DNA of 30,517 bases. Source: a virus. Positions within the stretch are counted from its first letter, which is position 1, and the number at the start of each line of letters is the position of its first letter. The notes under the pieces were generated by a model. It had not been told where the DNA came from and ran no database searches. It worked only from the letters and a program-made list of their open reading frames with translations. Both the position numbers and the translations under genes were made by a program. The stretch covers positions 1-30,517 of the IMG/VR virus record IMGVR_UViG_3300030333_006690; one strand, given 5' to 3'. Shown here piece after piece: positions 1 to 30,517 of the stretch.

Positions 1-16
1 GTCGGTAGCGCGCCCG

Positions 17-40
17 GGGGGTGTAAATTTGTACACCCCC
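17..40. other. perfect inverted repeat, 9-bp stem
   Basis: GGGGGTGTA at 17-25 pairs with TACACCCCC at 32-40 around a 6-nt loop. It could be an RNA hairpin or a protein-binding palindrome. It shares the core GTGTA/TACAC with the next palindrome at 51-70. Confidence 0.7.
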
Positions 41-50
41 GCTTCTGAGG

Positions 51-70
51 TAGTGTACGGGCGTACACTA
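51..70. other. perfect inverted repeat, 9-bp arms with 2-nt spacer
   Basis: TAGTGTACG at 51-59 is the exact reverse complement of CGTACACTA at 62-70. The 2-nt spacer makes a protein-binding operator as likely as an RNA hairpin. A weaker stem (70-76 with 85-91, one G-T pair) followed by T residues lies just to the right and could end plus-strand transcription entering from the left. Confidence 0.65.
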
Positions 71-307
71 TGCCACTTTGTCACGTGGTATTTTTGAGGC
101 AGTCAGAATGGCACAAATGCCTATTTTTTCAGCATGAAAACCGCGCCGAATTTTTTGGGTTTCTTGGTGGCATATGGCATTTTTAAAACGTTTTTTTTAC
201 CTGTTTCAATTGATGAATAGAATAAATTCCAAATGATACGCGCGGATTTAGCGCGGATTGCATCAGCTCATGACGCAAAATAAATATTTATTTTTTTATT
301 GTTTTAC

Positions 308-450
308 CAGGTAGAGCAACCAGTAGAGCGGACCAGGTAGAGCAAGCAGGTAGAGCAAGCAGGTAGAGCAAGCAGGTAGAGCAAGCAGGTAGAGCGGACC
401 AGGTAGAGCAAGCAGGTAGAGCGGACCAGGTAGAGCAAGCAGGTAGAGCG
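308..450. repeat. tandem array of eleven 13-14-bp direct repeats
   Basis: Eleven head-to-tail copies of CAGGTAGAGC followed by AAG or GGAC are visible. Most are CAGGTAGAGCAAG (13 bp). The units at 386-399 and 413-426 are 14 bp and end GGAC, the unit at 321-333 lacks one G, and the last is truncated. An A+T-rich stretch lies immediately to the left (about 279-306). The array sits just beyond the terminator of the leftmost operon. Repeats of this size beside an AT-rich tract resemble the iterons of a replication origin or a multi-site binding array (inference). There are no spacers, so it is not a CRISPR array. Confidence 0.85.
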
Positions 451-452
451 CA

Positions 453-480
453 TAAAAAAACCCGCGACTATGCGCGGGTA
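453..480 (-). terminator. intrinsic terminator of the leftmost minus-strand operon
   Basis: On the minus strand a stem of CCCGCG paired with CGCGGG (461-466 and 473-478, 6-nt loop) is followed directly by a run of T. It begins about 20 nt after the stop codon of the 63-aa gene at 499-690. This is the textbook form of a Rho-independent terminator and ends the operon that runs leftward from about 2113. Confidence 0.85.
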
Positions 481-498
481 GTGGTGGTGGTGATTGGG

Positions 499-690
499 TT
501 ATGTTGCCCTAATTCCGTTATCGTTTAATGCTTGAACAATGTTTTTTCGTCTATTGGGAGTTCCCGGCTTATATTTTGCTGCGATCGCTTTACATTGTGA
601 CAAATTAACCGTTACCGGTATTCTTATGGCTTGTTGCCCATCGGTAGCAATATACAACAGATTATGCGTTTTACGTTTTTCTATTCTCAT
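499..690 (-). CDS. small basic protein of unknown function (63 aa)
   Basis: I do not recognise this protein. It is basic, with a charged N-terminus (MRIEKRK), a central stretch that could form beta strands, and a C-terminal part rich in Asn, Arg and Lys. That would fit a small nucleic-acid-binding or regulatory protein, but there is no diagnostic motif. The start is supported by an AGAGGA ribosome site about 8 nt upstream. It is the last gene of its operon, 11 nt after the GP88-like gene and just before the intrinsic terminator. Confidence 0.7.
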   Translation of the reverse strand: MRIEKRKTHNLLYIATDGQQAIRIPVTVNLSQCKAIAAKYKPGTPNRRKNIVQALNDNGIRAT

Positions 691-701
691 TATTCATCCT
701 C

Positions 702-1604
702 TTAATGCGTACCATTGCCAATATTAAAGTCTAATTCTACCACTGCACAAGCAGGACGATTGCCTAAGGTTTTACTAGGCAAACAGTCATGACACTTACC
801 AGTACAGCTAAAAGCATTGTTATCGGGGTAGTCCGCGCGTAGTTTAGACCGTACTTCCCGATGATAGTTAATATCATCATATCGATCGAAACCTTTCGAA
901 TAATGACCATCTAGATCAACCGCGATAAACTCTCCCCTAGTAATAGGCAATTCTAAAACCGCTGATTTTAGCGCGTTGTCATTGTCGTAAATACTACCAC
1001 TTGAAATGTTCAGACAATAGTTATCGGGAAACTTTAACCCCTGTTTATGCCAATCTACAAACAGATTCCAGGATTTACTATAACCCCACGATTTAAGATC
1101 AGGCCTGGTATTCAATAGGCTAAACCAAAAACCTAGTGTTTCGATCGAATCAATATCACCGTCGACGTATAACCTTACGTAGATATCGGGTTTTAGTTTG
1201 TTCCATGCTGCGCGGATTACTGATTTTCTATTGTCTAGTAAAATTGTATTTTGCAATTGTCGACAAAAAACGGCAGGATTACGCCAAGCCTTGAAAGAAT
1301 AACACCACTCTAAACACTTACCCGCGCCCGGACATGTAAACCCGGGCAACGTACTAAAATTGACATAGTGCAATTTGGTATTTTTACCACTAAAGATACT
1401 AAACAAGTCGGGACTATTACCCGTGTTATTTTTTGCGTAATAATCGAAAACGCGCGCCAGTTTCATAAAGTAGTACCCATATGTTCCGCGCTGTTTTACC
1501 TTACCGGTACGATACGCATAAGCGCGCATAATCTGCGCGCGTTGCTGGTACGTTTTCGCGTTTATGATTTTACGTGCTAGGTTTTTTAGCCTCTTAAACG
1601 TCAT
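702..1604 (-). CDS. GP88-like phage cysteine-cluster protein
   Basis: The 300-aa product resembles the phage 'gene product 88' family, judged by the pattern FTCPGAGKCLEWCYS near residue 95 followed by an Arg/Gln/Asn-rich helix. A second cysteine cluster, CTGKCHDC, lies near the C-terminus with a further Cys about 12 residues later. Together these could bind an iron-sulfur cluster or zinc. Family members have no settled biochemical role that I can state. The ATG at 1604 is preferred over the one at 1610 because a GGGGGG site lies 8 nt upstream of it, whereas it would almost touch the earlier ATG. It overlaps the end of the upstream gene, indicating translational coupling. Confidence 0.8.
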   Translation of the reverse strand: MTFKRLKNLARKIINAKTYQQRAQIMRAYAYRTGKVKQRGTYGYYFMKLARVFDYYAKNNTGNSPDLFSIFSGKNTKLHYVNFSTLPGFTCPGAGKCLEWCYSFKAWRNPAVFCRQLQNTILLDNRKSVIRAAWNKLKPDIYVRLYVDGDIDSIETLGFWFSLLNTRPDLKSWGYSKSWNLFVDWHKQGLKFPDNYCLNISSGSIYDNDNALKSAVLELPITRGEFIAVDLDGHYSKGFDRYDDINYHREVRSKLRADYPDNNAFSCTGKCHDCLPSKTLGNRPACAVVELDFNIGNGTH

Positions 1605-1758
1605 TATCATTACCCCCCATAAATGCCCATAGAATCAGGCGTTGTGCGTATAGTTTAGGCAATTCGATAGAATCGGGGTTTTCGTTTTCTAGGCTATTTA
1701 TAAAAAACTCAATCCGCTCCAATTCTACTTCTGCATTATCTTTATTTATTGGCAACAT
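1594..1758 (-). CDS. small acidic hypothetical protein (54 aa)
   Basis: The product is short and acidic, with helical character (repeated Glu and Leu, ending WAFMGGNDNDV). No family is recognised. I chose the second ATG, at 1758, because AAAGAGAG lies 7 nt upstream; the in-frame ATG at 1776 has no ribosome site. With that start it follows the upstream stop codon by one base and overlaps the GP88-like gene by 11 nt, so all three genes are probably translated as a unit. Confidence 0.65.
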   Translation of the reverse strand: MLPINKDNAEVELERIEFFINSLENENPDSIELPKLYAQRLILWAFMGGNDNDV

Positions 1759-1759
1759 T

Positions 1760-1990
1760 CTAATTCTCTCTTTCATTAAAATCGGTTATCCATGCATTAC
1801 ATTCTGATAATGGCATATTCAAAAACACTCTGTTTAGATATTCCGGCATTGTTTCATCATCATGAGATAAATACCCATATTCACCTATAACGTGAAAAAC
1901 CTCTTCCGCGCAGATCTGCGCGTATTCAGCACAATCGAAACCAGGTTCCATAACGCGCTTATAGTATTCAATTATTGTTTGTAATCTCAT
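1760..1990 (-). CDS. hypothetical acidic protein (76 aa)
   Basis: A helical, acidic protein with scattered aromatic residues (YYKRVMEPGFDCAEYAQ near the N-terminus). It resembles small accessory phage proteins but no family is recognised. An AGGGGG ribosome site about 8 nt upstream supports the start. It begins 3 nt after the stop of the 39-aa candidate gene at 1994-2113. Confidence 0.7.
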   Translation of the reverse strand: MRLQTIIEYYKRVMEPGFDCAEYAQICAEEVFHVIGEYGYLSHDDETMPEYLNRVFLNMPLSECNAWITDFNEREN

Positions 1991-1993
1991 TGT

Positions 1994-2113
1994 TTAACCC
2001 CCTATGGATAGCAACGCGTCAAGCGCGTCAGAATGACAATTAAAAAACGCAATATACGATTCCGCGCGTTTTATTGCGTATTGTTGAATCACTGGTATAA
2101 ATACGATTCTCAT
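1994..2113 (-). CDS. candidate 39-aa small protein at the head of the left operon
   Basis: An open frame of 39 codons starts at 2113 and stops at 1994, three bases before the next ATG. It contains IPVIQQYAIKRAESYIAFF and ends in Gly-Gly. No family is recognised. The only Shine-Dalgarno candidate, AGAGG, is rather far away (about 15 nt). The tight spacing to the next gene and the otherwise empty stretch favour a real gene. The ATG lies in a CATAGTG motif also found at the corresponding edge of the repeat at 4131. Confidence 0.45.
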   Translation of the reverse strand: MRIVFIPVIQQYAIKRAESYIAFFNCHSDALDALLSIGG

Positions 2114-2162
2114 AGTGTTTTTTTGCTACCTCTTATTAAAAAAATATTGATTGAACGATTCT

Positions 2163-2192
2163 AGTATATAGCGTTTTTACGCTATGTCTATA
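2163..2192 (-). promoter_or_regulatory. hairpin with -10-like sequences at the downstream edge of element B
   Basis: The palindrome ATAGCG...CGCTAT (2168-2184) is conserved at the matching edge of the copy at 4131. Next to it on the minus strand are TATAGA (2192-2187) and TATACT (2168-2163), both similar to -10 boxes. The genes 2113 to 499 start immediately downstream, so a promoter with an overlapping operator is likely here. No clear -35 box is seen. Confidence 0.4.
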
Positions 2193-2864
2193 GTAATCGA
2201 CAGTTTTTTGTTACTACTTGAAAGATACGCGCAATAAAGTTCTTAGGATCTCCGATTGAATAGGCTATTGCGCAGGATTTACGATTGCGCTATAAGTAGA
2301 ATTCAACAGATTTTAAAACCCCTGGTATAGCTAACCAGGTTTTTTAATGCGCCGATTGTCAAATTGACATTGCGCAGGTTTTCATCATATCGCCAATTAT
2401 TGATGCGTTGCCATTTTGACACTGATTCAAAATGCGCACCCGCCGATGGGGGGTTGTATCAAAATCATACATCGAGAAAAGTGACGGTCGCTCGGTTTTC
2501 GAACTCACTACCTCAGAAATTTTTATTTTTAAAGATCGTTATAACCGCCGTACCGTCCGCAGCATTTTTTTAAACACTACGTTAAATAACCGCTGCCGTT
2601 TGCCCAACGCCGCTCACCCTGTTTCTCGAAAAGTATCGGCACAATTATCAGAAAGGTTTTTGCGACGATTTTGGGCTATTTCCAGTTCGCTAGAACCAAG
2701 GTTTTACAACTAAATCTAGGTTTAGGTTGCTTAAAGAAACAGGTGTTTATTTACCTGATTTATCTATAAGTATTTTACGCCGAGCTCCTGCATTATTTGA
2801 TGCAGTTTAGACTACCCCTGGCATATCTGTTTTTGAAAACCGTTTTCAGCGACCCCCTACCCCC
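2167..2864 (-). repeat. ~700-bp non-coding element, copy B
   Basis: From 1997 to 2867 there is no gene I trust apart from the 39-aa candidate. Most of this stretch is one copy of a long element repeated at 4131-4826. Positions 2690-2827 match 4652-4789 with about 23 differences and no gaps by hand count. Other blocks agree around CTACCTCAGAA (2508-2518), GAGAAAAGTGAC and GATACGCGCAATA. Conserved parts include a CTGCAT/ATGCAG hairpin near 2788-2805, G-tracts (2448-2453) complementary to C-tracts (2853-2864), and competing GCGC stems (2229-2290). The frames are not conserved between copies, so it does not encode a protein. A structured RNA, a mobile non-autonomous element, or a regulatory/replication unit are all possible. 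Confidence 0.75.
2317..2345. terminator. bidirectional intrinsic terminator inside element B
   Basis: CCTGGT (2321-2326) pairs with ACCAGG (2334-2339) around a 7-nt loop. T residues follow on the plus strand, and a GGTTTT tract follows on the minus strand. It would stop read-through from the DNA ligase gene and lies upstream of the presumed promoter of the next block. The copy at 4131 has no obvious equivalent. Confidence 0.6.
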
Positions 2865-2867
2865 TAG

Positions 2868-3770
2868 TTATGCCCCTAATACATCGGCAAGTGTTTCTAT
2901 ATTATCACCGTCGGCAAGATCAGGACGTAAACGAGTAATGTGAGCAAACCTTGGTCGAAGCTTAACCCCGTGTTTCATAAACCTACATTCCACGTATCCA
3001 CCCAAATACTGATCTCGTTTACACCAGGTATCATCGAGCGTTAACCCAGCAGCAGGTTTTGCAGCGTACTCTATCCCGTCGGATGATTGAAGCAGAAAAC
3101 TTCCAATTTTCGAGGTACGTTTGCCGCCTTTCATCATTTGCTTAAAACCGACAATTTTAGAATCTATGCTCACCCACTGCTTAAGCTTATAGATGATGTT
3201 CTGCTTCATAGTAGCTCGACCATTTTTATATTGGCTCTCGGGATTCCGCATAATCAAACCTTCGAATCCCTGGTCAATTGATTGACCGAACAGAATGTTT
3301 AAATCGTTGTCATTATTGATTTGATATTGAACGACAGGTGCAACTCTGTTTAGATGCCGATACCGACGCACAGTTTCGTCGTATCGCACTTTAAACGGTT
3401 TAGTCGTTTGATTATTCCACTCGTCCAGGGTGCATGAATCGAACGCATAGAACCTTATAGACTCGTTAATATCATTACCACGGATATTTGAAATTAACTG
3501 ATCAAATCTAAGGTTTCGAGAATATATCTCACCATCGATAATCGAATTGTTTTTGCGTGCTTCCGCAATTGCCTCTTCAAAGTATTGTTCCAGTTCAGCG
3601 TTAAACCGTTTCCAGTTTCTAGAATATATTCCGTCCGGGGTTATCACCGCTCGTACACCGTCGAACTTTGCCGATGCCATTAACGGGTATTTGTCGTGGT
3701 AAAAACCACTTTGAATTTCAGGTGATTTGTTAGGAGCTAACAGTAGTTTTTGATTTTGTACGTTGTTCAT
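2868..3770 (-). CDS. ATP-dependent DNA ligase
   Basis: The enzyme seals nicks in duplex DNA through a ligase-adenylate intermediate. Motif I is KFDGVR at residues 35-40 (Lys35 takes the AMP). Motif III is IDGEIY near 78-83, motif IV is EGLIMRN at 170-176, and motif V is YKLKQW at 194-199. An OB-fold-like domain fills the remaining third. At 300 aa it is compact, like small phage ligases of the T7 type. A GGGGGA site 8 nt upstream fixes the start, and ATGA couples it to the small zinc-ribbon gene. It probably joins replication and recombination intermediates of the phage. Element B begins at its stop codon. Confidence 0.93.
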   Translation of the reverse strand: MNNVQNQKLLLAPNKSPEIQSGFYHDKYPLMASAKFDGVRAVITPDGIYSRNWKRFNAELEQYFEEAIAEARKNNSIIDGEIYSRNLRFDQLISNIRGNDINESIRFYAFDSCTLDEWNNQTTKPFKVRYDETVRRYRHLNRVAPVVQYQINNDNDLNILFGQSIDQGFEGLIMRNPESQYKNGRATMKQNIIYKLKQWVSIDSKIVGFKQMMKGGKRTSKIGSFLLQSSDGIEYAAKPAAGLTLDDTWCKRDQYLGGYVECRFMKHGVKLRPRFAHITRLRPDLADGDNIETLADVLGA

Positions 3771-3922
3771 TTTAGTTCCCCCGTGTCAGAATCTTTTTGC
3801 GGATCATCACGCCAATTTAAATATCTCATGTAATCTATGCATGCATTTTGAACCACATGCCAATCGTCACCATTTTTTTCTACTTCGGGGCATGTACCCC
3901 CACAAAATTTACACTCGTACAT
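3767..3922 (-). CDS. small zinc-ribbon-like protein (51 aa)
   Basis: A 51-aa protein with CKFCGGTC near the N-terminus and one later Cys, followed by an acidic tail. It could hold a single zinc ion, although a full second CxxC is missing. Its ATG lies in the TAATG overlap with the upstream stop and has AAGGAA about 9 nt ahead. Its TGA forms an ATGA overlap with the ligase start. This double coupling makes it a convincing gene despite its size. Confidence 0.75.
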   Translation of the reverse strand: MYECKFCGGTCPEVEKNGDDWHVVQNACIDYMRYLNWRDDPQKDSDTGELK

Positions 3923-4086
3923 TATGTGGTTTCCTTTGCGTTAAATTCGTCGTAAACCTCTTCTAATAATCGCGTGTAAGTACCTGCGCCTAACACCATG
4001 TCAATTGCCCTATCCACCCGCATACCGTCATTGATATACCCAGCGATAATCGTGCTGATATAAACAAATTTCTGATCCTGATTCAT
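3922..4086 (-). CDS. hypothetical small protein (54 aa)
   Basis: A helical 54-aa protein (MNQDQKFVYISTIIAGYIN at the start, acidic C-terminus). No family is recognised. The ATG at 4086 is chosen because GGAG lies about 10 nt upstream. The longer frame starting with GTG at 4125 has no ribosome site and would run into the repeat edge. It is the first gene of the block that ends with DNA ligase. Confidence 0.65.
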   Translation of the reverse strand: MNQDQKFVYISTIIAGYINDGMRVDRAIDMVLGAGTYTRLLEEVYDEFNAKETT

Positions 4087-4130
4087 TGCTATGTTCTCCA
4101 AATATTTATTACTAAGTACGACCACAGTTT

Positions 4131-4826
4131 ACATAGTGTTTTTTCGCTATGCAATAGGTATCGAATAGTTTTTGGTCAAACTTTAGAGATACGCGCAATA
4201 GCTATTTGTGAATTGCCGAAAGAATACCTATTGCGCAGGCTATCAACCTGCGCTATGGTTGAGAATTAGACGGAATGATATCGCCTTCGTGATACCAGGA
4301 ACGCATTCACATGCGCTCAATGCCGATCTGACATTGCACAATGTTTAATCATCAGCTGCGTTTACGATTTTTGCCAACCTGGCAGCGATGCATTTTTATG
4401 CACCGCCCATGGGGGGGTGTATGAAATTCGTACAGCAAGAAAAGTGACCGTCGTTCCGATTTCAGAATGACTACCTCAGAAAATTGCAGCTTTAGAAATT
4501 GTTATGACCGCTATACCGCCCGACGAATGTTCCCAACACGATATCCATGGCGATTCGGCTCTAGGACGAAGGCAGCGACTACTATTCATGGCCAACTGTG
4601 AGTACAACTTTACAAGCCGTTTATTAGCGTTTTTGGCTTAATTTATCGCCTCTAGAACCAAGGTTTTTGAAGTAAATCTACGCTTAGGTTGCTTGGAAAA
4701 ACGGGTCTTTATTAACCTGATCTATCTATACGTATTCTACGCCCATCAGCTGCATTATTTAACGCAGTTTGAATTACCCCTGGCATATCATTTTTCAGAA
4801 GTGGATTTTTCAGACCCCCCACCCCC
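4131..4826 (-). repeat. ~700-bp non-coding element, copy C
   Basis: From 4087 to 4787 no gene is seen. The stretch is the second long copy of the element described at 2167-2864. It has the same order of parts: an edge hairpin CATAGTG/CGCTATG (4131-4150), GATACGCGCAATA, alternative GCGC stems, a TGCGC...TTGCACA region, GGGGGGG (4411-4417), CTACCTCAGAA, the 138-bp conserved block 4652-4789, and C-tracts at 4815-4826. Several stems keep pairing through changes; for example GTACA replaces ATACA opposite TGTAT. Its right end lies inside the 3' end of the gene at 4788-5039. Confidence 0.75.
4151..4179 (-). promoter_or_regulatory. candidate minus-strand promoter at the edge of element C
   Basis: TTGACC (4179-4174 on the minus strand) and TATTGC (4156-4151) are separated by exactly 17 nt. 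They would drive the block 4086-2868. The conserved hairpin at 4131-4150 then lies at the start of the transcript or acts as an operator. The -10 match is imperfect. Confidence 0.4.
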
Positions 4827-5039
4827 ATCTGTTGGATACGCTTGGTACATATGAACCCAAGTACCCTGCATGTCTGGACAATGAGCGTATGCTCTCTCAC
4901 CGTCTATTATGATTTCACCTTCGAAATCCATCATGTAGTTTTCTAACGCTTCCGTCGCATTAGCGGCTTCGACTTCACCTCGAAACCAATTGCCGGTAAA
5001 ACCTTTTTGACCTTTTACTTCTCGCAACTCGAACATCAT
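4788..5039 (-). CDS. hypothetical protein whose C-terminus reads into element C
   Basis: An 83-aa soluble protein with a beta/alpha pattern (EVKGQKGFTGNWFRGEV, then EGEIIIDGERAYAHC). No family is recognised. It starts at one of two adjacent ATGs with AGGAA just upstream, immediately after the stop of the HTH gene. The last 12 residues or so (GGGGSEKSTSEK) are encoded by the terminal G-rich part of the repeat at 4131-4826. The natural C-terminus may therefore have been replaced when the element arrived. Confidence 0.7.
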   Translation of the reverse strand: MMFELREVKGQKGFTGNWFRGEVEAANATEALENYMMDFEGEIIIDGERAYAHCPDMQGTWVHMYQAYPTDGGGGSEKSTSEK

Positions 5040-5040
5040 C

Positions 5041-5298
5041 TTATTTCCTCAACCTAATATTAGTCTCTTTACCAGTAGCCGCATGTTTGATGGTAAGCGT
5101 CACAGTAAACCCAAGTGCATTTAACAATAGCAGCAACTTATCTAACGACGCTGAAAATCCTTTCTTCAACGTCTGGTTTAGCCCGGACTGACTGCAATCA
5201 GCCGTTTTCGCTAACGCTCGCACGGAAATCCCATCAGCATCTCGCTGTTTGTTAATCAGTTTAACTAACTGATCTTTGTTGTCTTCAAAACACTTCAT
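5041..5298 (-). CDS. HTH (Xre/HigA-like) transcriptional regulator
   Basis: The 85-aa protein has a helix-turn-helix of the phage-repressor type (SVRALAKTADCSQSGLNQTL, about residues 26-45), followed by a leucine-rich helix and a short beta segment. That arrangement is common in small Xre-family regulators and in antitoxins. No toxin-like partner is obvious: the next gene, 4788-5039, does not resemble RelE/HigB. It has its own promoter, which contains two copies of CTATAG (5308-5313 and 5324-5329). These are a plausible self-operator. Confidence 0.8.
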   Translation of the reverse strand: MKCFEDNKDQLVKLINKQRDADGISVRALAKTADCSQSGLNQTLKKGFSASLDKLLLLLNALGFTVTLTIKHAATGKETNIRLRK

Positions 5299-5307
5299 AA
5301 CGCTCTC

Positions 5308-5349
5308 CTATAGCGAATTAATACTATAGCCTACTCACTAGATCGTCAA
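5308..5349 (-). promoter_or_regulatory. promoter and paired CTATAG operator of the HTH gene
   Basis: TTGACG (5349-5344 on the minus strand) is followed by TATAGT or, at 17-nt spacing, TAGTAT. Two copies of the self-complementary hexamer CTATAG lie 16 bp apart, one over the -10 region and one between the promoter and the ribosome site. A regulator dimer bound there would block transcription (inference). Another CTATAG occurs at 2188-2193 at the edge of element B. Confidence 0.6.
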
Positions 5350-5363
5350 GCCCAGTTATAAAC

Positions 5364-5816
5364 TTAAATCAGAGTGAACATCTCTTTAGATAGCCACGCC
5401 GCAGGAGCATTGTCCTGGTCGTCTCGTGGCCGTTTTCGATTCATCCACTTCACGTCGATGATGTGTTCCTCGATCTGTGGGGTGACACTTGCGATCGCCG
5501 TTATACCGTCAGTAAACCCAACTGCAAAATACACTGGTGCGTCGGTAGACCACTCTGCCCAGTCACGCAGCTTGTACAGTTTCCGAAGGTCAATTACTAC
5601 ATGCCTGTGGTCGTCATAACTAAAGTTCTGAGAACGCACCTCAAGCCATCCTGTGACTTTCCGTGAATTGCAGATAGCAAAATCCACTGGCGAGTAGATG
5701 GGCATCTTCTTAAACTCTCGTGTCTGCCCCTGCTCTTCCTTTAGGTATGTCGTAAACCTTCTCACGATGCGTAATTCATCCATTTGCGAATCACGGTTTT
5801 CGAATGTCGCTCTCAT
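5364..5816 (-). CDS. putative PD-(D/E)XK-fold nuclease-like protein
   Basis: A 150-aa protein. The stretch SPVDFAICN... GWLEVRSQ (about residues 42-65) has the D-x(n)-E-x-R/K layout of restriction-endonuclease-like folds, although the usual Lys is Arg. A helix and a strand (VIDLRKLYKLRDW, PVYFAVGF) follow as in that fold. The assignment rests on pattern only. The start at 5816 is chosen because GGAAGGA lies just upstream, while upstream in-frame starts lack a ribosome site. It is the last gene of the early operon. Confidence 0.65.
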   Translation of the reverse strand: MRATFENRDSQMDELRIVRRFTTYLKEEQGQTREFKKMPIYSPVDFAICNSRKVTGWLEVRSQNFSYDDHRHVVIDLRKLYKLRDWAEWSTDAPVYFAVGFTDGITAIASVTPQIEEHIIDVKWMNRKRPRDDQDNAPAAWLSKEMFTLI

Positions 5817-5946
5817 TATCTTCCTTCCACGCGAAAGCTCCCATGCTTTTTTTGACCGCCCCAAACAGCCAATAAAATATCGTGCCTCCAAGCACTGCGA
5901 CTGTTGCTCCCGCTCCTGCCGCAAATCCGCTCCAATACTCAGTCAT
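5791..5946 (-). CDS. small single-pass membrane protein (51 aa)
   Basis: A 51-codon frame encodes MTEYWSGFAAGAGATVAVL, a hydrophobic stretch continuing to about residue 30, and a basic-acidic tail. It reads as one transmembrane helix with an N-out or N-in short head. Its ATG overlaps the end of the resolvase-like gene, has GGAG about 8 nt upstream, and the frame runs 26 nt into the next gene. No homologue is recognised. A role at the host membrane is a guess. Confidence 0.65.
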   Translation of the reverse strand: MTEYWSGFAAGAGATVAVLGGTIFYWLFGAVKKSMGAFAWKEDNESDIRKP

Positions 5947-6271
5947 CAACGATCTCCACTATTGCTCGTGCCAACTCTACTAATTGATCTAGGTTCACTA
6001 TTGCTACCCACTGCCTCAAGTTCTTACGATGAAACACCACTGGTATCTCTTTGCCACAATCCTCCTCAGCTTGATCCATGGCAGCGTATAGATTTAGACG
6101 TTCGGTGTATTTTGATTCGACATGTATGCCAGGCACACCAAGCACATCGCCAGCACCTTCCTTTCCGGCATATTGGCAAGACCGATAAGCCTCTACACCA
6201 AGTAGCTTTGAAAGCTTCTCCGCTAGCTGTCGTTCGCCCCTGGCTCCTTTGTCTCGTTGCATTTTTCCCAT
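5939..6271 (-). CDS. Holliday-junction-resolvase-like nuclease (PD-(D/E)XK)
   Basis: The 110-aa product begins with a basic segment, then GARGERQLAEKL, then GKEGAGDVLG, then HVESKYTERLN. A Glu in the first helix, an Asp after Gly-Ala-Gly, and an E-x-K strand form the catalytic layout of Hjc-like and related phage nucleases. Such enzymes cut branched DNA during recombination or packaging. The start at 6271 has AAGGATG upstream; the longer frame from 6319 does not. It overlaps the zinc-ribbon gene by 49 nt. A VRR-type or repair nuclease is the main alternative. Confidence 0.75.
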   Translation of the reverse strand: MGKMQRDKGARGERQLAEKLSKLLGVEAYRSCQYAGKEGAGDVLGVPGIHVESKYTERLNLYAAMDQAEEDCGKEIPVVFHRKNLRQWVAIVNLDQLVELARAIVEIVDD

Positions 6272-6414
6272 GACACATCCTTGTAATAAACTAAGACTTC
6301 CGCATGACACGTCGGGCAACTTAAATTCGTCACGATGTCAAAATCATCGCTAACGTCATAATCATGATCGCCACCCCAAATCAGTTCTGCTTGGCAATGC
6401 CAACACTTCATCAT
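6223..6414 (-). CDS. phage zinc-ribbon protein (MKCWHC type)
   Basis: The 63-aa protein has two zinc knuckles, CWHC at residues 4-7 and CPTC near 34-37, with an Asp-rich loop between. This is the layout of a small zinc-ribbon protein seen in several phage genomes, with unknown function. AGGAT precedes the paired ATG codons. It follows the DNA methyltransferase gene closely and overlaps the resolvase-like gene. Confidence 0.8.
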   Translation of the reverse strand: MMKCWHCQAELIWGGDHDYDVSDDFDIVTNLSCPTCHAEVLVYYKDVSWEKCNETKEPGANDS

Positions 6415-6430
6415 TTTTTTATCCTGAACT

Positions 6431-7288
6431 CTAGTTATTAACACTTAGGTGCGGTTGTCGAAGTTGTTTACTAGCGATTTGTATATATTCTGGATTTAGT
6501 TCGATTCCTATGTACTTACGCCCATTCTCGGTAGCAACTACACCTGTTGTTCCTGTACCGCTAAACGGATCGAGAACCGTTCCCCCCGGAGGACATCCCG
6601 CAACTACACATGGAGCAATTAGGTCTTTAGGAAACACAGCGAAGTGTGCGTCTTTGAACGGTTTAGTGGTAACATTCCACACAGACCTTTTATTCCTGTA
6701 CTTTCTCGCGCCTGGCTCTTTAATAGCTTCGTTATCGAAGTAATATCTTTTTGATTTGGATAACAGAAAGATATACTCGTGTGACTTAGTACACCGATCC
6801 TTTACACTTTCAGGCATAGCGTTTGGTTTGTTCCAAATAATATCCTGCCGGAGAATCCATCCGGCTTTTTGCAACTCAAACGCTACTCTCCACGGTATGC
6901 CTACCAGATTTTTTGCGGGTATGTTTACTTTGCTTCGTATTGGCCTCATTCCGACCGTTGCGTTGGTTTTGTATTGCCTACGACTACCATGCTCAAGACT
7001 TTTGCGATTGGTGTTAGACGGCGAATACGTGTCGCCTAAGTTCAGCCACAAGGTTCCTTTCTTTTTAAGCACTCGTTTAACCTGTTCGAACACATTTACC
7101 AACTCGGCAACGTATTGTTCAATTGATTCCTCTAAACCTATTTGCGTGTCCATTCCGTAGTCACGTAACTGCCAATACGGTGGACTTGTAACGCAGCAAT
7201 CAATTGACTCGTCGTTTATTGTTGGAAGTATATTTCTGCAATCATCACCGAATAGTTGAACTTCCGCTGTTTTAAAACACGCTTTCAT
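6431..7288 (-). CDS. site-specific DNA methyltransferase (TSPPYW, N4-cytosine/N6-adenine type)
   Basis: The 285-aa enzyme would transfer a methyl group from S-adenosylmethionine to an exocyclic amine of a DNA base. The catalytic motif IV is TSPPYW at residues 34-39. The AdoMet-binding motif DPFSGTGTTG is at 240-249, near the C-terminus, the beta-class order. Ser in SPPY is more usual in N4-cytosine enzymes, but N6-adenine enzymes with this motif exist. No cognate endonuclease is adjacent, so it is probably an orphan that protects phage DNA from host restriction or marks it. AGGAT lies upstream of the start, and ATGA couples it to the small zinc-ribbon gene. Confidence 0.94.
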   Translation of the reverse strand: MKACFKTAEVQLFGDDCRNILPTINDESIDCCVTSPPYWQLRDYGMDTQIGLEESIEQYVAELVNVFEQVKRVLKKKGTLWLNLGDTYSPSNTNRKSLEHGSRRQYKTNATVGMRPIRSKVNIPAKNLVGIPWRVAFELQKAGWILRQDIIWNKPNAMPESVKDRCTKSHEYIFLLSKSKRYYFDNEAIKEPGARKYRNKRSVWNVTTKPFKDAHFAVFPKDLIAPCVVAGCPPGGTVLDPFSGTGTTGVVATENGRKYIGIELNPEYIQIASKQLRQPHLSVNN

Positions 7289-7383
7289 TTCTTTATCCTA
7301 AACTCAGGACATCCGCACTTTGGACAGCACCTGACATCGGTGTACTCTTGGTTACAGCGGTTACACAGCTTGACTATCGCCAT
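7285..7383 (-). CDS. 32-aa double-CxxC zinc-ribbon micro-protein
   Basis: A 32-codon frame encodes MAIVKLCNRCNQEYTDVRCC, followed by a PKCGCPEF knuckle and a basic end. The two Cys pairs make a minimal zinc ribbon. AAGGA lies about 9 nt upstream of the ATG. The ORF overlaps the preceding gene by 23 nt, and its TGA overlaps the methyltransferase ATG. The strong signals make it credible despite its length. It may bind a protein partner or nucleic acid. Confidence 0.75.
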   Translation of the reverse strand: MAIVKLCNRCNQEYTDVRCCPKCGCPEFRIKK

Positions 7384-7849
7384 CTTTTAACTTCCTTAGC
7401 TTTTCGCTGCCTTCTCCTATCTCATGAAGGCTGTTCCACATTTCAATTAGTTCTGCTTGCTTGTACCGTCCACGATCAAAGCCGATCGCTGTATAACACT
7501 TTGGATTTGTACATCTTATTTGTGAACCGACGTTGTAACTCAACACCTCCGGCTGTGATTCACAGCAACAACACGGCTTACAATCTTCGATAACATTATG
7601 AAACGCATGAGCGACTGGTGGTTTCACTGACGCGCGTTTGTTCCACTCAGCACCGGCTGATCGTTTCGCCGATGTCGTTACACCTCTTGCTTCGCATTCA
7701 CACTGCACCCAGTAGCTCATACCAGATTTATTCTTTCGGCTATGAGTACGAAGGTTTTGGCTTCCGCAAAAAGGACAAGGAACCTTTGAAATATCCGCAT
7801 TCGGATTTGCGTAACGATTGCGATTGCCCCATTTGTCACGAATTCTCAT
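7361..7849 (-). CDS. tandem Lar-like (restriction alleviation family) zinc protein
   Basis: The 162-aa product contains two Lar-type domains. The first has PCPFCGS near residue 24, CECEARG, and AGAEWNKRA near 70. The second has CKPCCCCES, CTNPKC, and AELIEMWN near 137. Each has the CPFCG...C-x-C...WN pattern of the phage/prophage restriction-alleviation family, which typically has one domain. In lambdoid prophages Lar modulates a type I restriction-modification enzyme; that activity here is only inferred. A near-perfect GGAGGT supports the start. Its place beside the DNA methyltransferase fits an anti-restriction role. Confidence 0.75.
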   Translation of the reverse strand: MRIRDKWGNRNRYANPNADISKVPCPFCGSQNLRTHSRKNKSGMSYWVQCECEARGVTTSAKRSAGAEWNKRASVKPPVAHAFHNVIEDCKPCCCCESQPEVLSYNVGSQIRCTNPKCYTAIGFDRGRYKQAELIEMWNSLHEIGEGSEKLRKLKDGDSQAV

Positions 7850-8108
7850 TTTTAAGAACCTCCACTGCTAACCGGATGTACTTCGCAGCCTTCTCTAAAT
7901 CTTCGATCTGACCTGCAAGCTCCTGATGCTTTGCGTCATCGCCGGTTGCTCGCCAGATGTATTTCCAGACATTGCCCAGTGCAAAAGCAACTGCCTTGTC
8001 ATCACCCTGTACCTGGCGAAACGTGTGAAAACACTCTAAGCCGCCACGGATATAATGGTTTGGTCGCTCAACGATCTCGTTTGCTAACTTGTCCATCTTC
8101 GAATCCAT
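7836..8108 (-). CDS. DUF3310 family protein
   Basis: The sequence VERPNHYIRGGLECF, then FALGNVWKYIWRA, then DLEKAAKYIRLAVE is the characteristic layout of the DUF3310 (SaV-like) family, common in phage replication regions. Its function is not established; some members are annotated as nucleotide kinases without proof. The ATG at 8096 is an alternative start, and neither start has a strong ribosome site. It overlaps the Lar-like gene by 14 nt. Confidence 0.88.
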   Translation of the reverse strand: MDSKMDKLANEIVERPNHYIRGGLECFHTFRQVQGDDKAVAFALGNVWKYIWRATGDDAKHQELAGQIEDLEKAAKYIRLAVEVLKNENS

Positions 8109-8221
8109 TCACACGTTAAAAATATAGGGATGCCGATATAACCCGGCACTGGTAGTAATAAAAACAGGCTGACCAACGCCCAATCATTTAGGTTGTTTTT
8201 TCTTCTTCGCTCCGAACGCAA
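8084..8221 (-). CDS. candidate small membrane protein with TTG start (45 aa)
   Basis: An open frame begins with a very basic head (RSERRRKN), continues with WALVSLFLLLPVPGYIGIP and a further hydrophobic stretch, and ends WIRRWTS. It reads as a positively charged N-terminus plus a membrane segment. The only start before the upstream stop is TTG at 8221, with a weak GGA site. The frame overlaps DUF3310 by 25 nt and the preceding small gene by 38 nt. The hydrophobic pattern is striking, but the start is poor, so I treat this as a candidate. Confidence 0.35.
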   Translation of the reverse strand: MRSERRRKNNLNDWALVSLFLLLPVPGYIGIPIFLTCEWIRRWTS

Positions 8222-8351
8222 CGTGCATCCAAAATTTCAGGAAGCCCACTTCCACCAATCCTTCCTCTTTTGCAGCGGCTGCGAGCCGACACATTACATC
8301 CGACGAATTGGTTCGTATCATCACTCTGTTTCGTTCACCGACTTTGATCAT
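8184..8351 (-). CDS. small basic protein (55 aa)
   Basis: The frame encodes MIKVGERNRVMIRTNSSDVM, then an amphipathic stretch, and ends with a run of lysines (GAKKKKQPK). It may bind nucleic acid, but no family is recognised. Its ATG lies inside the end of the upstream gene, a coupling seen throughout this operon. The ribosome site is weak. Confidence 0.55.
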   Translation of the reverse strand: MIKVGERNRVMIRTNSSDVMCRLAAAAKEEGLVEVGFLKFWMHVAFGAKKKKQPK

Positions 8352-8532
8352 TCTCGTTCGCATCTTCTTCCTCCTGCGTCTGCTTCAGTTGTAAATACAC
8401 TTCTCTTGTCTCTGCCGCATTGAGACAAAACCAATCTGTCTCTGTTGCTACGGATATTCCGTTCTCATTAACTCGCACAAACGATTGATATACTTTTTCA
8501 TTTGTCCTTAAATCTCTTCTGACTCGTGTCAC
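8335..8532 (-). CDS. hypothetical acidic protein (65 aa)
   Basis: A short protein with a basic N-terminus and a strongly acidic C-terminus (QTQEEEDANENDQ). No family is recognised. It starts with GTG in a GTGA overlap with the stop of the replication initiator gene, with AAGGAG 6-7 nt upstream. The stop-coupled GTG start suggests tightly matched expression with the initiator. Confidence 0.7.
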   Translation of the reverse strand: MTRVRRDLRTNEKVYQSFVRVNENGISVATETDWFCLNAAETREVYLQLKQTQEEEDANENDQSR

Positions 8533-9380
8533 AGTTGGCTCCTTATCTCTTCCATCCGGCTAAACAGCTCTTTTGCCTCTGTCGATTCCTTGTCTTCGAT
8601 CTGCCGATACTTTGTCCGCAGAGAAACATGTTCGATTTCCAGCAGTTCCTGCCGAGTTTGCTCTTTGGTTTTTACAACCGGCTTATAGATCGGAGCGACG
8701 GCTTCATCGACCCACGTTGCCGGGTCATCCTCCCACCGTTCCTGATTGAGCCAGGTTGCTGGGTTGGGGCAGAACTTCCCCCGAGCTTTGCTGCTCTTGG
8801 AAAAATTAGCCGCAGCAGTCAGGATGTGCTTGGCATCGGCTTTCTTGACGGCAGCTTTCCATGAGCGGTTCGCTGCACCTTTGCCGACCTTCTTTGGGTA
8901 CAGTTCCCAGAACTTTGAAAAAGAAACAGAGTATGTTTTTCTTTCTTCTTTATTCTTAACTTCTTTCTTCTTATTCTCGTATGCGCCTGCGTCTGCATTG
9001 GTGTATGCGCTGGTGTCTGCAACCTTGTATGCGCTAGTGTCTGCACCTGCGTCCCACCCATCAGCGTCTTCTGACTGATAAGCACTATATTTCAAGACTT
9101 TAACGTGCGTTCCATGTGTCCCACTGTTGACCCGTATCATGTCTGCCGCCTGAAGCTTGCGAAAATGCCTCATTACAGTGTTTTTATCCACGTCCAAAAC
9201 GCTCGCCGCCTTGCGATAACCCGTGACCATCTCACCTCGTTCGATCAAAATGCCGCTGAGAGTACGGCGTGCTTCCCAGTTACAGCTCATGAGTATCCAC
9301 ACCCATGTCTTGAGCATTGCCGGGTCTCGAAATATCTCGCTTTCCATTAGCTTGCGGTGCAACTTTATATAGCCTGCCAT
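8529..9380 (-). CDS. phage replication initiator (lambda O / DnaD-like)
   Basis: The 283-aa protein has an N-terminal winged-helix domain (residues about 5-95; GYRKAASVLDVDKNTVMRHF is the recognition region). A repetitive low-complexity linker follows (about 112-148). The C-terminal domain has FWELYPKKVGKGAANRSWK and PATWLNQERWED, the signature of phage initiators that recruit the helicase loader. It would bind origin repeats and bring in host DnaB. The linker is encoded by three 24-bp repeats (8979-9050) next to an AT-rich tract, as in the lambda O gene, where the origin lies inside the initiator gene. Confidence 0.87.
   Translation of the reverse strand: MAGYIKLHRKLMESEIFRDPAMLKTWVWILMSCNWEARRTLSGILIERGEMVTGYRKAASVLDVDKNTVMRHFRKLQAADMIRVNSGTHGTHVKVLKYSAYQSEDADGWDAGADTSAYKVADTSAYTNADAGAYENKKKEVKNKEERKTYSVSFSKFWELYPKKVGKGAANRSWKAAVKKADAKHILTAAANFSKSSKARGKFCPNPATWLNQERWEDDPATWVDEAVAPIYKPVVKTKEQTRQELLEIEHVSLRTKYRQIEDKESTEAKELFSRMEEIRSQL
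8917..9050. other. putative replication origin: 24-bp iterons plus AT-rich tract inside the initiator gene
   Basis: Three in-phase 24-bp units start at 8979, 9003 and 9027, each GTATGCGC followed by a variable pair and GTCTGCA or a near match. A long A+T-rich pyrimidine tract (about 8917-8978) adjoins them. The order of iterons then easily melted DNA, placed in the interdomain linker of an O-like gene, matches the lambda origin. Initiator binding is inferred. Confidence 0.6.
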
Positions 9381-9382
9381 CG

Positions 9383-9580
9383 TTATTCATATTCGTAATC
9401 AATCGTTGAAAAGTGATGGAGCAAGCGGCCACGGTCGCCAAACAACCAGCCCACGGCGAAACCGTGCCGCTCTCTCACATCACGCCAAAGGCGAATGAAC
9501 TTGTCGCTCGCCTCTGAATCCCCCGCTGCCTTTATCACGATCTTGCTTTCCCCAGAAGCGATAAACACTGCGGTGTACAT
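9383..9580 (-). CDS. hypothetical protein (65 aa)
   Basis: A 65-aa soluble protein with a beta-rich N-terminus (MYTAVFIASGESKIVIK), an amphipathic helix, and an acidic end. No family is recognised. AAGGAGATGT just upstream gives an excellent ribosome site. It lies between the SSB-like and initiator genes and ends 2 nt before the initiator start, so a replication-related role is possible. Confidence 0.75.
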   Translation of the reverse strand: MYTAVFIASGESKIVIKAAGDSEASDKFIRLWRDVRERHGFAVGWLFGDRGRLLHHFSTIDYEYE

Positions 9581-9590
9581 TTACATCTCC

Positions 9591-10046
9591 TTAAAACGGA
9601 ATGTCGTCGTCCGGCATATCTACCGGTTTACGCCTTCGCGATTTCTTTTTAGGTTTCTCTACCGGCACATCCTTTACCAGGTAATCGTTAATGGTGTTAC
9701 GCTCAAAATTGTTGCCGTCGTACTCTTCCTGCTCGATTGCAATCACGCATATGCCACGTTTGCCAACTAAGTCGCTCGGCTCTAGCACCATGTCGGGCTG
9801 CATGTTGTCGATCCCCACCGACGCACATAGCGATTTCACTTTCCAAAACGCTTTTTCACTACCAACTAAATAGTCATTGATAAACCGTGGTATCTCTGCG
9901 TCGATCTTGCAGCTGATCTTGATCATGTCGTTACCAGCTCTCGAAACCGCTTCCTCAGCGTCAGTAATTTCGAAATCGTATTCGCCTTCGGGTAGCAACT
10001 CACGATTCGTTGCCGCCAGCCACTCTTCTTTTACTTGTATAGCCAT
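9591..10046 (-). CDS. single-stranded DNA-binding-like protein (DUF669 type)
   Basis: The 151-aa protein begins with a beta-rich domain (LPEGEYDFEITDAEE, MIKISCKID), resembles the DUF669 phage family, and ends with a basic stretch followed by the acidic tip DMPDDDIPF. A basic linker plus acidic D-D-D-I-P-F end is the hallmark of SSB proteins, where the tip recruits partner enzymes. It would coat ssDNA for the annealing protein encoded just upstream. The ATG at 10046 follows an AGGTGGGG site; a longer GTG start at 10058 overlaps that site and is rejected. Confidence 0.8.
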   Translation of the reverse strand: MAIQVKEEWLAATNRELLPEGEYDFEITDAEEAVSRAGNDMIKISCKIDAEIPRFINDYLVGSEKAFWKVKSLCASVGIDNMQPDMVLEPSDLVGKRGICVIAIEQEEYDGNNFERNTINDYLVKDVPVEKPKKKSRRRKPVDMPDDDIPF

Positions 10047-10062
10047 AACTGACCCCACCTTT

Positions 10063-10695
10063 CTAAACGTGTAACTCGTTTACCTCTTCTAAACACATGC
10101 GAAGCTGTTCAGCAGTTAATTCTGCAAACGACTTCACGTTAAAATCTGCTAGCCATCCGGCCATCAGCATCTTCTTCTTCTCTGCTTCCAGCCCCAGTTC
10201 AGTACATCGCTTTGAAATCTCAGCAAGCACTGTGTCTCGACCTGTTGTTGCCGGTTGTTCCGCTTTCGGCTCTGCCTGCTTAGAGTGCAGGTCTTTCATA
10301 TGCTCGACGTAACGGGAGTCGTCGAATTTGCCTTCATAGATATCGCTGTTGAACCCGAGCATGCTTAAGGCTTTGCTTCTGGCATGCGTCATTAGCTTTG
10401 TGTGGATGTCCTGACCTGGCTTCCACCGCATTCCGACAACCACTGGAAACCAGTGTGCTTCGCTAACAACGAAGTTGCATTGCAGAACTACTTCTGCCGG
10501 GCATTCGGGATCACCGATATATGTCCATTTGAAATCTTCAAGCCGCCAGGCTTCACCGAACACTCCAAATACTTCTGTCGCTTTTTTGAGCTGCGACTGC
10601 GGGCAGATCGCTGTAAACCGTCTGCCAAAGTTAACTGCCTTGGTAATCGCGGGATCAGTTTTGTCCACGCTTTCCCATAACTTCAAATTACTCAT
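10063..10695 (-). CDS. ssDNA-annealing recombination protein (Rad52-like)
   Basis: The product (210 aa) contains RFTAICPQSQLKKATEVFG, a conserved VVLQCNF strand, and THARSKALSMLGFNSDIYEG. These resemble the Rad52-type annealing proteins of phages, in which the ICPQ..L.K.TEVFG segment and the ..KALS.LG...D.Y.G segment are conserved. Such proteins anneal complementary strands during recombination-dependent replication. The C-terminal third is helical and more variable. The second ATG (10695) is preferred because its distance from AAGGAG is better. The SSB-like gene follows, a common pairing. Confidence 0.75.
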   Translation of the reverse strand: MSNLKLWESVDKTDPAITKAVNFGRRFTAICPQSQLKKATEVFGVFGEAWRLEDFKWTYIGDPECPAEVVLQCNFVVSEAHWFPVVVGMRWKPGQDIHTKLMTHARSKALSMLGFNSDIYEGKFDDSRYVEHMKDLHSKQAEPKAEQPATTGRDTVLAEISKRCTELGLEAEKKKMLMAGWLADFNVKSFAELTAEQLRMCLEEVNELHV

Positions 10696-11077
10696 CATCT
10701 ACTCCTTGAATGTGAAAATAGTCGTAATGACCTTGCTTCCTGTCCTTGTTCCATGCTTCCGCACAAGTCATAGTGCGTTTCTTTTTTTTCGGTGCGTTTT
10801 GATTTTGCTTGATTGTGCGTATCGCTCTAGCGAAGCAAACCTGACATGTGTTGGTGTGATTTAAGCCGCCGCATCCTTTGCACCTCCACGGTTCCATTGC
10901 GTAGGCTCTGCGGATATTACCGCGCTCGCCGTTACAGATTCGAAGCACGCTCGACGGGTTGCGATCCAGCTTCCGAGCAATTGCATGAAACGACATACCC
11001 GAATCACGCATCTTGATAATCTGGTTCTGTTCAGCAATGGAAATCCTTTTCTTTTTCTTCTGTTTCTTTCGAGCCAT
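10688..11077 (-). CDS. helix-turn-helix plus zinc-ribbon DNA-binding protein
   Basis: The 129-aa protein starts with a lysine-rich segment and a helix-turn-helix (MRDSGMSFHAIARKLDRNPS, about residues 24-43) like that of IS30-type and Hin-type DNA-binding domains. It continues with a zinc ribbon CKGCGG...CQVC near 70-83 and a basic end. It probably controls early transcription. AAGGAACG lies upstream of the ATG at 11077; earlier in-frame starts lack a site. It is the second gene after the divergent promoter region, and its end overlaps the annealing protein start. Confidence 0.7.
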   Translation of the reverse strand: MARKKQKKKKRISIAEQNQIIKMRDSGMSFHAIARKLDRNPSSVLRICNGERGNIRRAYAMEPWRCKGCGGLNHTNTCQVCFARAIRTIKQNQNAPKKKKRTMTCAEAWNKDRKQGHYDYFHIQGVDDE

Positions 11078-11175
11078 TTTTCGTTCCTTGAAAAAATGAA
11101 CGGGCGGTAATCCTTTACCCCCGCTCCAGCCCACGCGAGCGAATTCAGCTGGGTATCCTTCCCCAGCATCCGCTG

Positions 11176-11451
11176 CTATTTCTGTAAGATCGTATCCATG
11201 CGGCCTGGCAGCTCGCCAACCGTAACTGGGTTGTCCGGTGTTTCGGCCAGTCGTGCTTTCATGTTCACGCTGCCGTTGATAAATGCATTTAAATCGGTTT
11301 CAAGAATTCGCCATTGACCGAAAAGCTGGAATGCTCTAATCTTGCCGCTCTTGGCATACTTCCAGGCTGTCATACGATTAATATTGAGAGCGTCAGCGAC
11401 CTCTGTGAGAGTCAGAGCGTTTTCGAAATCTTCGAATTTCACATCATCCAT
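11176..11451 (-). CDS. MerR-fold excisionase-like DNA-binding protein
   Basis: The 91-aa protein has TLTEVADALNINRMTAWKYA, followed by GKIRAFQLFGQWRILETDL. This is the HTH_17/excisionase-type winged helix that reads a small DNA site. Proteins like this act as Xis or as early regulators. It is the first gene of the long leftward operon and lies about 700 bp from the attP region and integrase, which suits control of integration and excision. AGGAAC precedes the ATG. Excisionase function is inferred from fold and position. Confidence 0.75.
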   Translation of the reverse strand: MDDVKFEDFENALTLTEVADALNINRMTAWKYAKSGKIRAFQLFGQWRILETDLNAFINGSVNMKARLAETPDNPVTVGELPGRMDTILQK

Positions 11452-11494
11452 GAGTTGTTAGTTCCTGTTATTTGCTTTGATTTAACAGTACTAA

Positions 11495-11520
11495 CTTATA
11501 GGGCTTTTTAGCCCGTGCAA
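11495..11520 (-). promoter_or_regulatory. palindromic operator in the early leftward promoter region
   Basis: GGGCT TTTT AGCCC (11501-11514) is a perfect inverted repeat. On the minus strand it is flanked by TTGCAC (11520-11515) and TATAAG (11500-11495), which look like promoter boxes but with only 14 nt between them. A regulator that bends or blocks this spacer could control the early operon, as MerR-like proteins do at unusual spacers. This is inference; the exact promoter is not settled. Confidence 0.4.
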
Positions 11521-11648
11521 GTTCTTTTTAGTCTCTTTTTGTTGAATTTGTGGTTTTTACCCCCCAAGTGGCGTTTACATATACCTCAATTGATGTATGC
11601 TTAATCGCAACACGTGGTTTTACTTGTGTTTATTTGTATTTAGTTTCA

Positions 11649-11654
11649 TATAAT
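11649..11654 (+). promoter_or_regulatory. consensus TATAAT -10 box for the rightward genes
   Basis: A perfect TATAAT lies about 41 bp upstream of the ATG at 11696 in an AT-rich region. No good -35 hexamer is seen at the ideal distance. It probably starts the transcript for the 82-aa gene and perhaps the integrase. Confidence 0.45.
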
Positions 11655-11695
11655 AAATACGCACCTCTCGTCTCGCATTTAGTCCTCCAAAAAAA

Positions 11696-11944
11696 ATGCC
11701 CAGAAAAAACATCACAAGAATAGACACTGACGGTCTGACGGAAGCTCGTGAGCAGATCGAGTACTCGATTGGAATGCTTAAAGCACTAGAAGACTTAGTT
11801 GAGTCGAGCGATTTAGAAACGCTCGATGTACCTTACTTCGCAAACTTTTCAGAGGCGATCAGGAGGATAGAAGTGTTTGTCAGTGGAGCAACTCAGGCGT
11901 ATCACCAGGAGATGCTAAACAAGCATGTCCGAGAGACAAAATAG
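11696..11944 (+). CDS. small acidic hypothetical protein (82 aa)
   Basis: The protein has a short basic start (MPRKNITRID) followed by a mostly helical, acidic body (EQIEYSIGMLKALEDLVES). No family is recognised. It has no Shine-Dalgarno sequence, so it may be translated from a short leader. It is the first of only three plus-strand genes and lies between the early operon and attP, where a small regulator of lysogeny or integration would fit (inference). Confidence 0.65.
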   Translation: MPRKNITRIDTDGLTEAREQIEYSIGMLKALEDLVESSDLETLDVPYFANFSEAIRRIEVFVSGATQAYHQEMLNKHVRETK

Positions 11945-11946
11945 AG

Positions 11947-11984
11947 GTACAACAAATAACCTCGCAGTACAACAAAGTACAACA
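11947..11984. repeat. left cluster of three GTACAACA integrase arm-type sites
   Basis: GTACAACA occurs at 11947-11954, 11967-11974 and 11977-11984, all in the same orientation. Two more copies lie on the far side of the tRNA-like core. Short repeats flanking the crossover core are typical of the arm sites bound by the N-terminal domain of tyrosine integrases. Binding is inferred. Confidence 0.65.
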
Positions 11985-12141
11985 CTTCAAAGTAAAAGCC
12001 TATAAAACACGGTAAAAAGAACTGTAGGCTAGACACATGCATAGACGATGATATACTTACGTTACTAATGCGGTGTAGCGAGGCTGAAACGCCTGTTTTT
12101 ATAGTATATAAATAGAAGCAACCCATTTAGAAGTTACATGA

Positions 12142-12182
12142 CGCGGGGTGGAGCAGCCCGGTAGCTCGCGAGGCTCATAACC
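12142..12182 (+). other. attP core: 5' half of an initiator tRNA-fMet gene
   Basis: The sequence from CGCGGGGTGGAGCAGCC through the D-arm to CTCATAACC reproduces the acceptor 5' strand, D-arm and CAU anticodon loop of bacterial tRNA-fMet. The similarity stops after the anticodon loop: no anticodon-stem partner, T-arm or acceptor 3' strand follows. It is therefore not a tRNA gene but the identity segment by which the phage integrates. It lies 141 bp before the integrase start and between the arm-type repeats. Of the 378 bp between genes here, the remainder is AT-rich with small palindromes such as TATACAGTGTATA (12225-12237). Confidence 0.8.
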
Positions 12183-12268
12183 CCACGACTCTTGCTCCTG
12201 CGGAAATCGCAAATATACTATATATACAGTGTATACAGCCCACTACACTGCTTTTCATTCACCCGATT

Positions 12269-12287
12269 TGTTGTACTTAGTACAACA
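12269..12287. repeat. right pair of GTACAACA arm-type sites, inverted
   Basis: TGTTGTAC (12269-12276) and GTACAACA (12280-12287) form a near-perfect palindrome just before the integrase gene. They match the three sites on the left of the core. Their position over the integrase leader could let the enzyme repress its own gene (inference). Confidence 0.65.
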
Positions 12288-12322
12288 CTTTGGACGGATC
12301 ACACAGAAAGGCAGTTTCTAAC

Positions 12323-13570
12323 ATGGCTACTTCTAACGCTCTTCCAGACGCACCTAAGCAACACAAAAAAGGCCACGGTTACGTTGTCTATCGCAACGCA
12401 GATGGCGTGCGTAAACAGAAAACATTCCCTGGCAAATTCGGCTCAGAACAAATGTGGAACGCTTTCCGAAAATGGCGTGCCGACCTCGCTGGAGAATATC
12501 ACTCTGAGTCGCCTCAGGCCGCTCGCAGACGCTTCGCAACGGTCGAAGACGTATGGTGTGCTTTCTACGAATATCACGCCAAGAGGCGGCTGGCAGGCGA
12601 CCCGAGACAGTCACGCTCGGATAAACGATATATGCAGGATGTCGAATGCGTCGGACGCATGCTTCAGCCCTACCAACACATCGAAGCAAACACGTTTGAT
12701 AGCCAGATGCTCGACGAGGTTTTGGAAAACGAACATTTAAAAACTGGCAATGGAACCAAACGACTCAACGACAAAATGCAGCTGATCCAGAAGTGTTTTA
12801 AATTTGGCGTGCGAAAGAACCTTGTCGATGCCGCCGTGTACGGTTCACTGCTTACTGTCGAAAAATTCAATAAACTCGACCGGCACATTAAGCAGCCGGA
12901 AACCCGACTGCCCTGCCGAGAGTCTGACCTCCTGGAGGCACTGGCACACGCCAGCCCAACGATCCACACGATGCTTATGGTGGCGAGCCTCACCGGCATG
13001 CGTAGTGATAACATCTGCAAACTGAGCTGGGATGAAATTGATACTAGTCGGGAAGAGTCTGATGGAGTTTGGCTCTACAAACCACTCAGCCATAAAACCG
13101 CCCACATGGGTAAAGAGCTAACAGTCGTCCTCGGCACAAAATGCATTCAGGCACTTCGCCGCTATGAAGAGGCACGCCCCGACCAGGGTCACCCCTACAT
13201 CTTTAACCCCCATGCCAACTTCACGTTTTGCCGCTGGCAGCAATCGCTACGCCAGAGCAAACAACCTCGTGACGACCGAGAGTCATGGGCAACTTGGTTC
13301 GCTAAACTCGCAAACCGATCTAACGCCTGCTATTCGCCAGATACCTTCCGGGGTGCAGTCCTGCGAATCCTTAAGAAACATAACATCAACAGGTTCGTAA
13401 TCCATCAGCTTCGTCACTATCACAGCAACAACGTGTTCCAGCATTACGCAGAGGACAATGGCTTAGAGCGGCAACAGGCAGTTATCGGCCATCACACCGA
13501 TGCGATGAGCCGCAAGTACACACTTAATGCGTTGGAACTTGCCATCAAAACACAGCGTGAAATTGGGTAA
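12323..13570 (+). CDS. int: tyrosine recombinase integrase
   Basis: The 415-aa enzyme has an N-terminal arm-binding/SAM-like part (about 1-190) and a catalytic domain. The catalytic residues visible are Arg227 in LTGMRSDN, a likely Lys258 in SHKTA, His361 and Arg364 in HQLRH, His390 in GHH, and the nucleophile Tyr399 in SRKYT. It would recombine attP at 12142-12182 with the host tRNA-fMet gene. The ATG at 12323 has AAAGG upstream; a TTG at 12290 extends the frame but lies on the arm-site palindrome. A few residues before the active-site His are typical of integrases found on aquatic bacterial genomes. Confidence 0.93.
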   Translation: MATSNALPDAPKQHKKGHGYVVYRNADGVRKQKTFPGKFGSEQMWNAFRKWRADLAGEYHSESPQAARRRFATVEDVWCAFYEYHAKRRLAGDPRQSRSDKRYMQDVECVGRMLQPYQHIEANTFDSQMLDEVLENEHLKTGNGTKRLNDKMQLIQKCFKFGVRKNLVDAAVYGSLLTVEKFNKLDRHIKQPETRLPCRESDLLEALAHASPTIHTMLMVASLTGMRSDNICKLSWDEIDTSREESDGVWLYKPLSHKTAHMGKELTVVLGTKCIQALRRYEEARPDQGHPYIFNPHANFTFCRWQQSLRQSKQPRDDRESWATWFAKLANRSNACYSPDTFRGAVLRILKKHNINRFVIHQLRHYHSNNVFQHYAEDNGLERQQAVIGHHTDAMSRKYTLNALELAIKTQREIG

Positions 13571-13740
13571 TTACGCTACAAATTTTTTAAAAAAACAATT
13601 TGCATGTCATATTTTGACGACATACATTAGGCCTTACGCCCTTTATAGTTCTTATACGGAATAAGATTTATTTAGAGCGTTTGACCTAACGTGTCAATCC
13701 TCCTCCGGAAAATAGGCGGTTCGCCAGAGAGGATTCAAAC

Positions 13741-13944
13741 ATGTACAAACTCACAAATGCTGCTACCAAGAAAGTTCGATATTTTAGCAGCGAAATAGAA
13801 CTTGAAAGTTACCTGAGACTGATGTATCAACACACCGATGACATCACTGTAGACAAGCTATGTTTGGATCAGATTCCAAACGACCGTACCGAGCGCACCC
13901 ATCAAACTAATGACGGCAGTTCGCATCGCCCAATTGGTGGTTGA
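13741..13944 (+). CDS. small hypothetical protein, convergent with the last late gene
   Basis: The frame encodes MYKLTNAATKKVRYF, an acidic helix, and a polar tail. An AGAGG site precedes the ATG. The first 39 residues or so look protein-like. The last 29 codons run antisense through the C-terminus of the gene at 13858-14124, so that part may be fortuitous. No family is recognised. It follows the integrase after about 170 bp with small stem-loops. Confidence 0.5.
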   Translation: MYKLTNAATKKVRYFSSEIELESYLRLMYQHTDDITVDKLCLDQIPNDRTERTHQTNDGSSHRPIGG

Positions 13945-14124
13945 TTCACGCTGGGACATTTCCTGCTCAAGGTGATATAACCTAGCCTCTAAGCCGGGCT
14001 TGCCGTTACCGGCAACAATGCGTGAAATTGGAACCAGCTCAATACGCATGTTTTCGATCTTCGTATTAAGAGAATGCACACTCTCTTTAAGCTCATCAAT
14101 GCTCTTTATTAGCTGCTCGCTCAT
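13858..14124 (-). CDS. coiled-coil protein with C-terminal membrane anchor
   Basis: The 88-aa protein has a helical, heptad-like N-terminal part (MSEQLIKSIDELKESVHSL) and a C-terminal transmembrane helix (TAVISLMGALGTVVWNLI). This resembles small phage tail-tip or lysis-associated membrane proteins. The ATG at 14124 is supported by GAGAG upstream. It starts just 15 nt after an intrinsic terminator, so its expression should depend on read-through or a separate promoter. A role as a holin or spanin-like helper is possible but unproven. Confidence 0.7.
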   Translation of the reverse strand: MSEQLIKSIDELKESVHSLNTKIENMRIELVPISRIVAGNGKPGLEARLYHLEQEMSQRESTTNWAMRTAVISLMGALGTVVWNLIQT

Positions 14125-14138
14125 TACACTCTCAATAT

Positions 14139-14181
14139 AAAAAATGGGCAGCAGCACGAATCTTATTCGCTACTGCTGCCC
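14139..14181 (-). terminator. strong intrinsic terminator at the end of the late operon
   Basis: GGGCAGCAG (14146-14154) pairs perfectly with CTGCTGCCC (14173-14181), and an inner CGAAT/ATTCG stem extends it. On the minus strand the stem is followed by ATTTTTTATATT. It lies between the holin-like gene and the coiled-coil membrane gene, closing the structural operon. Confidence 0.9.
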
Positions 14182-14240
14182 GCACAAGAAGAGGCAGTTC
14201 TTCTGTAGCCTGGCTCTTTCATTTTACCAATCAAAAAGCC

Positions 14241-14471
14241 TTATTTGGCAACATTGGCTTTGTCGGGGTTAATCGGCCTGTAGCTATCGCCAAGGATTAA
14301 AGCTATCACCACGCCCGATACGTTCATTGCCTGCTGCTCTGTGAGCCAGTTTTGGTAAGTGCCGATTGTCGTCACCACGGCGGTAATTACCCCGGCAAGC
14401 AGTCGTTTGCTATCAGTACTCTTAAGCCAGTCGGCTACCTTACCTTTGATATTGTCAATTATCGTCTTCAT
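14241..14471 (-). CDS. putative holin (small two-segment membrane protein)
   Basis: The 76-aa protein has a basic, amphipathic N-terminus and two hydrophobic segments (LLAGVITAVVTTIGTY and MNVSGVVIALILG). Size, position at the end of the late operon and topology fit a phage holin that would permeabilise the inner membrane. There is no sequence-specific signature, so the name is provisional. A perfect AGGAGGT ribosome site and a TGATG overlap with the preceding gene support the start. Confidence 0.6.
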   Translation of the reverse strand: MKTIIDNIKGKVADWLKSTDSKRLLAGVITAVVTTIGTYQNWLTEQQAMNVSGVVIALILGDSYRPINPDKANVAK

Positions 14472-14719
14472 CAGTTACCTCCTAGAAATGGAATTTTTTC
14501 AAGGATGCCACTGCCTGCACCACCTTTAATAATCAAATATGCCGCCAGAATCACACCGATAAGAATCGCGAGCCATTTACGTTTTTGCGATTTAGCAAGA
14601 GCCAAATTCGCTTTGGCGTCCAACCGGCTGGTTTTATTTTCGGTCTTCGCTTCTTTACGCTCGATCTTTGCGTCACCTACGTATTGTCCGTCTTCACGGT
14701 ATCGTTTTTTGCGTCCCAT
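14471..14719 (-). CDS. charged-head, single-pass membrane protein (82 aa)
   Basis: The first 48 residues are highly charged and helical (KIERKEAKTENKTSRLDAKA). A transmembrane segment (WLAILIGVILAAYLIIKGG) and a short glycine-rich end follow. The layout suggests a cytoplasmic basic region anchored in the membrane. It sits between the PRTase/HAD gene and the putative holin. Lysis or DNA-entry functions are both conceivable; no family is recognised. Confidence 0.7.
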   Translation of the reverse strand: MGRKKRYREDGQYVGDAKIERKEAKTENKTSRLDAKANLALAKSQKRKWLAILIGVILAAYLIIKGGAGSGILEKIPFLGGN

Positions 14720-15693
14720 TAGTAAATAGCTCCATTAGTTGGACAGATCACCCAGGCATCGCACCGATCTGCAATCATCTCGGCTAGTGGTGGCTCGCTC
14801 TCGATATACCAATCCATGCCATACTTAGTTATTTCCGAAGCTTTGTATTCGGCAACGTCTTCAGCTCCCGGTATATCGTTGCCCTGATACATGATTAAAC
14901 GCTTGTAACTGACCCGAAGTTCGGCAAGCAACTCGATAGTCGCTTCTCGCTGATGCTCCGGCCTCGCCGTGATAATAGCATGTACCGCCTGCTTTCGTGG
15001 CAACAACAGAGGCTCCCCAGTCCAATTGCTTACGATCACCCCGTCTAAATCAAAACCGGCGTTATCAATGAACATGGAGTTCATAAAGTTCCACTCAAGC
15101 AGATGTGGAGCGGGCAGCGGCATACCGAGAATGTCCGGCTGGAGGCCGCATAACGGATTAGCAAAAGCACTTGCAAAGATTGCCTGTGGAAAAGACTCAC
15201 GCACCTGTTTAATTACATGACCGCTCATCACCGTATCATCAAAAAACAACGGCATCGACATGTTGGCCTGCATGTGCTGAGTGCGACTACCGCCGCCGAC
15301 CATCCTTATTTCGTCGCCATCAAGAGTTGCAAGAGGCAGATGTAGCATGGTTGCCAGGTAACTAGCACCAATCATTCCGCTCCGGGGGATACCGACAACC
15401 ACCGAAATATTGTTTGGCATTGAACCCAACATTTCACGACAGATATGAATGTATTGTGTAGTTGGTATCCATCGAGCATTCTCAAACTGCTCACTTGCGT
15501 AGCGCTTATTTAGCTTTCGCTTACGCTTATTACAGCCGCCGCATGGCTTGATCCCGACGGCACTTGTCATTCGTGCAAATTTGTCGCCTACACCTTTACT
15601 CAATGTGCAGTTACGCCGTGTCGGCCTTGGCTTATGTTTACCACAGCTAACACAAACGACACCGTCATCCACCTCTTTCCAAACGCAATGCAT
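14719..15693 (-). CDS. zinc-ribbon / phosphoribosyltransferase / HAD fusion protein
   Basis: The 324-aa protein appears to join three parts. Residues 1-64 contain Cys pairs CVSCGK, NC and CGGCNKRKRKLN, a zinc-ribbon-like end seen in some phage tail-region proteins. Residues 75-200 form a type I phosphoribosyltransferase, with VVVGIPRSGM and the PRPP-binding motif LFFDDTVMSG (149-158). Residues 210-324 resemble a HAD hydrolase, with FDLDGVI (214-220), ITAR (240-243) and a Lys near 285. Such an enzyme could transfer or remove ribose-phosphate groups, but its substrate is unknown. It lies among tail genes, next to cysteine-rich tail proteins, which is an odd place for a nucleotide enzyme. Confidence 0.8.
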   Translation of the reverse strand: MHCVWKEVDDGVVCVSCGKHKPRPTRRNCTLSKGVGDKFARMTSAVGIKPCGGCNKRKRKLNKRYASEQFENARWIPTTQYIHICREMLGSMPNNISVVVGIPRSGMIGASYLATMLHLPLATLDGDEIRMVGGGSRTQHMQANMSMPLFFDDTVMSGHVIKQVRESFPQAIFASAFANPLCGLQPDILGMPLPAPHLLEWNFMNSMFIDNAGFDLDGVIVSNWTGEPLLLPRKQAVHAIITARPEHQREATIELLAELRVSYKRLIMYQGNDIPGAEDVAEYKASEITKYGMDWYIESEPPLAEMIADRCDAWVICPTNGAIY

Positions 15694-15695
15694 CG

Positions 15696-17039
15696 CTAAC
15701 TCCCCACGATATCTACCGTTAACCCCAGCAGACTACAGGTGCGTCCGCTATTTAGATTCTGCGACTCGATAACTTTTCCCCAATCGGTTATGTACCAATA
15801 AGTGTCAACGGGAACATTGCTCAGGTTCACCATACAATCAGAGTACGCCGCATCCGACAACTCCGGCAATTCAAAAGTAAACCGCGCCCCTGCTCCACTG
15901 TCACACATAAGCTGTAGCGGATACAACGGATGATGCCACATAAACAAGTCGTCACTCGTGCCGAACGGCGTTCCGGTATGTAGACAAACCTGAAGATGTG
16001 CTTGTTTTCCGGTAAACCATAAAACCATCTTAGAAACATGCACGTCGCTACCGTTGCATGATCCGCTCGGAGGTGAGCTATGACCGTCAGCCGAATATAC
16101 ATATACGCAATTGCCTGATGCGTAATCACTCTTTGCGTAATAGTCTGCCGGTTTATTTCGGGTATTGACCCAATCGTTTACCCCATGCGGCCATTTTTCG
16201 TAGTTGTCGGACTGTAATGTTAAGGTGTACGTGTCGTTCAGATTTGAACAATTCGAACACGTTACAAATCTGAACTCCGGATCAGCAATTCCAGAGATCG
16301 TCACATCGAACTCGTCTGGCACTTCATCACACGGACAATCCAGATAACAACTCGGACAGTTTTCTTCCTCAGCACTTTTGATAGCGGCAATCGCAAATAT
16401 TTTTATTGTTGAAGAGGACGATTCACTATGATCAAACCCATAGTCTGCACCTTCAAATGTTGTGTATTTAGTAGTTAGCCCAAAGCCTGACGGTTCGCAA
16501 TTCCAATAGGCTGCTTCATCCGTCCATACCGGATCGACAGTAATCGTTGTATGCACAATGACGTGTGTTGTTGTCCATTGCAAGCAAACATGCTCGTTAT
16601 CAGGCTCTGCTCCTCGAACACCAGTGCGTGAAGCAATTGTTGATGCTGTGCCTGACGATACTTTACCGATGACGAGGTTATAGACGGTGATTAACGCATT
16701 GTCGGTATAAGCACAGGACTCGTCAGCAGTACGTGTAATTTCTAAATAATGATGATTGTTTGCGTCCAGATAATCAAAATAGATTTTGACCGTCGAACCT
16801 ACATCCAATTTTTTGAACCGAAACCGCAATGAACCTTTTTTGTCAGATGTGTTCATTGCACGGTTTGACCACAACACCCCGCTAGTCGATGTGTTTTCGT
16901 AGCCGGTACTAGTTGCCTGCCACGCTGTGTCGCTGTTGTTCCATACGGATGAAATGCTGCCAGATGTCGCGTTGTCGACTAGACGTGTACAGCCCGTATC
17001 GCAGCATTCGCAGCCTGGCGAAAACCGATTGACTGCCAT
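15696..17039 (-). CDS. cysteine-rich tail/adhesin protein (447 aa)
   Basis: The protein starts with a Cys-dense region (CECCDTGC) and has beta-rich domains that look like carbohydrate-binding or jelly-roll modules (about 30-210). A second Cys cluster, CPSCYLDCPCDE, near 228-240 precedes another beta-rich part with CSNCSNL. Many cysteines suggest disulfides or metal sites in an extracellular structural protein. Its place after the tape measure suggests a tail-tip fibre or receptor-binding protein. The style resembles large Cys-rich surface proteins of planctomycetes (impression only). No family is confirmed. Confidence 0.7.
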   Translation of the reverse strand: MAVNRFSPGCECCDTGCTRLVDNATSGSISSVWNNSDTAWQATSTGYENTSTSGVLWSNRAMNTSDKKGSLRFRFKKLDVGSTVKIYFDYLDANNHHYLEITRTADESCAYTDNALITVYNLVIGKVSSGTASTIASRTGVRGAEPDNEHVCLQWTTTHVIVHTTITVDPVWTDEAAYWNCEPSGFGLTTKYTTFEGADYGFDHSESSSSTIKIFAIAAIKSAEEENCPSCYLDCPCDEVPDEFDVTISGIADPEFRFVTCSNCSNLNDTYTLTLQSDNYEKWPHGVNDWVNTRNKPADYYAKSDYASGNCVYVYSADGHSSPPSGSCNGSDVHVSKMVLWFTGKQAHLQVCLHTGTPFGTSDDLFMWHHPLYPLQLMCDSGAGARFTFELPELSDAAYSDCMVNLSNVPVDTYWYITDWGKVIESQNLNSGRTCSLLGLTVDIVGS

Positions 17040-17702
17040 TTACGTGCAATCCTCCATATCGACCACAAAACGCTGGCTTAGACTATCAAGCTTTGCGGTA
17101 ATGAACGCTCCGGCAGTAACAGCACTTGACGCTATGTTGATTACATCAACAGTATCACCTGAGTCGGTAAGCGTTCCGTCCTTGTCGCAGTAGTACAAAC
17201 TCATTGTGCCGGAACCTGCCGTTGAGCCACTTCGGGCTGTGATAGAACCGCTGGCTTTACCAATAATTGTTTGCACCTTATCGGTAACAACCCATAATCC
17301 GCTTTGAAAGTTCCGACTAACGGTGATTAACGACCGAGGTGGGATTGGCACGAGATTAGGATTGTAGACACGTATTTGAGATGCAGATCGTTTTTCTAGT
17401 TTCTGTGTCCAGTCGGGTGCTTCTTCAGTACCTTCGTTCGTGCGTTTAAAGTCCCAAATAGATGCCAGGCCATTTCCGAACTTGTTTAGAAGCGTCACCG
17501 TATCTGTTTGAACGCTTGGAGAGGTTGTTGTGCGGGCTGTTATTTTTTCGTCAGTAACTGCATAAGCAAAATCCTCTCGAAGACTGGCTCTGGGAGGATT
17601 CTTTGCTAATGTTGTTTTGATATTCTTGAGTTGGTTTTTTAACTCACGATGGTCTGCTGTGATCTGCTGAATTGCGCGCGTGCCAAGTGTAAACTTTGCC
17701 AT
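17040..17702 (-). CDS. tail protein of unknown function (220 aa)
   Basis: A protein with an N-terminal helical segment (DHRELKNQLKNIKTTLAKN) and a Thr/Ser-rich beta domain (about 50-220). A C-terminal Cys pair is present. It lies between two probable adhesins and is likely a tail-tip component. No family is recognised. GGGAAG upstream supports the ATG. Confidence 0.65.
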   Translation of the reverse strand: MAKFTLGTRAIQQITADHRELKNQLKNIKTTLAKNPPRASLREDFAYAVTDEKITARTTTSPSVQTDTVTLLNKFGNGLASIWDFKRTNEGTEEAPDWTQKLEKRSASQIRVYNPNLVPIPPRSLITVSRNFQSGLWVVTDKVQTIIGKASGSITARSGSTAGSGTMSLYYCDKDGTLTDSGDTVDVINIASSAVTAGAFITAKLDSLSQRFVVDMEDCT

Positions 17703-17714
17703 CGACTTCCCACT

Positions 17715-18536
17715 TTACTGCTTTGTACTAACAATCGAAATTGGTTCAGTCGGAGCAGAGAAGTTAGTAATCGTCGTGTTGGACGGAAAGTAACTTAAGC
17801 TCGATCCGGCTTTCCAGTTGAGCGTAGTGATTGTCCTATCGTTACCAGCAGATGCTAAAAGCCTACCGCCATTTAGGTTTAAAGTGGTGATAGTTCCACT
17901 ACTGTCGAGGTTGATCGTACCATTTTCGATGTTTGCAGTTGTCAACGCTGCATCACGTTTTAACATGTAACTGCCGTTGTACATATTGAGTGTCGTGTTG
18001 TCCGTGTAACTTGTAACAGCACCACCGTAATTATTGATCGTTGTAACGGCTCCAGATTCATTAATAAGGACTGTACCGCCAGTTACGTTTAGCGTGGAAG
18101 CCGAACATGTGTCGCCGGGGTAGCCAATTTGAACCAAGCCACCATTAACCTCGACGTTGGTTAACCCTGTGCCTTTTAAATAAACGCCGTAGGTTCCGCG
18201 ACGATTACTACCAGTGTTATTGATAATTGGAGCAACTGTTCCACTACCTAAATCAAAGTAGGCGTATGAACCACTTCCAGCGTAGGTAAATGAACTCGCT
18301 GTTAATACCAAGTAACCGGCTGACGTGCTTCCTACGTTACCTGTATAGCCAGGGTCAAACGTCACACTGTTTAAGCCAATGGCACTTTGATCCAAGCCCG
18401 CTTTAACACTACCGACATACTCCGCTGTAAAAAACACATCATCGCTGGCTGAAGGAACAGCTCCACCAGACCAGTTGGTTGTTGTGTTCCACGAGCCATC
18501 ACCCGCCGGAGTTCCAATCCAAATTACTTTCGCCAT
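17715..18536 (-). CDS. beta-helix tail fibre/adhesin-like protein
   Basis: The 273-aa protein is low in charge and rich in Gly, Thr, Ser and Asn. From about residue 95 it shows repeats of the type T-x-L-N-x-x-G-G-x-V, typical of right-handed beta-helix proteins such as tail spikes and passenger domains. The N-terminus (WIGTPAGDGSWNTTTNWSGG) resembles the cap region of surface adhesins. It probably contacts the host cell surface. No catalytic residues are apparent. Confidence 0.7.
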   Translation of the reverse strand: MAKVIWIGTPAGDGSWNTTTNWSGGAVPSASDDVFFTAEYVGSVKAGLDQSAIGLNSVTFDPGYTGNVGSTSAGYLVLTASSFTYAGSGSYAYFDLGSGTVAPIINNTGSNRRGTYGVYLKGTGLTNVEVNGGLVQIGYPGDTCSASTLNVTGGTVLINESGAVTTINNYGGAVTSYTDNTTLNMYNGSYMLKRDAALTTANIENGTINLDSSGTITTLNLNGGRLLASAGNDRTITTLNWKAGSSLSYFPSNTTITNFSAPTEPISIVSTKQ

Positions 18537-18538
18537 TA

Positions 18539-19696
18539 TCAGTTTTCCTTCATGTTTATGATGGGTTGCTCTACATCAAATTTTAGTGGTGTCCAGTCGA
18601 CTTCCGGGTACAGGGCATATCCAAGGTAAATGCTATAGTTTTTATCAATTCGTCCTGCTTGCCCGTATCCGTCTAATTTAACTGGGTCTTGCATGGGGAT
18701 TCCTGACATATCCTTTGCAACTTCCAACCACTTTTCACGTTGTTCGTCTTCTTCGATTCGATTGTCGTTGTCGTCGTAACCATTCCCATGCATGTCGGGG
18801 TTATTTACCACGTAACCCTGATCAAGTAGCCAGTGTCGCCACGTAAATAAAAAGTCGCATTCTATTTCGTAACTCACCCGCCAAAACGGGTCGCCTTCGT
18901 TGTATTCTTTACTACCTGAAATTGATTGAAGCTTTGCCGTAAAAGCAGGCAGTGTGCCACGAAAATCATTGATGTCGATGTCTACAGGGTTGTAATTTAC
19001 GGTATCGATGAAATCCAAAAGCGACGTTGGATACTCATTATGAAGCCTAGTAATTACAATTTTTAGTCGGCTGTAATCGATTTCCGGCGGTGGATCAAAC
19101 GCAGTCATTGCTGAGTTGGTGATTGCCATTCCGTTGCCAACATGTGCAAGGAAATTTATCCCACGATCAGCCTTTTGCATTACAGGAGGCATATTTCCTC
19201 CGTCAGGTGGAGTCCAACCCGATTGCGGTGGCTGATTCCACAAAGTGTGAGCAGGCAATCCCATAGCACCTCGTGATACTTGCAGCTTCCCTAAATATGC
19301 ACCCACCTCTGCTGCCCGGCTAACTCGCACGCTAGATACGTCAATCGTCGCTCCGACTAACTTCCAATCATCTGTTGGCTCGTCAGTTTCTGTTGTGCCT
19401 TTTCCTTTTTCGCCTCCACCACCACCAACGTCGTTACTGACTTTTATTGTGACATCCCAAAATCCCGGCGACTTTTGTTTTGCACTTTTTGACACTACCC
19501 AAGCGTGATCTACATCGTCCTCCAAAAGTTCGTAGCGGTCACCAATGGAAGGCAGCTCATCAAGCGACAGAATGGAATCAGCTCCCAGCTCCAAATTGTC
19601 AGTTCGTACTGTGTATCCAACTGAGTAATTAGCTTTACCATCGATATTGATAGAGCCTTGCCACGTATTCGATTTTGTTTGTACTTGTGTTGCCAT
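18539..19696 (-). CDS. tail-tip protein of unknown function (385 aa)
   Basis: The product is mixed alpha/beta with a glycine-rich linker (VGGGGGEKGKGTTE, near 90-103) and no membrane segment. It follows the tape measure immediately, with a TAATG overlap, a position usually held by distal-tail or tail-associated proteins. I do not recognise a family. Confidence 0.65.
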   Translation of the reverse strand: MATQVQTKSNTWQGSINIDGKANYSVGYTVRTDNLELGADSILSLDELPSIGDRYELLEDDVDHAWVVSKSAKQKSPGFWDVTIKVSNDVGGGGGEKGKGTTETDEPTDDWKLVGATIDVSSVRVSRAAEVGAYLGKLQVSRGAMGLPAHTLWNQPPQSGWTPPDGGNMPPVMQKADRGINFLAHVGNGMAITNSAMTAFDPPPEIDYSRLKIVITRLHNEYPTSLLDFIDTVNYNPVDIDINDFRGTLPAFTAKLQSISGSKEYNEGDPFWRVSYEIECDFLFTWRHWLLDQGYVVNNPDMHGNGYDDNDNRIEEDEQREKWLEVAKDMSGIPMQDPVKLDGYGQAGRIDKNYSIYLGYALYPEVDWTPLKFDVEQPIINMKEN

Positions 19697-21210
19697 TATG
19701 GTAATGCCGGTACGTTTCCAGGTGGTGGTTCAATTTTGTTGCGTATGTCATCGAGGATGTCGTTAGCCACAGCCATCGCTTGGTTTAACTGATTAAGGTA
19801 TTCAGTCTGCCGCTGTTGTTGTCGTTCTGCTGCCATGCGGCCAGATGCTTCAGCCATAGTTCCTAGCTTTAGCGACCCAGCCTGTCGGATAGAGTCCATG
19901 ACTTTCTTGCTTTCAAGCAGCGTCTTAAGTGCTGAAGCAACGCCGCGATTCCAGATCAGTTGTGCTTGCTGAGCAGTAAGACCAAGTTCTTCAAACTTTG
20001 CTTTGATTAACGCAAGTTCGTTCAGAGTGTCAGCAAAGATTTCCTCTGGAGTGCGAAGATTTTGTAACCACCCCTGCGCTTTGCCAATAAGACCTTCAAG
20101 ATCACGAGCTTTTTGAAGTAAATCTTCGAAATTTCCTTTATCTTCACCACCTGTTATTTCATTAAGCTGTTTTGTTGCTTCGTCCATTTCCTTGAACGCG
20201 AGTATTGCTCCGGCGGTTGCAACAGTTGCAGCAGCAACAATTTTTGCGTAGTTTGCAAAATTCATACTAGCCGACGCAGCGGCTATTGCTTGAGAAAACT
20301 GTAAAATAGTAATCGCTCGAATCATTTTTGCGAAAATCGGCAAAATTCTCATAATAGCGATTTTTGCTATCCTTAAAGTAACAATTGCGGCTGCAACAGA
20401 TGATAGAGCGATTGCTAAATTTCTTACTAACGGCCACCATCGACGAAAACTGGCTACTATCTCTTTTACTGACTTTATAATTGATTTAAAAGCGGGCAAA
20501 ACATCCAGCAATAGTGTCATTTTCAAGCCGTTCCACGCAGTTCTAAGCCGTGTTAATTCGTCAATATAGTCTTCCCATTGTTCTGCATCGATAACTCCAT
20601 GCAGCTCAGAAAACTCGTCCATAAATCCTTGGACATCTTGCCCCAATAAGTTCATTAAAGGAATCATGTTCTCCATACGACCGCCAGCAATTAATGCAAT
20701 AATCCCCATACGTTCGGCTTGGTTTTCTACGTTGCCAATTGCGTCTTGAAGTACGAGAAAAGCGTCAATTGGAGTTTTGTTTGCTAAATCCTCTAACTCT
20801 AAACCAAGAGTTTTTAATGCTAATCGAGTGGTTTCGCTTCCTTGTCCGATGTTCAGCATCAAACGACCCATCGTAGAGAAAAATCGTTGTTCATCTCCAC
20901 CAGCTAAAGCTGAAGCAAATGTCAACTGGGCAACTTGATTTACATCCGCTCCCAACGCCCTGGCACGCTTTGCTAAATCGTCGATGCGCTGTGCGGTTTC
21001 TTCGAGCATGGATGCTACTTTTTTAAATGCTAAAAACGCAGCAGCTGCGGCGGCTGCCGTCTTCGCCATTATTTTTAGTTGTCTATCGGTAATACCAAGC
21101 TTTTGGCCGAGTTGAGATAGCATGCCGTTAGCACGCTTCATGCCGGATTGAAATGGCTTCGTGTTGGCAGCAACTGTAGCAACCAGTGAACCGAGATTAG
21201 CAGCAGCCAT
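19696..21210 (-). CDS. tape measure protein
   Basis: At 504 aa this is a short tape measure protein. It has the usual N-terminal helix-rich part (VATVAANTKPFQSGMKRANG), Ala-rich and hydrophobic stretches (near 50-62 and 260-340), and a coiled-coil C-terminal region. Tape measures set tail length at roughly 0.15 nm per residue, which would give a tail near 75 nm (inference). It follows the chaperone pair with a TAATG overlap, the standard order. Confidence 0.88.
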   Translation of the reverse strand: MAAANLGSLVATVAANTKPFQSGMKRANGMLSQLGQKLGITDRQLKIMAKTAAAAAAAFLAFKKVASMLEETAQRIDDLAKRARALGADVNQVAQLTFASALAGGDEQRFFSTMGRLMLNIGQGSETTRLALKTLGLELEDLANKTPIDAFLVLQDAIGNVENQAERMGIIALIAGGRMENMIPLMNLLGQDVQGFMDEFSELHGVIDAEQWEDYIDELTRLRTAWNGLKMTLLLDVLPAFKSIIKSVKEIVASFRRWWPLVRNLAIALSSVAAAIVTLRIAKIAIMRILPIFAKMIRAITILQFSQAIAAASASMNFANYAKIVAAATVATAGAILAFKEMDEATKQLNEITGGEDKGNFEDLLQKARDLEGLIGKAQGWLQNLRTPEEIFADTLNELALIKAKFEELGLTAQQAQLIWNRGVASALKTLLESKKVMDSIRQAGSLKLGTMAEASGRMAAERQQQRQTEYLNQLNQAMAVANDILDDIRNKIEPPPGNVPALP

Positions 21211-21506
21211 TATCCGTAACGCCTTTCAATTTCCCGCTGGATTTCACCAATTGGTTGTGGTGGAACAAACTTCCTTTTTGTTCCTTGCAGCTTAGGAACA
21301 AAGGCATCAGGTTCTAACGCCTTGCTCCTATCGCTTACAAACATGTTTGCTACGATTGAACACAGCAGTGAGGACTGCAACCACTCCTCACCCCATGGTT
21401 CGGTGTAGTAATAAGCGATCCATTCGTCCATTTGCTCAGGTGTTATTTCCTCAAGCATCTGGTCGACATCAAGTCTTCCGGCCATGCGACACAGCCGGTA
21501 GGCCAT
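21210..21506 (-). CDS. tail assembly chaperone, lambda gpT-like part
   Basis: The 98-aa protein has YRLCRMAGRLDVDQMLEEIT and an acidic, aromatic region, EWIAYYYTEPWGEEW. These resemble the T part of lambda-type tail chaperones. Besides its own ATG it lies in the -1 frame of the upstream gene, with no stop between the GGGAAAC slip site (21530-21536) and this ATG. It is therefore probably made chiefly as the C-terminal part of a fusion. Confidence 0.8.
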   Translation of the reverse strand: MAYRLCRMAGRLDVDQMLEEITPEQMDEWIAYYYTEPWGEEWLQSSLLCSIVANMFVSDRSKALEPDAFVPKLQGTKRKFVPPQPIGEIQREIERRYG

Positions 21507-21901
21507 TAATCTCCGTGGATCGCTCTTGAGTTTCCCACCAACTCATCAATCTCATCCGCTTGAAAACCTACGTGTTCCATCGCCGCATCAAATAGCTTTG
21601 CAGTGATAGCTCCATCTAGATCAGCAAGTGCCGAGATATCTGCATCAGTCAGAATGCGATTGCCGTCCTGGTCAACGAGTGTTCTTATTAACAACCGTCG
21701 CCGGGCATCATCCCGAATAACACCTTTCTTAGAAAGAATGCTCTTTTCGAAACGAGACTTCTCGCCTTCTGTCAAACTCTGAAGTCTGAATGTTGTGTCA
21801 CCGAGTACAACCTCTGTAAATCGTTTGCCTGAGCAACCTAGAAGCTGTTCTCGTGTTCCAAAATTATTCTTCGACTTCGCCTTCGTATTCCCCGTCGTCA
21901 T
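21210..21901 (-). CDS. frameshifted tail chaperone fusion (GT-like)
   Basis: Reading the upstream 131-aa chaperone to the GGGAAAC heptamer at 21536-21530 and slipping back one base joins it in frame to the 98-aa gene. The predicted fusion is about 230 aa. In lambda the equivalent G and GT proteins are made in a fixed ratio and chaperone the tape measure during tail assembly. The slip is inferred from sequence only. Confidence 0.75.
21506..21901 (-). CDS. tail assembly chaperone, lambda gpG-like part
   Basis: A 131-aa protein with RFEKSILSKKGVIRDDARRR and DLDGAITAKLFDAAMEHVG, consistent with tail assembly chaperones. It precedes the tape measure. The ATG has GGAGG 8 nt upstream and lies inside the previous gene. 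It ends GNSRAIHGD before a TAA, and the slip heptamer GGGAAAC is located in the codons for Gly-Asn near its end. Confidence 0.82.
   Translation of the reverse strand: MTTGNTKAKSKNNFGTREQLLGCSGKRFTEVVLGDTTFRLQSLTEGEKSRFEKSILSKKGVIRDDARRRLLIRTLVDQDGNRILTDADISALADLDGAITAKLFDAAMEHVGFQADEIDELVGNSRAIHGD
21530..21536 (-). promoter_or_regulatory. -1 programmed ribosomal frameshift heptamer GGGAAAC
   Basis: The heptamer is read G GGA AAC in the zero frame, the exact X XXY YYZ phase needed for tandem slippage. It lies 21 nt before the zero-frame TAA. The -1 frame is open into the gpT-like gene. Confidence 0.85.
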
Positions 21902-22166
21902 CTATCGATTCCTCCACAATCATGACATTCGGTGGCTGCCGTACTTCACTGACACCACCTGAAATTTCCCGTTCCACTTCGCTTCGCACCAACGCCATCA
22001 CGGACTCAGGGTAGTTGCGTACCATATGTATTTCATTACCGATACCTTCCCCGCAGTAACCGGCTTGTATGCCGTTAATGCGAATCATTTTGATATCTGG
22101 AAATGTTGGCACTGACTCTCCATGAACTTCCGTTCTATGCGGATGATGATCAAACGTAATTTTCAT
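21864..22166 (-). CDS. hypothetical tail-region protein (100 aa)
   Basis: A beta-rich protein (MKITFDHHPHRTEVHGESV) with an acidic C-terminus (ESIDDDGEYEGEVEE). No family is recognised. It lies between the tail tube and chaperone genes. GGGGAA precedes the ATG, and it overlaps the chaperone start by 38 nt. Confidence 0.7.
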   Translation of the reverse strand: MKITFDHHPHRTEVHGESVPTFPDIKMIRINGIQAGYCGEGIGNEIHMVRNYPESVMALVRSEVEREISGGVSEVRQPPNVMIVEESIDDDGEYEGEVEE

Positions 22167-22186
22167 CTGTGTTCCCCGTTGTGTAA

Positions 22187-22606
22187 TTAGCTACCTGCGG
22201 TAAATGTTGGGTCAGTCAGACCGTCCCATTTAAAGGTTGCTTCACCCATCGTTAATGATCCCTGTTCTAAATCGCCGTATTTAATCCGTGTACAAAATGC
22301 TGTACCAGCTAATGTTCCAGCGGTTGTTTCACCTGATTGCAGCGGCAAAGTAATCGTCAATGTGCCAGCTCCGGCCAAGATATCTGCTGGTGTGCTTGAA
22401 AAATACATGGTCACATCAACTTCGCCAGGATCAATCACACGATCAGGAACGAATTCCTTGTAAGCACTGTGCTTGCCTGAAGCGACGGTTACGTTCAACG
22501 GTGTTGATTCCAATGCTTCTCTGCTCTGGTCACCAATTGAAATAGATTGGACAGTACCGGCAAGTCCGGTAAATGAAATTGCTGCGGTATTCCCGGTATC
22601 AGCCAT
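22187..22606 (-). CDS. major tail (tube) protein
   Basis: The 139-aa protein is mostly beta strand, with an ordinary tail-tube composition (NTAAISFTGLAGTVQSISI, VTMYFSSTPADILAG, GEATFKWDGLTDPTFT). The last segment, with W-x-G-L-x-x-P, resembles other short phage tube proteins. It would polymerise into the tail tube. Its position between the tail terminator and the chaperones is standard. Confidence 0.83.
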   Translation of the reverse strand: MADTGNTAAISFTGLAGTVQSISIGDQSREALESTPLNVTVASGKHSAYKEFVPDRVIDPGEVDVTMYFSSTPADILAGAGTLTITLPLQSGETTAGTLAGTAFCTRIKYGDLEQGSLTMGEATFKWDGLTDPTFTAGS

Positions 22607-22617
22607 TGTTAAAACTC

Positions 22618-23037
22618 CTAGCTAGGAATGGTTTCTGAGGTGACCATATCGAAATCGAGTGTGACGACATACCTTCCGGCATCCGATCCGTCGACCGGAA
22701 TGTCATACTCCTTCGAGCGGTCTGTTAATAAAATCGATTTAACATAGTCCGAGCCAACACTGCCTCTAAAACAGTCCAGTGCTAGTCGAACCTTTTCTGC
22801 TAAGTTGTTCGCCCCGATTCTTGTTGAATCGAAACACCCCACAACTACAGTTCCCGTTACCGTTCCTTCAACACCAGCTAACCCGTGTTCGTGGATACTT
22901 GTCGATTCCACGTAGGCTATCGCCGGTAATGTATCGTTTTGTACAAGTGCGTCGGGTCTAATGCGATCACCGACTAAGTCCGTAACCGATGACTCACTTG
23001 CAAGTTTGGTTCTTAGGATGATTCCACAATCAGCCAT
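22618..23037 (-). CDS. tail terminator / completion protein (DUF3168-like)
   Basis: The 139-aa protein starts LRTKLASESSVTDLVGDRIRP, then LPAIAYVEST, then a beta-rich body with DIPVDGSDAGRYVVTLDFD. That order is typical of DUF3168 proteins, which cap the tail tube and join it to the head. GGAGGT supports the start. Confidence 0.85.
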   Translation of the reverse strand: MADCGIILRTKLASESSVTDLVGDRIRPDALVQNDTLPAIAYVESTSIHEHGLAGVEGTVTGTVVVGCFDSTRIGANNLAEKVRLALDCFRGSVGSDYVKSILLTDRSKEYDIPVDGSDAGRYVVTLDFDMVTSETIPS

Positions 23038-23624
23038 TACGGTGAACCTCCAACATTTAATACGTTATTCTTTGCCGCATTCTTTGCAACAACTTGAGCA
23101 AGCTTCTTCTTTACATCCTGCTGAATCATCTTTGACAATTTAGGCTTAGTCTTTCGCCAAGTAACTTTGAAATAATGATCCGCTTTTACTCGTTCTGATG
23201 TCCTGCGTCCCCAATACACTGCTTTATGACCAAGTGCTAACAGGTGAGCGTGATTTCCTTTTTTGTTTTGATCATGTCCAACACTTACACCGATGATTCC
23301 TTTGCGAGCTGGATTATTTCGCCATTTTGAACTCGGTTTTCTAGCGGTTGATTTTTTCAGATGATCAAGACCCCGGCCTCCACGCGCTCTAGCAGACTCG
23401 TTACTTAACTTAAGCGTCGTACCCGTGAGCTTTGACCTGGGAGTTGCTTTTCTGATTTCACCTGCAATCTTTACACCTGCTTTATTTATGGCGTGGCGTA
23501 GAACCTGACGCTGTAACGAAAGAGGCAGAGTATCTAATGCTTGCTGTAGGTTACGTCCGTTTGAGGTCACAAACTTACCAGGACGAAAATGCACACTCGT
23601 ATGTAATTGCTTAGTTAACGCCAT
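23037..23624 (-). CDS. HK97 gp10-like head-tail protein
   Basis: A very basic 195-aa protein. It has NLQQALDTLPLSLQRQVLRH followed by AGVKIAGEIRKATPRS and the GTTLKLS segment, the pattern of HK97 gp10-type proteins that act at the head-tail joint. It ends with a lysine-rich helix. The ATG at 23624 sits in a TGATG overlap with GGGAG upstream; a TTG one codon earlier is not preferred. Confidence 0.83.
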   Translation of the reverse strand: MALTKQLHTSVHFRPGKFVTSNGRNLQQALDTLPLSLQRQVLRHAINKAGVKIAGEIRKATPRSKLTGTTLKLSNESARARGGRGLDHLKKSTARKPSSKWRNNPARKGIIGVSVGHDQNKKGNHAHLLALGHKAVYWGRRTSERVKADHYFKVTWRKTKPKLSKMIQQDVKKKLAQVVAKNAAKNNVLNVGGSP

Positions 23625-23959
23625 CAATCATTCTCCCGGCAATAGAGCCAAATCATGTTGTTCTCAAACTCACGCTTTTGAACGGTCATGATATTAAGAG
23701 TTCGACTACGGCCTGCTTCGTCGTATCGCACACGCATCGTGCTATTGGGGTATTCACCTTCACGAGGCAAACGGATCATTACAATCGCATCAACCGTGGA
23801 ATCCATTTGATCACCACGAGCCTTTTCACGTCCACCCGCATCACGAATCTTTGCGTTGCATTCACGAACCGTCGACCAAGACGTGGTTTGCTGACCAGCG
23901 GCATCAACGCTAGTTGACCGCTTTTCGATAATGATTCGATTCCGCAGACGCAGGCTCAC
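23624..23959 (-). CDS. phage head closure / head-tail adaptor protein
   Basis: The 111-aa product begins with LRLRNRIIIEKRSTSVDAAG, the usual start of head closure proteins, and continues with TTSWSTVRECNAKIRD and a conserved beta-rich C-terminus (IMTVQKREFENNMIWLYC). The GTG at 23959 makes a GTGA overlap with the preceding stop and has GGGG upstream. A longer frame from GTG 23974 lacks this arrangement. Confidence 0.85.
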   Translation of the reverse strand: MSLRLRNRIIIEKRSTSVDAAGQQTTSWSTVRECNAKIRDAGGREKARGDQMDSTVDAIVMIRLPREGEYPNSTMRVRYDEAGRSRTLNIMTVQKREFENNMIWLYCREND

Positions 23960-24555
23960 GGGTATTGCCCCCACTTGAGGCAGCTGATAAGAGCTTCGTA
24001 CCCCATGATGATTTCACGTGGGATAAACATGCTAACGGTTGTCGCCGCAGGATTATCGAACCAACTGCGTATTAGCAGTAGCATAGCTTGCCGGGCTGTT
24101 TCCGGCACGTCTGTGCTGCTCGTACCGTAACCGCAAACATACGTTACTTTCACATCGTTAATGTAACCACGATTATCAGGCCAGTCGGCATCGTATCCAA
24201 GAATAACCCGGCCTGGAGTATTGTCCGAATCCACGCTGTACTTGCTCGAATCGAGCGTGGTGACGACTCCCGCCGTGGTTGTATAGGTTACGCTGGTAAC
24301 GCTTGATACCGGAGCTGTGAGAAGCTCTACAGCACTTCCAGCAGGAAAGCCGTCCATCGATAAAACCCGAGTTTGGTTTATCAATGCACGGCGTGTATCT
24401 TTTTCCACCTTGAGCCTAGCAGCCTTAATCAGACTCCTAAGTTTTTCGTCAAAGTAGTTATCATCTAAATCGCAATGAAACCTAGCTTCCTCAACGGAAA
24501 TAGGTTCAATCGCCGGTTGTACGCTTACGTACTGCCGTTTTTTTGCTATTGCCAT
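23956..24555 (-). CDS. head-tail connector (gp6-like)
   Basis: The 199-aa protein has EEARFHCDLDDNYFDEKLRS and AARLKVEKDTRRALINQT at the N-terminus. That is the alpha-helical start of gp6/gp15-type connectors that form a ring under the portal. A beta-rich insert (70-140) and a C-terminal helix bundle follow. It overlaps the small basic gene by 50 nt. Confidence 0.85.
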   Translation of the reverse strand: MAIAKKRQYVSVQPAIEPISVEEARFHCDLDDNYFDEKLRSLIKAARLKVEKDTRRALINQTRVLSMDGFPAGSAVELLTAPVSSVTSVTYTTTAGVVTTLDSSKYSVDSDNTPGRVILGYDADWPDNRGYINDVKVTYVCGYGTSSTDVPETARQAMLLLIRSWFDNPAATTVSMFIPREIIMGYEALISCLKWGQYP

Positions 24556-24706
24556 TCTTAGTAGCCTTTTTAGTGCGCCGCTTTGCAGGTTTCTTTTCTA
24601 CGACGGCAAACCCACGGGCGAGTAATATCTCGCCCATGGGGTCTGCAACGTCATAGGTTTTGCCTGCTCGGTAGGCACGCCAGTCTTTATTAAAAAGAAG
24701 ACGCAT
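24506..24706 (-). CDS. small basic head-region protein (66 aa)
   Basis: The sequence MRLLFNKDWRAYRAGKTYDV and an ALLARGFA-like helix (GEILLARGFAVVEK) resemble short proteins found between capsid and connector genes of many siphoviruses. The C-terminal half is Lys/Arg/Thr rich. The start at 24706 has GGGGG upstream; a longer frame to 24847 overlaps the capsid gene and is rejected. Confidence 0.75.
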   Translation of the reverse strand: MRLLFNKDWRAYRAGKTYDVADPMGEILLARGFAVVEKKPAKRRTKKATKNGNSKKTAVRKRTTGD

Positions 24707-24731
24707 AATTAACCCCCACGTTAATACCGAA

Positions 24732-26039
24732 CTAGCTTGCTGCTGTGAACAGCCCGACAACTGCTCCGGCATCACTGCCATCGCCAGCGTCGTGAACATT
24801 GATGTCGTAGCGGACGGTTGACCGTACAGCCATGACATCTTCGTCAAAGTATCGGCTATCGCTCATTGCGATATCGACACCTTGGCGGTCACCAATAATC
24901 ACACCCTGACTAAAGTTGCCGAACAGAGCAGCCGCTTTATCAGCAGCGTCAGCAGGCATTTGGTCAGAGACGTAAACTGGATAGCCGAATAGCTGTGGAC
25001 GAACGCCACCTTCCAGATTACTTACAGTGTTACCACCAGCAGCGTAAATCAACTTTTGGATGTACGAAGCCCACATTGAGCGGCCTACGATCCAAGAGAG
25101 ATTGTTAGCAAACTTGTCTGGCACAAGCCCGACGAGCTGGTTGAGGTCGGCTAAAGCAACATTAGCAAACGACGTGTTGCCGCTCGACAAAGTTACTTTA
25201 CCTGCTGCACCAAGAGCTGAAATCACACCAGTTTCAGAACCGTAAGTGCCGGTTCCGTCACCATTAATGAATTCATTGTCCTGCTGAACAGCTAATGCGT
25301 TTCCAACATCGCTGGCGAGGTTGTCTACAACACTGATAACTGAGTCTGCCAAGAGTTCCATCGAGATTTTACTCAACGTAGCTCGTTTAACAGCAGTCAA
25401 GGACACAACGCCCCAAGTTCTGTCAGATGCAGTGATTGCAGTCGCTTCACCGGGATACTGAACGGTTACACCGCCGGTAGCCTTTGGAATCGTCATCGCA
25501 TCTGAAGTCATCGGTACGATGTTAGATACCTGACGTGCTACACCAGCATTCTGCAACACATCAATGATGGCTTGCGAAAGCGGTGTGGGAGTCAGATAAC
25601 CACCAGCACTATCTGTGCCTTCCGTGGCAGTACCAAGAATTTGCTGACCGTAGTCGTTGCAAATTCGTTTTGCTTCGTCATCGCCTAGGAACGAAGCCTT
25701 TAGCCATTGACCGGCAAAGTATGCTTCCTTCTCATCCTTGAAAGCATTTAGCTTTACGTAGGATTTAGGAATGGCGAAGCTTTTTGCTGCCTGAACAGGC
25801 TGGGAAGCTTCAGAACGAGCTAAGGCAATTCGTTGCTTTTCAGCTTCTAGTCTTTCCAGACGGGCAACTTGTGATCGAAGACCTTCATCTTCGTCACCGA
25901 TTTGGTTTAACACAGAATCGATTTCTGCATTCTCTTCGGCTGAGAGTTCCCGATCTTCTGCTTTAGCCAGGTTCACAATTGCTTCAGCCTGGTCTTGCAG
26001 ATCGACAATCTCATCCTTGATGTCGTTGAGAGATTTCAT
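24732..26039 (-). CDS. HK97-fold major capsid protein
   Basis: The 435-aa protein has an N-terminal helical delta domain (about 1-105, coiled-coil, acting as scaffold and removed by protease). A typical mature HK97 body follows (TEGTDSAGGYLTPTPLSQAI, near 137-156; FINGDGTGTYGSETGV, near 255-270). The C-terminus ends in YDINVHDAGDGSDAGAVV. It forms the icosahedral shell. GAGGAT upstream supports the start. Confidence 0.95.
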   Translation of the reverse strand: MKSLNDIKDEIVDLQDQAEAIVNLAKAEDRELSAEENAEIDSVLNQIGDEDEGLRSQVARLERLEAEKQRIALARSEASQPVQAAKSFAIPKSYVKLNAFKDEKEAYFAGQWLKASFLGDDEAKRICNDYGQQILGTATEGTDSAGGYLTPTPLSQAIIDVLQNAGVARQVSNIVPMTSDAMTIPKATGGVTVQYPGEATAITASDRTWGVVSLTAVKRATLSKISMELLADSVISVVDNLASDVGNALAVQQDNEFINGDGTGTYGSETGVISALGAAGKVTLSSGNTSFANVALADLNQLVGLVPDKFANNLSWIVGRSMWASYIQKLIYAAGGNTVSNLEGGVRPQLFGYPVYVSDQMPADAADKAAALFGNFSQGVIIGDRQGVDIAMSDSRYFDEDVMAVRSTVRYDINVHDAGDGSDAGAVVGLFTAAS

Positions 26040-26193
26040 GTGAAATATCCTCTAAGAAAAAAACAATATGTTGGGGTACGCAAAAACGGCACACCAACGT
26101 AACTATGAAAGTTCCGTTCGTAGTGCCGCTTTCGAGTTGCACTTCACAATTTCGGAGTAGTCTGTAAAGACTACGTGTATTTGACGATAAGCG
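26040..26193 (-). promoter_or_regulatory. structured leader upstream of the capsid gene
   Basis: This 154-bp gap is unusual in an operon with otherwise overlapping genes. On the minus strand it holds a perfect GTAGTCT/AGACTAC hairpin (26157-26174, 4-nt loop). A larger stem-loop (GGCAC paired with GTGCC) comes next and is followed by a TTTTT run. The second could act as a leaky terminator or attenuator that, with a possible internal promoter, gives the capsid gene its own expression level. No promoter boxes are convincing. Confidence 0.5.
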
Positions 26194-26862
26194 TTATTTA
26201 TTGCAACAACGGGAAAGTCTTATTTTCTGTTCAGCAATACTGCGATTAACCGGTGCTTGCTTATCCTCTTTCGGAGCCTGATCTATAAACGCAACTTCTC
26301 CTGCTGAAATCCATTCTGGTGCGTTCACGTAGTTGAATGCTTTGATGCATGCTACCGGAGCTTCGCTAGGCTCAATAACGGAATCCGCAAATCCAAAGCT
26401 AATTGCCTCAGCGGCACTCAACCACGTCTCTTCGTCCATCATGTCACCGAGCATGTCTCTGTCGATTCCAGTACGGCCTTCGTAGACTGTCAGGATCGTC
26501 TCACGAACCTTATCAAGCACATCCGCAGTATCACGCAGGTCTTTGCTTTCTCCGGTCGCCTGTGGAGTCCACGGGTTGTGTATCATCATCAATGAGTTAG
26601 AAGCCATTAACACTTCGTCACCGGCCATGGCAATGACACTGGCAATGCTGGCGGCTAAAGCGTCAACAACGACAGTTATCTTGCTCCCGGTGCGTTTTTT
26701 GTAATCTTCAAGTAGAGAAAAAATAGCCTGCCCATCAAAGACATCGCCACCACCGGAATTTATTCTCAATTCGATATCGCCTTGAGCATCCTCTAACGCC
26801 AAACGCATGTATTCAGCATCAACGTCATACCCAATAGTTCCATAAACATAAATTCGTGACAT
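26194..26862 (-). CDS. ClpP-like serine prohead protease
   Basis: The 222-aa protein has the ClpP fold. It shows INSGGGDVFDG (about 34-44), the nucleophile Ser72 in DALAASIASVIAMAGD, His95 in MMIHNPW, and a third acidic residue near 143-145 before WLSAAEAISFGFAD. Such proteases trim the delta domain from the capsid after head assembly. It overlaps the portal gene start/stop by 1 nt. Confidence 0.92.
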   Translation of the reverse strand: MSRIYVYGTIGYDVDAEYMRLALEDAQGDIELRINSGGGDVFDGQAIFSLLEDYKKRTGSKITVVVDALAASIASVIAMAGDEVLMASNSLMMIHNPWTPQATGESKDLRDTADVLDKVRETILTVYEGRTGIDRDMLGDMMDEETWLSAAEAISFGFADSVIEPSEAPVACIKAFNYVNAPEWISAGEVAFIDQAPKEDKQAPVNRSIAEQKIRLSRCCNK

Positions 26863-28493
26863 TACTTGCTCCCAATGATCGAATCAATAAGTTGTTGTTT
26901 TCGCTTATCCCATTGTGATAACTCATCCGAAATAGCACTTTCGAAGTTTTCAAATGTCGCCGTTCCAGCGACTTCAAGCAAACGCTCGCAGGATTCTTCT
27001 AGATAGTGACCGACGCTTTGGTCAAGATTATCAGCATGAAACCCCGCTGCCCGGATAGTATCCACACATGGGTTTAACGACTCAATAAATGTGGTTTGTA
27101 AATCTTTGTAGAAGTTGTCCATCCAATTGACGAAGTTTTCATCCTTCTGGCTAGCTCTTATAACTTTGTTACTTTCGATCCGCATCATTCTCGTGACACG
27201 GTCATCGACAAGTTTTCGCAAAGCGTTTTCCAAACCGTTGTCTTCTTCCACCTCTTCTACCACTTCGTCTTCCACCTCTTCTTCCACCTCGACGTTGGAC
27301 GATTTAGTGTTCGGATTCTGGTATGTATCACCACCTTCGCGACTTGGCATGTTTTCCAATTTACGCACCTCATTTGGTGATAGGAATTCCGATGAAATAC
27401 CGATTTGATATGACTGATACCGAGTGATCAGGTCAGCTCGTAACAGGCCTGCTGTTAGGAATTCGAAGTTGTATTGGTCACGCTGCCGCTGCCGGGCTGT
27501 TAAAAGCTTGTTATCAAGCTGCTGTTCAATTTCGACGATCCAATTCATCAGCGTCATGTCCGCATAACTGCGGTTTTCTGCTTCAAGTGACGAAAACGAT
27601 GTTTTAGAGCTATCTCCTAATTTATGAGGTGGAATATTAAACCAGGAAGCTACCTCTTGACGCTGAAACTTGCGGGAATCCAGCCATTGAGCATTGTCGT
27701 TATTGATCGACATGATCTTGGCTTTCATGCCGCCTGCCAACAACGCTGTTTTATATGCGTTGTTACTACCCGCATGCATTTCGTTCCAAGATGCCAGTAG
27801 GTTATCGGCACGCTCTTTATCAATTGTCCCGTCGGTTTCCAATACTACACTTGGACGGGCGTTGTTCTTAAAGAACCGGTTACCATGTTGCTCAGTAGCT
27901 AACCCCAAACCAATTGAGTTTCGAGCGTAGCTAATTGTGTCGTATCCCCAGTATCCGTTGTTAGTTAGGTTTTTAATGTGGATTACATCACGAAAGTTAA
28001 GTGCAACTTTCTCGCTTTTGTCTTGATACGGAAACTGCACCACGTAGATTGGTTCATTGTTGACGACTTCAAGCGTGACATTGTCCGGGGGTAAAGGATA
28101 CAGTCCTACCGGCGCACCACGCCCATCACGTTGAATCCACGCTACTCCGTTTCCGCTCAATAGTGCGTTTTTCATCAACACCGACAACAGTGTTTTTGGA
28201 GACATGTACGGATTAGGCGCACGCTTTAGCAATGAGTAACCAGGATGGGTCGTTGCTCGAATCCTGTCTTCAGGGTCGCGCTTGTCATAAAGAATTACAG
28301 GCAGTCGAGCGATATCATTGCTAATCGTGTTAACCGCCTGCCAAACCCATGCGAGAGTCATTGCTTTGTCGCTATTAACTACAATGCCGGAGTCAGAGCG
28401 ACTACCTATCATTGTTGATTTCCAGAACCAATCTGCCGGGTTACGGAAAGTAGAATTTGTAAATAAACCTTTGATGCGGTTAATTAATTTCAT
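26862..28493 (-). CDS. portal protein (HK97 type)
   Basis: The 543-aa protein matches HK97-type portals: AWVWQAVNTISNDIARLPV near residue 48, GNGVAWIQRDGRGAPVGLYP near 112-131, and FNIPPHKLGDSSKTSFSSLE near 285-304. It forms the dodecameric ring through which DNA enters and leaves. The C-terminal third is long and begins with a very acidic run (EVEEEVEDEVVEEVEEDNG), then a helical segment. This extension is longer than in many portals. Confidence 0.93.
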   Translation of the reverse strand: MKLINRIKGLFTNSTFRNPADWFWKSTMIGSRSDSGIVVNSDKAMTLAWVWQAVNTISNDIARLPVILYDKRDPEDRIRATTHPGYSLLKRAPNPYMSPKTLLSVLMKNALLSGNGVAWIQRDGRGAPVGLYPLPPDNVTLEVVNNEPIYVVQFPYQDKSEKVALNFRDVIHIKNLTNNGYWGYDTISYARNSIGLGLATEQHGNRFFKNNARPSVVLETDGTIDKERADNLLASWNEMHAGSNNAYKTALLAGGMKAKIMSINNDNAQWLDSRKFQRQEVASWFNIPPHKLGDSSKTSFSSLEAENRSYADMTLMNWIVEIEQQLDNKLLTARQRQRDQYNFEFLTAGLLRADLITRYQSYQIGISSEFLSPNEVRKLENMPSREGGDTYQNPNTKSSNVEVEEEVEDEVVEEVEEDNGLENALRKLVDDRVTRMMRIESNKVIRASQKDENFVNWMDNFYKDLQTTFIESLNPCVDTIRAAGFHADNLDQSVGHYLEESCERLLEVAGTATFENFESAISDELSQWDKRKQQLIDSIIGSK

Positions 28494-28501
28494 TTGTTCG
28501 C

Positions 28502-30151
28502 TCAGAAATATATAGCCGGTTCGTTTCGTTTATTCATGTTCGCCAAGCCTCTGCCACGAGCTATAGCTAGTGCAACCGCTCCGTCGATCTTGTCCGAGGA
28601 ATGTTTCTTTGAGAAGCGGATCAGGCCGTCTGCCTTTTGATCAGCCGCACAATTACTTAAGCACCACGACATAACGGGATGACCGTCGTGCCAAAGTGCT
28701 TCTTCCTCGATGTCATCGAGCAATTGTCGCGTGCCTGCCGTCATACCTGCTAATCCCTGGCTAACAGCGACAATAGGTACACCTTCGTCGGTTAGCGGAT
28801 TTGCAATCATGTCTGCACCCCACGGGTCAAAGCCAATTTCACGCACATCATAAAGATCGAGAGTTCTACGAACGACATCCAACATCGGTTGGGGGTCGAG
28901 TCGCTGTCCGCCCGCTTCATGTATATGACCTTCATCTTTCCATTGCCGATAAAAGGCCATACCATTGGCTTCACGCTCTTTGATTTTAGCACTAGGTACG
29001 AAAAACCATGGCAACACCCAAGCCTTCGGGTCTTGCTCTGTCGCAGGAAACCAAAGAACGTAACAGCTAAGGTCTTCGTGGCTCGCTAAGTCCAGACCAC
29101 CGTAACACTCTCTCCCGGCGAGATCAGGCATTTCTTCACAGCAGTAATTCCAGCACTGCATGTTGACGACCTTCTCGATTCCGGCAGTTGGAAGATTTAA
29201 TAGATACCGACGGAAAGCGTTTTGTTTAGCTGGCGAGTTCTTGGCTTCTAAGTAATGCTGTTCGATGGTTTCTTCCTGAACTGTATAACCGAGAGATGGC
29301 ATCGCTTTACGCCACTGCTCCGGTTCACCACATTTGTCAAAATCATCCTGACATTCAGCGTCAGCTTGAGCTAAAAAACAGAACACGTTCGGATCGACAA
29401 TGGTTCCATCAATCATCTTCTGTGTATATTCGTACTGTTCCCACCAGATCAGCGTTCTATCGGCAACACCGACTGTTGAAACACTGAGCATCATCGCATT
29501 CGGGCGTGCGGCACTGGCATAGGCTAAAGCGTCGTAAAGCACACGACTACGTTGAGCGTGTATTTCGTCAAATAATACGAGGTTGGGGTTAATACCTTCC
29601 ACACCTCTGGCACAGGCTTCCCCGGCAAGAGCCTGATAGAAACTACCGTTGGCGGGGAAGATGATTCTCTTCTTCGAATCTAATACCTTTAGCTTGCCAG
29701 CGATTGGTGGGCTTGAATTAACCATCGCGGCAGCTTCGCGGTAAATGATACCAGCCTGCTCACGGGTATGAGCCACACCGTAGATTTCCGCACGGTTGCC
29801 CTGCGTTAACAGATAAAGTACTGCCAGCCCGGCTGATATTGTGCTTTTGCCCTGCTTCTTAGCACACCACACAAAACCTTTCTTAAATCGATTTGTGCCG
29901 TCTTCGCGTTTCCACCCGAACAGAGGTTCGATAATGTCGTCCTTCTGCCAAGGCAAAAGCTTGAATGGTTTACCTGCGTGAATACCCATCGTGTGCCGCA
30001 AGTACTGCTCATAGAACGCTACTGCACCGTTCGCACCTTCTTCGTCGTAATAACATCCTTCACGGATAGCTAATTCATCATGCTCGTTTCTTACGAACTT
30101 GAGCCAGCCTTCCCGTTTAGCTTTTGCCTTTGCCGACTTCAGAGTTTTCAT
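28502..30151 (-). CDS. terminase large subunit
   Basis: The 549-aa packaging motor has an ATPase domain with Walker A CAKKQGKST (96-104) and Walker B LVLFDE (191-196). The nuclease domain has Asp354 in GGLDLAS, Asp442 in GFDPW and a C-terminal DGAVAL segment. It pumps DNA into the prohead and cuts concatemers. GAGG upstream and a TAATG overlap with the small subunit support the start. Confidence 0.95.
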   Translation of the reverse strand: MKTLKSAKAKAKREGWLKFVRNEHDELAIREGCYYDEEGANGAVAFYEQYLRHTMGIHAGKPFKLLPWQKDDIIEPLFGWKREDGTNRFKKGFVWCAKKQGKSTISAGLAVLYLLTQGNRAEIYGVAHTREQAGIIYREAAAMVNSSPPIAGKLKVLDSKKRIIFPANGSFYQALAGEACARGVEGINPNLVLFDEIHAQRSRVLYDALAYASAARPNAMMLSVSTVGVADRTLIWWEQYEYTQKMIDGTIVDPNVFCFLAQADAECQDDFDKCGEPEQWRKAMPSLGYTVQEETIEQHYLEAKNSPAKQNAFRRYLLNLPTAGIEKVVNMQCWNYCCEEMPDLAGRECYGGLDLASHEDLSCYVLWFPATEQDPKAWVLPWFFVPSAKIKEREANGMAFYRQWKDEGHIHEAGGQRLDPQPMLDVVRRTLDLYDVREIGFDPWGADMIANPLTDEGVPIVAVSQGLAGMTAGTRQLLDDIEEEALWHDGHPVMSWCLSNCAADQKADGLIRFSKKHSSDKIDGAVALAIARGRGLANMNKRNEPAIYF

Positions 30152-30517
30152 TAGTTAAACCTCGACAAGAACGAATCGAAATCATTCTTGACTTCCTCTT
30201 CGACCTGCACTCTCGCTCGGCTAGATGGCGTTAGACCAAACTCACACAGCCATTTACGGCAGGCTTCCATATTGCGCTCACGTACACGATCCCATTCGTG
30301 GCGGCGACTAAAGATGTTACCTTCTTTGTCCGTACAGACAGTCCAGGCTCCTTCTTTGGCTGTTACCTTTACAGCTTTACGCCAATCCGAATAAGTTTGG
30401 CAATACATAGCTAATGCGGTTGTATCTACCTCTGACAGGATGTTTAGCTTCCGTAGCATACCGGTGACGACTTTCCATTCGTGCTTCGCCATGCGATCTA
30501 AATAGGCTGGGCATTTG
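30151..30517 (-). CDS. terminase small subunit (P27-like), cut by the window edge
   Basis: The frame remains open to the right edge, so the N-terminus is missing; the ATG at 30492 is internal or an alternative start. The sequence KCPAYLDRMAKHEW, then GMLRKLNILSEVDTTALAMY, then the C-terminal FGLTPSSRARVQVEEE is the layout of P27-type small terminases. These bind the packaging site and recruit the large subunit. The gene order small then large terminase is usual. Confidence 0.85.
   Translation of the reverse strand, partial: KCPAYLDRMAKHEWKVVTGMLRKLNILSEVDTTALAMYCQTYSDWRKAVKVTAKEGAWTVCTDKEGNIFSRRHEWDRVRERNMEACRKWLCEFGLTPSSRARVQVEEEVKNDFDSFLSRFN

Follow-up and report, generated by a model that had tools for sequence, protein, structure and literature searches.

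The window, i.e. the whole stretch of DNA that was analysed, a complete virus record of 30,517 bases, contains two copies of a non-coding element of about 700 bp, which represent an old, diverged pair in a marine temperate phage. Genes for a terminase, a portal, an HK97-type head protein and an integrase mark this phage as a tailed and temperate one. The element may best be seen as a composite cis-acting control region situated between the early operons, an interpretation with about an even chance of being correct. Among the possibilities listed in the preliminary description, it is thus the regulatory unit, put forward there as an alternative, that offers the best fit, e.g. with regard to the palindromes recurring at fixed places and the strand-neutral character of the mismatches. 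The element deserves attention since two non-coding units of 700 bp have been kept over a long term by a compact phage.

The first copy, A (2165-2864, minus strand), lies between the stop codon of the ligase gene (2868) and a small gene starting at 2113; the second one, B (4130-4826, minus strand), extends from inside the 3' end of an 83-aa gene to the leader of the next gene, the genes flanking the element being located on the minus strand as well. Both copies thus stand between gene blocks, as had been proposed. Their pairwise alignment exhibits 64.8% identity over 701 columns (E about 1e-76; 64.3% when the four copies are compared) with six gaps, every one of a single base, so that the two copies of roughly 700 bp described originally are real. 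The best-conserved gap-free block of 138 bp, for which about 23 differences had been counted by hand, was reproduced exactly, with 23 differences between 2690-2827 in copy A and 4652-4789 in copy B. The claim that reading frames are not kept also holds: both copies are non-coding, with stop codons in all six frames and mismatches without a 3-base periodicity, which excludes a protein-coding reading of the element in any frame.

Relatives were found in viral contigs with the pattern AAAGTGACN{20,30}CTACCTCAGAA (i.e. AAAGTGAC..CTACCTCAGAA), the sole pattern that worked; it matched the contigs L101 and L100/L105, which show synteny to the window over its left arm. The preliminary description had made its proposal depend on further copies in related phages, and such copies are present in both L101 (copy C, about 3830-4544) and L105 (copy D). 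In both, a single element follows the HTH and 84-aa genes and so occupies the B site, the A site being empty; in L101, merely 27 nt separate the ligase gene from the next small gene there. The identities are 58.7% for A-C, 53.8% for B-C and 97.3% for C-D, and since C and D are almost the same, the effectively independent sequences number only three. Pattern scans of viral and genome contigs with the best-conserved right block gave no match, nucleotide searches of phage and plasmid records with the element yielded only a chance match of 22 nt, and protein-anchored searches led to relatives of the right arm and to distant gp88 loci lacking the element. Paralogous repeats in L041 turned out to be coding.

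The start of the element in copies B, C and D falls inside the coding tail (GGGGS) of the 83-aa gene (4788-5039, minus strand; 84 aa in L101), and copy A begins with the same GGGGS-tail sequence, now located after the stop codon of the ligase gene. The single syntenic element at the B site of both L101 and L105 points to the place downstream of the 84-aa gene as the ancestral one. Taken together with the empty A site in L101, the tail carried by copy A shows that A arose by segmental duplication of the region at the B site, the end of the 84-aa gene included. It should be pointed out that A is closer to the outgroup C than B is, which means that the branch of A is the shorter, more slowly evolving one and that A is not a decaying relic. 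Between the element and the ligase gene there is also a gene-swap site (3767-4086 in the window, 3027-3836 in L101), occupied by two small genes in the window and by one 269-aa gene of an unknown family in L101. In addition, the N6/N4 DNA methylase gene of the window (6431-7288) does not align to its counterpart in L101 (6125-7021), the 298-aa product of which looks, by eye, like a C5-cytosine methylase; over the stretch 6431-7288, L019 gives no alignment, either.

A search for A/T-spaced inverted repeats revealed that every copy of the element has a 16-bp palindrome, TAGYN8RCTA, at its gene-proximal end; the palindrome occurs as well over the -10 hexamer of the HTH promoter-like sequence and at the start of the small gene. 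These three places are homologous in the three genomes (window, L101 and L105). The operator-like sites of the window are TAGCGTTTTTACGCTA (2169-2184) at the end of copy A, TAGTGTTTTTTCGCTA (4134-4149) at the end of copy B, TAGTGTTTTTTTGCTA (2113-2128) where the small gene following A has its start codon, with its L101 homologue at 2084, and TAGCGAATTAATACTA (5311-5326), which overlaps the -10 of the HTH promoter-like sequence and has its L101 homologue at 5018; the site at the element end in L101 is found at 3830. The palindrome is in excess in the window (5 vs 1.37 expected), and in the two short contigs its counts lie far above those of dinucleotide-preserving shuffles (3 vs 0.24 in L101 and 3 vs 0.26 in L105). 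Four of the five sites of the window are gathered in its first 5.4 kb; the fifth palindrome, at 26157-26174 (GTAGTCT GTAA AGACTAC), is situated upstream of the head-protein gene, between it and the adjacent gene.

Promoter-like sequences had been proposed for the downstream edge of each copy, and this proved to be true for copy A, where the 16-nt spacer of TAGACA-16-TATACT (2163-2190, minus strand; 10/12) is exactly the operator-like site, but not for copy B, at the edge of which there is no match at 9/12 or better. Both lineages retain the HTH promoter-like sequence, TTGACG-17-TAGNAT, in which a TAGYN8RCTA site begins at the -10. Within a given phage the arms of the palindrome are for the most part the same, and they vary from phage to phage (TAGYG vs TAGTCA), the HTH proteins of the two lineages being 47% identical. 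The candidate binder of these sites is the 85-aa HTH regulator itself (5041-5298, minus strand), recognized by the Pfam family HTH_37 with 28.3 bits (cut-off 27) and, by a weak match, by the transcription regulators in PHROG; searching the PDB sequences with this protein did not reveal any close solved repressor, and its single-sequence AlphaFold model was of a quality too poor to be used. A palindrome that recurs, also in the promoter of the regulator, and a DNA-binding regulator encoded nearby are the features of a repressor-controlled operator region, and the plain reading of the TAGYN8RCTA sites would be that they are operators bound by the adjacent, autoregulating HTH protein.

The interior of the element contains further palindromes. 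Two TGYCANNNTGRCA palindromes are spaced by 51-52 bp in all four copies, the first one of copy B being degenerate; they occupy positions 2357-2369 and 2409-2421 in copy A (52 bp apart) and 4321-4333 (degenerate) and 4372-4384 in copy B (51 bp apart). Exact matches to TGYCANNNTGRCA number three in the window, where 0.14 would be expected, and two in L101, where the expectation is 0.04, all of them inside the elements. A distance of 52 bp corresponds to five turns of B-DNA and would suit cooperative binding. The GCGC inverted repeats of copy A (2229-2290) comprise GCGCAATA..TATTGCGC, covarying with L101, and the overlapping GCGCAGG..TTGCGC; those of copy B (4193-4253), GCGCAATAG..CTATTGCGC and GCGCAGG..CCTGCGC, both covary with L101. 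In GCGCAA..TTGCGC as well as GCGCRGG..CCYGCGC both arms are altered between the lineages. A terminator-like hairpin followed by a T-run (CCTGGT..ACCAGG TTTTTT) is present at 2321-2345 in copy A; as read from the sequences, hairpins occupy this position also in C and D, the one in B being degenerate.

The longest block invariant across all four copies includes the 12-mer ACTACCTCAGAA, at 2507-2518 in copy A and at 4470-4481 in copy B (both plus strand). All 12 nt recur, inverted, at 43-54 (minus strand), within a conserved intergenic stretch close to the end of the contig, and this recurrence is seen in L105 as well; the longest match was 8 nt in 300 shuffles of that region and 10 nt in other 130-nt slices of the window. 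The partial inverted third copy named in the preliminary description did not withstand scrutiny: the best local score of the first 520 bases against copy A is 33, shuffled sequences reach up to 35, and profile searches for a third copy revealed nothing convincing. The 12-mer at 43-54 is thus a shared site rather than a copy of the element. The intergenic segment 1-135, rich in long palindromes, is 93-94% identical in L101 and L105 compared with 65-76% for the nearby early genes, and three contigs from different assemblies end here within 11 bases of one another. This coincidence is probably an assembly-graph break; a genome end (cos) might also cause it, but the length of the shared stretch, about one assembly k-mer, makes the graph break more likely. 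Not far away, at 306-449, there is a 13-bp tandem array of the AGGTAGAGCAAGC type with about 11 copies, absent from both L101 and L105 and adjoining a terminator-like hairpin at 460-479.

The native place of the element is downstream of the HTH/84-aa gene pair, the second copy having arisen behind the DNA ligase gene by segmental duplication. Read as a control region and followed in the direction of the genes, it would consist of the tail of the upstream gene, the conserved inverted repeats, taken as protein-binding sites, the terminator-like hairpin, which A, C and D possess and B has lost, and the 16-bp operator at the end; in copy A this operator would fill the spacer of a promoter serving the gene block that follows. 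Binding of the HTH protein to the 16-bp sites is probable and would repress the promoter of the HTH gene as well as the promoters at the element ends. If the copies are control regions, a regulatory module has been duplicated together with its operator and terminator, so that one switch came to govern an additional gene block, and the copies would also show how operator arms change between phage lineages. There are points that fit less well: a length of 700 bp is unusual for a control region, conserved blocks are found in the half distant from the operator, too, only copy A has a promoter-like match at its end, the assignment of the HTH protein rests on a weak Pfam match, and a reading in terms of DNA alone leaves unexplained some features of the minus strand described below.

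The most serious competitor, although holding the smaller share of probability, is a structured non-coding RNA of large size (roughly 200-700 nt), read in the gene direction and present in two copies, of the GOLLD/ROOL-like kind but of a different family. Folding the alignment gave, against column-shuffled controls, z-scores of -5.7 (plus strand) and -8.7 (minus strand) for the whole element and -7.9 and -11.0, respectively, for columns 101-300, with the coding controls from the same genomes mostly near 0 and one gp88 stretch at -4.8. There are 14 stems of at least 5 pairs (mean 7.9 and maximum 13 in shuffles) and 15 compensatory pairs (5.9 in shuffles). The hairpins of the minus strand are 95.9% paired, compared with 35-51% when slid, and their covariation score of 0.171 (vs 0.105) was attained in 2 of 500 shuffles. 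The strongest point in favour of RNA is a 10-bp helix, including G-U pairs, which the two longest invariant blocks could form on the minus strand; this helix and the higher minus-strand score over columns 101-300 are the features that a DNA-only reading does not explain. Moreover, the G5-T-R-G5 tract is retained in copy A, where it is no longer coding. On the other hand, the departures from Watson-Crick pairing are strand-neutral (6 on the plus vs 7 on the minus strand; a tally of palindromes by hand leaned to the plus strand, but an unbiased count did not), a stricter seed-stem test found the compensatory changes without excess, and the folding energy of a single copy is within the range of the genome. 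Rfam searches gave no match up to E 10 for the window element except for those at chance level, and none up to E 5 for the elements of the relatives. The large structured RNA favoured originally is thus supported in part, by the inverted repeats conserved beyond the controls. On the basis of three effectively independent sequences, identical palindromes at fixed spacing and the inverted 12-mer elsewhere tip the balance towards DNA sites. In its full form—a new large-RNA family of about 450-700 nt which is carried by marine temperate phages, has its end close to a promoter under operator control and became duplicated in one of the lineages—the RNA reading is slightly less probable still; it would add another large phage RNA family.

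A site for replication, partition or packaging (an origin, a centromere-like site or a terminase recognition site) would account for the dense palindromes, the repeated GCGC and TGYCA half-sites and the 12-mer shared with the conserved stretch where three contigs end, but it is improbable. The clear iterons are found in the replication initiator gene (8529-9380), where a 24-bp repeat array of 2.8 copies (8979-9045) is the better candidate and likely the origin; a partition site is not needed by a phage with an integrase, and the coincident contig ends are probably the assembly-graph effect mentioned above. Less probable still is a dead duplication, with A a functionless, decaying relic: A is indeed confined to the lineage of the window, but it is nearer to C than B is, has retained its operator, palindromes and invariant blocks, and shows almost no indels against B. 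The least probable explanation is a mobile non-autonomous element, MITE-like or a transposon remnant, which the preliminary description had offered as an alternative. Two diverged copies in one genome and the lack of A at its site in the relatives would agree with it; no terminal inverted repeats or target duplications were seen at the boundaries, however, the relatives have one copy at one orthologous, syntenic site, A begins inside the duplicated gene tail, and neither phage and plasmid records nor the contigs scanned by patterns gave matches elsewhere.

With regard to known systems, the control region resembles the operators and stoperators of the Cluster A mycobacteriophages in having short sites recurring in promoters and intergenic places and in related phages having a similar but distinct site consensus (PMC6550527). 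Stoperators are, however, 13-bp sites with one predominant orientation and far more numerous (PMC6550527), whereas here there are only 3-5 palindromic sites per sequence and the HTH protein belongs to another family. The start-associated and extended start-associated sequences of Cluster K mycobacteriophages are likewise repeated motifs and imperfect inverted repeats at the starts of a subset of genes (PMC3203893); their sequence is unrelated, the palindrome found here at a gene start recurs as the operator-like site in the HTH promoter, and nothing among them corresponds to the larger part of the 700-bp unit. GOLLD and ROOL are phage RNAs that, like the element, extend over hundreds of non-coding nucleotides and combine conserved hairpins with more variable parts (PMC12286853), but the element has no Rfam match and no tRNA island nearby, and its structure is not strand-specific on the present data. 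Apart from chance-level hits, no covariance-model match to GOLLD, ROOL, OLE or other Rfam families was obtained.

Outside the early region, the segment 12142-12185, just upstream of the integrase gene, contains a sequence, ending GGCTCATAACCCC, which we take to be one half, the 5' one, of a gene for an initiator tRNA. ARAGORN did not report it. The segment is likely to be the core of the attachment site.

Follow-up and report, generated by a model that had tools for sequence, protein, structure and literature searches.

The gene described here encodes a protein that is probably, at a rough probability of 60%, a bifunctional PRPP-dependent ribosyl-transferring enzyme. Its acceptor would most likely be a glycan, or else a surface or virion protein that bears glycans. 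It lies in the IMG/VR virus record IMGVR_UViG_3300030333_006690, the whole 30,517 bases of which were analysed and are called the window. The 324-residue protein consists of an N-terminal Cys-rich tag, a type I phosphoribosyltransferase (PRTase) domain and a capless HAD phosphatase domain (Table 1). In the mechanism we propose, the PRTase domain would bind PRPP and move ribose-5-phosphate onto an acceptor hydroxyl, and the HAD domain of the same chain would then strip the 5'-phosphate, so that ribose is left. The tag, which is also found on phage glycosyltransferases, probably docks the enzyme on its target. A glycan-type modification is favoured because of the gene neighbourhoods and fusions of the family.

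The gene and its setting in the window

An initial annotation had described the open frame as a three-part protein of the zinc-ribbon, phosphoribosyltransferase and HAD type, with the PRPP motif LFFDDTVMSG and the HAD motif FDLDG (residues 214-218) both intact, and this description was borne out by the frame, the structural model and the profiles. Close relatives are 83% identical (L002) and, over a truncated piece, 87% identical (L003). The dN/dS of the window protein against L002, 0.07 at nearly saturated synonymous sites, shows that the frame is not a chance one; by domain, the value is 0.10 for the tag, 0.08 for the PRTase and 0.05 for the HAD domain. The AlphaFold2 model of the whole protein, built from a 69-row alignment, has a pLDDT of 90.2 and a pTM of 0.82. 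When the protein was searched singly against PHROG, it gave weak matches to a tag family, a polynucleotide kinase and a phosphoribosyl transferase.

Upstream on the same strand are the terminase, capsid and tape measure genes, together with more tail-region genes that have no family matches, and close by, on the opposite strand, is an integrase gene. A Cys-rich gene ends 2 bases before the start of PRTase-HAD, and the small gene that follows has no match in Pfam or PHROG. The same phage carries a GP88-family protein, a protein with an ATP-dependent DNA ligase domain and a DNA N4/N6 methyltransferase. The profile of one tail-region gene (c6) has matches in 5/392 genomes of the Planctomycetota, the sole phylum searched, and a planctomycete host for the window phage is our guess.

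Table 1. Positions in the window of the PRTase-HAD gene, its domains and motifs, and other genes mentioned in the text.
Feature	Residues	Positions	Strand	Remarks
PRTase-HAD gene (Cys tag - PRTase - HAD)	1-324	14719..15693	minus	Open frame, ATG start, 324 aa
Cys-rich tag	1-70	15484..15693	minus	C3, C14, C17, C29, C51, C54
Type I PRTase domain	71-205	15079..15483	minus	Profile and structure matches
GIPRSG loop	101-106	15376..15393	minus	R104, S105, G106 in 84/84
PRPP loop LFFDDTVMSG	149-158	15220..15249	minus	Type I PRTase signature
PHLLEWN motif	196-202	15088..15108	minus	Aligns with XGPRT hood region
HAD phosphatase domain, capless	206-324 and stop	14719..15078	minus	Model and T4 Pnkp match
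HAD motif I, DLDG	215-218	15040..15051	minus	D215, D217, G218 in 84/84
HAD motif II, TAR	242-244	14962..14970	minus	T242, R244 in 84/84
HAD motif III	K284	14842..14844	minus	82/82 untruncated rows
HAD motif IV, ES	298-299	14797..14802	minus	E298 81/82, S299 82/82 untruncated rows
Small downstream gene		14471..14719	minus	Its start shares one base with the PRTase-HAD stop
Cys-rich 447-residue protein (cluster c11)		15696..17039	minus	4.3% Cys; directly upstream of PRTase-HAD
GP88-family protein		702-1610		Same phage
ATP-dependent DNA ligase domain protein		2868-3770		Same phage
DNA N4/N6 methyltransferase		6431-7288		Same phage

Two conserved active sites and a shared tag

The gene is widespread in viruses: scanning IMG/VR with a profile turned up 105 contigs that encode relatives, and 80 of these loci were retained for analysis. 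The 91 aligned proteins were reduced to 84 distinct ones before residues were counted, two truncated proteins (L054 and L111) were omitted from the tree and from the AlphaFold alignment, and the truncated L003 was used in a few close-relative comparisons only. Structure prediction and comparison of the active sites gave confident PRTase and HAD folds with conserved sites, and the relatives have not lost their catalytic residues, both active sites being invariant or nearly so in the 84 distinct proteins.

The Pfam PRTase model PF00156 scores the window protein at E 0.14 and 11.9 bits against a gathering score of 26.3, a score that is reached by four relatives (L026, L027, L029 and L030), and the NCBIfam xanthine PRTase model matches it at E 1.8e-4, below its cut-off. 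With a profile of the relatives, E-values against GpT-1 and XGPRT fall to between 4e-9 and 3e-8. By structure, residues 72 to about 209 superpose on HGXPRT and XGPRT with a Z of about 14 in VIA-align (for E. coli XGPRT, Z 14.3, rmsd 3.5, 126 residues aligned). In the PRPP loop, D153 is present in 84/84 proteins, D152 in 82/84 (the other two have Glu) and G158 in 83/84, while position 157, a Ser in the window protein, is Ser or Thr in 42/84. From its position, we take the GIPRSG loop to be the pyrophosphate-side loop. P196, W201 and N202 of the PHLLEWN motif are found in 84/84, a count that is biased because the viral rows were retrieved with a pattern over that very stretch.

The nearest solved relatives are purine PRTases, and a PRTase paired with a 5'-phosphatase is a logical nucleoside-making pair. 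The protein could on these grounds couple a nucleobase, or a ring resembling one, to PRPP and dephosphorylate the product; the resulting free nucleoside, or a metabolite like it, would serve in salvage, in the modification of bases or in counter-defence. We consider this unlikely. In XGPRT the Asp of the loop serves the purine (the general base of purine PRTases), but residue 156, which aligns with it, is neither Asp nor Glu in any of the 84 distinct proteins, whereas a PRTase of the nucleobase type, the stand-alone enzyme of Flavobacterium phage immuto, retains it in the sequence DDICDTG. The immuto gene sits amid thymidylate, deazaguanine and nucleotide genes; around the PRTase-HAD gene there is no recurring cluster of nucleotide genes, and its cellular relatives are in glycosyltransferase loci. 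The missing Asp favours ribosyl transfer; the purine-enzyme fold of the PRTase domain counts against it.

The HAD domain, modelled separately from a 58-row alignment (pLDDT 94.2), has 119 residues and no cap, and therefore may give room for a large substrate. VIA-align matches it to the phosphatase of T4 Pnkp (Z 12.3, rmsd 2.9, 110 residues aligned) and to Pnkp1 (Z 11.8); the HAD part of the profile of relatives matches Pnkp1 at E 5e-5, and the polynucleotide kinase family phrog_415 matches this part of the window protein at E 0.001. Foldseek E-values for so small a domain were all greater than 0.001. Resemblance to nucleic-acid phosphatases of the Pnkp type speaks against ribosyl transfer and raises the alternative of an enzyme that works on RNA or DNA ends, with the PRTase as a binding or modifying module, in repair against host nucleases, for which one could also cite the DNA ligase domain protein of this phage. 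This alternative is very improbable: the protein has no kinase domain, the rest of it being tag and PRTase, its PRPP loop is conserved, the ligase gene is 11 kb away and the neighbours of the relatives are transferases of sugars and small groups. Ribosyl transfer remains our preferred reading of the two domains together.

The six Cys residues of the tag are invariant in 10/10 aligned sequences, and across the 84 distinct proteins C3 is aligned in 67/84, C17 in 72/84 and C29 in 68/84; from these residues, the tag probably binds zinc. Most viral copies have a Cys-rich stretch at the N-terminus; of the copies in cellular glycan loci, 0/7 do. The tag of the window protein is matched by phrog_32048 (E 2e-6 with the single sequence). 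A similar tag stands at the N-terminus of phage glycosyltransferases, namely a GT8 protein (L084) and two GT8 plus GT4 proteins (L132 and L136), and a tag of the window type heads a GT4-like protein (L163; Pfam E 6e-4, below the cut-off). Stand-alone copies were also found (L158, L161 and L162). In a scan of the proteins neighbouring the gene, the glycosyltransferase of L084 was the only one outside the PRTase-HAD family to have the tag.

Two further observations concern the tag. A set of small virus proteins (L168-L187) with the pattern GLGDT...CGCDKRKxxLN is kin to the tag and to phrog_32048. On virus contig L136 (2980-6387), the tag-GT8-GT4 protein is accompanied by a gene of glycosyltransferase family 29 (sialyltransferase; E 1e-21), and an additional gene reads as a CMP-sugar synthetase, with no Pfam match; this contig possibly holds a phage sialylation set.

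Viral and cellular neighbourhoods

A typed modification enzyme lies within four genes of the PRTase-HAD gene in 54/80 viral loci, almost always directly downstream. Counted as gene slots, with denominators that include the window, such enzymes occupy position +1 in 46/79, +2 in 40/78 and +3 in 26/78, compared with 1/80 at -1, 1/79 at -2 and 3/295 at +5 to +9 together; this sharp position is partly built in, because the clusters were chosen for recurring around the gene, but their functions are not built in. The enzymes are sulfotransferases, methyltransferases, glycosyltransferases, pyruvyltransferases, cytidylyltransferases and radical SAM proteins, typed with Pfam (Methyltransf_24, Sulfotransfer_2, PS_pyruv_trans, CTP_transf_like, Radical_SAM, glycosyltransferase group 1 and Sulfotransfer_4) or, for GT8 and CTP_transf_3, below the Pfam cut-off. 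Two clusters have no Pfam match: c7, which matches the PHROG Galactose-3-O-sulfotransferase at E 8e-12, and c67, a glycosyltransferase by eye. When both are left out, 53/80 loci still have a typed enzyme and only L056 is lost.

In three loci (L100, L103 and L104), a GT8-like part, below the Pfam cut-off, stands ahead of PRTase-HAD in a single 641-residue protein; the fusions in L103 and L104 were assigned by length and clustering.

Seven loci (L074, L076, L077, L079, L080, L086 and L114) have a recurring run of PRTase-HAD, GT8 and sulfotransferase, with a polysaccharide pyruvyl transferase next in 6/7, and in the contigs that extend far enough the run adjoins a giant fibre-like gene. We read this giant gene and the small genes around the large-phage copies as virion genes; PHROG has nothing for either. 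A separate oddity is found in L081 (8862-11111), where Hint and LAGLIDADG domains, which probably make up an intein, split a 749-residue gene resembling NAD-dependent epimerase / GDP-mannose dehydratase.

Outside viruses, tblastn with a cellular relative gave 41 plasmid records, all at least 80% covered, from seven genera with Rhizobium foremost, and cellular relatives are also found on some planctomycete chromosomes. In all six annotated plasmid neighbourhoods that we opened (6/6), a glycosyltransferase lies within two genes of the PRTase-HAD gene; two further records opened carried no annotation. In Paracoccus, the gene sits in polysaccharide loci that also encode a nucleotide sugar dehydrogenase. 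On the Rhizobium plasmids, PRTase-HAD is found with a caspase-family gene and a large glycosyltransferase. In three planctomycete loci (L026-L028), the neighbours read by eye as glycosyltransferases and as carbamoyltransferase-like and galactopyranose-mutase-like proteins. The Rhizobium plasmids (L030, L033 and L188) conserve the order caspase-family gene, PRTase-HAD, small gene, large glycosyltransferase, and in 2/3 of those opened (L030 and L033) an annotated VgrG gene (type VI secretion) comes next after the large glycosyltransferase.

Among 392 Planctomycetota genomes, a profile search gave matches at E <= 0.01 in 14. The matches L010, L011, L013 and L014 span PRTase and HAD, L012 spans most of both, and five (L015-L019) cover the tag region only; the PRTase-HAD family profile matched 7 of the same 392 genomes. 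One candidate, L004 (E 4e-4), was rejected as a relative, its match lying within a 1203-residue open frame that reads by eye as a glycoside hydrolase; the same genome also yielded L007, a genuine but partial relative. From their gene content we read L023 and L024 as prophages, and L025 has a portal-like gene just under the Pfam cut-off. In the tree, viral and prophage-like copies are split from the seven copies in cellular glycan loci with support of 100/100; support is low for many branches within the viral side, and a long stem carries the window and L035. Among isolated phages (INPHARED), tblastn with four queries gave 19 records for the window, 229 for L024, 2 for L084 and 4 for L091, none of which covers 80% of its query; the matches listed involve the tag alone, the HAD parts of polynucleotide kinases, a PRTase of the nucleobase type or, weakly, a hypothetical protein.

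The initial annotation had suggested that the protein might modify a nucleotide-linked sugar, alter the host surface, act against host defence or be packaged in the virion. Its sugar or surface role is the one favoured by the neighbourhoods and fusions, with the amendment that PRPP used directly as ribosyl donor is a better reading than a nucleotide-linked sugar. Nothing was found in support of an anti-defence action on NAD or PRPP pools. An enzyme that drains or restores these pools in infection would have a parallel in the phage NAMPT that PMC12363180 presents as proposed to counter Thoeris NAD depletion, but the gene sits in runs of structural genes, no NAD enzymes recur nearby and the cellular relatives are in glycan loci; we regard this as the most improbable of the readings.

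The ribosyl-transfer reading must also accommodate the window's own group. Within four genes of PRTase-HAD, the window and its 20 nearest loci (L035-L054; 21 loci in all) lack any typed enzyme for sugars or modification, which counts against this reading. Their gene order, with minor exceptions, is tape measure (c9), c6, c10, c8, Cys-rich c11, PRTase-HAD and small genes; c11 is directly upstream in most of these loci, and in L041 and L042 a different Cys-rich gene stands in its place. Distant loci, among them L056, L062, L067, L068, L083 and L108, likewise encode a Cys-rich protein (5 to 8% Cys) directly upstream, which hints that the upstream protein may be a partner or the acceptor of PRTase-HAD.

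Within the ribosyl-transfer reading, we give somewhat more than half of the probability to a virion acceptor, and the remainder to a host-surface or other glycan acceptor. For the window phage itself, a virion-borne acceptor, perhaps the upstream Cys-rich protein, seems likelier, given the place of the gene among the tail genes; the alternative is a glycan of the host envelope. A more specific proposal, which we regard as speculative and rather doubtful in its full form, is that many uncultured phages have a separately assembled PRPP-dependent ribosyl glycosyltransferase, made from an XGPRT-like PRTase and a capless Pnkp-like HAD, whose swappable Cys tag aims it at a tail or adhesin protein of the virion, perhaps the upstream Cys-rich one. 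The particle would then bear ribose, in relatives beside additions such as sulfate or pyruvate.

If ribosyl transfer is the correct reading, a classical fold of nucleotide salvage has become, widely in phages, a tool of the glycosyltransferase type with PRPP as its direct donor, and joins the ribofuranosyltransferases of capsules as another solution. A function open to testing could then be assigned to the proteins of Rhizobium and Paracoccus plasmids that bear only the name 'phosphoribosyltransferase family protein', the Cys-rich tag would be a marker for finding such genes, and it would become testable whether uncultured phages make their own sugar decorations during assembly.

Comparison with known systems

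In the open-licence full-text literature, we recognised no account of a phage PRTase-HAD ribosyl enzyme. BtrL of ribostamycin is a precedent. The type I PRTase XGPRT shares its fold and its DD..(S/T)G loop with the window protein, but the family lacks the loop Asp and has PHxLEWN in place of the purine-binding stretch. T4 Pnkp and Pnkp1 share the capless HAD fold and the motif II [ST]xR; in contrast to Pnkp, the window protein is without a kinase domain, is fused to a PRTase and has ES as motif IV. The known ribofuranosyltransferases (CriT and gPRT) are not among the structure-search matches listed, and gPRT, described in 2022, reportedly has a separate fold; kinship may nevertheless exist.

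Phages can glycosylate their virions, as mycobacteriophages are known to do (cited in PMC12619734). Three systems bear on the enzyme. Cj1432 of Campylobacter jejuni joins GT4, HAD and a PRPP-dependent ribose-5-phosphate transferase in one protein of proven activity (PMC12096443). The fusion in L100 likewise unites a glycosyltransferase, a HAD and a PRPP-type transferase part in one chain, but its order is GT8-PRTase-HAD and that of Cj1432 is GT4-HAD-transferase (PMC12096443); the window protein differs from Cj1432 in having a Cys tag instead of the glycosyltransferase part. In Bcs3 (CriT-CrpP) of Haemophilus influenzae type b, a PRTase-like core makes O-linked ribose-5-phosphate from PRPP and a HAD phosphatase is in the same chain, so that, like the window protein, it unites a PRPP transferase and a HAD phosphatase (PMC10299916). 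In CrpP, about 98 residues form a helical cap (PMC10299916), whereas the window HAD domain has none. HAD precedes the transferase in Bcs3, Cj1432 and ORF15 (PMC10299916, PMC12096443, PMC11127046), and PRTase precedes HAD in the window. Because of this reversed order and the HAD domain without a CrpP cap, we place the window protein outside the gPRT-PRP and CriT-CrpP families, a placement by architecture, and we say only that it would work like them. The gPRT-PRP ribofuranosyltransferases of O antigens follow the same two-step logic, transfer and then dephosphorylation (PMC11127046).
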